A DNA stretch of 39,837 nucleotides, from contig NZ_NKUB01000022.1 of the NCBI RefSeq assembly GCF_003207895.1, forward strand, positions 1 to 39,837, read 5' to 3'. This DNA comes from Komagataeibacter swingsii. GTDB taxonomy: Bacteria; Pseudomonadota; Alphaproteobacteria; Acetobacterales; Acetobacteraceae. The notes beneath the pieces are model-generated. The model was given only the letters and a program-made list of their open reading frames with translations, did no database searches and was not told the DNA's origin. A program made the position numbers and the translations under genes. The first letter of the stretch is position 1. Each line of letters starts with the position of its first letter. Positions 1 through 39,837 of this stretch are shown here, one piece after another.

Positions 1-162
1 CTGCTGGACCGCGTGCGCTTCCGCCCCATGACCCTGCCCGACCGCTTCATCGACCACAACACGCAGGCCGCGCAATACCATGAGGCCGGGCTGGATGCGC
101 CCGCCATTGTCGCCACCGCGCTGTCCGCCCTTGGCGTGCCGCATTCGCGCCAGATGGCCTGA
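1..162 (+). CDS. dxs: 1-deoxy-D-xylulose-5-phosphate synthase, C-terminal end (partial)
   Basis: Only the last 53 codons are in the window, and the frame is open from base 1 to a TGA. The tail reads LPDRFIDHNTQAAQYHEAGL and ends in an ALSALG segment. This matches the C-terminus of DXS, the thiamine-diphosphate enzyme that condenses pyruvate and glyceraldehyde 3-phosphate in the first step of the MEP isoprenoid pathway. tlyA follows after 29 bases; dxs-tlyA is a common order in alphaproteobacteria, which supports the call. The catalytic and cofactor-binding domains lie upstream of the window, so only the transketolase C-terminal domain end can be judged. Confidence 0.85.
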   Translation: MLDRVRFRPMTLPDRFIDHNTQAAQYHEAGLDAPAIVATALSALGVPHSRQMA

Positions 163-191
163 CGCAACCACGAAAAAACAGGCACCCGCGC

Positions 192-935
192 ATGGCAAAA
201 CGTCGCGTCGATCAGATGCTGGTGGACCGGGGGATGGTGGAAAGCCGCACCCGTGCGCAGGCGCTCATCATGGCCGGCCTGGTCCACACGCCCGACCGGC
301 GCATTGACAAGGCCGGGGAACAGATCGCCGAGGATACGCCCCTGACCCTGAAGGGACAGGACCACCCATGGGTATCACGCGGCGGGATCAAGCTGGCGCA
401 CGGGCTGGACCATTTCGGCCTGTCGCCCGCGGGCCTGACCTGCCTGGATGTTGGCGCGTCCACTGGCGGCTTTACCGATGTGCTGCTGCATGAAGGGGCG
501 GCAAAGGTCTATGCCGTCGATGTCGGCCATGGGCAACTGGCATGGAAACTGCGCAGCAATACCGAACAGGTCGTCGTGCTGGAAAAATGCAATGCCCGCG
601 CGCTGGATGCCACCATCATCCCCGATCCCATACAGGCGCTGGTCTGTGACGCCAGCTTCATCGGCCTGCGCACTGTCCTGCCCGCCGGGCTGGACCTGTG
701 TGTGCCGGGCGCATGGGCCATCGCGCTGATAAAGCCGCAGTTCGAGGCCGGGCGCGACGCGGTGGGGGCCAAGGGCGTGGTGCGCGACCCGATGGTGCAT
801 GAAGCCGTGTGCGATATGATCCATGAATGGTGGTCGGGCCTGCCGGGCTGGACCGTGCTGGGCATCGACCCCAGCCCCATCACCGGGCCGGAAGGCAACC
901 GGGAATTCCTGATCGCGGCCCGCAGGGACGGCTGA
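192..935 (+). CDS. tlyA: TlyA family rRNA (cytidine-2'-O)-methyltransferase
   Basis: A 247-residue protein. Residues 1-65 form an S4 RNA-binding domain (KRRVDQMLVDRGMVESRTRA). An FtsJ-like Rossmann methyltransferase follows, with the SAM-binding motif CLDVGASTGGFTDVLL near residue 85. The late motif SPITGPEGNREFL is typical of TlyA. Family members 2'-O-methylate cytidines in 16S and/or 23S rRNA, and some have been called haemolysins, probably indirectly. No strong Shine-Dalgarno precedes the ATG, which fits translation following dxs 29 bases upstream. Length is normal for the family. The rRNA target cannot be told from sequence. Confidence 0.9.
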   Translation: MAKRRVDQMLVDRGMVESRTRAQALIMAGLVHTPDRRIDKAGEQIAEDTPLTLKGQDHPWVSRGGIKLAHGLDHFGLSPAGLTCLDVGASTGGFTDVLLHEGAAKVYAVDVGHGQLAWKLRSNTEQVVVLEKCNARALDATIIPDPIQALVCDASFIGLRTVLPAGLDLCVPGAWAIALIKPQFEAGRDAVGAKGVVRDPMVHEAVCDMIHEWWSGLPGWTVLGIDPSPITGPEGNREFLIAARRDG

Positions 936-1018
936 TCGGCAGTCGCATCCCCGGCCCCGCCTGTGCTACACAGGCGAAAAAGGGCGGCCAGCAACGCCCA
1001 TCCCCCTTAAATGACACG

Positions 1019-2284
1019 ATGAACATAGGCAGCACCGGTATGTCCGCAGCCCCCGTAACCTCGCCTTCCCGGTCACGCGACGGGACGGCGGCCTCGCTTC
1101 TGAATGATGAGGAACGCACGCGCATCCGTGCGAAATCCGCGCAGTTCGCGCCCCCTGCCGCCGCCCTGCCCGATGGCAGGCGCGACCTTGTGGGCCTGTC
1201 GCGAGAGGAACTGACGGACATCATGGTGGAAATTGGCGAAAAGCCATTCCGCACCAAGCAGCTATGGCACTGGATCTACCATCAGGGCGCGACCGATTTC
1301 TCACGCATGAGTTCCATCGCCCGCCCGTTGCAGGAAAAGCTGGCCGAACGCTTCATTGTTGGCCGCCCCGGCGTGGTGACCGAACAGACATCGCAGGATT
1401 CCACGCGCAAATTCCTGTTCCGTTTCCGCGACGGGCAGGAAGCCGAGACCGTGTACATCCCCGACCGGCAGGAAGACCGAGGGGCCGTATGCATTTCATC
1501 GCAGGTGGGCTGCACGCTGTCCTGCACCTTCTGCCACACCGGCACGCAGGCGCTGGTGCGCAACCTTGGCGCCGCCGAGATCGTGGGCCAGTTCATGGCC
1601 GCGCGCGACAGCTATGGCGAATGGCCCAGCCCGAAGGGCGACACGCCGCGCCTGCTGTCCACCATCGTGCTGATGGGCATGGGCGAGCCGCTGTACAACT
1701 ACGACAACGTGGCCAAGGCCATGCGCATCATCATGGATGGCGAGGGCATTGGCCTGTCGCGCCGGCGCATCACGCTGTCCACATCAGGCGTGGTGCCGAT
1801 GATGGACCAGTGCGGGGCGGAGCTTGGCATCAACCTGGCCGTATCCCTGCACGCCGTGCGCGACGACCTGCGTGACGAGATCGTGCCGCTGAACCGCAAA
1901 TACCCGATCAGGGAGGTCATTGCCGCCTGCCGCCGCTACCCCGCCGCCAGCAATGCCCGGCGCATCACGTTCGAATACATCATGCTGCGTGGCGTCAATG
2001 ACAGCGAGGCTGATGCGCGTGAACTGGTGCGCCTGATTTCGGGCATTCCGGCCAAGGTCAACCTGATCCCGTTCAACCCGTGGCCGGGCAGCAGCTACCG
2101 GCCATCGACGCGCGAGCAACTGGAACGGTTTGCGAATATCGTGATGGATGCGGGCTTCGCCTCGCCCATCCGCATGCCGCGCGGGCGCGACATTCTTGCC
2201 GCCTGCGGCCAGTTGCGCACCGAAAGCCAGCGCCTGCGCCGCGCGGAGCGTACGGACACCGCGCCGGACCCGGCCGGGGCGTAA
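1019..2284 (+). CDS. rlmN: 23S rRNA (adenine2503-C2)-methyltransferase / tRNA m2A37 methyltransferase
   Basis: A radical-SAM methyltransferase of 421 residues if the ATG at 1019 is used; ATG 1040 is an alternative. The 4Fe-4S triad is CTLSCTFC (Cys165, Cys169, Cys172). The catalytic C-terminal cysteine lies in RGRDILAACGQL (Cys396). GMGEPLYNYDNV and the SLHAVRDDLRDEIVPLNRKY segment are RlmN hallmarks. The enzyme methylates C2 of A2503 in 23S rRNA and A37 of some tRNAs by a ping-pong mechanism through a methylated cysteine. The frame stays open upstream into tlyA, but the N-terminal 40 residues are low-complexity, so I chose a start after tlyA. The next gene, argG, begins 110 bases downstream. 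Confidence 0.93.
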   Translation: MNIGSTGMSAAPVTSPSRSRDGTAASLLNDEERTRIRAKSAQFAPPAAALPDGRRDLVGLSREELTDIMVEIGEKPFRTKQLWHWIYHQGATDFSRMSSIARPLQEKLAERFIVGRPGVVTEQTSQDSTRKFLFRFRDGQEAETVYIPDRQEDRGAVCISSQVGCTLSCTFCHTGTQALVRNLGAAEIVGQFMAARDSYGEWPSPKGDTPRLLSTIVLMGMGEPLYNYDNVAKAMRIIMDGEGIGLSRRRITLSTSGVVPMMDQCGAELGINLAVSLHAVRDDLRDEIVPLNRKYPIREVIAACRRYPAASNARRITFEYIMLRGVNDSEADARELVRLISGIPAKVNLIPFNPWPGSSYRPSTREQLERFANIVMDAGFASPIRMPRGRDILAACGQLRTESQRLRRAERTDTAPDPAGA

Positions 2285-2394
2285 AAATCCGGCCTTATCT
2301 TCTGGTCGCCCGCGCCGTGGGATGCTAGGAGGACATGCCGCCGGTTCACCCGGCAAAATGTTGTCCAAAGTTTTCTCGACAGGAGCGTTCTCCC

Positions 2395-3624
2395 ATGGCC
2401 GCCAGGGATGTCAAAAAGGTCGTTCTCGCCTATTCGGGCGGTCTTGATACTTCCGTGATTCTGCGCTGGTTGCAGACCACCTACAACTGCGAGGTCGTGA
2501 CCTTTACGGCCGACCTTGGGCAGGGCGAGGAACTGGAACCCGCCCGCCGCAAGGCCGAAATGTTTGGCGTGAAGGAAATCTTTGTCGAGGACCTGCGCGA
2601 GACCTTCGTCAAGGACTTCGTCTTCCCCATGTTCCGCGCCAACGCGCTGTACGAGGGGCAGTACCTGCTGGGCACGTCCATCGCCCGCCCCCTGATCGCC
2701 CAGCGCCAGATCGAGATCGCCGAGCAGGTCGGCGCCGATGCCGTGGCCCATGGCGCGACCGGCAAGGGCAACGACCAGGTCCGTTTCGAACTGGCCTATT
2801 ACGCGCTCAAGCCCGACATCACGGTCATCGCGCCGTGGCGTGAATGGGACCTGACATCGCGCACGCGCCTGCTGGCCTTTGCCGAGGAACACCAGATCCC
2901 CATCGCGAAGGACAAGCGCGGGGAAGCCCCGTTCTCGGTCGATGCGAACCTGCTACACTCATCATCCGAAGGCAAGCTGCTGGAAGATCCGGCGGTCGGG
3001 CCTGAGGAAATCGTGTTCCAGCGCACCATCTCGCCCGAAGCGGCCCCGGACAAGGCCACCGAAATCACCATCGATTTCGTATCGGGCGACCCGGTGGCGA
3101 TCAATGGCGTGGCCATGTCGCCCGCAACGCTGCTGACGCGCCTGAACGAACTGGGCCGTGACAACGGCATCGGCCGTCTTGACCTGGTGGAAAACCGCTT
3201 TGTCGGCATGAAGTCGCGCGGCATTTACGAAACGCCGGGCGGCACGATCCTGCTGACCGCGCATCGCAGCATCGAAAGCATCACCCTTGACCGCGAGGCC
3301 ATGCACCTCAAGGACAGCCTGATGCCGCGCTATGCCGAGATCATCTATAACGGGCTGTGGTTCTCGCCCGAGCGCCGCATGCTGCAGGCCCTGATCGACC
3401 AGAGCCAGCATTCGGTAACCGGCCGCGTGCGGCTGAAGCTGTACAAGGGCAATGTCATCTGCGTGGGCCGTGAAAGCCCCAACAGCCTGTATGACACCCG
3501 CGTCGTCACCTTTGAGGATGACGAGGGCGCATACAACCAGGCCGATGCGCAGGGCTTCATCAACCTGAACGCGCTGCGCCTGCGGCTGGGGGCCAAGATC
3601 GGCCGCCGTGGCGGCGCGCTGTAA
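2395..3624 (+). CDS. argG: Argininosuccinate synthase
   Basis: A 409-residue cytosolic enzyme that joins citrulline and aspartate with ATP hydrolysis to AMP, the penultimate step of arginine biosynthesis. The N-terminal P-loop of the N-type ATP pyrophosphatases is clear ([18 protein letters not shown]). The family motifs [14 protein letters not shown] and the [10 protein letters not shown] segment near the C-terminus are also present. An AGGAG at 2381-2385 lies nine bases before the ATG at 2395 and decides the start over the upstream in-frame ATG at 2335. Length is the family norm. No other arginine gene is nearby, and the FKBP gene follows after 48 bases. Confidence 0.97.
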
Positions 3625-3672
3625 TCGCCCATCCGGTCTTTCGTGTTCATTCCAACAACCTGCCGAGGTGTC

Positions 3673-4167
3673 ATGAAACGCTTTTCCCGTGTCATTCCCC
3701 TTCTCCTTGCCACAGCGGTGGTGCTGCCGCTTGCGGCATGCGGGGGGGCCAAGGATGACCAGCCGGAACTGACCCCGGCACAGTTCATGGACAACGTGCG
3801 CAAGCAGCCCGGCGTCAAGACCCTGCCGGACGGACTGGCCTACAAGGTCCTGAAATCCGGGCCGAAGGATGGTGCCCAGCCCACCATCAATGACAGCGTG
3901 ATGGTCATATACGAAGGCCGCCTGCCCGATGGCGGCATTTTCGACAGTTCCGACCAGCACGGGCATGGCGCGTATATGCAGATGCCGCTGGAAATGGTCA
4001 TCAAGGGCTGGCAGGAAGCCGTGCCCATGATGCATGTGGGCGATACATGGATGCTGTACGTGCCGCCCGAACTGGGTTACGGGCACAAATCCATGGGCAT
4101 CATCCAGCCTGACAGCCCGCTGATCTTCAAGATACAGCTTCTGGGCGTCTCCCCCGGCGGCCATTAA
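3673..4167 (+). CDS. FKBP-type peptidyl-prolyl cis-trans isomerase, lipoprotein
   Basis: A 164-residue protein with a basic N-terminus, a hydrophobic stretch and the lipobox PLAAC (Cys23), so probably exported and lipid-anchored. The rest is one FKBP domain: DSVMVIYEGRLPDGGIFDSS, then EMVIKGWQEAVPMMHVGDTW, then PPELGYG and the closing LIFKIQLLGV strand. It should catalyse proline isomerisation in the cell envelope during protein folding. GAGGTG at 3665-3670 precedes the ATG at 3673 closely; an in-frame ATG at 3643 would put ten residues ahead of the signal peptide and is less likely. A strong terminator follows at 4176-4210. Confidence 0.88.
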   Translation: MKRFSRVIPLLLATAVVLPLAACGGAKDDQPELTPAQFMDNVRKQPGVKTLPDGLAYKVLKSGPKDGAQPTINDSVMVIYEGRLPDGGIFDSSDQHGHGAYMQMPLEMVIKGWQEAVPMMHVGDTWMLYVPPELGYGHKSMGIIQPDSPLIFKIQLLGVSPGGH

Positions 4168-4175
4168 GGCATACA

Positions 4176-4210
4176 GGGCCATTCCCCATCCGGGCGAATG
4201 GCCCTTTTTT
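4176..4210 (+). terminator. Rho-independent terminator after the FKBP gene
   Basis: A perfect nine-base stem (GGGCCATTC, 4176-4184, paired with GAATGGCCC, 4196-4204) closes an 11-base loop and runs straight into six T residues. It begins nine bases after the FKBP stop codon and should end the argG-FKBP transcript. Confidence 0.85.
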
Positions 4211-4245
4211 CATGACATAACGGGACAGGAAACCGGACAACCGAC

Positions 4246-4734
4246 ATGGGTATTGGGACCGGGCGCATGGCGTCCGTACTGCGCGGGGGCTGCATGGCGG
4301 CCACCGTCGTGCTGCTGGCGGCCTGCACGCGCCATGGGCAGGAAGGATACGCGCGCTACCGCACCAATTGCGGCATCTGCCACCATGGCGGCGAAGGGAT
4401 GAAGGGCGAGATCCCGCCCGTGACCGGGCGTGTGGACAGGATCGCGGCGACACCGGAAGGCAAGCAGTACCTGATGCATGTGCTGCTGAACGGGCTGAAC
4501 GGCCCGCTGCAGATTGATGGCGTGCGCTACAACTTCTCCATGCCGCCGTTCCGCGCCCACCTGTCGGATGTGGAAATCGCCTCCATCCTCAGCTATCTGG
4601 CGACCCGTGGCGACACCCGCCCCGTCCCGGTCTTCACCCCCGGGGAAGTGGCCGCCGAACGCGCCCACCCGCTGACCACCACCATGGTGGCGGAAGAACG
4701 CCGCCGCCTTGACGCCATCCACCCCCTGCCCTGA
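4246..4734 (+). CDS. Small monohaem cytochrome c, putative lipoprotein
   Basis: A 162-residue protein. The N-terminus carries a hydrophobic segment ending in VLLAAC, which reads as a lipobox (Cys27), so it is probably anchored on the periplasmic side. One haem c attachment site, CGICH, follows near residue 42. A plausible axial methionine lies in FSMPPF near residue 108, and the helix SDVEIASILSYL is typical of class I cytochromes c. It is likely a diffusible or tethered electron carrier for periplasmic dehydrogenases, which are abundant in acetic acid bacteria, but no partner dehydrogenase is encoded nearby. Translation could start at the ATG at 4267 instead. Confidence 0.78.
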   Translation: MGIGTGRMASVLRGGCMAATVVLLAACTRHGQEGYARYRTNCGICHHGGEGMKGEIPPVTGRVDRIAATPEGKQYLMHVLLNGLNGPLQIDGVRYNFSMPPFRAHLSDVEIASILSYLATRGDTRPVPVFTPGEVAAERAHPLTTTMVAEERRRLDAIHPLP

Positions 4735-4782
4735 CATCCCGGCACCTTGACCTGCACGGGCAAAAAAACGGAAAATACCTTC

Positions 4783-5778
4783 ATGCAACGCCTATTTTCC
4801 GGCATCCAGCCGACCGGTATCCCGCAGCTTGGCAATTACCTTGGTGCAATACGCAACTGGGTTGCGCTGCAGCGTGATCATGAATGTATCTTCTGCCTGG
4901 TGGACATGCACGCCATCACCACATGGCAGGACCCCGCCGTGCTGCGCCAGCAGACCCTGGCGCAGACGGCGGTCCTGCTGGCGTCGGGCATTGATGTGCA
5001 GAAACATATCCTGTTCAACCAGTCCGCCGTCAGCGCCCATGCGCGGCTGGGATGGATCTTCAACTGTGTCGCGCGTATCGGCTGGCTCAACCGCATGACG
5101 CAGTTCAAGGACAAGGCGGGCAAGGACCGCGAAAAGCATTCCGCCGGCCTGTATGTCTATCCCGACCTGATGGCCGCCGACATCATGGCCTACAAGGCCA
5201 CGGTCGTGCCGGTGGGCGATGACCAGAAGCAGCACCTTGAACTGACCAACGACATTGCCCAGAAATTCAACCACGATTACGGGACCGAATTCTTCCCGCA
5301 GGTCGAGGCCCTGATCCCGCCGCAGGGCGCGCGCGTCATGAGCCTGCGTGACGGCACCAAGAAAATGTCCAAATCCGACCCCTCCGCCCAGAGCCGGATC
5401 GAGATGACGGATGACGCCGACGCCATCGCCAGCAAGATCAAGCGCGCCAAGACCGATTCCGAACCCCTGCCGTCCGAGGAATCCGGCCTTGAAAACCGGC
5501 CCGAGGCCCGCAACCTTGTCACCATCTACGCAACACTGTCCGGTCGCACGGTGGCCGACGTGCTGGCGCAGTTTGGCGGCCAGGGCTTCGGTCCGTTCAA
5601 GACGGCGCTGAGCGATGTGGTGGTGGCCGCGATCGACCCCATTGCAAAGGAAACCGGACGCCTGCTGAAGGAACCCGGCTTCCTGTGCGACACGCTGCGT
5701 GATGGCGCGAACCGGGCGCGCACCATTGCCGAACCCATCGTATCGGAAGCGGAATCCCTGATCGGCTTCCTGAAGTAA
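4783..5778 (+). CDS. trpS: Tryptophan--tRNA ligase
   Basis: A 331-residue class I aminoacyl-tRNA synthetase. The N-terminus reads [20 protein letters not shown], which contains the HIGH-type signature in the relaxed form usual for TrpRS. The KMSKS loop is intact (KMSKS, residues 194-198). [17 protein letters not shown] is the conserved TrpRS segment after the Rossmann fold. It charges tRNA-Trp in the cytosol. I use the ATG at 4783 because the upstream in-frame ATG at 4747 would add 12 residues absent from the family consensus. The length matches bacterial TrpRS. The YjbQ-family gene follows after 17 bases and is probably co-transcribed. Confidence 0.96.
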
Positions 5779-5795
5779 GCACGAAAGGCGGCGCC

Positions 5796-6215
5796 ATGCG
5801 GCAGGAACTGCACAGCCTGCGGGTTGCAACCCGCGGCAAGGGGCTGGTCCCGATCGACCGGCCCGTGCTGGACTGGGTGGGGCAGAGCGGGATCGAGACC
5901 GGCCTGCTGACGCTGTGGTGCCGCCATACCTCCGCATCGCTGGTGGTGCAGGAAAATGCCGACCCTACGGTGCGCACGGATATCGAACGGTATCTTGAGG
6001 CCCTCGTGCCCGAACAGCCGGGGCGCTACATCCATGATGATGAAGGCCCGGATGACATGCCCGCCCACCTGCGCGCCATGCTGACCAATACCCAGCTTTC
6101 CATCCCCGTGGCGGATGGGCGACCCGTACTGGGCACATGGCAGGGCCTGTACCTGTTTGAACATCGCGCGCGCCCGCACCGGCGCGAAATCGTGCTGCAC
6201 CTGATTGGCGACTGA
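5796..6215 (+). CDS. YjbQ / UPF0047 family protein
   Basis: A 139-residue single-domain protein of the secondary thiamine-phosphate synthase (YjbQ) family. Visible family features are the LTLWCRHTSASLVVQENADP strand-loop and the closing GTWQGLYLFEHR/RPHRREIVLHL segment. Members form trimers; some show weak thiamine-phosphate synthase activity in vitro, but the physiological role is unsettled. The gene lies 17 bases after trpS and looks like the last gene of that unit. The next gene, fghA, is convergent, with its stop 81 bases further on; I see no clear T-tailed terminator in that gap. Confidence 0.85.
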   Translation: MRQELHSLRVATRGKGLVPIDRPVLDWVGQSGIETGLLTLWCRHTSASLVVQENADPTVRTDIERYLEALVPEQPGRYIHDDEGPDDMPAHLRAMLTNTQLSIPVADGRPVLGTWQGLYLFEHRARPHRREIVLHLIGD

Positions 6216-6296
6216 CCGGATACCGGCGATCGCGATATCCCTAGTGGCTGGCGCATATCGTCACGCACCGGCCCGCCAGGTCTGCTTTCCCCAAGA

Positions 6297-7151
6297 TCAC
6301 ACCGCGTTCAGGATCGCGGCGTGATGGTCGATATGATCGGCGATGAATGACTGGATGAACCAGTAGGAATGGTCATAGCGCGGATGCAGGCGCAGGCGTA
6401 GACCCTGCCCCGCCGCACCGGCCGCCGCGGCCAGCAGTTCGGGCTTGAGCTGGTCATGCAGGAACTGGTCGGCCTCCCCCTGGTCCACCAGGATTTCGGT
6501 GGGGTGGGTATGCCCCGCTTCCAGCAGCAGCGTTGCATCATGCCGCGCCCATGTGGCGCGGTCGGGGCCGAGGTAAGTGGAAAATGCCTTCTCCCCCCAC
6601 GGCACGATGGCGGGATGGCAGATCGGGGCGAACGCCGAGACCGATTTCCATGCCGCCGGCGCGCGCAATGCGTGGACCAGCGCGCCATGCCCGCCCATGG
6701 AATGCCCCATGATGCCACGCCGGGCACCATCAATGGCAAACACGTCCTGTGTCAGTTCGGGCAGTTCGTGGCTGACATAGGTGCCCATGCGGTAATGCGC
6801 GCGCCATGCGGGCGTGGTGGCGTCAAGGTAGAAGCCCGCCCCCGTGCCAAGGTCATAGGCGTCATCCTCCCCCGCGACCCCCGCCCCCCGTGGCGAGGTA
6901 TCGGGCGCCACCAGCGCGATGCCGTGACGGGCCGCGAAACGCACGGCGTTGGACTTGATCAGGAAGGTATCCTGCGTGCAGGTCAGGCCGGCCAGCACAT
7001 GGATGACGGGCACGCGCTCGCCCGCCAGCGCGCGTTCGGGCAGGAACACGCCAAAGCGCGCCTCAAGCCCAAGGCTTTCGGACGGATGGCTGTAAAAGCC
7101 GACCCGCCCGCCACAGCTTGCGTGTTCCTCAAGCGTCGTGATCGCGCCCAT
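6297..7151 (-). CDS. fghA: S-formylglutathione hydrolase
   Basis: A 284-residue alpha/beta-hydrolase of the esterase D type. The nucleophile elbow is GHSMGGHGAL (Ser151). The oxyanion region LAGLTCTQDTFL and the late RYDHSYWFIQSFIADHIDHH segment, which supplies the catalytic histidine, are both present. The enzyme hydrolyses S-formylglutathione to glutathione and formate. It lies three bases downstream of frmA on the same strand, so the two steps of glutathione-dependent formaldehyde oxidation are in one operon. Length is normal. The ATG at 7151 is the only convincing start. Confidence 0.94.
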   Translation of the reverse strand: MGAITTLEEHASCGGRVGFYSHPSESLGLEARFGVFLPERALAGERVPVIHVLAGLTCTQDTFLIKSNAVRFAARHGIALVAPDTSPRGAGVAGEDDAYDLGTGAGFYLDATTPAWRAHYRMGTYVSHELPELTQDVFAIDGARRGIMGHSMGGHGALVHALRAPAAWKSVSAFAPICHPAIVPWGEKAFSTYLGPDRATWARHDATLLLEAGHTHPTEILVDQGEADQFLHDQLKPELLAAAAGAAGQGLRLRLHPRYDHSYWFIQSFIADHIDHHAAILNAV

Positions 7152-7154
7152 GGC

Positions 7155-8270
7155 TCAGAACTCGACAACCGTGCGGATGCTCTCGCCCTTCGCCATCATG
7201 TCGAAGCCTTCGTTGATACGCTCCAGCGGCAGCTTGTGGGTGATCAGGCTGTCGATGTCGATGCGGTTTTCCATGAACCAGTCCACGATGCGCGGCACGT
7301 CGGTGCGCCCGCGCGCGCCGCCAAAGGCCGAGCCGATCCACCGCCGCCCGGTGACAAGCTGGAACGGCCGCGTGCTGATTTCCTGCCCTGCGCCCGCGAC
7401 GCCGATGATGGTGGAGACACCCCACCCGCGATGCGCGCATTCCAGCGCCTGACGCATGAGTGTGGGGTTGCCGACGCATTCAAAGGAATAGTCCACGCCG
7501 CCGCCGGTCAGTTCCACGATATGGCCGACCAGGTCGCCATTGGGGCCAAGGTCCCTGGGATTGATGAAATCGGTCATGCCGAATTTGCGGGCGATGGCCT
7601 CGCGCTCGGGGTTGATGTCGACGCCGATGATCCGTTCGGCCCCGACCATTTTCGCACCCTGAATGACATTCAGCCCGATCCCGCCCAGACCGAACACGGC
7701 AACCGTGCTGCCGGTCTCGACCTTGGCGGTGAACAGCACGGCCCCGATGCCGGTGGTCACGCCGCAGCCGATGTAGAACACCTTGTCAAACGGCGCGTCG
7801 GGCCGGATCCTGGCCAGCGCGATTTCGGGCAGCACGGTGTAGTTGGCGAAGGTGGAACAGCCCATGTAGTGATGGATCGGCTGGCCCTTGAATGAAAAGC
7901 GCGACGTGCCATCGGGCATCACGCCCTTGCCCTGCGTTGCGCGGATGGCCGTGCACAGGTTGGTCTTGCGCGACAGGCAGGACTTACATTCCCGGCATTC
8001 GGGGGTATAGAGCGGGATGACATGGTCGCCGGGCTTCAGGTGTTTCACACCCGCGCCGACCTCCACCACCACGCCGGCCCCTTCATGGCCAAGGATGGCG
8101 GGAAACAGCCCCTCCGGGTCCGCGCCGGACAGGGTGAACTTGTCGGTATGGCACAGGCCGGTGGCCTTGATCTCGACCAGCACCTCACCCGCGCGCGGGC
8201 CTTCAAGCTGCACGGTCTCGATTTCAAGTGGTTTGCCTGCCTCGAAGGCAACGGCTGCCCTTACGTCCAT
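7155..8270 (-). CDS. frmA: S-(hydroxymethyl)glutathione dehydrogenase / class III alcohol dehydrogenase
   Basis: A 371-residue zinc-dependent dehydrogenase that oxidises S-hydroxymethylglutathione, formed from formaldehyde and glutathione, to S-formylglutathione with NAD+. The catalytic zinc site starts at GLCHTD (Cys40), with GHEGAGVV following. The structural zinc cysteines are [15 protein letters not shown]. The nucleotide fold has [19 protein letters not shown] good ribosome site (AAGGAAAG on the minus strand) precedes the ATG. It is the first gene of the frmA-fghA pair; the 245-base gap upstream to the divergent bestrophin gene should hold its promoter. Class III members can also reduce S-nitrosoglutathione. 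Confidence 0.95.
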
Positions 8271-8515
8271 GAACCCGGTCTTTCCTTCAATGCGTGGGCG
8301 CCCGCGTGGGGGTGCCCTGATTTACGCAACGATTAAGGGCATCATCGGCGCTGGCGTCAATGTCATGCCGCCATGCGGGCGCTTACGATATTTTCAGTGA
8401 CAAAACATGCCATCCGCCCATGCCCGGCCCCGCAACCCCCATCCAATGTGATAAATGGCGGGAGGGAGCCGGTAACGGGTCCGCGTATTTCCTCCAGATA
8501 TGCCGGAATGCCTGC

Positions 8516-9391
8516 ATGGTCGTTGATCGTAGAATTGGTTTGTGGATCCTGCTGCGCGAAAGCGTGCTGTCCCTGGTTTTCCTGTGCGCGTGGGACGTGG
8601 TGGTGGTGGTGATGTTCCAGATCTTCCACCAGGACTGGATGGAACAGCCCACCCTGCCCATATCGCTGATCGGTTCCGCGCTGGTGCTGTTCATGAGCTT
8701 CCGCAACAACACCGCCTACAACCGCTGGTGGGAAGGGCGCACCCTGTGGGGGGCGGTCACCAACAACAGCCGCTCCTTCGCGCGGCAGGCGGGCACGATC
8801 CTGCGCGGGTGCCCCGACCTTGCATGCGCCATGGCGGCCTATCCCTATGCCCTGCGGGGCGCGCTGGGGCGGCTGGACGCAACCGATGACATCATGCGCC
8901 TGCTGCCCGATTCCATGAAGGCGGGCATCGCGGGCAAGGTGAACGTCCCTGCCGCCATCCTGTTCGAAATCGGGCTGCGGGTGGATGCGGAATCACGCCG
9001 GCTGGGCATTGACGGCGCATTGCAGGGCCAGGTCGACCGCATCCTGTCGGACATGAGCAACGCGCAGGGCGGGCTGGAACGCATCCGCAACACGCCGCTG
9101 GCCATCCAGTTTTCGGTCCTGCCGAAGGTGGTGGCGGTGGTGTTCTGCATCATCCTGCCACTGTCCATGGTGCAGACGCTGGGCTGGATCACGCCGCTTG
9201 GGTCATCGCTGGTGGGGCTGCTGTTCGTGGCGCTGGACAAGATCGGGAACGACCTGCAGGACCCCTTCAGCGCGACGCCGCATGGCATGCCCATGCTGGC
9301 CATATCCCGCACGATCGAAATCGACCTGATGCAGTCCTGCGGCCTGCCCGCGCCGCCGCCGCTGACACCCGTGCGCGGCATACAGGCATGA
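8516..9391 (+). CDS. Bestrophin-like (RFP-TM / UPF0187) membrane channel protein
   Basis: About 291 residues from the ATG at 8516, beginning MVVDRRIGLWILLRESVLSL, the usual layout for bacterial bestrophins. The signature FRNNTAYNRWWEGRTLWGAV follows the second membrane helix, and DKIGNDLQDPF lies near the C-terminus. Hydrophobic helices are visible near residues 20-40, 45-60, 205-225 and 230-245. Eukaryotic bestrophins are pentameric anion channels, while characterised bacterial ones conduct cations; the substrate here is unknown. In-frame ATGs at 8360 and 8420 exist, but they would prepend polar, non-conserved sequence. The gene is divergent from frmA. Confidence 0.85.
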   Translation: MVVDRRIGLWILLRESVLSLVFLCAWDVVVVVMFQIFHQDWMEQPTLPISLIGSALVLFMSFRNNTAYNRWWEGRTLWGAVTNNSRSFARQAGTILRGCPDLACAMAAYPYALRGALGRLDATDDIMRLLPDSMKAGIAGKVNVPAAILFEIGLRVDAESRRLGIDGALQGQVDRILSDMSNAQGGLERIRNTPLAIQFSVLPKVVAVVFCIILPLSMVQTLGWITPLGSSLVGLLFVALDKIGNDLQDPFSATPHGMPMLAISRTIEIDLMQSCGLPAPPPLTPVRGIQA

Positions 9392-9534
9392 TGCGCCGCA
9401 CCTGACGGGCGCGCCCTGACCGGGACCATCACGGCGGCGGCCAGAAACCCGGCGCGCTGCCGCATCCGTATGGAATGTCGCCCAAGCCGGAACCGTTATG
9501 AAGGGAGCAAGACAGAAGGCGGAATTTATGCTAT

Positions 9535-10140
9535 ATGGATGGCATGAGCATGTTCAGAACCACCCCGAAGGGCACTGTGACCGATGCAATGGCACGGACG
9601 GCCGCAGCCGCCACGGCGGCCGAGGCAAAGTCCAGCAAGGCCGTAAAAGATGAAGATCCGTTCCGCGAGGGCGACGCCATCGTCTATGCCGCGCATGGCG
9701 TTGGCCGCGTTGACCGGATCGGCGTTGACGAAATCGCCGGCACGAAGCTGGAAATGATCCAGATTTCCTTTCCCGGCAACCAGATGACGCTACGCATCCC
9801 GCTGTCCAAGGCGCGCAAGTCGGGCCTGCGCAAGATCGTATCAAGGGAAATCGTGGACAAGGCGATGGCCATCATCAAGGGCAAGCCGCATGTCAGCCGT
9901 GGCATGTGGGCGCGCCGCGCGGTCGCCTATCAGGAAAAGATCAATTCCGGCGACCTGGTGCAGATTGCCGAGGTGCTTCGTGACCTGCGCCGCAATGTGG
10001 ACAGCCTTGACGGCAGCTTCAGCGAACGCAAGCTGTTCGAGGCGGCGCAGGAACGCTTCGTGGCCGAAGTCGCCGTGCTGGAAGGCAAGGAGCCGACCGA
10101 AGTCCTTGAAAAACTGACCGAGGTCATGAAGGCGGCCTGA
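9535..10140 (+). CDS. carD: CarD family transcriptional regulator
   Basis: A 201-residue protein. About 40 alanine- and lysine-rich residues come first, followed by the CarD/TRCF RNA-polymerase-interacting domain (DPFREGDAIVYAAHGVGRVDRI). A helical C-terminal DNA-binding domain follows, with KSGLRKIVS, RRAVAYQEKINSGDLVQIAEVLRDL and ERKLFEAAQERFVAEVAVLEG. CarD binds the RNAP beta subunit and stabilises open complexes at rRNA and other promoters. ATGs at 9544 and 9550 are alternative starts. It stands alone between the bestrophin gene and a convergent MFS gene, so it is probably monocistronic. Confidence 0.92.
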   Translation: MDGMSMFRTTPKGTVTDAMARTAAAATAAEAKSSKAVKDEDPFREGDAIVYAAHGVGRVDRIGVDEIAGTKLEMIQISFPGNQMTLRIPLSKARKSGLRKIVSREIVDKAMAIIKGKPHVSRGMWARRAVAYQEKINSGDLVQIAEVLRDLRRNVDSLDGSFSERKLFEAAQERFVAEVAVLEGKEPTEVLEKLTEVMKAA

Positions 10141-10177
10141 TCGCGCCCCACCTTTCCCCTGAACCCCCAACCCGATG

Positions 10178-10203
10178 CCGCCGGCCCCTGTGCCGGCGGT
10201 TCT
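10178..10203 (+). terminator. GC-rich hairpin after carD
   Basis: CCGCCGGC (10178-10185) pairs with GCCGGCGG (10192-10199) around a six-base loop, followed by a short T-rich run (TTCT). The T tract is poor, but the position 37 bases after the carD stop and just before another hairpin repeat fits a terminator. Confidence 0.5.
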
Positions 10204-10230
10204 GATATGGGGCGACTGATTCAGGGAATG

Positions 10231-10295
10231 AACGTTTTTGGTGAAGCTTCAAAAGACCGCCGCCTTTTGAAAAAGGCGGCGCCCAAAACCTTCGT
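10231..10295 (-). repeat. A/T-tract hairpin repeat, copy 1 (reverse orientation)
   Basis: Read on the minus strand, this is the same element as the copies at 11574, 27600 and 37411. It has a GGTTTTGGGCGCC start, a GCCGCCTTTT hairpin (plus-strand arms 10259-10268 and 10271-10280), GAAGCTTC, and the CACCAAAAAC end. It lies between the convergent carD and MFS genes, two bases from the MFS stop codon. The long T runs following GC stems in both directions make a bidirectional terminator plausible. Confidence 0.8.
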
Positions 10296-10297
10296 TT

Positions 10298-11503
10298 TCA
10301 TTTATCAACCGGCTGTCGGTCATTGGGCGTGCGGATGACAAACATGACAACGCACCCCGCGACCGCCGCCAGCATGGCCATGGCAAAGGGGCTGCGTGGT
10401 CCCGCCACGCCTGCCAGCACACCGGACAGCATCGCGCCAATGCCCGCCGCGATATCAAAGAACACATCAAACAGCCCGATGGCCGACCCCGCCGCGGCAG
10501 GGGGCACCTGCCGCAGCACCGGCAGCGCCAGCAGCGGATAGGTCAGCGAAAACCCAAGCCCGGCCAGGAAACTGCCTGCCGCCGCCCATGCCGGTCCCGG
10601 CGCAAGCCAGATCAGGGACAGGCCCAGCGCCTCCACCAGCATGATCGCCACCACCATCGGCCTGACATCGTCACGATCCACATGCCGGCTGCCGATCAGG
10701 CGGGCAATGACATGCCCCGCGCCAAACGCCCCCAGCGCCCATCCCCCGCCATGCCAGCCCCGCGCGGCATAGAAAATGACCAGAAAGGACGAAATCGCGG
10801 CAAACCCCACCGCCGACAGCCCCAGCGTCAGCCCCCATGCCCATGTATGCCCGATCAGGTCTTTCCACCGCATGCCGCCACCCGGCCCGCCCGCACGCGG
10901 CGGCGCGGGCAGCGCAAGGGTCAGCCCCATGCCCGCCACCGGCAGGGCGATGGCGACAAGGCACACGCGGGCAAAGCCGGCATGGGCCTCGATCACGTCA
11001 CCCAGTGCGGTGCCAATGCCCAGCCCGGCAAAGATGGCCAGCCCGACCCATGACATCGCGGCCCCGGCCCGCGCGCTGCCCACCATGGTCACGGCCCATA
11101 CACCGCCGCCGGTCACCATCAGCCCTTCGCCCAGCCCCATGGCCATGCGCCCCGCCACGATCATCGCCTGCTGCATGGCCGGTGACATGACGGGCACCAG
11201 CGCAAGGCTGTAGGCCAGCGCGGAACACGCCGTGCACAGCAGGCCGCACAGCAGCGTGCCCCGCCCGCCCAGCCGGTCCGCCATCCGCCCGGCCTGGGGC
11301 CGCGACAGCACGGTGGCGACGGACTGGATGCCCATGATCACGCCGATCATGGTGGTCCCGCACGCGAAACGCGACTGGAGTTCCAGCGGCAGGGCCGACA
11401 GCGCCACCCCCATCGCCAGCATGCCGCTGCCAATGGCCAGCATGACGGGCAGCAGGCCACCACGGGTCGTAACATGTGGATTCATACTGGGACCGTAATG
11501 CAT
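10298..11503 (-). CDS. MFS transporter, 12-TM
   Basis: About 401 residues (395 if the ATG at 11485 is used). The protein is almost entirely hydrophobic helices with short loops. The major-facilitator loop 2-3 motif is visible as GRMADRLGGRG. A second glycine-rich helix (GRMAMGLGEGLMVTGGGVWAVTM) resembles helices 4-5 of the YhhS/arabinose-efflux type. It is likely a proton-coupled exporter of sugars or other small molecules; the substrate cannot be inferred. Both possible starts have weak ribosome sites. Neighbours give no functional clue: carD is convergent and tamB lies upstream on the same strand, separated by a hairpin repeat. Confidence 0.82.
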   Translation of the reverse strand: MHYGPSMNPHVTTRGGLLPVMLAIGSGMLAMGVALSALPLELQSRFACGTTMIGVIMGIQSVATVLSRPQAGRMADRLGGRGTLLCGLLCTACSALAYSLALVPVMSPAMQQAMIVAGRMAMGLGEGLMVTGGGVWAVTMVGSARAGAAMSWVGLAIFAGLGIGTALGDVIEAHAGFARVCLVAIALPVAGMGLTLALPAPPRAGGPGGGMRWKDLIGHTWAWGLTLGLSAVGFAAISSFLVIFYAARGWHGGGWALGAFGAGHVIARLIGSRHVDRDDVRPMVVAIMLVEALGLSLIWLAPGPAWAAAGSFLAGLGFSLTYPLLALPVLRQVPPAAAGSAIGLFDVFFDIAAGIGAMLSGVLAGVAGPRSPFAMAMLAAVAGCVVMFVIRTPNDRQPVDK

Positions 11504-11573
11504 TTACCCCGCACCGAACAGGCCGGCACGTATCTGGCGACGGCCTGAAAAGAGATGGCAGATAAATGGAAAT

Positions 11574-11654
11574 GAAAGTTTCCGGCTGCCGTCCTTTTCA
11601 AAAAAGACTGCGTTTTCTGAAGCTTTTTTAAAAAAGCTTCACCAAAAACTTTCC
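11574..11654 (+). repeat. A/T-tract hairpin repeat, copy 2
   Basis: An 81-base element bounded by GAAAGTTT (11574-11581) and its reverse complement AAACTTTC (11646-11653). Inside is an imperfect hairpin with T and A tracts, then a perfect 24-base palindrome at 11618-11641 (arm TGAAGCTTTTTT). It aligns nearly base for base with the copy at 27600-27676. It sits five bases from the tamB stop codon and upstream of the MFS gene, so it probably ends the tamA-tamB transcript. Confidence 0.88.
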
Positions 11655-11659
11655 TGCAC

Positions 11660-14600
11660 TCAGTACTTGAACTGGTACAGCAGCCCGATGCTGCTGCCCG
11701 GATCGTTTTCGGGCGTGGTGAAACCGGTCACGTTACCACCCGTGCCGACCGTGGTGTTCAGCTTCAGCCGCCGGGTCAGGTCAACCTGCACCTGCGCCTG
11801 CGTGCCCGAACCCGATGTCGCCTGCTTGGCGCCCACATAGACGCGGCGCATGACGTATTTTCCCGCCTCGATCGAGCCGGTGTCATTGCTGCCCGACCCG
11901 TTGGATGAACTGCTCATCTGCAACCTGTCCAGATGCAGCGTCTTGCGCACCATGCCCAGCGGGTCAAAGGCGGAGCCGCCGCTCAGCGTCGCGACGGCGG
12001 CCGCGATCGACGCCATCTGCGTGGGCGACAGCGACTGCGTATCCGACCCGAACAGCAGGATGGCCAGGATCTGGTCCTGTGACAGCGGCGGTGTCGAGGA
12101 AAACGAGATTTTCGGCGCGCTGGCATACCCGCCCACATTCAGCCGGGCCGTGCCGTCATTCGTGCTGCGCTCGGCCACGAAATCCAGCGTGGGGTCGATT
12201 GCATGGGTCACCCCCACGCCGTTGAAGCCTACCTGTCCCTTGCTGAAGTCAAGCGAGATCCCCCCCAGCGAGAACCCGCCCTTGACCAGCGAGAACCCAC
12301 CCGTCACCACCGGCGCCACAGTGGTACCCGCCGCATGGATCTTGCCGTGCATTTCCGTGTTCAGCCCGTGCCCGCGCACATAGAACTGCCCCGGCGAGCG
12401 CACGTCCAGGTTCAGCCCGATCACCAGCGGGGAGGCATGGACCACCTTTTCCTGCGTCGCCGCGTCCTCGGGGCGGATGACATCGAGATGCGCCACCGAT
12501 GTCGGCAGTGAATCCGGAATGTTGACATCCACGCGCCGGAGCGTGATGCCCCCGCTCGCATCGATCCGGCTGGCAAGCAGGCCCTTTACCCCCAGATCCC
12601 CGTCAATGGTCGCGGTCACAAGGTCGCTGGCCAGCGGCCGGGCGTTGTCGGCATGGATATGCAGGTCGATCGGCTGGCCGGGTTCCAGCACACCGTAGCT
12701 GCCGGTGACGCCGATCGTACCCTTGCCCGCCTGCGCGCTCAGGTCGGCTATGACCAGCCGGTCCCCCATGGCGTTGACCGTGCCATGCACGGCCGACAGT
12801 TGTATGCCCTGCCCGTAATCATGGAACACGCCATTGGTCAGGCCCAGCGTGCCATTCAGGCGCGGCTGCTGCGGCGTGCCACGTACGCCCAGCGCGATCT
12901 GCAGCGCGCCCCCCGCCTGCATGCCCTGCGCGCCCAGATAGGCGTTGGCCACCGCAAGGTCCACGTTGCCATCGGCCTGCAGCGTGATCTGGCCCGCCCT
13001 GTTGACCGGGGCCGTGCCATGCAACCCCAGGTTGACCTGCGTGCCCGCGCGGACCTGCGCATCGACCCGCGCCATGCCCGCCGTCAGGTTGGCCGTGGCC
13101 TCCAGCGATGCAGGGGCAAGGGAGGACGTATAATCGGTATGGTATTTCAGGTCCTGCCCCTGCAGCGTCACCCGGCCGGAGGGATGGTCGAGTGTCCCGG
13201 TCAGCCGCGCTTCGGCCGATAGCGTCCCCTGCGCATGCAGCGTGGGGATGAAGGGGGCAAGCAGGTCGGGTGACAGGCGGCTGACCGCCGCATGCAGGTC
13301 CAGCGCCGGCTTTATCCTGCCGCTGACCTCCACGCTACCCGGCTGGCCCTGCGGCGGGGCAAGGCTGATCCGCAGGTGGTCGATCGCGGTTTCCCGGCCA
13401 TAGGTCACGGTGGCCGGGGCATCCAGCCGGATGACCTCGCGCCGGGCCTGTGCTTCCAGCCGGCGCACGTTCACGGAATTTGCGGGAATGTTGGACACCA
13501 CCGCCGCGTCAATGGTGGCAGGCCCCGTCCATGGCGTATCCAGCCCCGACTGCGCCACCACGCTCAGCGCGGTGAACGGTCCCTTGGCGGTGACATGCGC
13601 ATGCCCCCCCATGTCGCGGAAATGCGCGTTATCCACCACAAGGTCGAGGTCGGTCACCGGCGCGTCGCCCGCCGGGTCCTGCACCCTGCCCTTCAGCACC
13701 AGCCGGTCCACGCGCGCCATGGCCGCACCCAGCGCGCTGTCCACGTTCACGCTCAGGGCGGCGGGGCTGTCCGCGGTCGCACTCGTGCTGTGCAGGCTGG
13801 CGGACAGGTGGCCGCTCATGTCCTGTCCCGCCAGATCACGCAGGTCAGCAAGCCGCGTCATGTGCAGCTCCAGCGTGCCCGACGGCACCACATGCCCCTT
13901 GGGCAGCGTCATGTCCGCAAGCCCCGTCAGGCTTTTCCAGTTCAGGTGCGAAAGCTGGAGGTGACGGCTTTCGTCGGCATTGCTGTCCAGGCGGGCGGTG
14001 ACCTGTATGGGCGCGCGGTCCACCGTGCCGGATACGTCCAGCGCCCCTTCGCTGACCTGCGGCAGGTGCCGCATGGCCAGGGTGGCCTGCACATTGCCCG
14101 CCGCCGTGTTGCTGGCTGCCATGTCGGCCTGCCCCTTCAGGCTGGCCGCAAGGTCATTGACCGGACCCGTGGCATGCAGCTCGGCCTGCGCCTGCCCCTT
14201 CAGCGTGGGGGCCAGCACGTGCAGGTCCGACAGGGCCAGATGCGCCGTGGCGTCAACCTGTATCGGATCGCCCGTCACCAGCCGGGTGGGCGTCGCGTCA
14301 AGATGCAGGGTCCGCCCTTCCGCCAGCAGCGATGTGAAGGTGACCGTATTCCCTTTACCCGGCCCGCTGGCGATGGTGCCCGCGACATTCAGGTGCCCCC
14401 TGTCCCCGATCAGGCCCACCGCCACCGGCAGGCCACCATCCAGCACGACATGGCTGTCCAGCGCGAACGGCCCCGGCCGCCCGGCAGCGGGCAGCGTCAC
14501 GCTGCCATCCATCCCGGCATGGCCACGCAGTTGCGTGCCCCCCGCCGCCGCCAGCGGGGCAAGGTCGGGCAGGTCGGCATGGAAGGCCATGGCCATGGGC

Positions 14601-15859
14601 CGGGCTGTCGTGACCCGTCCGGTCAGTTGCGCCAGCGGGTGCGACAGCGTCAGGTCCACCGGCCCCCCGGCCGCGTCGGGCCGCCACAGCACATCCAGCC
14701 GCAGCGGGTCGGATGCGAACAACGTGGGCAGGCTGCCCGGAATGCGCAGCCCGGTCACGGTTGTATGCAGGGCGGCATGCTCCTCCTGCCCGCCGGCCCG
14801 CGCGCCCAGCCCGTCGGCCACCATGTGCAGGGCGGCGAAACCGGCGTCGTTATAGGTCAGGCGGTCGATGTCCAGCGTGCCGTTGCCGGTGGGCCGGTCC
14901 ACCGTGCCCCCCACATGGGCGGCAAGGCTCATGCCCTGCCAGCTCGCGCCGCTGATCGTTACCGGGTCGCTTTTGCCCGATACATCCAGCGCCATGCGGT
15001 GCGTGACCAGCCCGGCCTGGCCACCTGCCTGCAGGTGAATGCCCCCGGCCGTGGCCGTCAGGGCCAGGCGGGTGGCGTCACGCGGGCCGTGCAGGCCCAG
15101 CGACAGGTCCATGGGCGCCAGGGCGGGCAGGCCACTCAGGGTTGCGACGAACCCGCCCGCTTCCTCATGCGCGTGCAGGTCCAGCGCCACGCCGCCACGC
15201 TCCAGCCGCGTGGCCAGCGACAGCGCGCCGGGCTGGTCCAGCCGCTTCAGGTCCAGCGCGATATCGGCGGGCGGCAGGGTGGCTACGGAAAAATGGTCCA
15301 GCACCGGGGCGATGTCATCAAGGCTGGCATGGCCATCAAGGCTGAAGGATGCGGGCACGCGGGCAATGGCGGCGCCCACGTCAATCCGCGCCACATGCAC
15401 CGCGCGGATGGCGACACCCATGTGGATGCTGCCTGACGTGTCCTTTTCCGGCTTTGGCGGATGGGCGGGATCATCCTCGCTCAGGCGCGGGATGGACAGG
15501 CGCGCCATGGACAGGTTGCTGATCACCGCGCGCCGCGTCAGCAGCCGCAGCGGCGACCAGTCCAGTTGCAGGTCGTCAATCGACAGCCACGCGCCTTTGT
15601 AATCATCCAGTTCCAGGTGCCGGACATGCAGCGCATCGGGAAAACGCCCCCCCAGCCCCGACAGGTGCACGCTGCCGCCGGTCAGCCCCGGCAGGCGCCG
15701 TTCGATTTCATGCTGGCCCGCGCCGGTATTGGCGACCACCAGCACCATGCCCAGCGCCACGGCCACCAGCCCCGCCGGAATGCCCACCGCAAGGGCGGTG
15801 GCGCGCAGGATGCGCCGGGCCGTGCCGCGCGGCGTGGGGGGGGTGGTCGTCTCAGGCAT
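11660..15859 (-). CDS. tamB: Translocation and assembly module TamB (AsmA-like, DUF490)
   Basis: A 1399-residue protein. A single N-terminal membrane anchor (about residues 20-43, ATALAVGIPAGLVAVALGMV) is followed by a very long beta-rich region. The C-terminal DUF490/TamB domain includes GQFYVRGHGLNTEMHGKI, SFSSTPPLSQDQILAILLFG and a final GLLYQFKY that ends in an aromatic residue. TamB spans the periplasm and, with TamA, supports insertion of outer-membrane proteins; the family is also linked to lipid transport between membranes. The start ATG overlaps the tamA stop by one base (TGATG), so the two are translationally coupled. The long in-frame extension to 15895 lies inside tamA and is rejected. 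Confidence 0.92.
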   Translation of the reverse strand: MPETTTPPTPRGTARRILRATALAVGIPAGLVAVALGMVLVVANTGAGQHEIERRLPGLTGGSVHLSGLGGRFPDALHVRHLELDDYKGAWLSIDDLQLDWSPLRLLTRRAVISNLSMARLSIPRLSEDDPAHPPKPEKDTSGSIHMGVAIRAVHVARIDVGAAIARVPASFSLDGHASLDDIAPVLDHFSVATLPPADIALDLKRLDQPGALSLATRLERGGVALDLHAHEEAGGFVATLSGLPALAPMDLSLGLHGPRDATRLALTATAGGIHLQAGGQAGLVTHRMALDVSGKSDPVTISGASWQGMSLAAHVGGTVDRPTGNGTLDIDRLTYNDAGFAALHMVADGLGARAGGQEEHAALHTTVTGLRIPGSLPTLFASDPLRLDVLWRPDAAGGPVDLTLSHPLAQLTGRVTTARPMAMAFHADLPDLAPLAAAGGTQLRGHAGMDGSVTLPAAGRPGPFALDSHVVLDGGLPVAVGLIGDRGHLNVAGTIASGPGKGNTVTFTSLLAEGRTLHLDATPTRLVTGDPIQVDATAHLALSDLHVLAPTLKGQAQAELHATGPVNDLAASLKGQADMAASNTAAGNVQATLAMRHLPQVSEGALDVSGTVDRAPIQVTARLDSNADESRHLQLSHLNWKSLTGLADMTLPKGHVVPSGTLELHMTRLADLRDLAGQDMSGHLSASLHSTSATADSPAALSVNVDSALGAAMARVDRLVLKGRVQDPAGDAPVTDLDLVVDNAHFRDMGGHAHVTAKGPFTALSVVAQSGLDTPWTGPATIDAAVVSNIPANSVNVRRLEAQARREVIRLDAPATVTYGRETAIDHLRISLAPPQGQPGSVEVSGRIKPALDLHAAVSRLSPDLLAPFIPTLHAQGTLSAEARLTGTLDHPSGRVTLQGQDLKYHTDYTSSLAPASLEATANLTAGMARVDAQVRAGTQVNLGLHGTAPVNRAGQITLQADGNVDLAVANAYLGAQGMQAGGALQIALGVRGTPQQPRLNGTLGLTNGVFHDYGQGIQLSAVHGTVNAMGDRLVIADLSAQAGKGTIGVTGSYGVLEPGQPIDLHIHADNARPLASDLVTATIDGDLGVKGLLASRIDASGGITLRRVDVNIPDSLPTSVAHLDVIRPEDAATQEKVVHASPLVIGLNLDVRSPGQFYVRGHGLNTEMHGKIHAAGTTVAPVVTGGFSLVKGGFSLGGISLDFSKGQVGFNGVGVTHAIDPTLDFVAERSTNDGTARLNVGGYASAPKISFSSTPPLSQDQILAILLFGSDTQSLSPTQMASIAAAVATLSGGSAFDPLGMVRKTLHLDRLQMSSSSNGSGSNDTGSIEAGKYVMRRVYVGAKQATSGSGTQAQVQVDLTRRLKLNTTVGTGGNVTGFTTPENDPGSSIGLLYQFKY

Positions 15860-17826
15860 CAGAACGTTTCCCCCAGCCCCACGTACAGTTCCCACTTGTC
15901 GCCACGCGCGGGGCGGTTGAGCGGCACGGCCACATCCAGCCGCACCGGGCCGATGGGCGTGTAATAGCGCGCGCCCGCCCCCGCGCCCACCCGCACCGTG
16001 CCCTGGAACGGCGTCCGGTCCGCAGTGACCTGGCCTGCGTCGATAAAGCCCACCGCGCCGAATTTCTGCATGATGCGCTGGCGGTATTCAAACGATCCCG
16101 CATCCATGGACGTGCCGCCAATGGCGTAGCGCGTGTTGGCGAACTGCGGCCCCACGCCCTGATAGCGGAAGCCGCGCACCGTGGCGGAGCCACCGGCATA
16201 CAGCCGCTGGTCGGGCGGGATGGCGAAGGTCGAGGCCCCTTCCACATTGCCGATGGTGCCGCGCCACGCCAGCACGCTGCGGCCGGGGCGCGACAGGCCC
16301 AGCGCCTTCAGGTCGAAATAGGTCGAGACCGTGGCCTGCATGATCGCGAAGAACGACGTGCCATCGGTCAGCGAGGCCGACGGCGTGATGCTGGCCCCCA
16401 GCCGCACCCCGTGGGTCGCGGGGGTGATGGGGTTGTCCACCCCCGTGCCGTCATAATTGGCCGAAAGCGGCAGGGACGCGATGAAATAGCTGTTGTTGGT
16501 GCGCATCTGCTGGATCTGTTCCTGCTCGATCTGCCCGCCAAAGGACACGTTCCAGCGGCGGTTGACGCGCCGGACGATGCCGATGCGCGCCAGCAGCGCG
16601 GTCTGCCGGTAGGAATAGAGTTCCTGCTTGATGCCTTCCAGGCGCGCGCTCATGTTCTGGTTGCGTGACCCGAAATCGGGCTTCAGCAGGTCGGCATAGA
16701 AATCATAGCCCAGCCCCTGCTCGGCCGAGCCGCCAAGCCCGGTGATCAGCGCCGTCAGCCGCAGGCGCTCGGCATTGCCGAACAGGTTGTTGTGCGTCCA
16801 TGTCACGCCCGCGCGGCCACCAAGGTCGGTGGAATAGCCGCCTTCCGCCCCCACGCTGTGGCGCTTGCCCTCGCGGAACGCGAAATCAAGCGGCATGGAG
16901 CCATCGGGGGCAAGCGTGTCGCCATGGTTGACCTGCACGTCGGAAAACAGCCCGGTGGCGGCGATGTCCTGCCGGGCGCGTTCAATGCGCGATGGCTGGT
17001 ACAGCTCCCCCGGCGCGATGGTCAGCCTGCGCGCGATATAGGCCGGATGCGTGCGCTGCAGCCCCGCGAAGTCGAACGCACCCAGATTGACCACCGGCCC
17101 GCGATGGACGGTATAGGCGATGTCGAGCGTATGCGTGTCGGGCCGCAGCCATGCCTGCGGCTTGCTGACGGTGGCCAGCGCGTACCCTTCTTCCGTCAGG
17201 GCGGTCTGGAGGGTGACGCCGGCGGACAGCACGCTTTCGGCCTGCGCGGGCATGCCGGGCTTCATGGCGAAGGCCTTCACCTCATCCGCGTTCAGCCTTA
17301 CGGGCGGGTCGCCCCTGTCGGGGTTCAGCGTCACGACCCCGATACGGAACGGCACGCCGGGCCGGGCGCTGATGGTGACCTGCGCCCTGTGCCCCTCCGG
17401 TATGGACTGCATCCATTCGGGCAGGTCGGGATCACGCCCGTCATGGCTGCCCGCCACGGGCGCGCCGGACTTGCCGCCGCCATCGGTCACGGTAATGGTG
17501 ATGCCGCCCGCGTAAAAGCCGAAGCTTTCCAGCGCGCTGATCAGGCGGGAATAATCGTTATGGATGCGCCCCGTCAGCGCGAAGGGACTGACGGCCTGCG
17601 TCTTCTGCAGCGACAGCAGGTCCGATGACGCCCGCAGCGCGTCATCCAGGTCGGCATTGCCGGTCGGGCGCAGGGTGGTGGTGTAGGCCTGCGGGTCAGC
17701 CGCCACGGCGGCAGGCCCCCACACCCCGAATACTGTCATGGCCGCAAGCAGGCTTACATGACCGGCACTGCGCCAGGCACGCGCATGAAGGCCGCGTGCC
17801 AGACGGGAATGACGCAATCCTGTCAA
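15859..17826 (-). CDS. tamA: Omp85-family outer-membrane assembly protein TamA
   Basis: A 655-residue protein with a signal peptide ending near PAAVAADP, then POTRA-like segments (FGFYAGGITITV, PGVPFRIGVVTLNPD, GPVVNLGAFDFAGLQRT). The C-terminal beta barrel includes the conserved lid motif region AGGSATVRGFRYQGVGPQ and ends in a C-terminal phenylalanine (VGLGETF), the usual BAM recognition signal. It is an outer-membrane barrel that works with TamB. The start appears to be a TTG at 17826, since there is no ATG before the signal peptide; this start is uncertain. The AT-rich stretch upstream probably carries the promoter. Confidence 0.92.
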   Translation of the reverse strand: MTGLRHSRLARGLHARAWRSAGHVSLLAAMTVFGVWGPAAVAADPQAYTTTLRPTGNADLDDALRASSDLLSLQKTQAVSPFALTGRIHNDYSRLISALESFGFYAGGITITVTDGGGKSGAPVAGSHDGRDPDLPEWMQSIPEGHRAQVTISARPGVPFRIGVVTLNPDRGDPPVRLNADEVKAFAMKPGMPAQAESVLSAGVTLQTALTEEGYALATVSKPQAWLRPDTHTLDIAYTVHRGPVVNLGAFDFAGLQRTHPAYIARRLTIAPGELYQPSRIERARQDIAATGLFSDVQVNHGDTLAPDGSMPLDFAFREGKRHSVGAEGGYSTDLGGRAGVTWTHNNLFGNAERLRLTALITGLGGSAEQGLGYDFYADLLKPDFGSRNQNMSARLEGIKQELYSYRQTALLARIGIVRRVNRRWNVSFGGQIEQEQIQQMRTNNSYFIASLPLSANYDGTGVDNPITPATHGVRLGASITPSASLTDGTSFFAIMQATVSTYFDLKALGLSRPGRSVLAWRGTIGNVEGASTFAIPPDQRLYAGGSATVRGFRYQGVGPQFANTRYAIGGTSMDAGSFEYRQRIMQKFGAVGFIDAGQVTADRTPFQGTVRVGAGAGARYYTPIGPVRLDVAVPLNRPARGDKWELYVGLGETF

Positions 17827-18104
17827 ACGGTGCCGCCCCTGTTCCTGTCCTGCGTGTGTTCAGTTTCCCACTGTGTGATAACTGCCATTCCCGGCATGCA
17901 TGATCAAACCGATATTAACGTCACCGCCTTAATAAGTTCCAAATATGTCATATAGGTGCCCAAAAGGCGCGGGTCATGTTGCAAACTGTCTCCACCCTCC
18001 CAATCCTTTCTTGACATACCCCCGATTCCGGCGGGCATGATCGGTACGGGCAGGAAGGGGTTGCCGCGCCCGGCACCCCGCCATGATGCGGACCGGGAGC
18101 GTTG
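17827..18104. other. Divergent promoter region between tamA and the miaB unit
   Basis: A 278-base non-coding stretch, AT-rich at 17900-17960, unlike its surroundings. A TTGACA at 18011-18016 faces the miaB side, with CATGAT 19 bases further on as a poor -10. The tamA promoter should lie on the opposite strand in the AT-rich part. No terminator or RNA gene was recognised. Confidence 0.4.
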
Positions 18105-18230
18105 ATGGGCAGACCATTTGTTCCTTGGCTTATTATCGACGGCAAGGCACTTGACCGCGCGCGGCTGTACACCGATGTGTTGCGCCCGTTATGCGGGCAC
18201 CCGCCCGCGATGATGCCCGAGGATACCTGA
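18105..18230 (+). CDS. Possible 41-residue leader or small protein upstream of miaB
   Basis: An ATG at 18105 is preceded by GGGAG (18095-18099) at five bases. It opens a frame of 41 codons (MGRPFVPWLIIDGKALDRAR at the start) and ends in TGA three bases before the miaB GTG. The frame uses GC-ending codons like its neighbours. The end of the ORF carries the GAGGA used as the miaB ribosome site, so translation of the two would be coupled. I recognise no family. It could be a real small protein, a translational leader, or chance; the ribosome site and spacing are the only positive evidence. Confidence 0.4.
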   Translation: MGRPFVPWLIIDGKALDRARLYTDVLRPLCGHPPAMMPEDT

Positions 18231-18233
18231 CCC

Positions 18234-19643
18234 GTGAACAGCCTGTCTCCCCCTTCCGGTGTGGCCCAGCCGCAATCCAGCACATCATCCGCGACAAGGG
18301 GGCTTCATGTCATAACATGGGGCTGCCAGATGAACGTGTATGACAGCGAGCGGATGTCGGACGTGCTGCGCCCGCTGGGCTATCGCGCCGTGGGCACGCC
18401 GGATGACGCGGACATGATCATCCTCAACACCTGCCATATCCGCGACCGCGCGGCGGAAAAGGTGTTTTCCGAACTCGGCCGCCTGCGCAAGGTCAAGGAA
18501 GCCCGCGCCGAACGGGGCGCAGGCACGGTGCTGGCCGTGGCGGGCTGTGTCGCGCAGGCCGAAGGCGGCGAGATCCTGGCGCGCGCGCCGTATGTCGATA
18601 TCGTGCTGGGGCCGCAGACCTATCACCGCCTGCCCGAAATGGTCGCGCGCGCGGCGCGCGCCGCCGGCGCGGTGATCGAGACGGACTTCCCCGTCGAGCA
18701 GAAATTCGACTTCCTGCCCGCCGACCGCGCGGCCCCGGCAGGCGGGGCTGCCTTCCTGACCATCCAGGAAGGGTGCGACAAGTTCTGTTCCTTCTGCGTC
18801 GTGCCCTATACGCGCGGGGCCGAAAGCAGCCGCCCGGCGCAGGCCGTGATCGCGGAAGCGCGGCGACTGGCGGCCGCCGGCGTGCGCGAGATCACCCTGC
18901 TGGGCCAGAACGTCAACGCCTATCATGGCGACGGCCCGGACGGGCGCACATGGGGGCTGGCGCGCCTGGCGCGCGTACTGGCCGATGAGGTGGGGATCGA
19001 GCGCATCCGCTACACCACGTCGCACCCGCGCGACATGGAGGATGACCTGATCGCCGCCCATCGCGACCTGCCGCAGCTCATGCCGTTCCTGCACCTGCCG
19101 GTGCAGTCCGGGTCCGACCGGGTGCTGGCGGCCATGAACCGGGGGCACACGGCCGATGAATACCGCGCGCTGGTGGGCCGCCTGCGCGACGCGCGGCCCG
19201 ACCTTGCGCTGTCATCCGACTTCATCGTGGGCCACCCCGGCGAGACGGATGCCGACTTTGCCGACACGATGCGCCTGATCGGCGATATCGGCTTCGCGCA
19301 GGCCTATTCCTTCAAATACTCGTCGCGCCCCGGCACGCCCGCCGCAGGGGCCGCCATGCACGTGGCCGAGGACGTGAAGGATGCCCGCCTGCAGGAACTT
19401 CAGGCCATGCTGCGCGTACAGCAGGATGCATTCAACGATGCGACGGTGGGCCTGACCACCCCCGTCCTGTTTACCGGGCGCGGGCGCAAGCCGGGGCAGG
19501 TCTCGGGGAAAAGCCCGTGGCTGCAGGCCGTGAACGTGGACGGGCCGGACAGCCTGATCGGGCGCATCGCCAACGTGGATATCCGCCATCGCTACACCAA
19601 CTCGCTCGGCGGTGTCCTGACAGAGGAGACAGACAGGGCTTGA
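18234..19643 (+). CDS. miaB: tRNA-2-methylthio-N6-dimethylallyladenosine synthase
   Basis: A 469-residue methylthiotransferase. The N-terminal UPF0004 domain starts [14 protein letters not shown] and carries further cluster cysteines in LNTCHIRD and VAGCVAQ. The radical-SAM triad is [10 protein letters not shown]-terminal TRAM domain follows ([13 protein letters not shown] to [13 protein letters not shown]). It adds the 2-methylthio group to i6A37 of tRNAs reading UNN codons. The start is a GTG at 18234, with GAGGA ten bases upstream inside the end of the small ORF. Its stop overlaps the phoH start. It begins the miaB-phoH-ybeY-corC unit, a conserved alphaproteobacterial order. Confidence 0.96.
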
Positions 19644-20791
19644 GAGAACAGACACAATCCACGCTCCACGCCCCCCGTCGCGGTGGCGGGCGGCGTCCTC
19701 CCCCCCATGGAACGGCTGCGGCGAATGACCGCACCGTAACCCTGCAGTTTGAGGATAACGCGCTTCTGGCGCAGCTTGTGGGGGATCACGACCGTCATCT
19801 CCTGCATCTTGAACGTGGATTTGATGTCCGGCTGGCCTGCCGTGGCAACCGCATCGCCATTACGGGCACGGCCGCGCGGGTGGACCTGGCCCAGGGCACG
19901 CTGACCGAACTGTACCGCCGCGCCCGCGCGGGGCAGGTTGTCGATACCGCAACCGTGGATACCGCCATCCGCATCGCGGCCCATGCCCTGTCCGCCCCAT
20001 CCGCCGCAACAACGGATATGCCCGCCATGACCAATGCCAGCACCCCCGTTGCCCCTGCCCGCCCCTCGCTTGCGGACCTGCCCACCATCATGACCCGCCG
20101 TGGCCCCATCGCCCCGCGTTCCGTGGGACAGGGGCAGTACATGGACATGCTGGCGCGGCAGGAAATGGTGTTCGGCCTTGGCCCCGCCGGCACGGGCAAG
20201 ACCTACCTTGCCGTGGCGCAGGCGGTGGCCATGCTGCAGGCGGGACAGGTGGACCGGATCGTGCTGTCGCGGCCCGCGGTCGAGGCGGGCGAACGGCTGG
20301 GCTTCCTGCCCGGTGACCTGAAGGAAAAGATCGATCCCTACCTGCGCCCGCTCTATGATGCGCTGCATGACATGATGCCGGGCGACCAGGTGATCCGGCG
20401 CATGGGCACGGGCGAGATCGAGGTGGCGCCGCTGGCGTTCATGCGCGGGCGGACGCTGGCGCATTGCTTTGTGATCCTGGACGAGGCGCAGAATACGACC
20501 CCCGCCCAGATGAAGATGTTCCTGACCCGCATGGGGGAAGGCACGCGCATGGTCATTACCGGCGACCTGAGCCAGGTTGACCTGCCGCGTGGCGTGACAT
20601 CCGGCCTGCGGGAGGCGGTCGAGACACTCGACGGCCTGCCCGGGATCGGCATGATGCGATTTGAATCGCGTGACGTGGTGCGCCACCCGCTGGTGGCGCG
20701 TATAGTGGAGGCATACGACCAGCGCGCCGGGGCCAGCAGCCGCCCCCACCGCGCCCGGTCGCAGCAGGAGAACGATGAAACCTCGAAGTAG
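19640..20791 (+). CDS. ybeZ: PhoH-like ATPase (PhoH/YbeZ family)
   Basis: About 383 residues from a TTG at 19640 that overlaps the miaB stop (TTGA), with GAGGAG at 19623-19628 upstream. An N-terminal segment of about 150 residues includes the region [22 protein letters not shown]-like (KH-type fold in the family). The P-loop ATPase core follows: Walker A GPAGTGKT (residues 181-188) and Walker B VILDEAQN (Asp281). The sensor-like [16 protein letters not shown] is also clear. YbeZ works beside the YbeY endoribonuclease, with which it is encoded here, in RNA and ribosome quality control. The exact start is uncertain because no in-frame ATG precedes the conserved region. Confidence 0.92.
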
Positions 20792-21356
20792 CACAGGCCC
20801 CGCCCATTCCGGCGGGGTCGCGGATGCAGCGGGACGGGCTGGCATGCCCGTCCTTCCGGCCGGAATGGACGGCCCCGACATAACCGTGGCGGACCGGCGC
20901 TGGAACCGCGCCGTCCCCCGCCCGGCGCGGGTGGTGGCGCGCGCCGTGCAGGCCGCGCTGCAGGCCACGGGACGCCATGGGCCGGTGACGGTCGTACTGG
21001 CCGATGACCGCACGGTGGCCCGGATGAACTGGCGCCATCGCGGCCGCAACAAGCCCACCAATGTCCTGACATTCGAATACGCCCCGGCCCATGCGGGCGG
21101 CGGCATATGGGGCGGTGACATCATCATCGCGTTCGGGACGGTGGCGCGCGAGGCCCGCGCGGCGGGCCGCACGATGGCCGCCCACCTCGCCCACCTCGTC
21201 ATCCACGGCGTCCTGCACCTGGCCGGGCATGACCACCATCACCCCGGCGAGGCGCGGGAGATGGAGATGCTCGAAGCCCGCACCCTGTCCGGGCTTGGCA
21301 TCGCCAATCCGTGGAAACCCGGCCGCATGGCCACCACGCGGGGGGCACGGTCATGA
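20775..21356 (+). CDS. ybeY: Endoribonuclease YbeY (rRNA maturation factor)
   Basis: A 193-residue protein whose ATG at 20775 lies inside the end of phoH (17-base overlap). It has a clear CAGGAG at 20765-20770. The zinc motif is HGVLHLAGHDHHHPGEA, matching the family HGxLHLxGxDH pattern. NKPTNVLTFEY and LGGDI-like GGDIIIAFGTV are the other conserved stretches. YbeY acts in 16S rRNA 3'-end maturation and 70S ribosome quality control. The N-terminal 30 residues before the conserved core and a short basic C-terminal tail are extra compared with compact homologues. The stop overlaps the corC ATG. Confidence 0.94.
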   Translation: MKPRSSTGPAHSGGVADAAGRAGMPVLPAGMDGPDITVADRRWNRAVPRPARVVARAVQAALQATGRHGPVTVVLADDRTVARMNWRHRGRNKPTNVLTFEYAPAHAGGGIWGGDIIIAFGTVAREARAAGRTMAAHLAHLVIHGVLHLAGHDHHHPGEAREMEMLEARTLSGLGIANPWKPGRMATTRGARS

Positions 21357-22267
21357 GCCGGAACGGCAATGACGCGGGCGCGGAACCTCCGTCCGGGTCG
21401 CGCGGCAAGGGATTCCTGTCGCTGTTCAGCCGCAGGCGCGGCGAACAGGGACTGCGCCATTCCATTGCCGCGCTGGTCAAGGAAGCCGATGACGCGGCGG
21501 GGGACGAGGCCGATCCCCGGTCGTCCGAACTGGACCGGCAGGAACGCGCCCTGCTGGCCAACGTACTGCGCCTGCGCGGGATCACGGCCGATGACGTGAT
21601 GATCCCGCGCGCCGATATCGTGGCCATGCCCGTCGATATCAGCCTGGATGAGGCCCTGGCCATGATGCGGCGGGAAAACCATTCCCGCATGCCGGTCTAT
21701 CGCGGCCAGCTGGATGACATCGTGGGCATGATCCATGTGAAGGACCTGATCGCCTATGTCGGCACGTCCGAAGCCTTTCGCATGGAACCCCTGCTGCGCC
21801 AGCCGCTTATGGTCGCACCCCAGCTGCCGGTGCTGGACCTGCTGCTGCAGATGCGCGTCCGCCATGTCCACCTGGCGCTGGTGATTGACGAATATGGCGG
21901 CATTGACGGCCTGGTCACCATCGAGGACCTGATCGAGACGATCGTGGGCGACATTTCGGACGAACATGACGAACCCGCGGCCAACATGATACGCGAGCGG
22001 CCGGACGGCACGCTGGAAGTGGACGCCCGCACCCCGGTCGCCACGTTTGAGGAAAAGGTCGGCCCGATCCTGACGCGCGAGGAACGCGAGGCCGAGATCG
22101 AGACCGTGGGCGGGCTGGTCTTCCGCCTGGCCGGTCACGTCCCGACGCGCGGCGAAGTCGTAACCCACGAAAGCGGCATGGTTTTCCGCATCCTTGACGC
22201 GGATGCCCGCCATATCCGCCATGTGCGCGTGCGCCTGCCCCCGCGTGAGCCGCCGCCCGCCGCCTGA
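21353..22267 (+). CDS. corC: CorC/HlyC family CBS-domain transporter-associated protein
   Basis: A 304-residue soluble protein starting at an ATG that overlaps the ybeY stop (ATGA). It contains [20 protein letters not shown], the entry to a tandem CBS-domain pair (about residues 75-205). The CBS residues [23 protein letters not shown] are followed by [19 protein letters not shown], then a C-terminal CorC_HlyC domain ([18 protein letters not shown]). CorC-type proteins were linked to magnesium and cobalt efflux; the family role remains partly open. In many alphaproteobacteria the apolipoprotein N-acyltransferase lnt follows. Here a DsbA-like gene follows instead, after a hairpin. Confidence 0.92.
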
Positions 22268-22274
22268 ACATGGC

Positions 22275-22301
22275 GGCACGCCCGCGCCATGCGGGCGTGC
22301 C
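22275..22301 (+). terminator. GC-rich hairpin after corC
   Basis: GGCACGCCCGC (22275-22285) pairs perfectly with GCGGGCGTGCC (22291-22301) around a five-base loop. No T tract follows, so it may be an inefficient terminator or a 3'-end stabiliser for the miaB-corC transcript. Confidence 0.5.
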
Positions 22302-22401
22302 ATGGCGCGCGGAATGGATTTACGCGCGCGCGTCGCCTCTTTACACTCGCCGCGCCGGGGTTTTATCCCCCATCCAGTCCCACACCGGAGAGTGACCCGT
22401 G

Positions 22402-23025
22402 ATGCCCATCAAACGCCGCACCCTGCTTGCCCTTGCCCCCGCGCTGATCACCGGCGGTGGCCTGCTGTCCGGCAGGGCCATGGCGCAGGACGCCGACCCG
22501 CGCCTGTCCATCCGCGCGGTGGGCAACCCGCAGGCCAAAGTGCATGTGGAGGAATGGTTTTCGCTGACCTGCACGCATTGCGCGCGCTTCGCCGCCGAAG
22601 TGTTCCCCGAAATCCGCAGCAAGCTGATCGACACGGGCAAGGTATATTACATTTTCCGTGATTTCCCGCTGGACCAGGTGGCGCTGACCGCATCCATGGT
22701 CGCCCGCGCCCTGCCGCCCGAACGCTATGAACCCTTCGTGCTGGCCCTGCTGTCCAGCCAGGACCGCTGGGCGTTCGGCAAGGACGTGAACCCCGAGGAA
22801 CAGATCCAGAAAATGGCGGCCCTTGCCGGCATGTCGGCCGACACGTTCCAGCAGACCGTCCACGACGACAAGCTGCGCCACACCATCATGGATGAGGAAG
22901 ACCGCGCGCAGGCGCAGTACAAGATCGACGGCACCCCCACCTTCCGCTTCAACGACAGGGAGCAGGTGGCACAGGAACTGAATTACGAGGAGTTCGCCAA
23001 GAAGGTCGAAGCGGCGGCGCAGTGA
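22402..23025 (+). CDS. DsbA-family periplasmic thiol oxidoreductase
   Basis: About 207 residues. A signal peptide (PIKRRTLLALAPALITGGG, cleavage near AMAQD) begins with an RR pair, so Sec or Tat export cannot be distinguished. The thioredoxin-fold active site is CTHC (residues 57-60), followed by FAAEVFPEI. A cis-proline lies in the late DGTPTFRF. Family members introduce or isomerise disulfides in exported proteins. GGAGAG at 22387-22392 precedes both a GTG at 22399 and the ATG at 22402; I prefer the ATG. No DsbB partner is encoded nearby. The smc gene starts 17 bases downstream, so the two may be co-transcribed. Confidence 0.9.
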   Translation: MPIKRRTLLALAPALITGGGLLSGRAMAQDADPRLSIRAVGNPQAKVHVEEWFSLTCTHCARFAAEVFPEIRSKLIDTGKVYYIFRDFPLDQVALTASMVARALPPERYEPFVLALLSSQDRWAFGKDVNPEEQIQKMAALAGMSADTFQQTVHDDKLRHTIMDEEDRAQAQYKIDGTPTFRFNDREQVAQELNYEEFAKKVEAAAQ

Positions 23026-23041
23026 CCGGAGCCTTCCCGTC

Positions 23042-26000
23042 ATGACCGCCCGTTTCGTCCGGCTGCGCATCGCAGGGTTCAAAAGCTTCGCCGACCCGGT
23101 TTCCGTCGATATCCTGCCGGGGCTTACGGGCATTGTCGGGCCGAATGGCTGCGGCAAGTCCAACGTGGTCGAGGCCCTGCGCTGGGTCATGGGCGAAACC
23201 AACGCCCGTTCGCTGCGCGGCGGGGAAATGGACGACCTGATCTTCGCCGGGACCACCGCGCGCGCTGCGCGCAACATGGCGGACGTCACCCTGACGCTGG
23301 AAGGGGCGGCCGAAGTCGCCCCCGCTCCCTTTACGGGGCAGGACGAACTGCAGGTATGCCGGCGCGCGGAGCGGGGGGCAGGCAGCGGCTACCGCATCAA
23401 TGGCCGCACCACGCGCGGGCGCGACGTGCAGACGCTGTTTGCCGACCTGGCATCGGGCGCGCGGTCATCGGCCATGGTCAGCCAGGGCCGCGTCTCCGCA
23501 CTGGTCAACGCCCGGCCCGAGGAACGCCGCACCATCCTGGAGGAAGCCGCGGGCATTACCGGCCTGCATGGCCGCCGGCATGAAGCCGAGTTGAAACTGC
23601 GCGCGACCGAAGCCAACCTGGCCCGCGCCGAAGACCTGCGCATCCAGCTTGAAGCCCGGCTGGGCGATTTGCAGGAACAGTCCGAACAGGCGGGCCAGTA
23701 CCGTGAACTGTCACAGGGGCTGCGGGAAGCGGAAATCGCCCTGCTCGCGCTGCTGCACGCACGTGCGCACAAGGCCGTGGCCGATGGCGAAACCGCCCTG
23801 CACGCGGCAAGGCGCGACCTGAAGGCTGCGGAAGACGTAGCCGAAAGCGCCGTGATCGCGGATTACGAAGTCGCCCGGACCCTGCCCGCATTGCGCGAGG
23901 AACTGGACACGCGCCGCACCGAACTGGAACGGTTCAAGGTACGTGCCGAAACCATTGCCGATGAACTGGCCCGCGCCGAAGCCGCGCTGGAGGCCGCCCG
24001 CACGCGGCTGACCGAATGCGAAACCGTGCATGCGGCGGCCGTTGCCCGGCGGGACGACGCCACCGTCATGCGCGACCGGCTTGTGGCCGAACGCGCGCAG
24101 GTGGAAGAACGCCTGTCCGCCCTGCCCGCATTGCGTGAAGCCGCACAGGCCGAACGCGCCGCACTGGCGCAGGCCATGACGGACATGGCCAAGCGCGTGG
24201 AACAGGCCACCACGACCCTGCGCGAAGCCCAGCTCCAGACCACGCAGGCGCGTGAGGTGCTGGACACGGCCACTGCGGCACATGAACGCCTTATGGCCCA
24301 GCGGGCGGAACTGGCCACCGAGATCGCGGGCCTTGAAGCCGCCATGCCGACCGAAGCCGCGATTGCCGAACATGATGCGCGGATCACCGAAGCCGAACAG
24401 TCCGCGAGCGAGGCACTGGCCACGCGCGAAGCCGCGACCCACGCCCATTCGCAAGCCGTGCTGCAGGCCGGCCTGGCCCGCAATGCCGCCACCGAAAGCC
24501 GCCGGTTGCATGAACAGGCGACGCATGATGCCAATGCGGTGCGCGACCGGCTGGATGCACTGGAACGCAATATCGCCAGCGTGCGCGCCCATGTGGAAAA
24601 GGCCCGCGCCAGCCTTGTGCCCGAAACCGAACGCCAGCGCCTGACGCAGGTGGCAGGCGGGGCGGAGGCGGCACTGGCCGCCATCCGCGCGGAACTGGAT
24701 GCTGCTGAAGATGCCCGCGCGCAGGCGACGCAGGCCGAAATACAGGCCAATGCCCGCCTGAAGGACGCCCGCGCCACCCGCCACAGCTCGGAAGAAGCCC
24801 TGCGGGGGGCACAGGCGGCACGGCAGCGCGCGCAGGGCGAGGTGGACACGCTGGCCGCCAGCATGGAGCGCCTGCGCGCGCAGGCGGTGCCGGATGCGGA
24901 GCTGCACGCCCTTGTCAGCAGGCGTGAAGCCGCCGAGGCCGCGCTGGAGGCCGCACGGCAGCACATGGTGGCAACCGAAACCGCCGCTGTCGCCGCCACG
25001 CGCGCGGATGAAGCCGGTGCGGGCCGCCTGTCACAGGCCCGCGCCGCCCTGTCGGGGCTGGAAGCGGAAGCCGACGGCCTTGCCCGCGCATTACACAGCG
25101 ACAGCGATACGGGCCACGCCCCCGAATCCGGTGCGACCCTGGCGGAAAGCCTGCATGTCCCCGCCGGGCTGGAAACCGCGCTGGCCGTTGTCCTGTCGGA
25201 TGGGCTGAACGCCACGCTGAAGGGCAGGGCACCGCGCGAATGGCACGACCTGCCCGCGACCACGCCCGCCCCCTTCCCCGCCACCGATATCCAGCCGCTC
25301 TCCACCCTGCTGGACGCGCCGCCCGCCCTGTCCCGCGCGCTGGGGGCCGCGGGGCTGCTGCCCGATGGCATGGATGGGGCGGCCTTGCAGGCGGCCCTTG
25401 CGCCGGGGCAATGCCTTGTCACGCGCGATGGTGCGCTGTGGCGATGGGATGGCTATGCACAGGCCCCCAACCTGCCCGGACGCGCGGCCCTGCGGCTGAA
25501 GCAGCTTGGCCGCCTGCGGACACTGCGCACGGAACTGGAACAGGCCCGCGCCGGAATCCCGGCGCTGGGACAGGCCGCCAGCACCGCCGCCAGCGCCCGC
25601 GAACAGGCGGCACGGGAACTTGAGGCCGCGCGAACAGCCCGCGCCAGCGCCGAAAACGCGCTGGGCGCCTGCCGCACGCTTGAAGCCGACCTGTCACGGC
25701 GGCACGCCACCATCACCGCCCAGATCGACACGCTGGCCATGCAGCAGGACACGGCCGCCGCCGCCCTGAAGGAAGCGCAGGCCGCCTGCGAGCGCGCGCA
25801 GGCACAGGCTGACAGCCTGCCGGATATGGCCCGGCTGGAACAGGCGCAGAAGGCCGCCAGCACACAGGCGGCACAGGCGCAGGCCCATGAAAGCGGGCTG
25901 CGCGCCACCCGCCAGCAGGCCGAAACGAAGCTGGAACAGGCCCGTCAGGCCATGCAGGCCACCATGTCCAGCCATGGCGAGGCCGAAACCCGCCTGCAGG

Positions 26001-27580
26001 CCATGCAGCCCGAACTGGCGCGGCTGGAAACCGACCGCGACGCGCTGGCGGCCGAACTGGCCACACGGCGCGAGCACCTGGCCGCCCTGCCCGCCCCCGA
26101 CATTACCGACGCGGCCGCACGGCAGGCCACGACCGCCGCCAGTGACGCGGAACAGGCCCTGAAACAGGCACGTGACGCGGTGGAGGCCACGACCGCGCAA
26201 CTGGAACACGCCCGCACGACCCGCGCGGGGCTGGAACAGGCCATGCGCGACACCGGCGCACGGCTGGAAGCCCGCCGGGCACGGATGGCGGACCTGTCCC
26301 TTGCGGTGGCGCAGGCGGATGAAGCGGTGGGAAATGCGCGGGAACGGCTGGCCGCCCTGCCCGACATTGCCGGGCTGGACCACGCGCTGGGCGCACTGCG
26401 CGCGCGCGATGAGGCCCTGCGCGCGCAGGAGCATGAACGCCGCGACGCCGTGGCGCAGCTACAGGCGGAAGAAACCGCCCTGCGCCAGCGTTTTGACGCG
26501 TCGCTACAGGAACTGGTGCAATGGACCGACCGCGTTGAAGCCGCGGCACTGGAGGCCGAAGCCGCCCAGGCCCGGCTGGACAACGCGCGCGCCGAACATG
26601 AACGCCTGGCCCCCGAACCCGTGGCGGTGCGTGCGCGGCGGGATGCCGTCACGACCGAACTGGAACAGTATGCCGCCAGCCATGACGTGGCGGCGACGGC
26701 CCTGCAGCAGGCGCAGGACCGCCAGGGCGAACTGCAGGCCGGCCGCCGCACGGCGGAAGAGGTCCTGACCGCTGCGCGGGAGGAACTGGTCCGCGCCGAA
26801 GGCAGGCGGGAACAGGCGCAGGTGTTGCTGGCGCAGTTGCAGGCGGAATCGCAGCCGCCAGCGGGTGTGGTCCCGGCCGACCTGAGCGCGAATGCCGAAA
26901 CCGGCCTGCGCCGCAAGCTCGCCCGCCTGACCCGACAGCGTGACGAGCTTGGCCCCGTCAACCTGCGTGCCGAAATCGAGGCGCAGGACGCATCGGGCAA
27001 GATCGACACCATCCTGCACGAACGCGACGAACTGCAATCCGCCATCGCCCGCCTGCGCGGCATGATCGGCCAGTTGAACCGCGAGGGGCGCGAGCGGCTG
27101 ATGGCCGTGTTTTCCCAGATCGACCAGCATTTCCAGTCGCTGTTCGCGCGCATGTTCAATGGCGGGCGGGCGCATCTGGGCATGGTGGGCAATGATGACC
27201 CGCTGCAGGCGGGGCTGGAAATCTATGCCCAGCCGCCGGGCAAGAAGCTGGCGACGCTGTCGCTGCTGTCGGGCGGGGAACAGGCGCTGACGGCGCTGTC
27301 GCTGATTTTCGCGGTCTTCCGCTGCAATCCGGCACCCATCTGCGTGCTGGATGAGGTCGACGCCCCGCTGGATGATGCCAATGTGGGCCGTTTCTGCGCC
27401 CTGCTGGGCGACATGGTGGCCGAAGCGGGCACGCGCTTCCTTGTCGTGACCCACCACCAGCTGACCATGGCGCATATGGATCGCCTGTATGGCGTGACGA
27501 TGCAGGAACGCGGGGTCAGCCGCGTGCTGTCAGTCGACCTGGAACGCGCCACCGAAATGGTGGATACGTCCACCACGTAA
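23042..27580 (+). CDS. smc: Chromosome partition/condensation protein SMC
   Basis: A 1512-residue ATPase that compacts and segregates chromosomes, normally with ScpA and ScpB. The N-terminal head has IAGFKSFADP and Walker A GPNGCGKS (residues 33-40). The C-terminal head has the ABC signature LSGGEQ (about 1409-1414) and Walker B CVLDEVDAPLDD (Asp1437). Between them lie two very long alanine-, glutamate- and arginine-rich coiled coils around a hinge at about 690-810. Ordinary bacterial SMC proteins have about 1150-1200 residues, so the arms here are markedly longer. Frame and codon use are continuous, with no sign of fusion. A hairpin repeat follows the stop. Confidence 0.95.
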   Translation: MTARFVRLRIAGFKSFADPVSVDILPGLTGIVGPNGCGKSNVVEALRWVMGETNARSLRGGEMDDLIFAGTTARAARNMADVTLTLEGAAEVAPAPFTGQDELQVCRRAERGAGSGYRINGRTTRGRDVQTLFADLASGARSSAMVSQGRVSALVNARPEERRTILEEAAGITGLHGRRHEAELKLRATEANLARAEDLRIQLEARLGDLQEQSEQAGQYRELSQGLREAEIALLALLHARAHKAVADGETALHAARRDLKAAEDVAESAVIADYEVARTLPALREELDTRRTELERFKVRAETIADELARAEAALEAARTRLTECETVHAAAVARRDDATVMRDRLVAERAQVEERLSALPALREAAQAERAALAQAMTDMAKRVEQATTTLREAQLQTTQAREVLDTATAAHERLMAQRAELATEIAGLEAAMPTEAAIAEHDARITEAEQSASEALATREAATHAHSQAVLQAGLARNAATESRRLHEQATHDANAVRDRLDALERNIASVRAHVEKARASLVPETERQRLTQVAGGAEAALAAIRAELDAAEDARAQATQAEIQANARLKDARATRHSSEEALRGAQAARQRAQGEVDTLAASMERLRAQAVPDAELHALVSRREAAEAALEAARQHMVATETAAVAATRADEAGAGRLSQARAALSGLEAEADGLARALHSDSDTGHAPESGATLAESLHVPAGLETALAVVLSDGLNATLKGRAPREWHDLPATTPAPFPATDIQPLSTLLDAPPALSRALGAAGLLPDGMDGAALQAALAPGQCLVTRDGALWRWDGYAQAPNLPGRAALRLKQLGRLRTLRTELEQARAGIPALGQAASTAASAREQAARELEAARTARASAENALGACRTLEADLSRRHATITAQIDTLAMQQDTAAAALKEAQAACERAQAQADSLPDMARLEQAQKAASTQAAQAQAHESGLRATRQQAETKLEQARQAMQATMSSHGEAETRLQAMQPELARLETDRDALAAELATRREHLAALPAPDITDAAARQATTAASDAEQALKQARDAVEATTAQLEHARTTRAGLEQAMRDTGARLEARRARMADLSLAVAQADEAVGNARERLAALPDIAGLDHALGALRARDEALRAQEHERRDAVAQLQAEETALRQRFDASLQELVQWTDRVEAAALEAEAAQARLDNARAEHERLAPEPVAVRARRDAVTTELEQYAASHDVAATALQQAQDRQGELQAGRRTAEEVLTAAREELVRAEGRREQAQVLLAQLQAESQPPAGVVPADLSANAETGLRRKLARLTRQRDELGPVNLRAEIEAQDASGKIDTILHERDELQSAIARLRGMIGQLNREGRERLMAVFSQIDQHFQSLFARMFNGGRAHLGMVGNDDPLQAGLEIYAQPPGKKLATLSLLSGGEQALTALSLIFAVFRCNPAPICVLDEVDAPLDDANVGRFCALLGDMVAEAGTRFLVVTHHQLTMAHMDRLYGVTMQERGVSRVLSVDLERATEMVDTSTT

Positions 27581-27599
27581 GATGCTGTTATTAAAAAAC

Positions 27600-27676
27600 A
27601 AAAGTTTCCGGGTGCCGCCTTTTTCCAAAAAAGCGGCGTTCCCTGAAGCTTTTTGAAAAAAGCGTCACCAAAAACT
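27600..27676 (+). repeat. A/T-tract hairpin repeat, copy 3
   Basis: This aligns with copy 2 almost throughout: AAAAGTTTCCGGGTGCCGCC, T and A tracts, a CTGAAGCTTTTT arm and the closing GTCACCAAAAACT. It begins 20 bases after the smc stop, in the gap between convergent smc and aarC. Two hairpins with T runs make it a likely part of a bidirectional termination zone. Confidence 0.88.
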
Positions 27677-27686
27677 GCTGACTTTT

Positions 27687-27725
27687 AAGGGGCCTGCGGG
27701 AACCATTCTCCCCCAGGCCCCTTTT
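27687..27725 (+). terminator. Rho-independent terminator between smc and aarC
   Basis: AAGGGGCCTG (27687-27696) pairs perfectly with CAGGCCCCTT (27714-27723), with an inner GGG/CCC pairing, and a TTTT run follows. It lies between two convergent genes and should stop transcripts from smc. The A-rich 5' side gives it some T-tail on the other strand too. Confidence 0.75.
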
Positions 27726-27820
27726 ACAGGCATGGCATGCCTGCATGGGAAAGGGGCGGTCATCATCCGCCACCTTCCCTGCGGGCATCGTGTCGCCATG
27801 CGGAAACAGGACTTTGGTAA

Positions 27821-29855
<2,035 letters not shown>

Positions 29856-30659
29856 TTGAGACGTCGATTTCCCTCTCACAGGCCTGTCATGGCACGGGAA
29901 GGCACGGCCCCGCCCGCCCCGGCGAGGGATTACCCGCTACCCCCGGTCACGATGCCGGCGCACCCGCTTGCGGGCCTGCTGGCCGGGCGGCCCCTGCGCG
30001 TGGTGGGCGACGTGCATGGCGACCTGCACGCCTTCCGCCATGCCGCGGCGACGGACCGGTTTGTCATTCAACTGGGCGACCTGGTGGATTACGGCCCCGA
30101 CAGCGCCGGGGCCTTCCGCCTGATGCAGCGCCTGATTGATGAAGGGCGCGGGCTGTTCATACTGGGCAACCATGACCGCAAGCTGGCCCGCGCGCTGCAG
30201 GGGCGCAAGATGCGGCGCGACCCGCCCCTGATGGAAACCCTGGCCCAGTTCATGGCCGAGGAAAACAGCGACGTATTCCAGCGCGCGCTGGCCGACCTGG
30301 CGCACGCGCCCGCGTGGATCGTGCTGGGGCAGTCGATATTCGTGCATGGCGGCTTCCATGTCCGCATGCTGGGCGAACTGCCGCCGCCGGGGCTGGGCAC
30401 CGTGACCCCCCTGCTGTCGCGCGCGCTGTTTGGCGAGACGACGGGCCGGATGCAGAAGGACGGCTACCCTGAACGGCGGCTGAACTGGGTCGATCACATT
30501 CCCGCGGGCTATACGGTGTATTGCGGGCATGACCGCCGTTCCACCGACGGGCGGCCATGGGTCAGGCATGGCCGGATGGGCGGACGGGCCATCTTTACCG
30601 ATACCGGCGCGGGCAAGGGTGGCCACCTGGCGTGGATCGACCTGCCGCCCATCCTCTAG
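29856..30659 (+). CDS. Calcineurin-like (PPP-type) metallophosphoesterase
   Basis: A 267-residue protein with the metal-binding motifs of the PPP superfamily in order: GDVHGD (from about residue 51), GDLVDYGPDS and GNHDRK. A C-terminal YCGHDRR and TDTGAGKGG complete the site. This layout is shared by bacterial Ser/Thr phosphatases and ApaH/PrpE-like hydrolases; GNHD instead of GNHE leaves the substrate open. GGAGAGGA at 29841-29848 sits seven bases before a TTG at 29856, which I take as the start; ATG 29889 is the alternative. It is followed within 42 bases by a chorismate mutase, probably in one transcript. Confidence 0.8.
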   Translation: MRRRFPSHRPVMAREGTAPPAPARDYPLPPVTMPAHPLAGLLAGRPLRVVGDVHGDLHAFRHAAATDRFVIQLGDLVDYGPDSAGAFRLMQRLIDEGRGLFILGNHDRKLARALQGRKMRRDPPLMETLAQFMAEENSDVFQRALADLAHAPAWIVLGQSIFVHGGFHVRMLGELPPPGLGTVTPLLSRALFGETTGRMQKDGYPERRLNWVDHIPAGYTVYCGHDRRSTDGRPWVRHGRMGGRAIFTDTGAGKGGHLAWIDLPPIL

Positions 30660-30700
30660 CAGCCCATACGCATTCCCATATTTCAGGAGAGCCTTCCCCC

Positions 30701-31021
30701 ATGAACACCACCCAGGCCACGCAGGACGACGCAGCACTGGCGAAGCTGGAAGAACTGCGCCGCAGCATCGACAACATCGATGCCGCCCTGATCTACATGC
30801 TGGCCGAACGTTTCCGCCATACGCAGGCGGTGGGAAAGCTGAAGGCGACCAGCCACATGCCCCCCGCCGACCCCGCGCGTGAGGCCCGCCAGGTCGCGCG
30901 CCTGCGCCAGTTGGCCAGATCGGCCCAACTGGACCCGGACTTCGCCGAAAAATTCCTCGCCTTCATCATCCGCGAGGTCATCCGCCACCATGAAGCCATA
31001 GCCGCCAGCGAAGGGCGGTAA
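30701..31021 (+). CDS. Chorismate mutase, AroQ type
   Basis: A 106-residue all-helical protein matching the AroQ class. LEELRRSIDNIDAALIYMLA is the first helix, with the active-site arginine. AERFRHTQAVGKLK carries the second arginine and the lysine. The final helix is FAEKFLAFIIREVIRHHEA. It rearranges chorismate to prephenate for phenylalanine and tyrosine synthesis. AGGAGA at 30685-30690 decides the ATG at 30701 over the longer open frame. No signal peptide is present, so it should be cytosolic. It sits alone, not fused to prephenate dehydratase or dehydrogenase. The SixA-like gene follows seven bases later. Confidence 0.9.
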   Translation: MNTTQATQDDAALAKLEELRRSIDNIDAALIYMLAERFRHTQAVGKLKATSHMPPADPAREARQVARLRQLARSAQLDPDFAEKFLAFIIREVIRHHEAIAASEGR

Positions 31022-31028
31022 TCCCCCG

Positions 31029-31580
31029 ATGCCCGACACACCGGCAGCCAGCCCCGTCCCCACCCGGCGGATGGTGCTGATGCGCCATGCGCAGGCCGCC
31101 CCCGCCCCGTTCGGCGACATGGGGATGCAGGCCGACCTTGACCGCCCCCTGACCGCCCGGGGCCGCCAGTCCGCCGCCAGCCGTGGCGCGCAGTTGCGGG
31201 CGCGCCGCTTCGCGCCGGAACTGGTGATGGTCAGCCCATCAGTGCGCACGCGCCAGACGCTGGATGCGATCGGATCATTTTATGGCGATCGGCAGCCCGA
31301 TATCCGATATGTGAACGCCCTGTATGACGCCATGCCGGAAACCATACGCGACCTGCTGTATGAAGTGCCGGATAATATCAATAATATCATGATATTAGCC
31401 CACAATCCCGGCCTGCAGGCGCTGGTTGCGCACTGGGCTGCGCGCCACTGCCCGCCGGGGCTGGAAAATGCGCTGCATCTGGGCTTTCCACCGGCCTCGA
31501 TGGCCTGCTTTACCGCCACGCGGGCATGGAATCAGGCTGATGACGGCGATATCCGCCTGACCGGCCTGTCTTGCCAATAA
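31029..31580 (+). CDS. SixA-like histidine phosphatase family protein
   Basis: A 183-residue member of the histidine phosphatase superfamily. The catalytic motif is LMRHAQA, with RHA in place of RHG as in SixA. It is followed by DRPLTARGRQSA, VSPSVRTRQT and the second histidine in ILAHNPGLQALV. SixA dephosphorylates phosphohistidine on signalling or phosphotransferase proteins; the partner here is unknown. The gene lies seven bases after the chorismate mutase gene and is probably the last gene of that unit, since the citrate synthase gene downstream has its own leader. Confidence 0.85.
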   Translation: MPDTPAASPVPTRRMVLMRHAQAAPAPFGDMGMQADLDRPLTARGRQSAASRGAQLRARRFAPELVMVSPSVRTRQTLDAIGSFYGDRQPDIRYVNALYDAMPETIRDLLYEVPDNINNIMILAHNPGLQALVAHWAARHCPPGLENALHLGFPPASMACFTATRAWNQADDGDIRLTGLSCQ

Positions 31581-31680
31581 TGTCATTGCCACAGGCGGGG
31601 GGGACGGATTGCCACGACGGGGCTTTCGTTCCTATCGTCAGACCCGAGGCCCGCTGACCGCCGCCCCTGCGGCGCACGGG

Positions 31681-31791
31681 TATATAAATTTGGGCAGACA
31701 TACCAACTGTCGCACGAACGACAGGATGCCCGGAGGTTGGAGACATGTGCCGCCCTGCCCCAATGTGCGCAGGGCCGGCACCCAAGAGGAG
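31681..31791 (+). promoter_or_regulatory. Structured leader of citrate synthase
   Basis: TATATAAATT at 31681-31690 is a possible -10 region. Downstream, CTGTCG and CGACAG form a six-base inverted repeat with a six-base loop (about 31707-31724). A stronger hairpin has arms 31747-31758 and 31769-31781 (GTGCCGCCCTGC with GCAGGGCCGGCAC, one bulge). It ends two bases before the AAGAGGAG ribosome site (31784-31791). The placement suggests control of translation or mRNA stability. No known riboswitch class was recognised. Confidence 0.4.
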
Positions 31792-31799
31792 TGTTGTAG

Positions 31800-33098
31800 A
31801 TGAGCGAGTCCGGAAAAAGCGCCACAATCTCGCTGAACGGCAAGGATGTTGCCCTGCCGGTACTGTCAGGCACGCTGGGGCCGGATGTCATCGACATCCG
31901 CAAGCTGCCCGCGCAGGCCGGGGTATTCACCTATGATCCCGGTTATGGCGAAACCGCTTCATGCTCCAGCAAGATCACGTTCATTGATGGTGAAAAGGGC
32001 ATCCTGCTGCACCGGGGCTATCCCATCGCGCAGCTGGCCGAACAGGCGACGTTCATGGAAGTGGCCTACCTGCTGCTGAACGGCGAACTGCCGGACAAGG
32101 CAGCGTATGACGGGTTTGTGAACGCCATCAAGCACCACACCCTGCTGCACGAACAGATCCGCAATTTCTTCAACGGTTTCCGTCGTGACGCCCACCCCAT
32201 GGCCATCCTGTGCGGCACGGTGGGGGCGCTGTCCTCCTTCTATCATGAAGGGCTGGATGTCTCGAACGCGACGACGCGCTACCAGTCGGCCCTGCGCATC
32301 ATCGCCAAGATCCCGACCATTGCGGCATGGGCGTACAAATACACGCAGGGCGAGACCTTCATCTATCCGCGCAACGACCTGTCCTATGCGGAAAACTTCC
32401 TGTCCATGATGTTCGCCATGCCCAGCGAGCCGTACAAGATCAACCCCGTCCTGGCGCGCGCCATGGACCGTATCCTGATCCTGCACGCCGACCATGAACA
32501 GAATGCGTCCACATCCACCGTGCGGCTGGCCGGCTCCACCGGGGCCAATCCGTTTGCCTGCATTTCCGCCGGTATCGCGGCCCTATGGGGGCCTGCCCAT
32601 GGCGGCGCCAACGAAGCCGTGCTGAAAATGCTGGCTGAAATCGGGCACAAGGACAACATCCCCGAATTCATCGCCAAGGTGAAGGACAAGAACAGCGGCG
32701 TGCGCCTGATGGGCTTTGGCCACCGGGTGTACAAGAACTTCGACCCGCGCGCGAAGATCATGCAGGCGACCTGCCATGAGGTGCTGGGCGAACTGGGGAT
32801 CAAGGACGACCCGCTGCTGGACCTTGCGATCGAACTGGAAAAGATCGCCATCCACGACGAATATTTCGTCAAGCGCAGCCTGTACCCGAATGTCGATTTC
32901 TATTCCGGCATCATCCTCAAGGCCATGGGCATTCCCACCAGCATGTTCACCGTGCTGTTCGCGGTCGCCCGCACCACCGGCTGGATCAGCCAGTGGAAGG
33001 AAATGATCGAGGAACCGGGCCAGCGCATCGGCCGCCCCCGCCAGCTTTACACCGGGTCACCGGAACGCGACTTCGTGCCGTTCGACAAGCGGGGTTAA
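31800..33098 (+). CDS. gltA: Citrate synthase (AarA type)
   Basis: A 432-residue type II (large, hexameric type) citrate synthase. The catalytic residues are visible: [14 protein letters not shown] (His229 and His232), GPAHGGANE (His267) and [15 protein letters not shown] (His308), each three residues off the E. coli GltA numbering. It condenses acetyl-CoA and oxaloacetate, the entry to the citric acid cycle. In Acetobacter the orthologue is aarA, needed for acetate resistance, and aarC is nearby here. AAGAGGAG ends eight bases before the ATG. A long hairpin follows the stop. Upstream leader structure suggests extra regulation. Confidence 0.96.
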
Positions 33099-33106
33099 AA
33101 AAAATC

Positions 33107-33136
33107 TATGCCAGGCAGCTATCTCTGCCTGGCATA
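33107..33136 (+). terminator. Hairpin terminator after citrate synthase
   Basis: TATGCCAGGCAG (33107-33118) pairs perfectly with CTGCCTGGCATA (33125-33136) around CTATCT. Eight A residues precede it, and AT-rich sequence (ATGATTTAATTTT) follows. It closes the citrate synthase transcript and marks the edge of the AT-rich islet. Confidence 0.75.
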
Positions 33137-33146
33137 ATGATTTAAT

Positions 33147-33175
33147 TTTAAAAATTCAATGAGTTAGGCTAATAT
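33147..33175 (+). promoter_or_regulatory. Candidate promoter of the DUF2075 gene
   Basis: TTTAAA (33147-33152) and TAATAT (33170-33175) are separated by 17 bases, each matching four of six sigma-70 consensus positions, 35 bases before the ATG. AT-rich context makes chance matches likely, so this is tentative. Confidence 0.35.
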
Positions 33176-33209
33176 TGCCCCGGCACACTGTTTAAGTCAC
33201 CATGCGATC

Positions 33210-35150
33210 ATGGACCGTGCATATTTATCAATCGAAGCATCAAATGTTAAATTTTCGGATAATAGCTATTTATTCGGCTTATTAGCCCAGAAGCTTCCCT
33301 TCGCTGTTGAACCAACGCAAAGAGCTGCCTGGGATTACCAAATTAAACATTTACGGGAATTGGCAGAACAGCTTCCCGGTGCTCATTTCTTTATGGAATT
33401 TCTCATCCCACGAATGGGACGACGGGTTGATCTCGTTATCCTGTTTAAAGGGATAATTTATGTAATCGAATATAAGGTTGGAGCTTCTCAATTCGATCGA
33501 TCTAGCTTGGAACAGGTTTACGGTTACGCCTTAGATCTGAAACATTTTCATGAAACCAGTCACAGTCAACGAATCGTGCCGATTCTTGTCGCAACAAAAG
33601 CAAAGGAATCGCATGAACCACACGTACATTGGGATGCCGACGGTCTTGCTAAACCGTTAAAAGTTACACCAAACCTATTATCTGCCGTAGTGAAGCACAT
33701 AGCACTTGATATAAATGCCTTACCTTTCCCTGCCGACAAATGGATTAAAGGCCGTTACAAACCAACCCCAACCATCGTTGAAGCAGCCCAAGCGCTTTAT
33801 CAAGGCCACGATGTTAAAGAAATCTCACGGTCAGAATCCGGGGTTGAGAATTTAACGCATACCGCAGATTACGTGGCTGAGGCCATTGAGAACGCCAAAC
33901 ACACACATCATAAAATTATATGCTTTATCACCGGCGTCCCTGGTTCAGGTAAAACGCTTGCTGGTCTTAATATAGCCACATCTCGACAACGTGCACATAG
34001 TGATGAGCACGCCGTTTTCCTGTCTGGAAATGGTCCTCTTGTTGAGGTTCTGCGTGAAGCACTAGCACTTGATGCCGTCACCCAAGCAGCCTCCAAAGGT
34101 CACTCATCAAGCAAGGTGGAAGAAAGACGACGCGCAAGTGCATTTATTCAAAATATCCATCATTTCCGTGACGAAGCCCTTACGACAGATCAACCTCCCG
34201 TCGAAAAAGTTGTTGTATTTGACGAAGCACAACGTGCATGGAACGTTGAACAAACATCTAAATTTATGCAGCAAAAGAAAGGACAACATGAATTTTCCAT
34301 GTCAGAGCCTGAATTTTTGCTTAGCGTAATGGATCGTCATACCGATTGGTGCGCTATTATCTGCCTTGTTGGAAACGGCCAAGAAATTAACACCGGTGAA
34401 GCTGGCATCGAAGAATGGTTACGTGCGCTACAACGCTTTTTTCCCCATTGGCAGGCACATCTACCAGAAACTTTGACGCATTCTTGCTCAATTTCAAACG
34501 AAGTGTTGGCTCCCAGTCTTCATTTAGCCACCTCTATTCGTTCATTTCGTGCAGAGAGACTTTCTGATTTCGTCGGATATGTGCTGAAAGGCGATTCAGA
34601 GAATGCCCAAAAAACCAAGGAAACACTGCTGCATTATCCATTGCTTATTACACGTGACTTACCAAAAGCGAGACACTGGCTGCGTAACAAACGACGCGGC
34701 AACGAACGTGCTGGGCTTTTAGCTTCGTCAAACGCAAGCCGCCTTAAACCTTGTGGTATTTTTGTTAAATCCCAAATTGAACCGGCAAAATGGTTTCTGG
34801 CGTCACCCAATGATGTGCGATCTTCAGATGCGTTAGAGGATGCGGCAACAGAATTCGACGTACAAGGATTGGAATTGGATTGGGCTTGTCTGTGTTGGGA
34901 TGCCAATTTACGTCAGGATACAAAATGGGAAACATGGCGCTTCGTTGGAACACACTGGAGTCAAATCCGTGATCCAATGCGCCAAGCCTATCTTATCAAT
35001 GCTTATCGCGTGTTATTAACGCGGGCACGACAAGGCCTCGTCATATTTGTCCCACATGGCGATATGCATGATTTCACACGCTCCCCCCTTATATACGACA
35101 AAATTTACAACTTTTTGCTGACTTGTGGATTTCAGGTGCTGGAAACCTGA
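33210..35150 (+). CDS. PD-(D/E)XK nuclease-like / SF1-type DUF2075 helicase fusion
   Basis: A 646-residue protein. Residues about 50-120 look like a restriction-type nuclease fold: an RRVDLV strand (Asp74) followed by IEYKVG (Glu87, Lys89), the classic D...ExK spacing. The rest matches the DUF2075 (Schlafen-like) helicase core: Walker A GVPGSGKT (242-249), Walker B VVVFDEAQRAW (Asp338), VGNGQEIN (387-394), VQGLELD (551-557) and VLLTRAR (to about 607). All helicase motifs are intact. The coding sequence is AT-rich (about 45% GC in lines I counted, against about 65% around it) and its codon use differs, which points to horizontal acquisition. It stands alone with its own terminator context. A role in nucleic-acid restriction or anti-phage defence is inference; DNA repair is the alternative. 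Confidence 0.85.
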   Translation: MDRAYLSIEASNVKFSDNSYLFGLLAQKLPFAVEPTQRAAWDYQIKHLRELAEQLPGAHFFMEFLIPRMGRRVDLVILFKGIIYVIEYKVGASQFDRSSLEQVYGYALDLKHFHETSHSQRIVPILVATKAKESHEPHVHWDADGLAKPLKVTPNLLSAVVKHIALDINALPFPADKWIKGRYKPTPTIVEAAQALYQGHDVKEISRSESGVENLTHTADYVAEAIENAKHTHHKIICFITGVPGSGKTLAGLNIATSRQRAHSDEHAVFLSGNGPLVEVLREALALDAVTQAASKGHSSSKVEERRRASAFIQNIHHFRDEALTTDQPPVEKVVVFDEAQRAWNVEQTSKFMQQKKGQHEFSMSEPEFLLSVMDRHTDWCAIICLVGNGQEINTGEAGIEEWLRALQRFFPHWQAHLPETLTHSCSISNEVLAPSLHLATSIRSFRAERLSDFVGYVLKGDSENAQKTKETLLHYPLLITRDLPKARHWLRNKRRGNERAGLLASSNASRLKPCGIFVKSQIEPAKWFLASPNDVRSSDALEDAATEFDVQGLELDWACLCWDANLRQDTKWETWRFVGTHWSQIRDPMRQAYLINAYRVLLTRARQGLVIFVPHGDMHDFTRSPLIYDKIYNFLLTCGFQVLET

Positions 35151-35173
35151 ATGTCCCCCTAATCACATATGAC

Positions 35174-35210
35174 AAAGGAACAGACTGCTTATGCAGTCCA
35201 TCCCTCCTTT
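35174..35210. terminator. Weak interrupted hairpin between convergent genes
   Basis: GACTGC (35183-35188) pairs with GCAGTC (35193-35198), and the outer AAAGGA (35174-35179) pairs with TCCTTT (35205-35210). It lies between the stop codons of the DUF2075 gene and the minus-strand small gene. It could act on both transcripts, but T tracts are poor. Confidence 0.4.
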
Positions 35211-35234
35211 ATAATGCTCATGTCCGGAACGGGA

Positions 35235-35474
35235 TCAGTCACATTCGCAGCCATTCGTGGGGCCGGGGCGTTTTTGGATCACGTGATGGTCGATCCATTC
35301 CGACACCAGGCGCCGTGCCTCATTCAACGAGGATTCGGGATGGTGGATACGGTACAGGGTGGTGCAGGCGTGGAAAGCCGACACATCGCTGGTCCCTACG
35401 CCACGCAGTTCCTGATAGGCGGTGATTACGGCACGCTCGCACTTGCGAGAGATGCGACTGTTTTCAACAGACAC
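35235..35474 (-). CDS. Small hypothetical protein, probably iron-regulated
   Basis: A 79-residue frame on the minus strand, starting at a GTG at 35474. It begins MSVENSRISRKCERAVITAY, continues through RLVSEWIDHH and ends NGCECD. Codon use is like the GC-rich core (many C- and G-ending codons), unlike the adjacent AT-rich gene. Predicted content is mostly helical and soluble, with three or four cysteines and several histidines; no signal peptide or membrane segment is present. I do not recognise the family. A well-formed promoter and a Fur box lie directly upstream, so iron repression is likely and the product may act in iron acquisition or sparing. An antisense frame at 35169-35495 has no comparable support. 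Confidence 0.6.
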   Translation of the reverse strand: MSVENSRISRKCERAVITAYQELRGVGTSDVSAFHACTTLYRIHHPESSLNEARRLVSEWIDHHVIQKRPGPTNGCECD

Positions 35475-35492
35475 GATGCGATGACCTATTGG

Positions 35493-35507
35493 TGAGAATG
35501 ATTATCA
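35493..35507 (-). promoter_or_regulatory. Fur box
   Basis: TGAGAATGATTATCA matches the 7-1-7 Fur consensus TGATAATNATTATCA at all but one informative position. It lies 18 bases before the GTG of the minus-strand small gene and just after its predicted -10 box, so bound Fur would block transcription start under iron-replete conditions. Confidence 0.65.
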
Positions 35508-35515
35508 GTATTGGG

Positions 35516-35544
35516 ATATTAGATCGAATACCCCCATGGGGCAA
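35516..35544 (-). promoter_or_regulatory. Sigma-70 type promoter of the small iron-regulated gene
   Basis: On the minus strand TTGCCC (35539-35544) and TAATAT (35516-35521) are separated by exactly 17 bases. The start point would fall within or next to the Fur box at 35493-35507. The consistent arrangement of promoter, operator and gene supports each part. Confidence 0.55.
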
Positions 35545-35716
35545 GGTACGCATGGCCTCACACTCCGCTGATCGGGTCACGTTATGTTTCCGATGTGGCC
35601 TTTTTTCGGCAATTATGCCCGCAATCCGCGCAGACAGATGGATTTTCACATCTGTTGCGGTTAATCGTCTGTGCTGTCATTGACGACACCACATATCATT
35701 TGGCCGGAGATAGGGT

Positions 35717-36478
35717 ATGCACGACGCCACGGGGAACGGGGCCGGACTTTCAACAGGCTCCACGGCATGGGACCGCGACGCGGCACTGATGACCGCGCGC
35801 CTTCTGCTGGAAATCAAGGCCGTCAATTTCCGCCCCGATGAACCTTATACCCTGACATCCGGCTGGAAATCCCCGGTCTATATCGACTGTCGCCGCATCA
35901 TCTTCTTCCCGCGCGCGCGCCAGAAGATCATGGAACTGGCGGTGGAAAAGATCGGTCGCCACGTGGGGTACGAAAGCATTGACGCCGTGGTGGGCGGCGA
36001 GACGGCGGGCATTCCCTTCGCCGCATGGATTGCCGACCGCATGATGGCGCCCATGGCCTATGTGCGCAAGAAGCCCAAGGGCTTTGGCCGCAATGCGCAG
36101 ATCGAGGGCGACGTGCCCGAAGGCATGCGCACCCTGCTGGTGGAAGACCTGACCACCGATGGGTCGTCCAAGGTGCAGTTCGCCAACGCGCTGCGCAAGG
36201 CCGGCGCGATCGTGGACCATACCTTTGTCGTGTTCTTCTATGGCGTGTTCCCCGGCGCCTACCGCACGCTGGCCGACATGGATATCAGCCTGCATGCGCT
36301 GTGTACGTGGTGGGATGTGCTGGAAGCCTGCGCGGGCAAGCCCTACTTTTCGGAAAAGGATGCCGCCGAAGTCCGTCGCTTCCTTGAAGACCCCTGTGCA
36401 TGGTCGGCCAAACATGGCGGCGTGGGCAGCGCCGAGGAAGCGCTGGCGCTGAAGGCCAGGCGCGACGCCGGGGCCTGA
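35717..36478 (+). CDS. pyrE: Orotate phosphoribosyltransferase
   Basis: A 253-residue enzyme that joins orotate and PRPP to give OMP in pyrimidine biosynthesis. The N-terminal FTLTSG-type motif is YTLTSGWKSPVYIDCRR. A GGETAGIPFAAWIAD loop follows, and PMAYVRKKPKGFGRNAQIEG is the flexible catalytic loop. The PRPP motif is LLVEDLTTDGSS. GGAGA at 35706-35710 precedes the ATG by six bases. It is slightly longer than E. coli PyrE (213 residues) through N- and C-terminal extensions. Codon use and GC return to the core pattern, marking the end of the AT-rich islet. murI follows after 14 bases. Confidence 0.95.
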   Translation: MHDATGNGAGLSTGSTAWDRDAALMTARLLLEIKAVNFRPDEPYTLTSGWKSPVYIDCRRIIFFPRARQKIMELAVEKIGRHVGYESIDAVVGGETAGIPFAAWIADRMMAPMAYVRKKPKGFGRNAQIEGDVPEGMRTLLVEDLTTDGSSKVQFANALRKAGAIVDHTFVVFFYGVFPGAYRTLADMDISLHALCTWWDVLEACAGKPYFSEKDAAEVRRFLEDPCAWSAKHGGVGSAEEALALKARRDAGA

Positions 36479-36492
36479 TCCCGGACAGGTCG

Positions 36493-37320
36493 ATGGCGCG
36501 CATCCTTGCCTTTGATTCCGGCATCGGGGGGTTGGGGATCGTGGCCCGCATCCGCGATCTCCTGCCGGGGGTTGCGGTCGATTACCTGGCCGATACCGCC
36601 GTCTTTCCCTATGGCGAGCAGCCCGACGCGGCGCTGCGACACCGTATCGTCACCCTGCTGGGCCAGGCCATTGGCCGCCTCGAACCCGATGCGGTGGTGG
36701 TCGCGTGCAATACCGCCAGCACGCTGGCGCTGGACAGCCTGCGCGCGGCATATGACGTGCCCTTCGTGGGCTGCGTACCCCCCATAAAATGGGCGGCGGA
36801 CCAGACAGGCACCGGCACGATCGGCCTGCTGGCCACCCGCGCCACGGTGCGTCGGCCCTATCTGCATGATCTCCGCACACGCTTCGCCCCTGACTGCACC
36901 CTGCTGGCCTATGGCGCACGCGGTCTGGCCGACATGGCGGAAGCCGCGTTCCGGGGCAGCCCCCCTGACCGCCAGCACCTGAAAGCCGAGCTTGACGGCC
37001 TGTTTGGCCAGCCGGGCGGGAACCGGATTGACGTGGTCGGGATTGGCTGCACGCATTACACCTTCCTGCTGGACGCCATGCGTGCAACCGGCCCCGCCCA
37101 TGTCACATGGCTGGACCCGGCCCCCGCCGTCGCCCGGCAGGCCGCGCGCATTCTGGCCGGGTGCCGCACGGCTGCCGATCACCGGCCGCCCATGGCCGAA
37201 CGGGTCTGCTTTACCGCCATGCCACCTGACCTGCCCGCCCTGCTGCCCGGCCTGCGCAGGCTGGGTTACGCGGCAGACGCGCCGTGCCTGTTCAGCGAAG
37301 ACATGACGACCCATTCCTGA
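36493..37320 (+). CDS. murI: Glutamate racemase
   Basis: A 275-residue cofactor-independent racemase making D-glutamate for peptidoglycan. Motifs in order: FDSGIGGLGIV (phosphate-binding-type first loop), YLADTAVFPYGEQPD, VVACNTASTLAL (first catalytic cysteine) and GIGCTHYTFLLDAM (second catalytic cysteine). I use the ATG at 36493, 14 bases after pyrE; the longer frame from 36400 runs inside pyrE. The ribosome site (CAGGTCG) is weak, which fits coupling to pyrE. Length is normal. Downstream lie repeat and IS fragments, then the convergent ispB. Confidence 0.94.
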   Translation: MARILAFDSGIGGLGIVARIRDLLPGVAVDYLADTAVFPYGEQPDAALRHRIVTLLGQAIGRLEPDAVVVACNTASTLALDSLRAAYDVPFVGCVPPIKWAADQTGTGTIGLLATRATVRRPYLHDLRTRFAPDCTLLAYGARGLADMAEAAFRGSPPDRQHLKAELDGLFGQPGGNRIDVVGIGCTHYTFLLDAMRATGPAHVTWLDPAPAVARQAARILAGCRTAADHRPPMAERVCFTAMPPDLPALLPGLRRLGYAADAPCLFSEDMTTHS

Positions 37321-37358
37321 GCAGGCGCGGCCGATGCCCGGAATCCTTATCCCTGAAC

Positions 37359-37370
37359 AAAGTTTTGGGT
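37359..37370 (+). repeat. Fragment of the hairpin repeat, cut by an IS5-type end
   Basis: AAAGTTTTGGGT resembles the first 12 bases of the repeat (AAAGTTTCCGGG; copy 1 has GGTTTTGGGC). The similarity stops exactly where TAA and an IS-like terminus begin, so it may be the stub of an interrupted copy. The fragment is short and could be chance. Confidence 0.4.
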
Positions 37371-37372
37371 AA

Positions 37373-37404
37373 GAGACTGTTTGAAATTAACTTCTTGATA
37401 AAAA
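37373..37404 (+). mobile_element. Possible solo terminus of an IS5-family element
   Basis: GAGACTGTTTGAAATTAACT parallels the left end of the IS at 39566 (GGGCCTGTTGGGAATTATAC), both preceded by a TNA trinucleotide (TAA here, TCA there). No transposase is present. It may be a deletion scar of an IS copy inserted into the hairpin repeat. The alignment is short, so this is tentative. Confidence 0.35.
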
Positions 37405-37410
37405 ATAACA

Positions 37411-37460
37411 AAAGTTTCCGGGTGCCGCCTTTTTTCAAAAAGGCGGCACCCGGAAACTTT
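37411..37460 (+). repeat. A/T-tract hairpin repeat, copy 4 (perfect 24-bp inverted repeat)
   Basis: Arms at 37411-37434 and 37437-37460 are perfect reverse complements separated by two bases; the arm begins AAAGTTTCCGGGTGCCGCC. The left arm is the same as the start of copy 3. Located between convergent murI and ispB, it should act as a bidirectional terminator. It is the most symmetrical copy, lacking the CTGAAGC half. Confidence 0.88.
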
Positions 37461-37495
37461 GATTCCTTATCAGCAGGCTACCCTGACCCGCCCGC

Positions 37496-38500
37496 TTAAC
37501 GCAGGCGGTTGACGGTATAGCTTGCCGTATCCTGCAGCAATTGGCGCAGGTGGCCGGGGGGGAAGATGGACAGCGCTTCACGCGCGGCCGTGGCGTATTC
37601 CGTCGCCCGGTCCAGCGTGGTGCGGATGGCCCCGGTCTGCTCGATCAGTCTGAGGGCATGGTCAAGGTCTTCGGGCGTCTGTTCGCTTTCCTCGATCACG
37701 CGATGCCAGAAGGCGCGATCCGCTTCCGAGCCAGCGGCATAGGCCGCCAGCACCGGCAGGGTGATCTTGCCTTCGCGGAAGTCATCACCCACCGTCTTGC
37801 CCAGACGGGCCTGGTCGGCGGCGTAATCCAGCGCGTCATCCACCAGCTGGAACGCCATGCCCAGATTGGTGCCGTAGGATTCGAGGGCGTGTTCCTCCGC
37901 CCCTTCCCGGTCGGCCACGACCGCGCCCACGCGGCAGGCGGCGGCGAACAGTGCCGCAGTTTTGCCATGAATGACTTCCAGATACTGGTCAATCCGTGTG
38001 GAAAGATCGTTCTGGGTGGACATCTGCAACACTTCCCCTTCCGCGATCGTGGCGGAAGCGGATGAGAGGATATTCATGACCTTGAGCGAGCCATCATCCG
38101 TCATGAGCTGGAAGGACCGGGCGAACAGGAAGTCGCCCACCAGCACCGATGCCTTGTTGCCGAACACCGCATTCGCGCTGGCCATGCCACGCCGCAGGGA
38201 ACTTTCGTCCACCACGTCGTCATGCAGCAGGGTTGCGGTGTGAATGAATTCCACGCAGGCCGCCAGCGCCACGTGCCGCTGGTGCGTGGCGTCGGGCTGG
38301 TAGCCACACAGGCGGGCGGACGCCAGCGTCAGCAGCGGGCGCAGCCGCTTGCCGCCCGCGGCGACCAGATGGGCCGCAAGCTGGGGAATGAGCGCGACCG
38401 GGCTGTCCATCCGCTCGACAATGGCGCGGTTACACGCGGCCATGTCCTCTGCGAGATAGTCCGCCAGGTCACGCAGGGCGACTTCTGATCCATCTGCCAT
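37496..38500 (-). CDS. ispB: Polyprenyl diphosphate synthase (ubiquinone side chain)
   Basis: A 334-residue trans-prenyltransferase. The first aspartate-rich motif is LLHDDVVDESSLRRG (DDxxD) and the second is QLVDDALDYAAD. GGKRLRPLLTLASARLCGY marks the substrate-binding helix. It elongates farnesyl diphosphate with isopentenyl units to the octa- to decaprenyl tail of ubiquinone; the chain length cannot be read here, though acetic acid bacteria use Q9 or Q10. I chose the ATG at 38500, with AAGGGG upstream, because the frame to 38728 runs through the divergent methyltransferase and gives a non-conserved leader of 76 residues. It is divergent from the methyltransferase, a common pairing. Confidence 0.93.
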   Translation of the reverse strand: MADGSEVALRDLADYLAEDMAACNRAIVERMDSPVALIPQLAAHLVAAGGKRLRPLLTLASARLCGYQPDATHQRHVALAACVEFIHTATLLHDDVVDESSLRRGMASANAVFGNKASVLVGDFLFARSFQLMTDDGSLKVMNILSSASATIAEGEVLQMSTQNDLSTRIDQYLEVIHGKTAALFAAACRVGAVVADREGAEEHALESYGTNLGMAFQLVDDALDYAADQARLGKTVGDDFREGKITLPVLAAYAAGSEADRAFWHRVIEESEQTPEDLDHALRLIEQTGAIRTTLDRATEYATAAREALSIFPPGHLRQLLQDTASYTVNRLR

Positions 38501-38681
38501 CGGGCGGCGAGCCCCTTCGTCTTTCTGACTTGCCGTTTCGTCGGATTCCGGCAGACTAACTGCTAGGGCCAAAAGGTTACTCTCCCGGTTCCGAATGTAT
38601 GAACATAGATATGAGTATATGGGCGGCGCTGGAATAACGGTCAAGCCAGACCACGCACACACCCCGCGCGGGACTGATGAT

Positions 38682-39455
38682 ATGCAATCCCTTTCCCCCA
38701 TGGGCGATGCCCCGGTCACGACGGGCACCCTGCTGGGCGGAAAGGTGGTCTATCGCCAGTTTCCCACCGGAAACAGGACCGGATTGGAACCTGTTCTGAT
38801 GGCGGCTTTCGTCCCCGCGCGCGCCGGAGAGGTCGTGCTGGAAGGCGGATGCGGCGCGGGCGCAGGGCTGCTGTGCCTGACGAATCGGGTGCCCCGCCTT
38901 GCGGGAGTCGGGCTGGAACAGGACCCTGCCACCGCCGCACTGGCCGGGCACAACCTTGCCCTGAACGGGCGCCATGACCTGCGCGTGCGCGTGGCCAGCA
39001 TTCCCGCCCTGCCCGATGACCCGCTGCTGTCGGGACCGGGCATGCGCCGCATCGACCATGCCTTCGCCAACCCGCCATGGCATGGGCATGATTCGTCCGC
39101 GTCGGCGCACATGCAGCGTGATCTTGCCCGCCGCCTGCCCGCAGGCACGCTGCTGGCGTGGGTGCGCACGCTGGCGGCCCAGCTGCGCCACCATGGCACC
39201 CTGACGCTTGCCCTGCCCGCCAGCCTGCTATCCGCCAGTATTGCCGCGATGGAGGACACGCGGCTGGGCCGTATCCGGGTCTTTCCCTTCTGGCCGCGCC
39301 AGGGGCATGCCGCGCGGATCGTGCTGGTGCAGGGCCGCGCGAATTCCCGCGCCGGCAGCGAAATGCTGCCAGGCCTGACGCTGCATGAAGCCAGCGGCGC
39401 ATTCACCCCCGCCGCCCGCGCGGTGCTGGAGGACGGCGCGCCCCTGCCGTCCTGA
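38682..39455 (+). CDS. TrmN6-like class I SAM-dependent methyltransferase
   Basis: About 257 residues. The start region GTLLGGKVVYRQFPTGNRTGLEPVLMAA is typical of the TrmN6/YfiC group. The SAM-binding motif I is VLEGGCGAGAGLLCL, followed by GVGLEQDPATAALAGHN. The catalytic motif is FANPPWH, the NPPW/Y signature of N6-adenine methyltransferases. Family members methylate A37 of tRNA-Val1, and the group is often encoded beside polyprenyl synthases in alphaproteobacteria, as here. The upstream frame to 38595 overlaps the ispB promoter region, so I use the ATG at 38682; ATG 38700 is also possible. Confidence 0.83.
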   Translation: MQSLSPMGDAPVTTGTLLGGKVVYRQFPTGNRTGLEPVLMAAFVPARAGEVVLEGGCGAGAGLLCLTNRVPRLAGVGLEQDPATAALAGHNLALNGRHDLRVRVASIPALPDDPLLSGPGMRRIDHAFANPPWHGHDSSASAHMQRDLARRLPAGTLLAWVRTLAAQLRHHGTLTLALPASLLSASIAAMEDTRLGRIRVFPFWPRQGHAARIVLVQGRANSRAGSEMLPGLTLHEASGAFTPAARAVLEDGAPLPS

Positions 39456-39543
39456 TGCCCCATGCGCGAAACTGGCGCCACCAATCCCGCCCCCGAAAAC
39501 GGTTTGGAAGTCAGCCCGTGAAGCATCCCACAGATGGGGAAAA

Positions 39544-39565
39544 TTTTTTGCTGAAGCTTTTTTCA
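39544..39565 (+). repeat. Fragment of the hairpin repeat next to the IS element
   Basis: GCTGAAGCTTTTTT matches the second arm of copies 2 and 3 (CTGAAGCTTTTTT). The similarity ends within four bases of the IS left end, after TCA, so the IS appears to have inserted into a repeat copy downstream of the methyltransferase gene. Confidence 0.55.
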
Positions 39566-39837
39566 GGGCCTGTTGGGAATTATACTTTTCTGAGGCATCT
39601 GGATGTGATTCAAGGTCTGTATGGATCGCTTCATACTGACGGATGCCCAATGGGCGAAGATGGAACCCCTGTGCCTTGGCAAGAAGACGGATCGGGGGCG
39701 CAGCGGAAAGGATAACCGCCTTTTCATCGAGGCGGTCCTGTGGATTGCGCGGACCAGCAGTCCATGGCGGGATCTGCCGACATATTTCGGACATTGGAAC
39801 TCGGTCTACTCGCGCTACAGCGACTGGATGAAAGCCG
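39566..39837 (+). mobile_element. IS5-family (IS1031-like) insertion sequence, left part, cut by window end
   Basis: The element appears to begin at GGGCCTGTTGGGAATTATAC, directly after TCA, which fits the TNA target duplication of IS1031-type elements. A transposase frame opens 55 bases inside. The right end and second target copy are outside the window, so integrity is unknown. Confidence 0.75.
39621..39837 (+). CDS. IS5-family transposase, N-terminal part (partial)
   Basis: The ATG at 39621 opens a frame running off the window after 72 codons. It begins MDRFILTDAQWAKMEPLCLG and continues with GRSGKDNRLFIEAVLWIART and SPWRDLPTYFGHWNSVYSRY. This is the N-terminal helix-turn-helix region (DUF4096 type) of IS5-group transposases, common in Komagataeibacter as IS1031-like copies. 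The DDE catalytic residues lie beyond the window. There is no stop or frameshift in the visible part; many such elements are made in two frames, which cannot be checked here. Confidence 0.88.
   Translation, partial: MDRFILTDAQWAKMEPLCLGKKTDRGRSGKDNRLFIEAVLWIARTSSPWRDLPTYFGHWNSVYSRYSDWMKA

Follow-up and report, generated by a model that had tools for sequence, protein, structure and literature searches.

A PDC-S41 nuclease-helicase gene at the gltA-pyrE site of Komagataeibacter swingsii, a candidate single-protein defence gene

The stretch of DNA analysed here (39,837 nucleotides of Komagataeibacter swingsii, hereafter the window) carries a gene that fuses a predicted PD-(D/E)XK nuclease domain to an SF1 helicase motor. 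On balance, its product is probably a self-contained ATP-driven DNA nuclease, directed most likely against phage or plasmid DNA. The family is already catalogued as PADLOC PDC-S41, a single-gene putative defence candidate, and is therefore not a new kind of system. The gene is foreign in composition yet not a recent arrival, and its relatives are patchily distributed and lie in defence-rich neighbourhoods. The chief evidence against a defence role is a sister clade that looks resident in the host's family.

Locus and composition

The locus reads gltA, hairpin, nuclease-helicase gene, small minus-strand ORF and pyrE (Table 1). Pfam identifies gltA as a citrate synthase gene and finds a phosphoribosyltransferase domain in the product of the last gene, which we take to be pyrE. 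A first interpretation made from the sequence alone (the sequence-only reading) had described an AT-rich islet between two core metabolic genes, with much lower GC than both sides. The drop is clear: GC is 0.45-0.46 per 500 bp over positions 33001-35000, 0.52-0.56 in a transition stretch (35001-36000) and 0.61-0.69 in the flanks (3 kb upstream and 2 kb downstream), and GC3 is 0.37 in the gene versus 0.82 in gltA and 0.80 in pyrE. The gene does follow gltA, but the small ORF intervenes before pyrE, and the low-GC interval opens directly behind the gltA stop, at about 33099, a little outside the start first proposed. Among relatives, gene GC is below that of the flank in 54 of 78 loci, with a mean difference of -0.03. 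Low GC is thus only weakly a trait of the family, and the drop of about 0.2 at the window copy is unusual.

The hairpin has a terminator-like score on the minus strand only; it is presumably the terminator of gltA, at the upstream edge of the cassette. The small ORF, which belongs to the flank, has no Pfam match at E 0.01. A repeat search over 33000-35700 found no repeats that would mark insertion ends, a tRNA search of the whole window found none, and an Rfam search over 31700-36600 gave no match. According to an HMM search, the host genome carries one copy of the PDC-S41 gene. The absence of a partner gene, noted at the outset, holds for the window: on reading the ORF list, no ORF of at least 80 aa is a likely partner and the other ORFs look metabolic. 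Both this apparently solitary position among metabolic genes and the lack of a constant partner are observations that sit poorly with a defence role.

Table 1. Coordinates of the features in the window
Feature	Position	Strand	Basis or remark
AT-rich interval, gltA stop to small minus-strand ORF	33099..35235	.	GC profile; genus gap comparison
Hairpin 3' of gltA, 12-bp perfect arms	33106..33137	.	Inverted-repeat search
Nuclease-helicase gene, 646 aa, PDC-S41 family	33210..35150	+	ORF list; PADLOC PDC-S41 match
Predicted PD-(D/E)XK nuclease domain, residues ~1-170 (C-terminal limit placed by eye)	33210..33719	+	Predicted model, Foldseek, weak HMM matches
Putative nuclease site codons, span E63 to Y106	33396..33527	+	
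Putative nuclease site codon E63	33396-33398	+	Invariant in alignments
Putative nuclease site codon D74	33429-33431	+	Invariant in alignments
Putative nuclease site codon E87	33468-33470	+	Invariant in alignments
Putative nuclease site codon K89	33474-33476	+	Invariant in alignments
Putative nuclease site codon Q102	33513-33515	+	Invariant in alignments
Putative nuclease site codon Y106	33525-33527	+	Invariant in alignments
SF1 (SLFN-g3 / DUF2075) helicase domain, residues 237-615	33918..35054	+	Pfam PF09848, Foldseek
Walker A GVPGSGKT, residues 242-249	33933..33956	+	G242, G245, G247, K248 invariant
Walker B DEAQ, residues 338-341	34221..34232	+	Invariant
Motif V QGLELD, residues 552-557	34863..34880	+	Q552, G553, L554, E555, D557 invariant
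Motif VI TRAR, residues 604-607	35019..35030	+	T604, R605, R607 invariant
Small conserved ORF, 79 aa, C-terminal GCECD; flank, outside cassette	35235..35474	-	Sequence

Domain architecture

The product matches the PADLOC model PDC-S41 (PDLC05014) over its full length, with 892 bits and residues 1-644 aligned to positions 1-653 of the 657 of the profile. The helicase part matches Pfam SLFN-g3_helicase (PF09848, formerly DUF2075) with an E-value of 5.9e-80 over residues 237-615, and this match together with motifs I, II, III, V and VI places the motor in SF1. Besides the motifs of Table 1, VGNGQE occupies residues 387-392 and VQGLELD residues 551-557; residues of motif III, like those of motifs I, II, V and VI, are invariant in an alignment of 57 proteins. 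This alignment comprises the window protein and its relatives from 56 of 80 loci (see below), with 49-70% identity to the window protein and members from bacteria and archaea.

The N-terminal domain is predicted to be a PD-(D/E)XK nuclease carrying a D...ExK site on an alpha-beta core. E63, D74, E87, K89, Q102 and Y106 are invariant in the 57 aligned proteins, and the nuclease and helicase residues alike are invariant in all 81 proteins of the wider clade of the window copy (type I), a set from which 6 of the 80 loci were left out because of stops or a length of at most 600 aa. Since these residues are invariant, the site first proposed (D74 and E87-x-K89) appears to be right. A QxxxY motif downstream of ExK is typical of RecB/Cas4-type PD-(D/E)XK nucleases, and this feature (Q102, Y106) is present in 81/81 type I proteins. 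HMM matches of the nuclease domain are weak taken alone (Cas4 with E 0.0027 in PADLOC, NERD with E 0.16 in Pfam). The AlphaFold2 model of residues 1-208 is confident (pLDDT 90, pTM 0.86) and arranges a helix (35-54), three strands (59-66, 71-79 and 82-89) and a second helix (97-113). In Foldseek, Cdn1 is its sole match below E 0.001; McrBC chains, Can2 and R.BspD6I follow with E-values of 0.003-0.005. The TM-scores lie at a modest 0.3-0.4, and unrelated proteins appear at lower ranks. We take Cdn1, McrBC, Can2 and R.BspD6I to be PD-(D/E)XK nucleases. The comparison with nuclease folds proposed by the sequence-only reading thus points, at modest scores, to Cdn1, McrC and restriction nucleases.

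The whole chain is also modelled well (pLDDT 87, pTM 0.82). Its best Foldseek match is human SLFN11 (E 2e-10, TM-score 0.33), and the others include SLFN14, RecBCD chain D, Upf1 and Dda, with low TM-scores of about 0.3. No Pfam match to the Schlafen core (AlbA_2-like) was found at E up to 1, and the protein is accordingly not assigned to the Schlafen family. The NCBIfam search of the product gave a chance match only (E 0.12). A PDB sequence search returned motor fragments and an ion-channel match that we reject as implausible. The host genome encodes a second PF09848 protein of 442 aa, in which the helicase domain is not joined to a nuclease. The nuclease-helicase fusion and all the motifs named at first sight are thus borne out by PF09848, PDC-S41, residue invariance and two confident models.

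History of the site within the genus

The gltA and pyrE genes are present in all 19 genomes sampled from the genus, including the window's own. As anticipated, the gene is patchy at this site: it is intact in two genomes, the window and G002 (88% amino acid identity), decayed in G005 and G015 and probably in G007, and absent from the other 14. The gltA-pyrE gap measures 2.6 kb in the window and G002, 1133 bp in G005, 1312 bp in G015, 1398 bp in G007 and 630-823 bp in the remaining 14 genomes.

Remnants were sought by aligning gap DNA to bases 1-420 of the gene in G002 and comparing the scores with those of 30 shuffles. G005, which shows a weak match to the 5' part of the gene, retains bases 1-253 (177/243 identical, score 86 versus a shuffle maximum of 28), and G015 retains bases 1-51 (41/51 identical, score 52 versus 27). 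For G007, the score does not exceed the shuffles (25 versus 26), though BLAST extends the upstream segment up to the gene start and the interval has DNA in common with G005 and G015 (144/181, 82/97); decay is therefore only probable in this genome. The signals in G010 (22 versus 20 in shuffles) and G006 (a tie at 21) were treated as noise.

The two intact copies differ by a dS of 0.71 (0.711) and a dN of 0.068, and a dN/dS of about 0.1 points to purifying selection on the gene. Six flanking genes compared between the same genomes have dS values of 0.39-0.86. GC3 is low in both copies (0.33 in G002). In the flank tree, intact and decayed copies are scattered over three clades. The segment upstream of the gene in the window resembles that of G002 (score 69 versus 21 in shuffles) and resembles none of four gene-less sister genomes; compared with G005 and G015, our own alignment found nothing and BLAST gave a weak 66-68% match running from the gltA end into the gene. 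This pattern fits vertical loss and flank-driven transfer inside the genus alike.

Taken together, the copy that a second species has at this site, the flank-like dS and the decay in two or three other genomes suggest that the cassette settled here long ago and was either inherited and repeatedly lost or exchanged within the genus. A recent genomic-island insertion is rejected in view of the dS, the same-site copy in G002 and the remnants in relatives. Hence, of the foreign islet first proposed, the foreign composition stands and a recent insertion does not.

Distribution and neighbourhoods of type I relatives

A scan of genome contigs yielded 340 relatives, of which 80 were kept; the matched stretch is 619-670 aa long in 76 of these 80 loci. 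The relatives extend from alphaproteobacteria to records whose titles name Lokiarchaeota and Thaumarchaeota: many sphingomonad relatives are about 69% identical to the window protein, and others, from Legionella through to a Lokiarchaeota MAG, about 50%. In the gene tree, the window copy and G002 belong to a clade of 22 members, most of them sphingomonad (support 1.0). Copies from Samsonia and Azonexus fall in it too, which fits horizontal spread.

The type I clade is patchy in its occurrence. For instance, 7 of 79 genomes of Novosphingobium (the genus of locus L016) match at E 1e-100, including L016's own; beyond it the count is 6 of 78, one of the six being partial. Furthermore, one of 14 control genomes carries the gene, and E. 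coli genomes gave no match to the Samsonia copy in a DNA-level search. The gene occurs in 4 of 72,556 plasmid records (all with 29-48% identity), in 1 of 50,697 phage records (44%) and in nine viral contigs, five of them at only 28-29%. This scarcity on plasmids and phages is an observation that runs against a defence reading.

In the 80 loci, we considered the two ORFs closest to the gene on either side and scanned those with 100 aa or more, 251 in total, against PADLOC at E 1e-15. The scan was made in two halves, which gave 84 models in 125 ORFs and 52 models in 126 ORFs, lists that may overlap. Among the matches listed are GajA, GajB, Avs3a, PD-T4-4 and parts of Hachiman and Mokosh, and Pfam found McrBC. 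Control stretches gave 7 models in 125 ORFs; they are 10-kb stretches chosen by hand in 20 of 24 located genomes, each on the contig that carries the gene and separated from it by about 70 kb or more, so that they span 20 genomes against 80 loci and the counts are rough. Moreover, a single gene is often covered by many near-duplicate PADLOC models, and counting models therefore makes defence genes look more numerous than they are. The background first intended was a far set: outermost ORFs lying more than 6 kb from the gene in loci with long flanks, 156 in all, of which the first 125 were used. The control stretches were substituted for this set after its result was seen. Since 108 models were hit by these 125 far ORFs, the nearest neighbours are not richer in defence genes than their own surroundings. 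With the large contrast to the control stretches, type I relatives are in defence-rich neighbourhoods and near known defence genes, in line with the clustering that the sequence-only reading had expected.

Even the most frequent neighbour cluster is present in just 6 of the 80 loci, and an obligate partner gene is therefore rejected. Four Asticcacaulis type I loci have a common chromosomal context, another observation less easily reconciled with defence.

A resident sister clade

The PDC-S41 HMM, run at E 1e-100 on 200 genomes of the host's family, matches 103 of them, once each, in 59 of 102 genera. Among the positives listed, 17 genera have three positive genomes each, the highest number seen for any genus. 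Leaving aside the window and G213, the scores are 466-784 bits. From these 101 lower-scoring copies, 19 were chosen by hand and studied with their flanks; they form one clade with support 1.0 (type II), about 35-45% identical to type I. D74, E87 and K89 are kept in 19/19, Q102 in 13/19 and Y106 in 18/19.

The sampled type II copies have a native GC of 0.69-0.77. Eleven of the 19 are near the same FemAB-like gene and eight are not (genes called by codon-position GC); RidA-like, NDUFA12-like, exo/endonuclease and PPK2 genes also recur in their vicinity. Up to three ORFs per side, found with an ORF caller that differs from the one used for type I, gave 5 PADLOC models in 114 ORFs, that is, no enrichment in defence genes. 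Type II therefore looks like a sister form behaving as a resident gene in about half of the genomes of the host's family. Since it carries the same D-ExK site, the architecture alone does not imply defence.

Discussion

If the product acts against invading DNA, the SF1 motor would load at a DNA end, a gap or a single-stranded intermediate and translocate along the DNA, and the N-terminal RecB/Cas4/McrC-type domain would cut the strand fed to it. Replicating phage or plasmid DNA would thereby be destroyed or blocked. That the substrate is DNA, that motor and nuclease work as a unit and that the protein serves in defence are all inferred.

The chief rival is a nuclease-helicase for genome maintenance, which would process DNA ends, gaps or stalled forks and would be useful without being essential, frequently lost and at times regained; its PDC-S41 label would stem from hitchhiking in islands. 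We regard this explanation as less likely but to be taken seriously. In its favour are type II, with its wide residence, conserved catalytic residues, native GC, recurrent FemAB-like neighbour and poverty in defence genes, and the long residence of the window copy implied by its dS. However, the type I clade is patchy and in defence-rich neighbourhoods, the lack of the gene in 14 of 19 genus genomes and its decay in two or three more would be unusual for a maintenance gene, and the sister clade is distant enough from type I that it may differ in function. Defence is thus likelier than genome maintenance for the mobile type I clade.

Two other explanations carry less weight. An RNA-directed, Schlafen-like immune protein, whose motor would bind RNA and whose nuclease would cut it, leading to abortive infection, would agree with the Pfam Schlafen group 3 family of the helicase and with SLFN11 as the best full-chain structure match. 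It is nonetheless improbable, given the low TM-score to SLFN11 and N-terminal top fold matches to PD-(D/E)XK nucleases and not to the Schlafen core. Still harder to credit is a passive relic of a mobile element devoid of present function: the remnants of the gene's 5' part in the gap of other genomes and the low GC would suit a relic, but the frame is intact in two species with a dS far above dN, and the motifs are intact.

More speculatively, and in our view doubtful, PDC-S41 may be one enzyme with two lives: an old chromosomal fork- or end-processing nuclease-helicase, represented by the sister clade, and a mobile single-protein defence derived from or beside it that spread across bacteria and archaea. 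By virtue of its Schlafen group 3 motor, the enzyme would then be a prokaryotic counterpart of the SLFN11 replication block, with another nuclease.

If the gene is defensive, it represents a one-protein, partnerless, ATP-driven and DNA-destroying defence found from alphaproteobacteria to Lokiarchaeota and Thaumarchaeota records. If it is not, the PDC-S41 numbers obtained with PADLOC may take in a resident gene, that of about half of the genomes of one family, and so overstate defence content. In addition, mobile and resident sister clades with the same D-ExK site make the defence and housekeeping roles separable by experiment.

Comparison with known systems

The window protein shares with PDC-S41 its full-length match, its single gene and relatives in defence-rich regions. 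It differs in that the window copy appears to be alone among metabolic genes and that the model also catches the resident sister clade. In the literature searched, neither the name PDC-S41 nor an assay of it was found, and no title on DUF2075 concerns defence. PDCs are described as unvalidated candidates from a guilt-by-embedding study (PMC12988326). For two other PDCs tested in a native host, another study reports no evidence of activity (PMC12409345), which calls for caution in trusting the PDC label.

Among nuclease-motor enzymes, the window protein resembles RecBCD, AddAB and Cas4 in its PD-(D/E)XK site, downstream QxxxY and SF1 motor, and RecBCD chain D is among its top structure matches. 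PD-(D/E)XK, QxxxY and SF1 motor are features of these families. Unlike them, the window protein is one polypeptide, has its nuclease at the N-terminus and is without RecB or RecC partners.

It can also be likened to Nhi, Gabija and Druantia DruE, which set an ATP motor and a nuclease against phage DNA. In Nhi and Gabija, the ATP motor and nuclease act on phage DNA; the Nhi HMM matches the window protein only around Walker A (E 1e-4). DruE is described, in a preprint, as a helicase-nuclease effector on ssDNA-containing intermediates, and as an SF2 helicase, unlike the SF1 motor here (PMC13192584). Its mechanism serves as a model only for the window protein.

The SLFN-g3/DUF2075 helicases (PF09848) have the same SF1 motor domain as the window protein, and human SLFN11 and other group III Schlafens have a related one. 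SLFN5 is reported to bind ATP with no hydrolysis observed, and replication stalling by SLFN11 seems to depend on the helicase domain (PMC8789055). Schlafens differ in their N-terminal part, where the window protein has a predicted PD-(D/E)XK domain in place of the Schlafen core.

Residence and base composition of the nuclease-helicase gene

Third-position GC content is still 0.33-0.37 in the window gene and in its intact copy at the same site of G002, against about 0.8 in the flanks, despite a dS of 0.7 between the two copies: amelioration has been slight across a long residence. Another copy (69% identity) occupies positions 1-1941 of a viral contig (IMG/VR), at its extreme edge. In four Asticcacaulis species (L066, L082, L088 and L090), the type I gene lies in a common chromosomal context. 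These loci are a second instance of settled residence.

Within the sister clade (L200-L217 and L219), a FemAB-like/RidA-like/NDUFA12-like neighbourhood is conserved around 11 of the 19 PDC-S41-type genes. For such genes of the host's family, PADLOC may be labelling a resident gene as a defence candidate. The genome also encodes a second SLFN-g3 helicase, which has no nuclease domain.

Adjoining small ORF

The small ORF had no match in Pfam. A Fur-box-like sequence was recognized by eye at its start. The codon found as ATG or GTG in the relatives compared (G002, G005 and G011) is ATA in the window, where an in-frame GTG lies a little downstream. Its product, with the terminal motif GCECD, resembles a bacterioferritin-associated [2Fe-2S] ferredoxin.

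Coordinates of the additional features
Feature	Position	Strand	Description
L168	C16:63014-64057 (own genome)		second SLFN-g3 helicase gene, 442 aa
Small conserved ORF	35235-35474 (window)	-	C-terminal GCECD; adjoins nuclease-helicase gene
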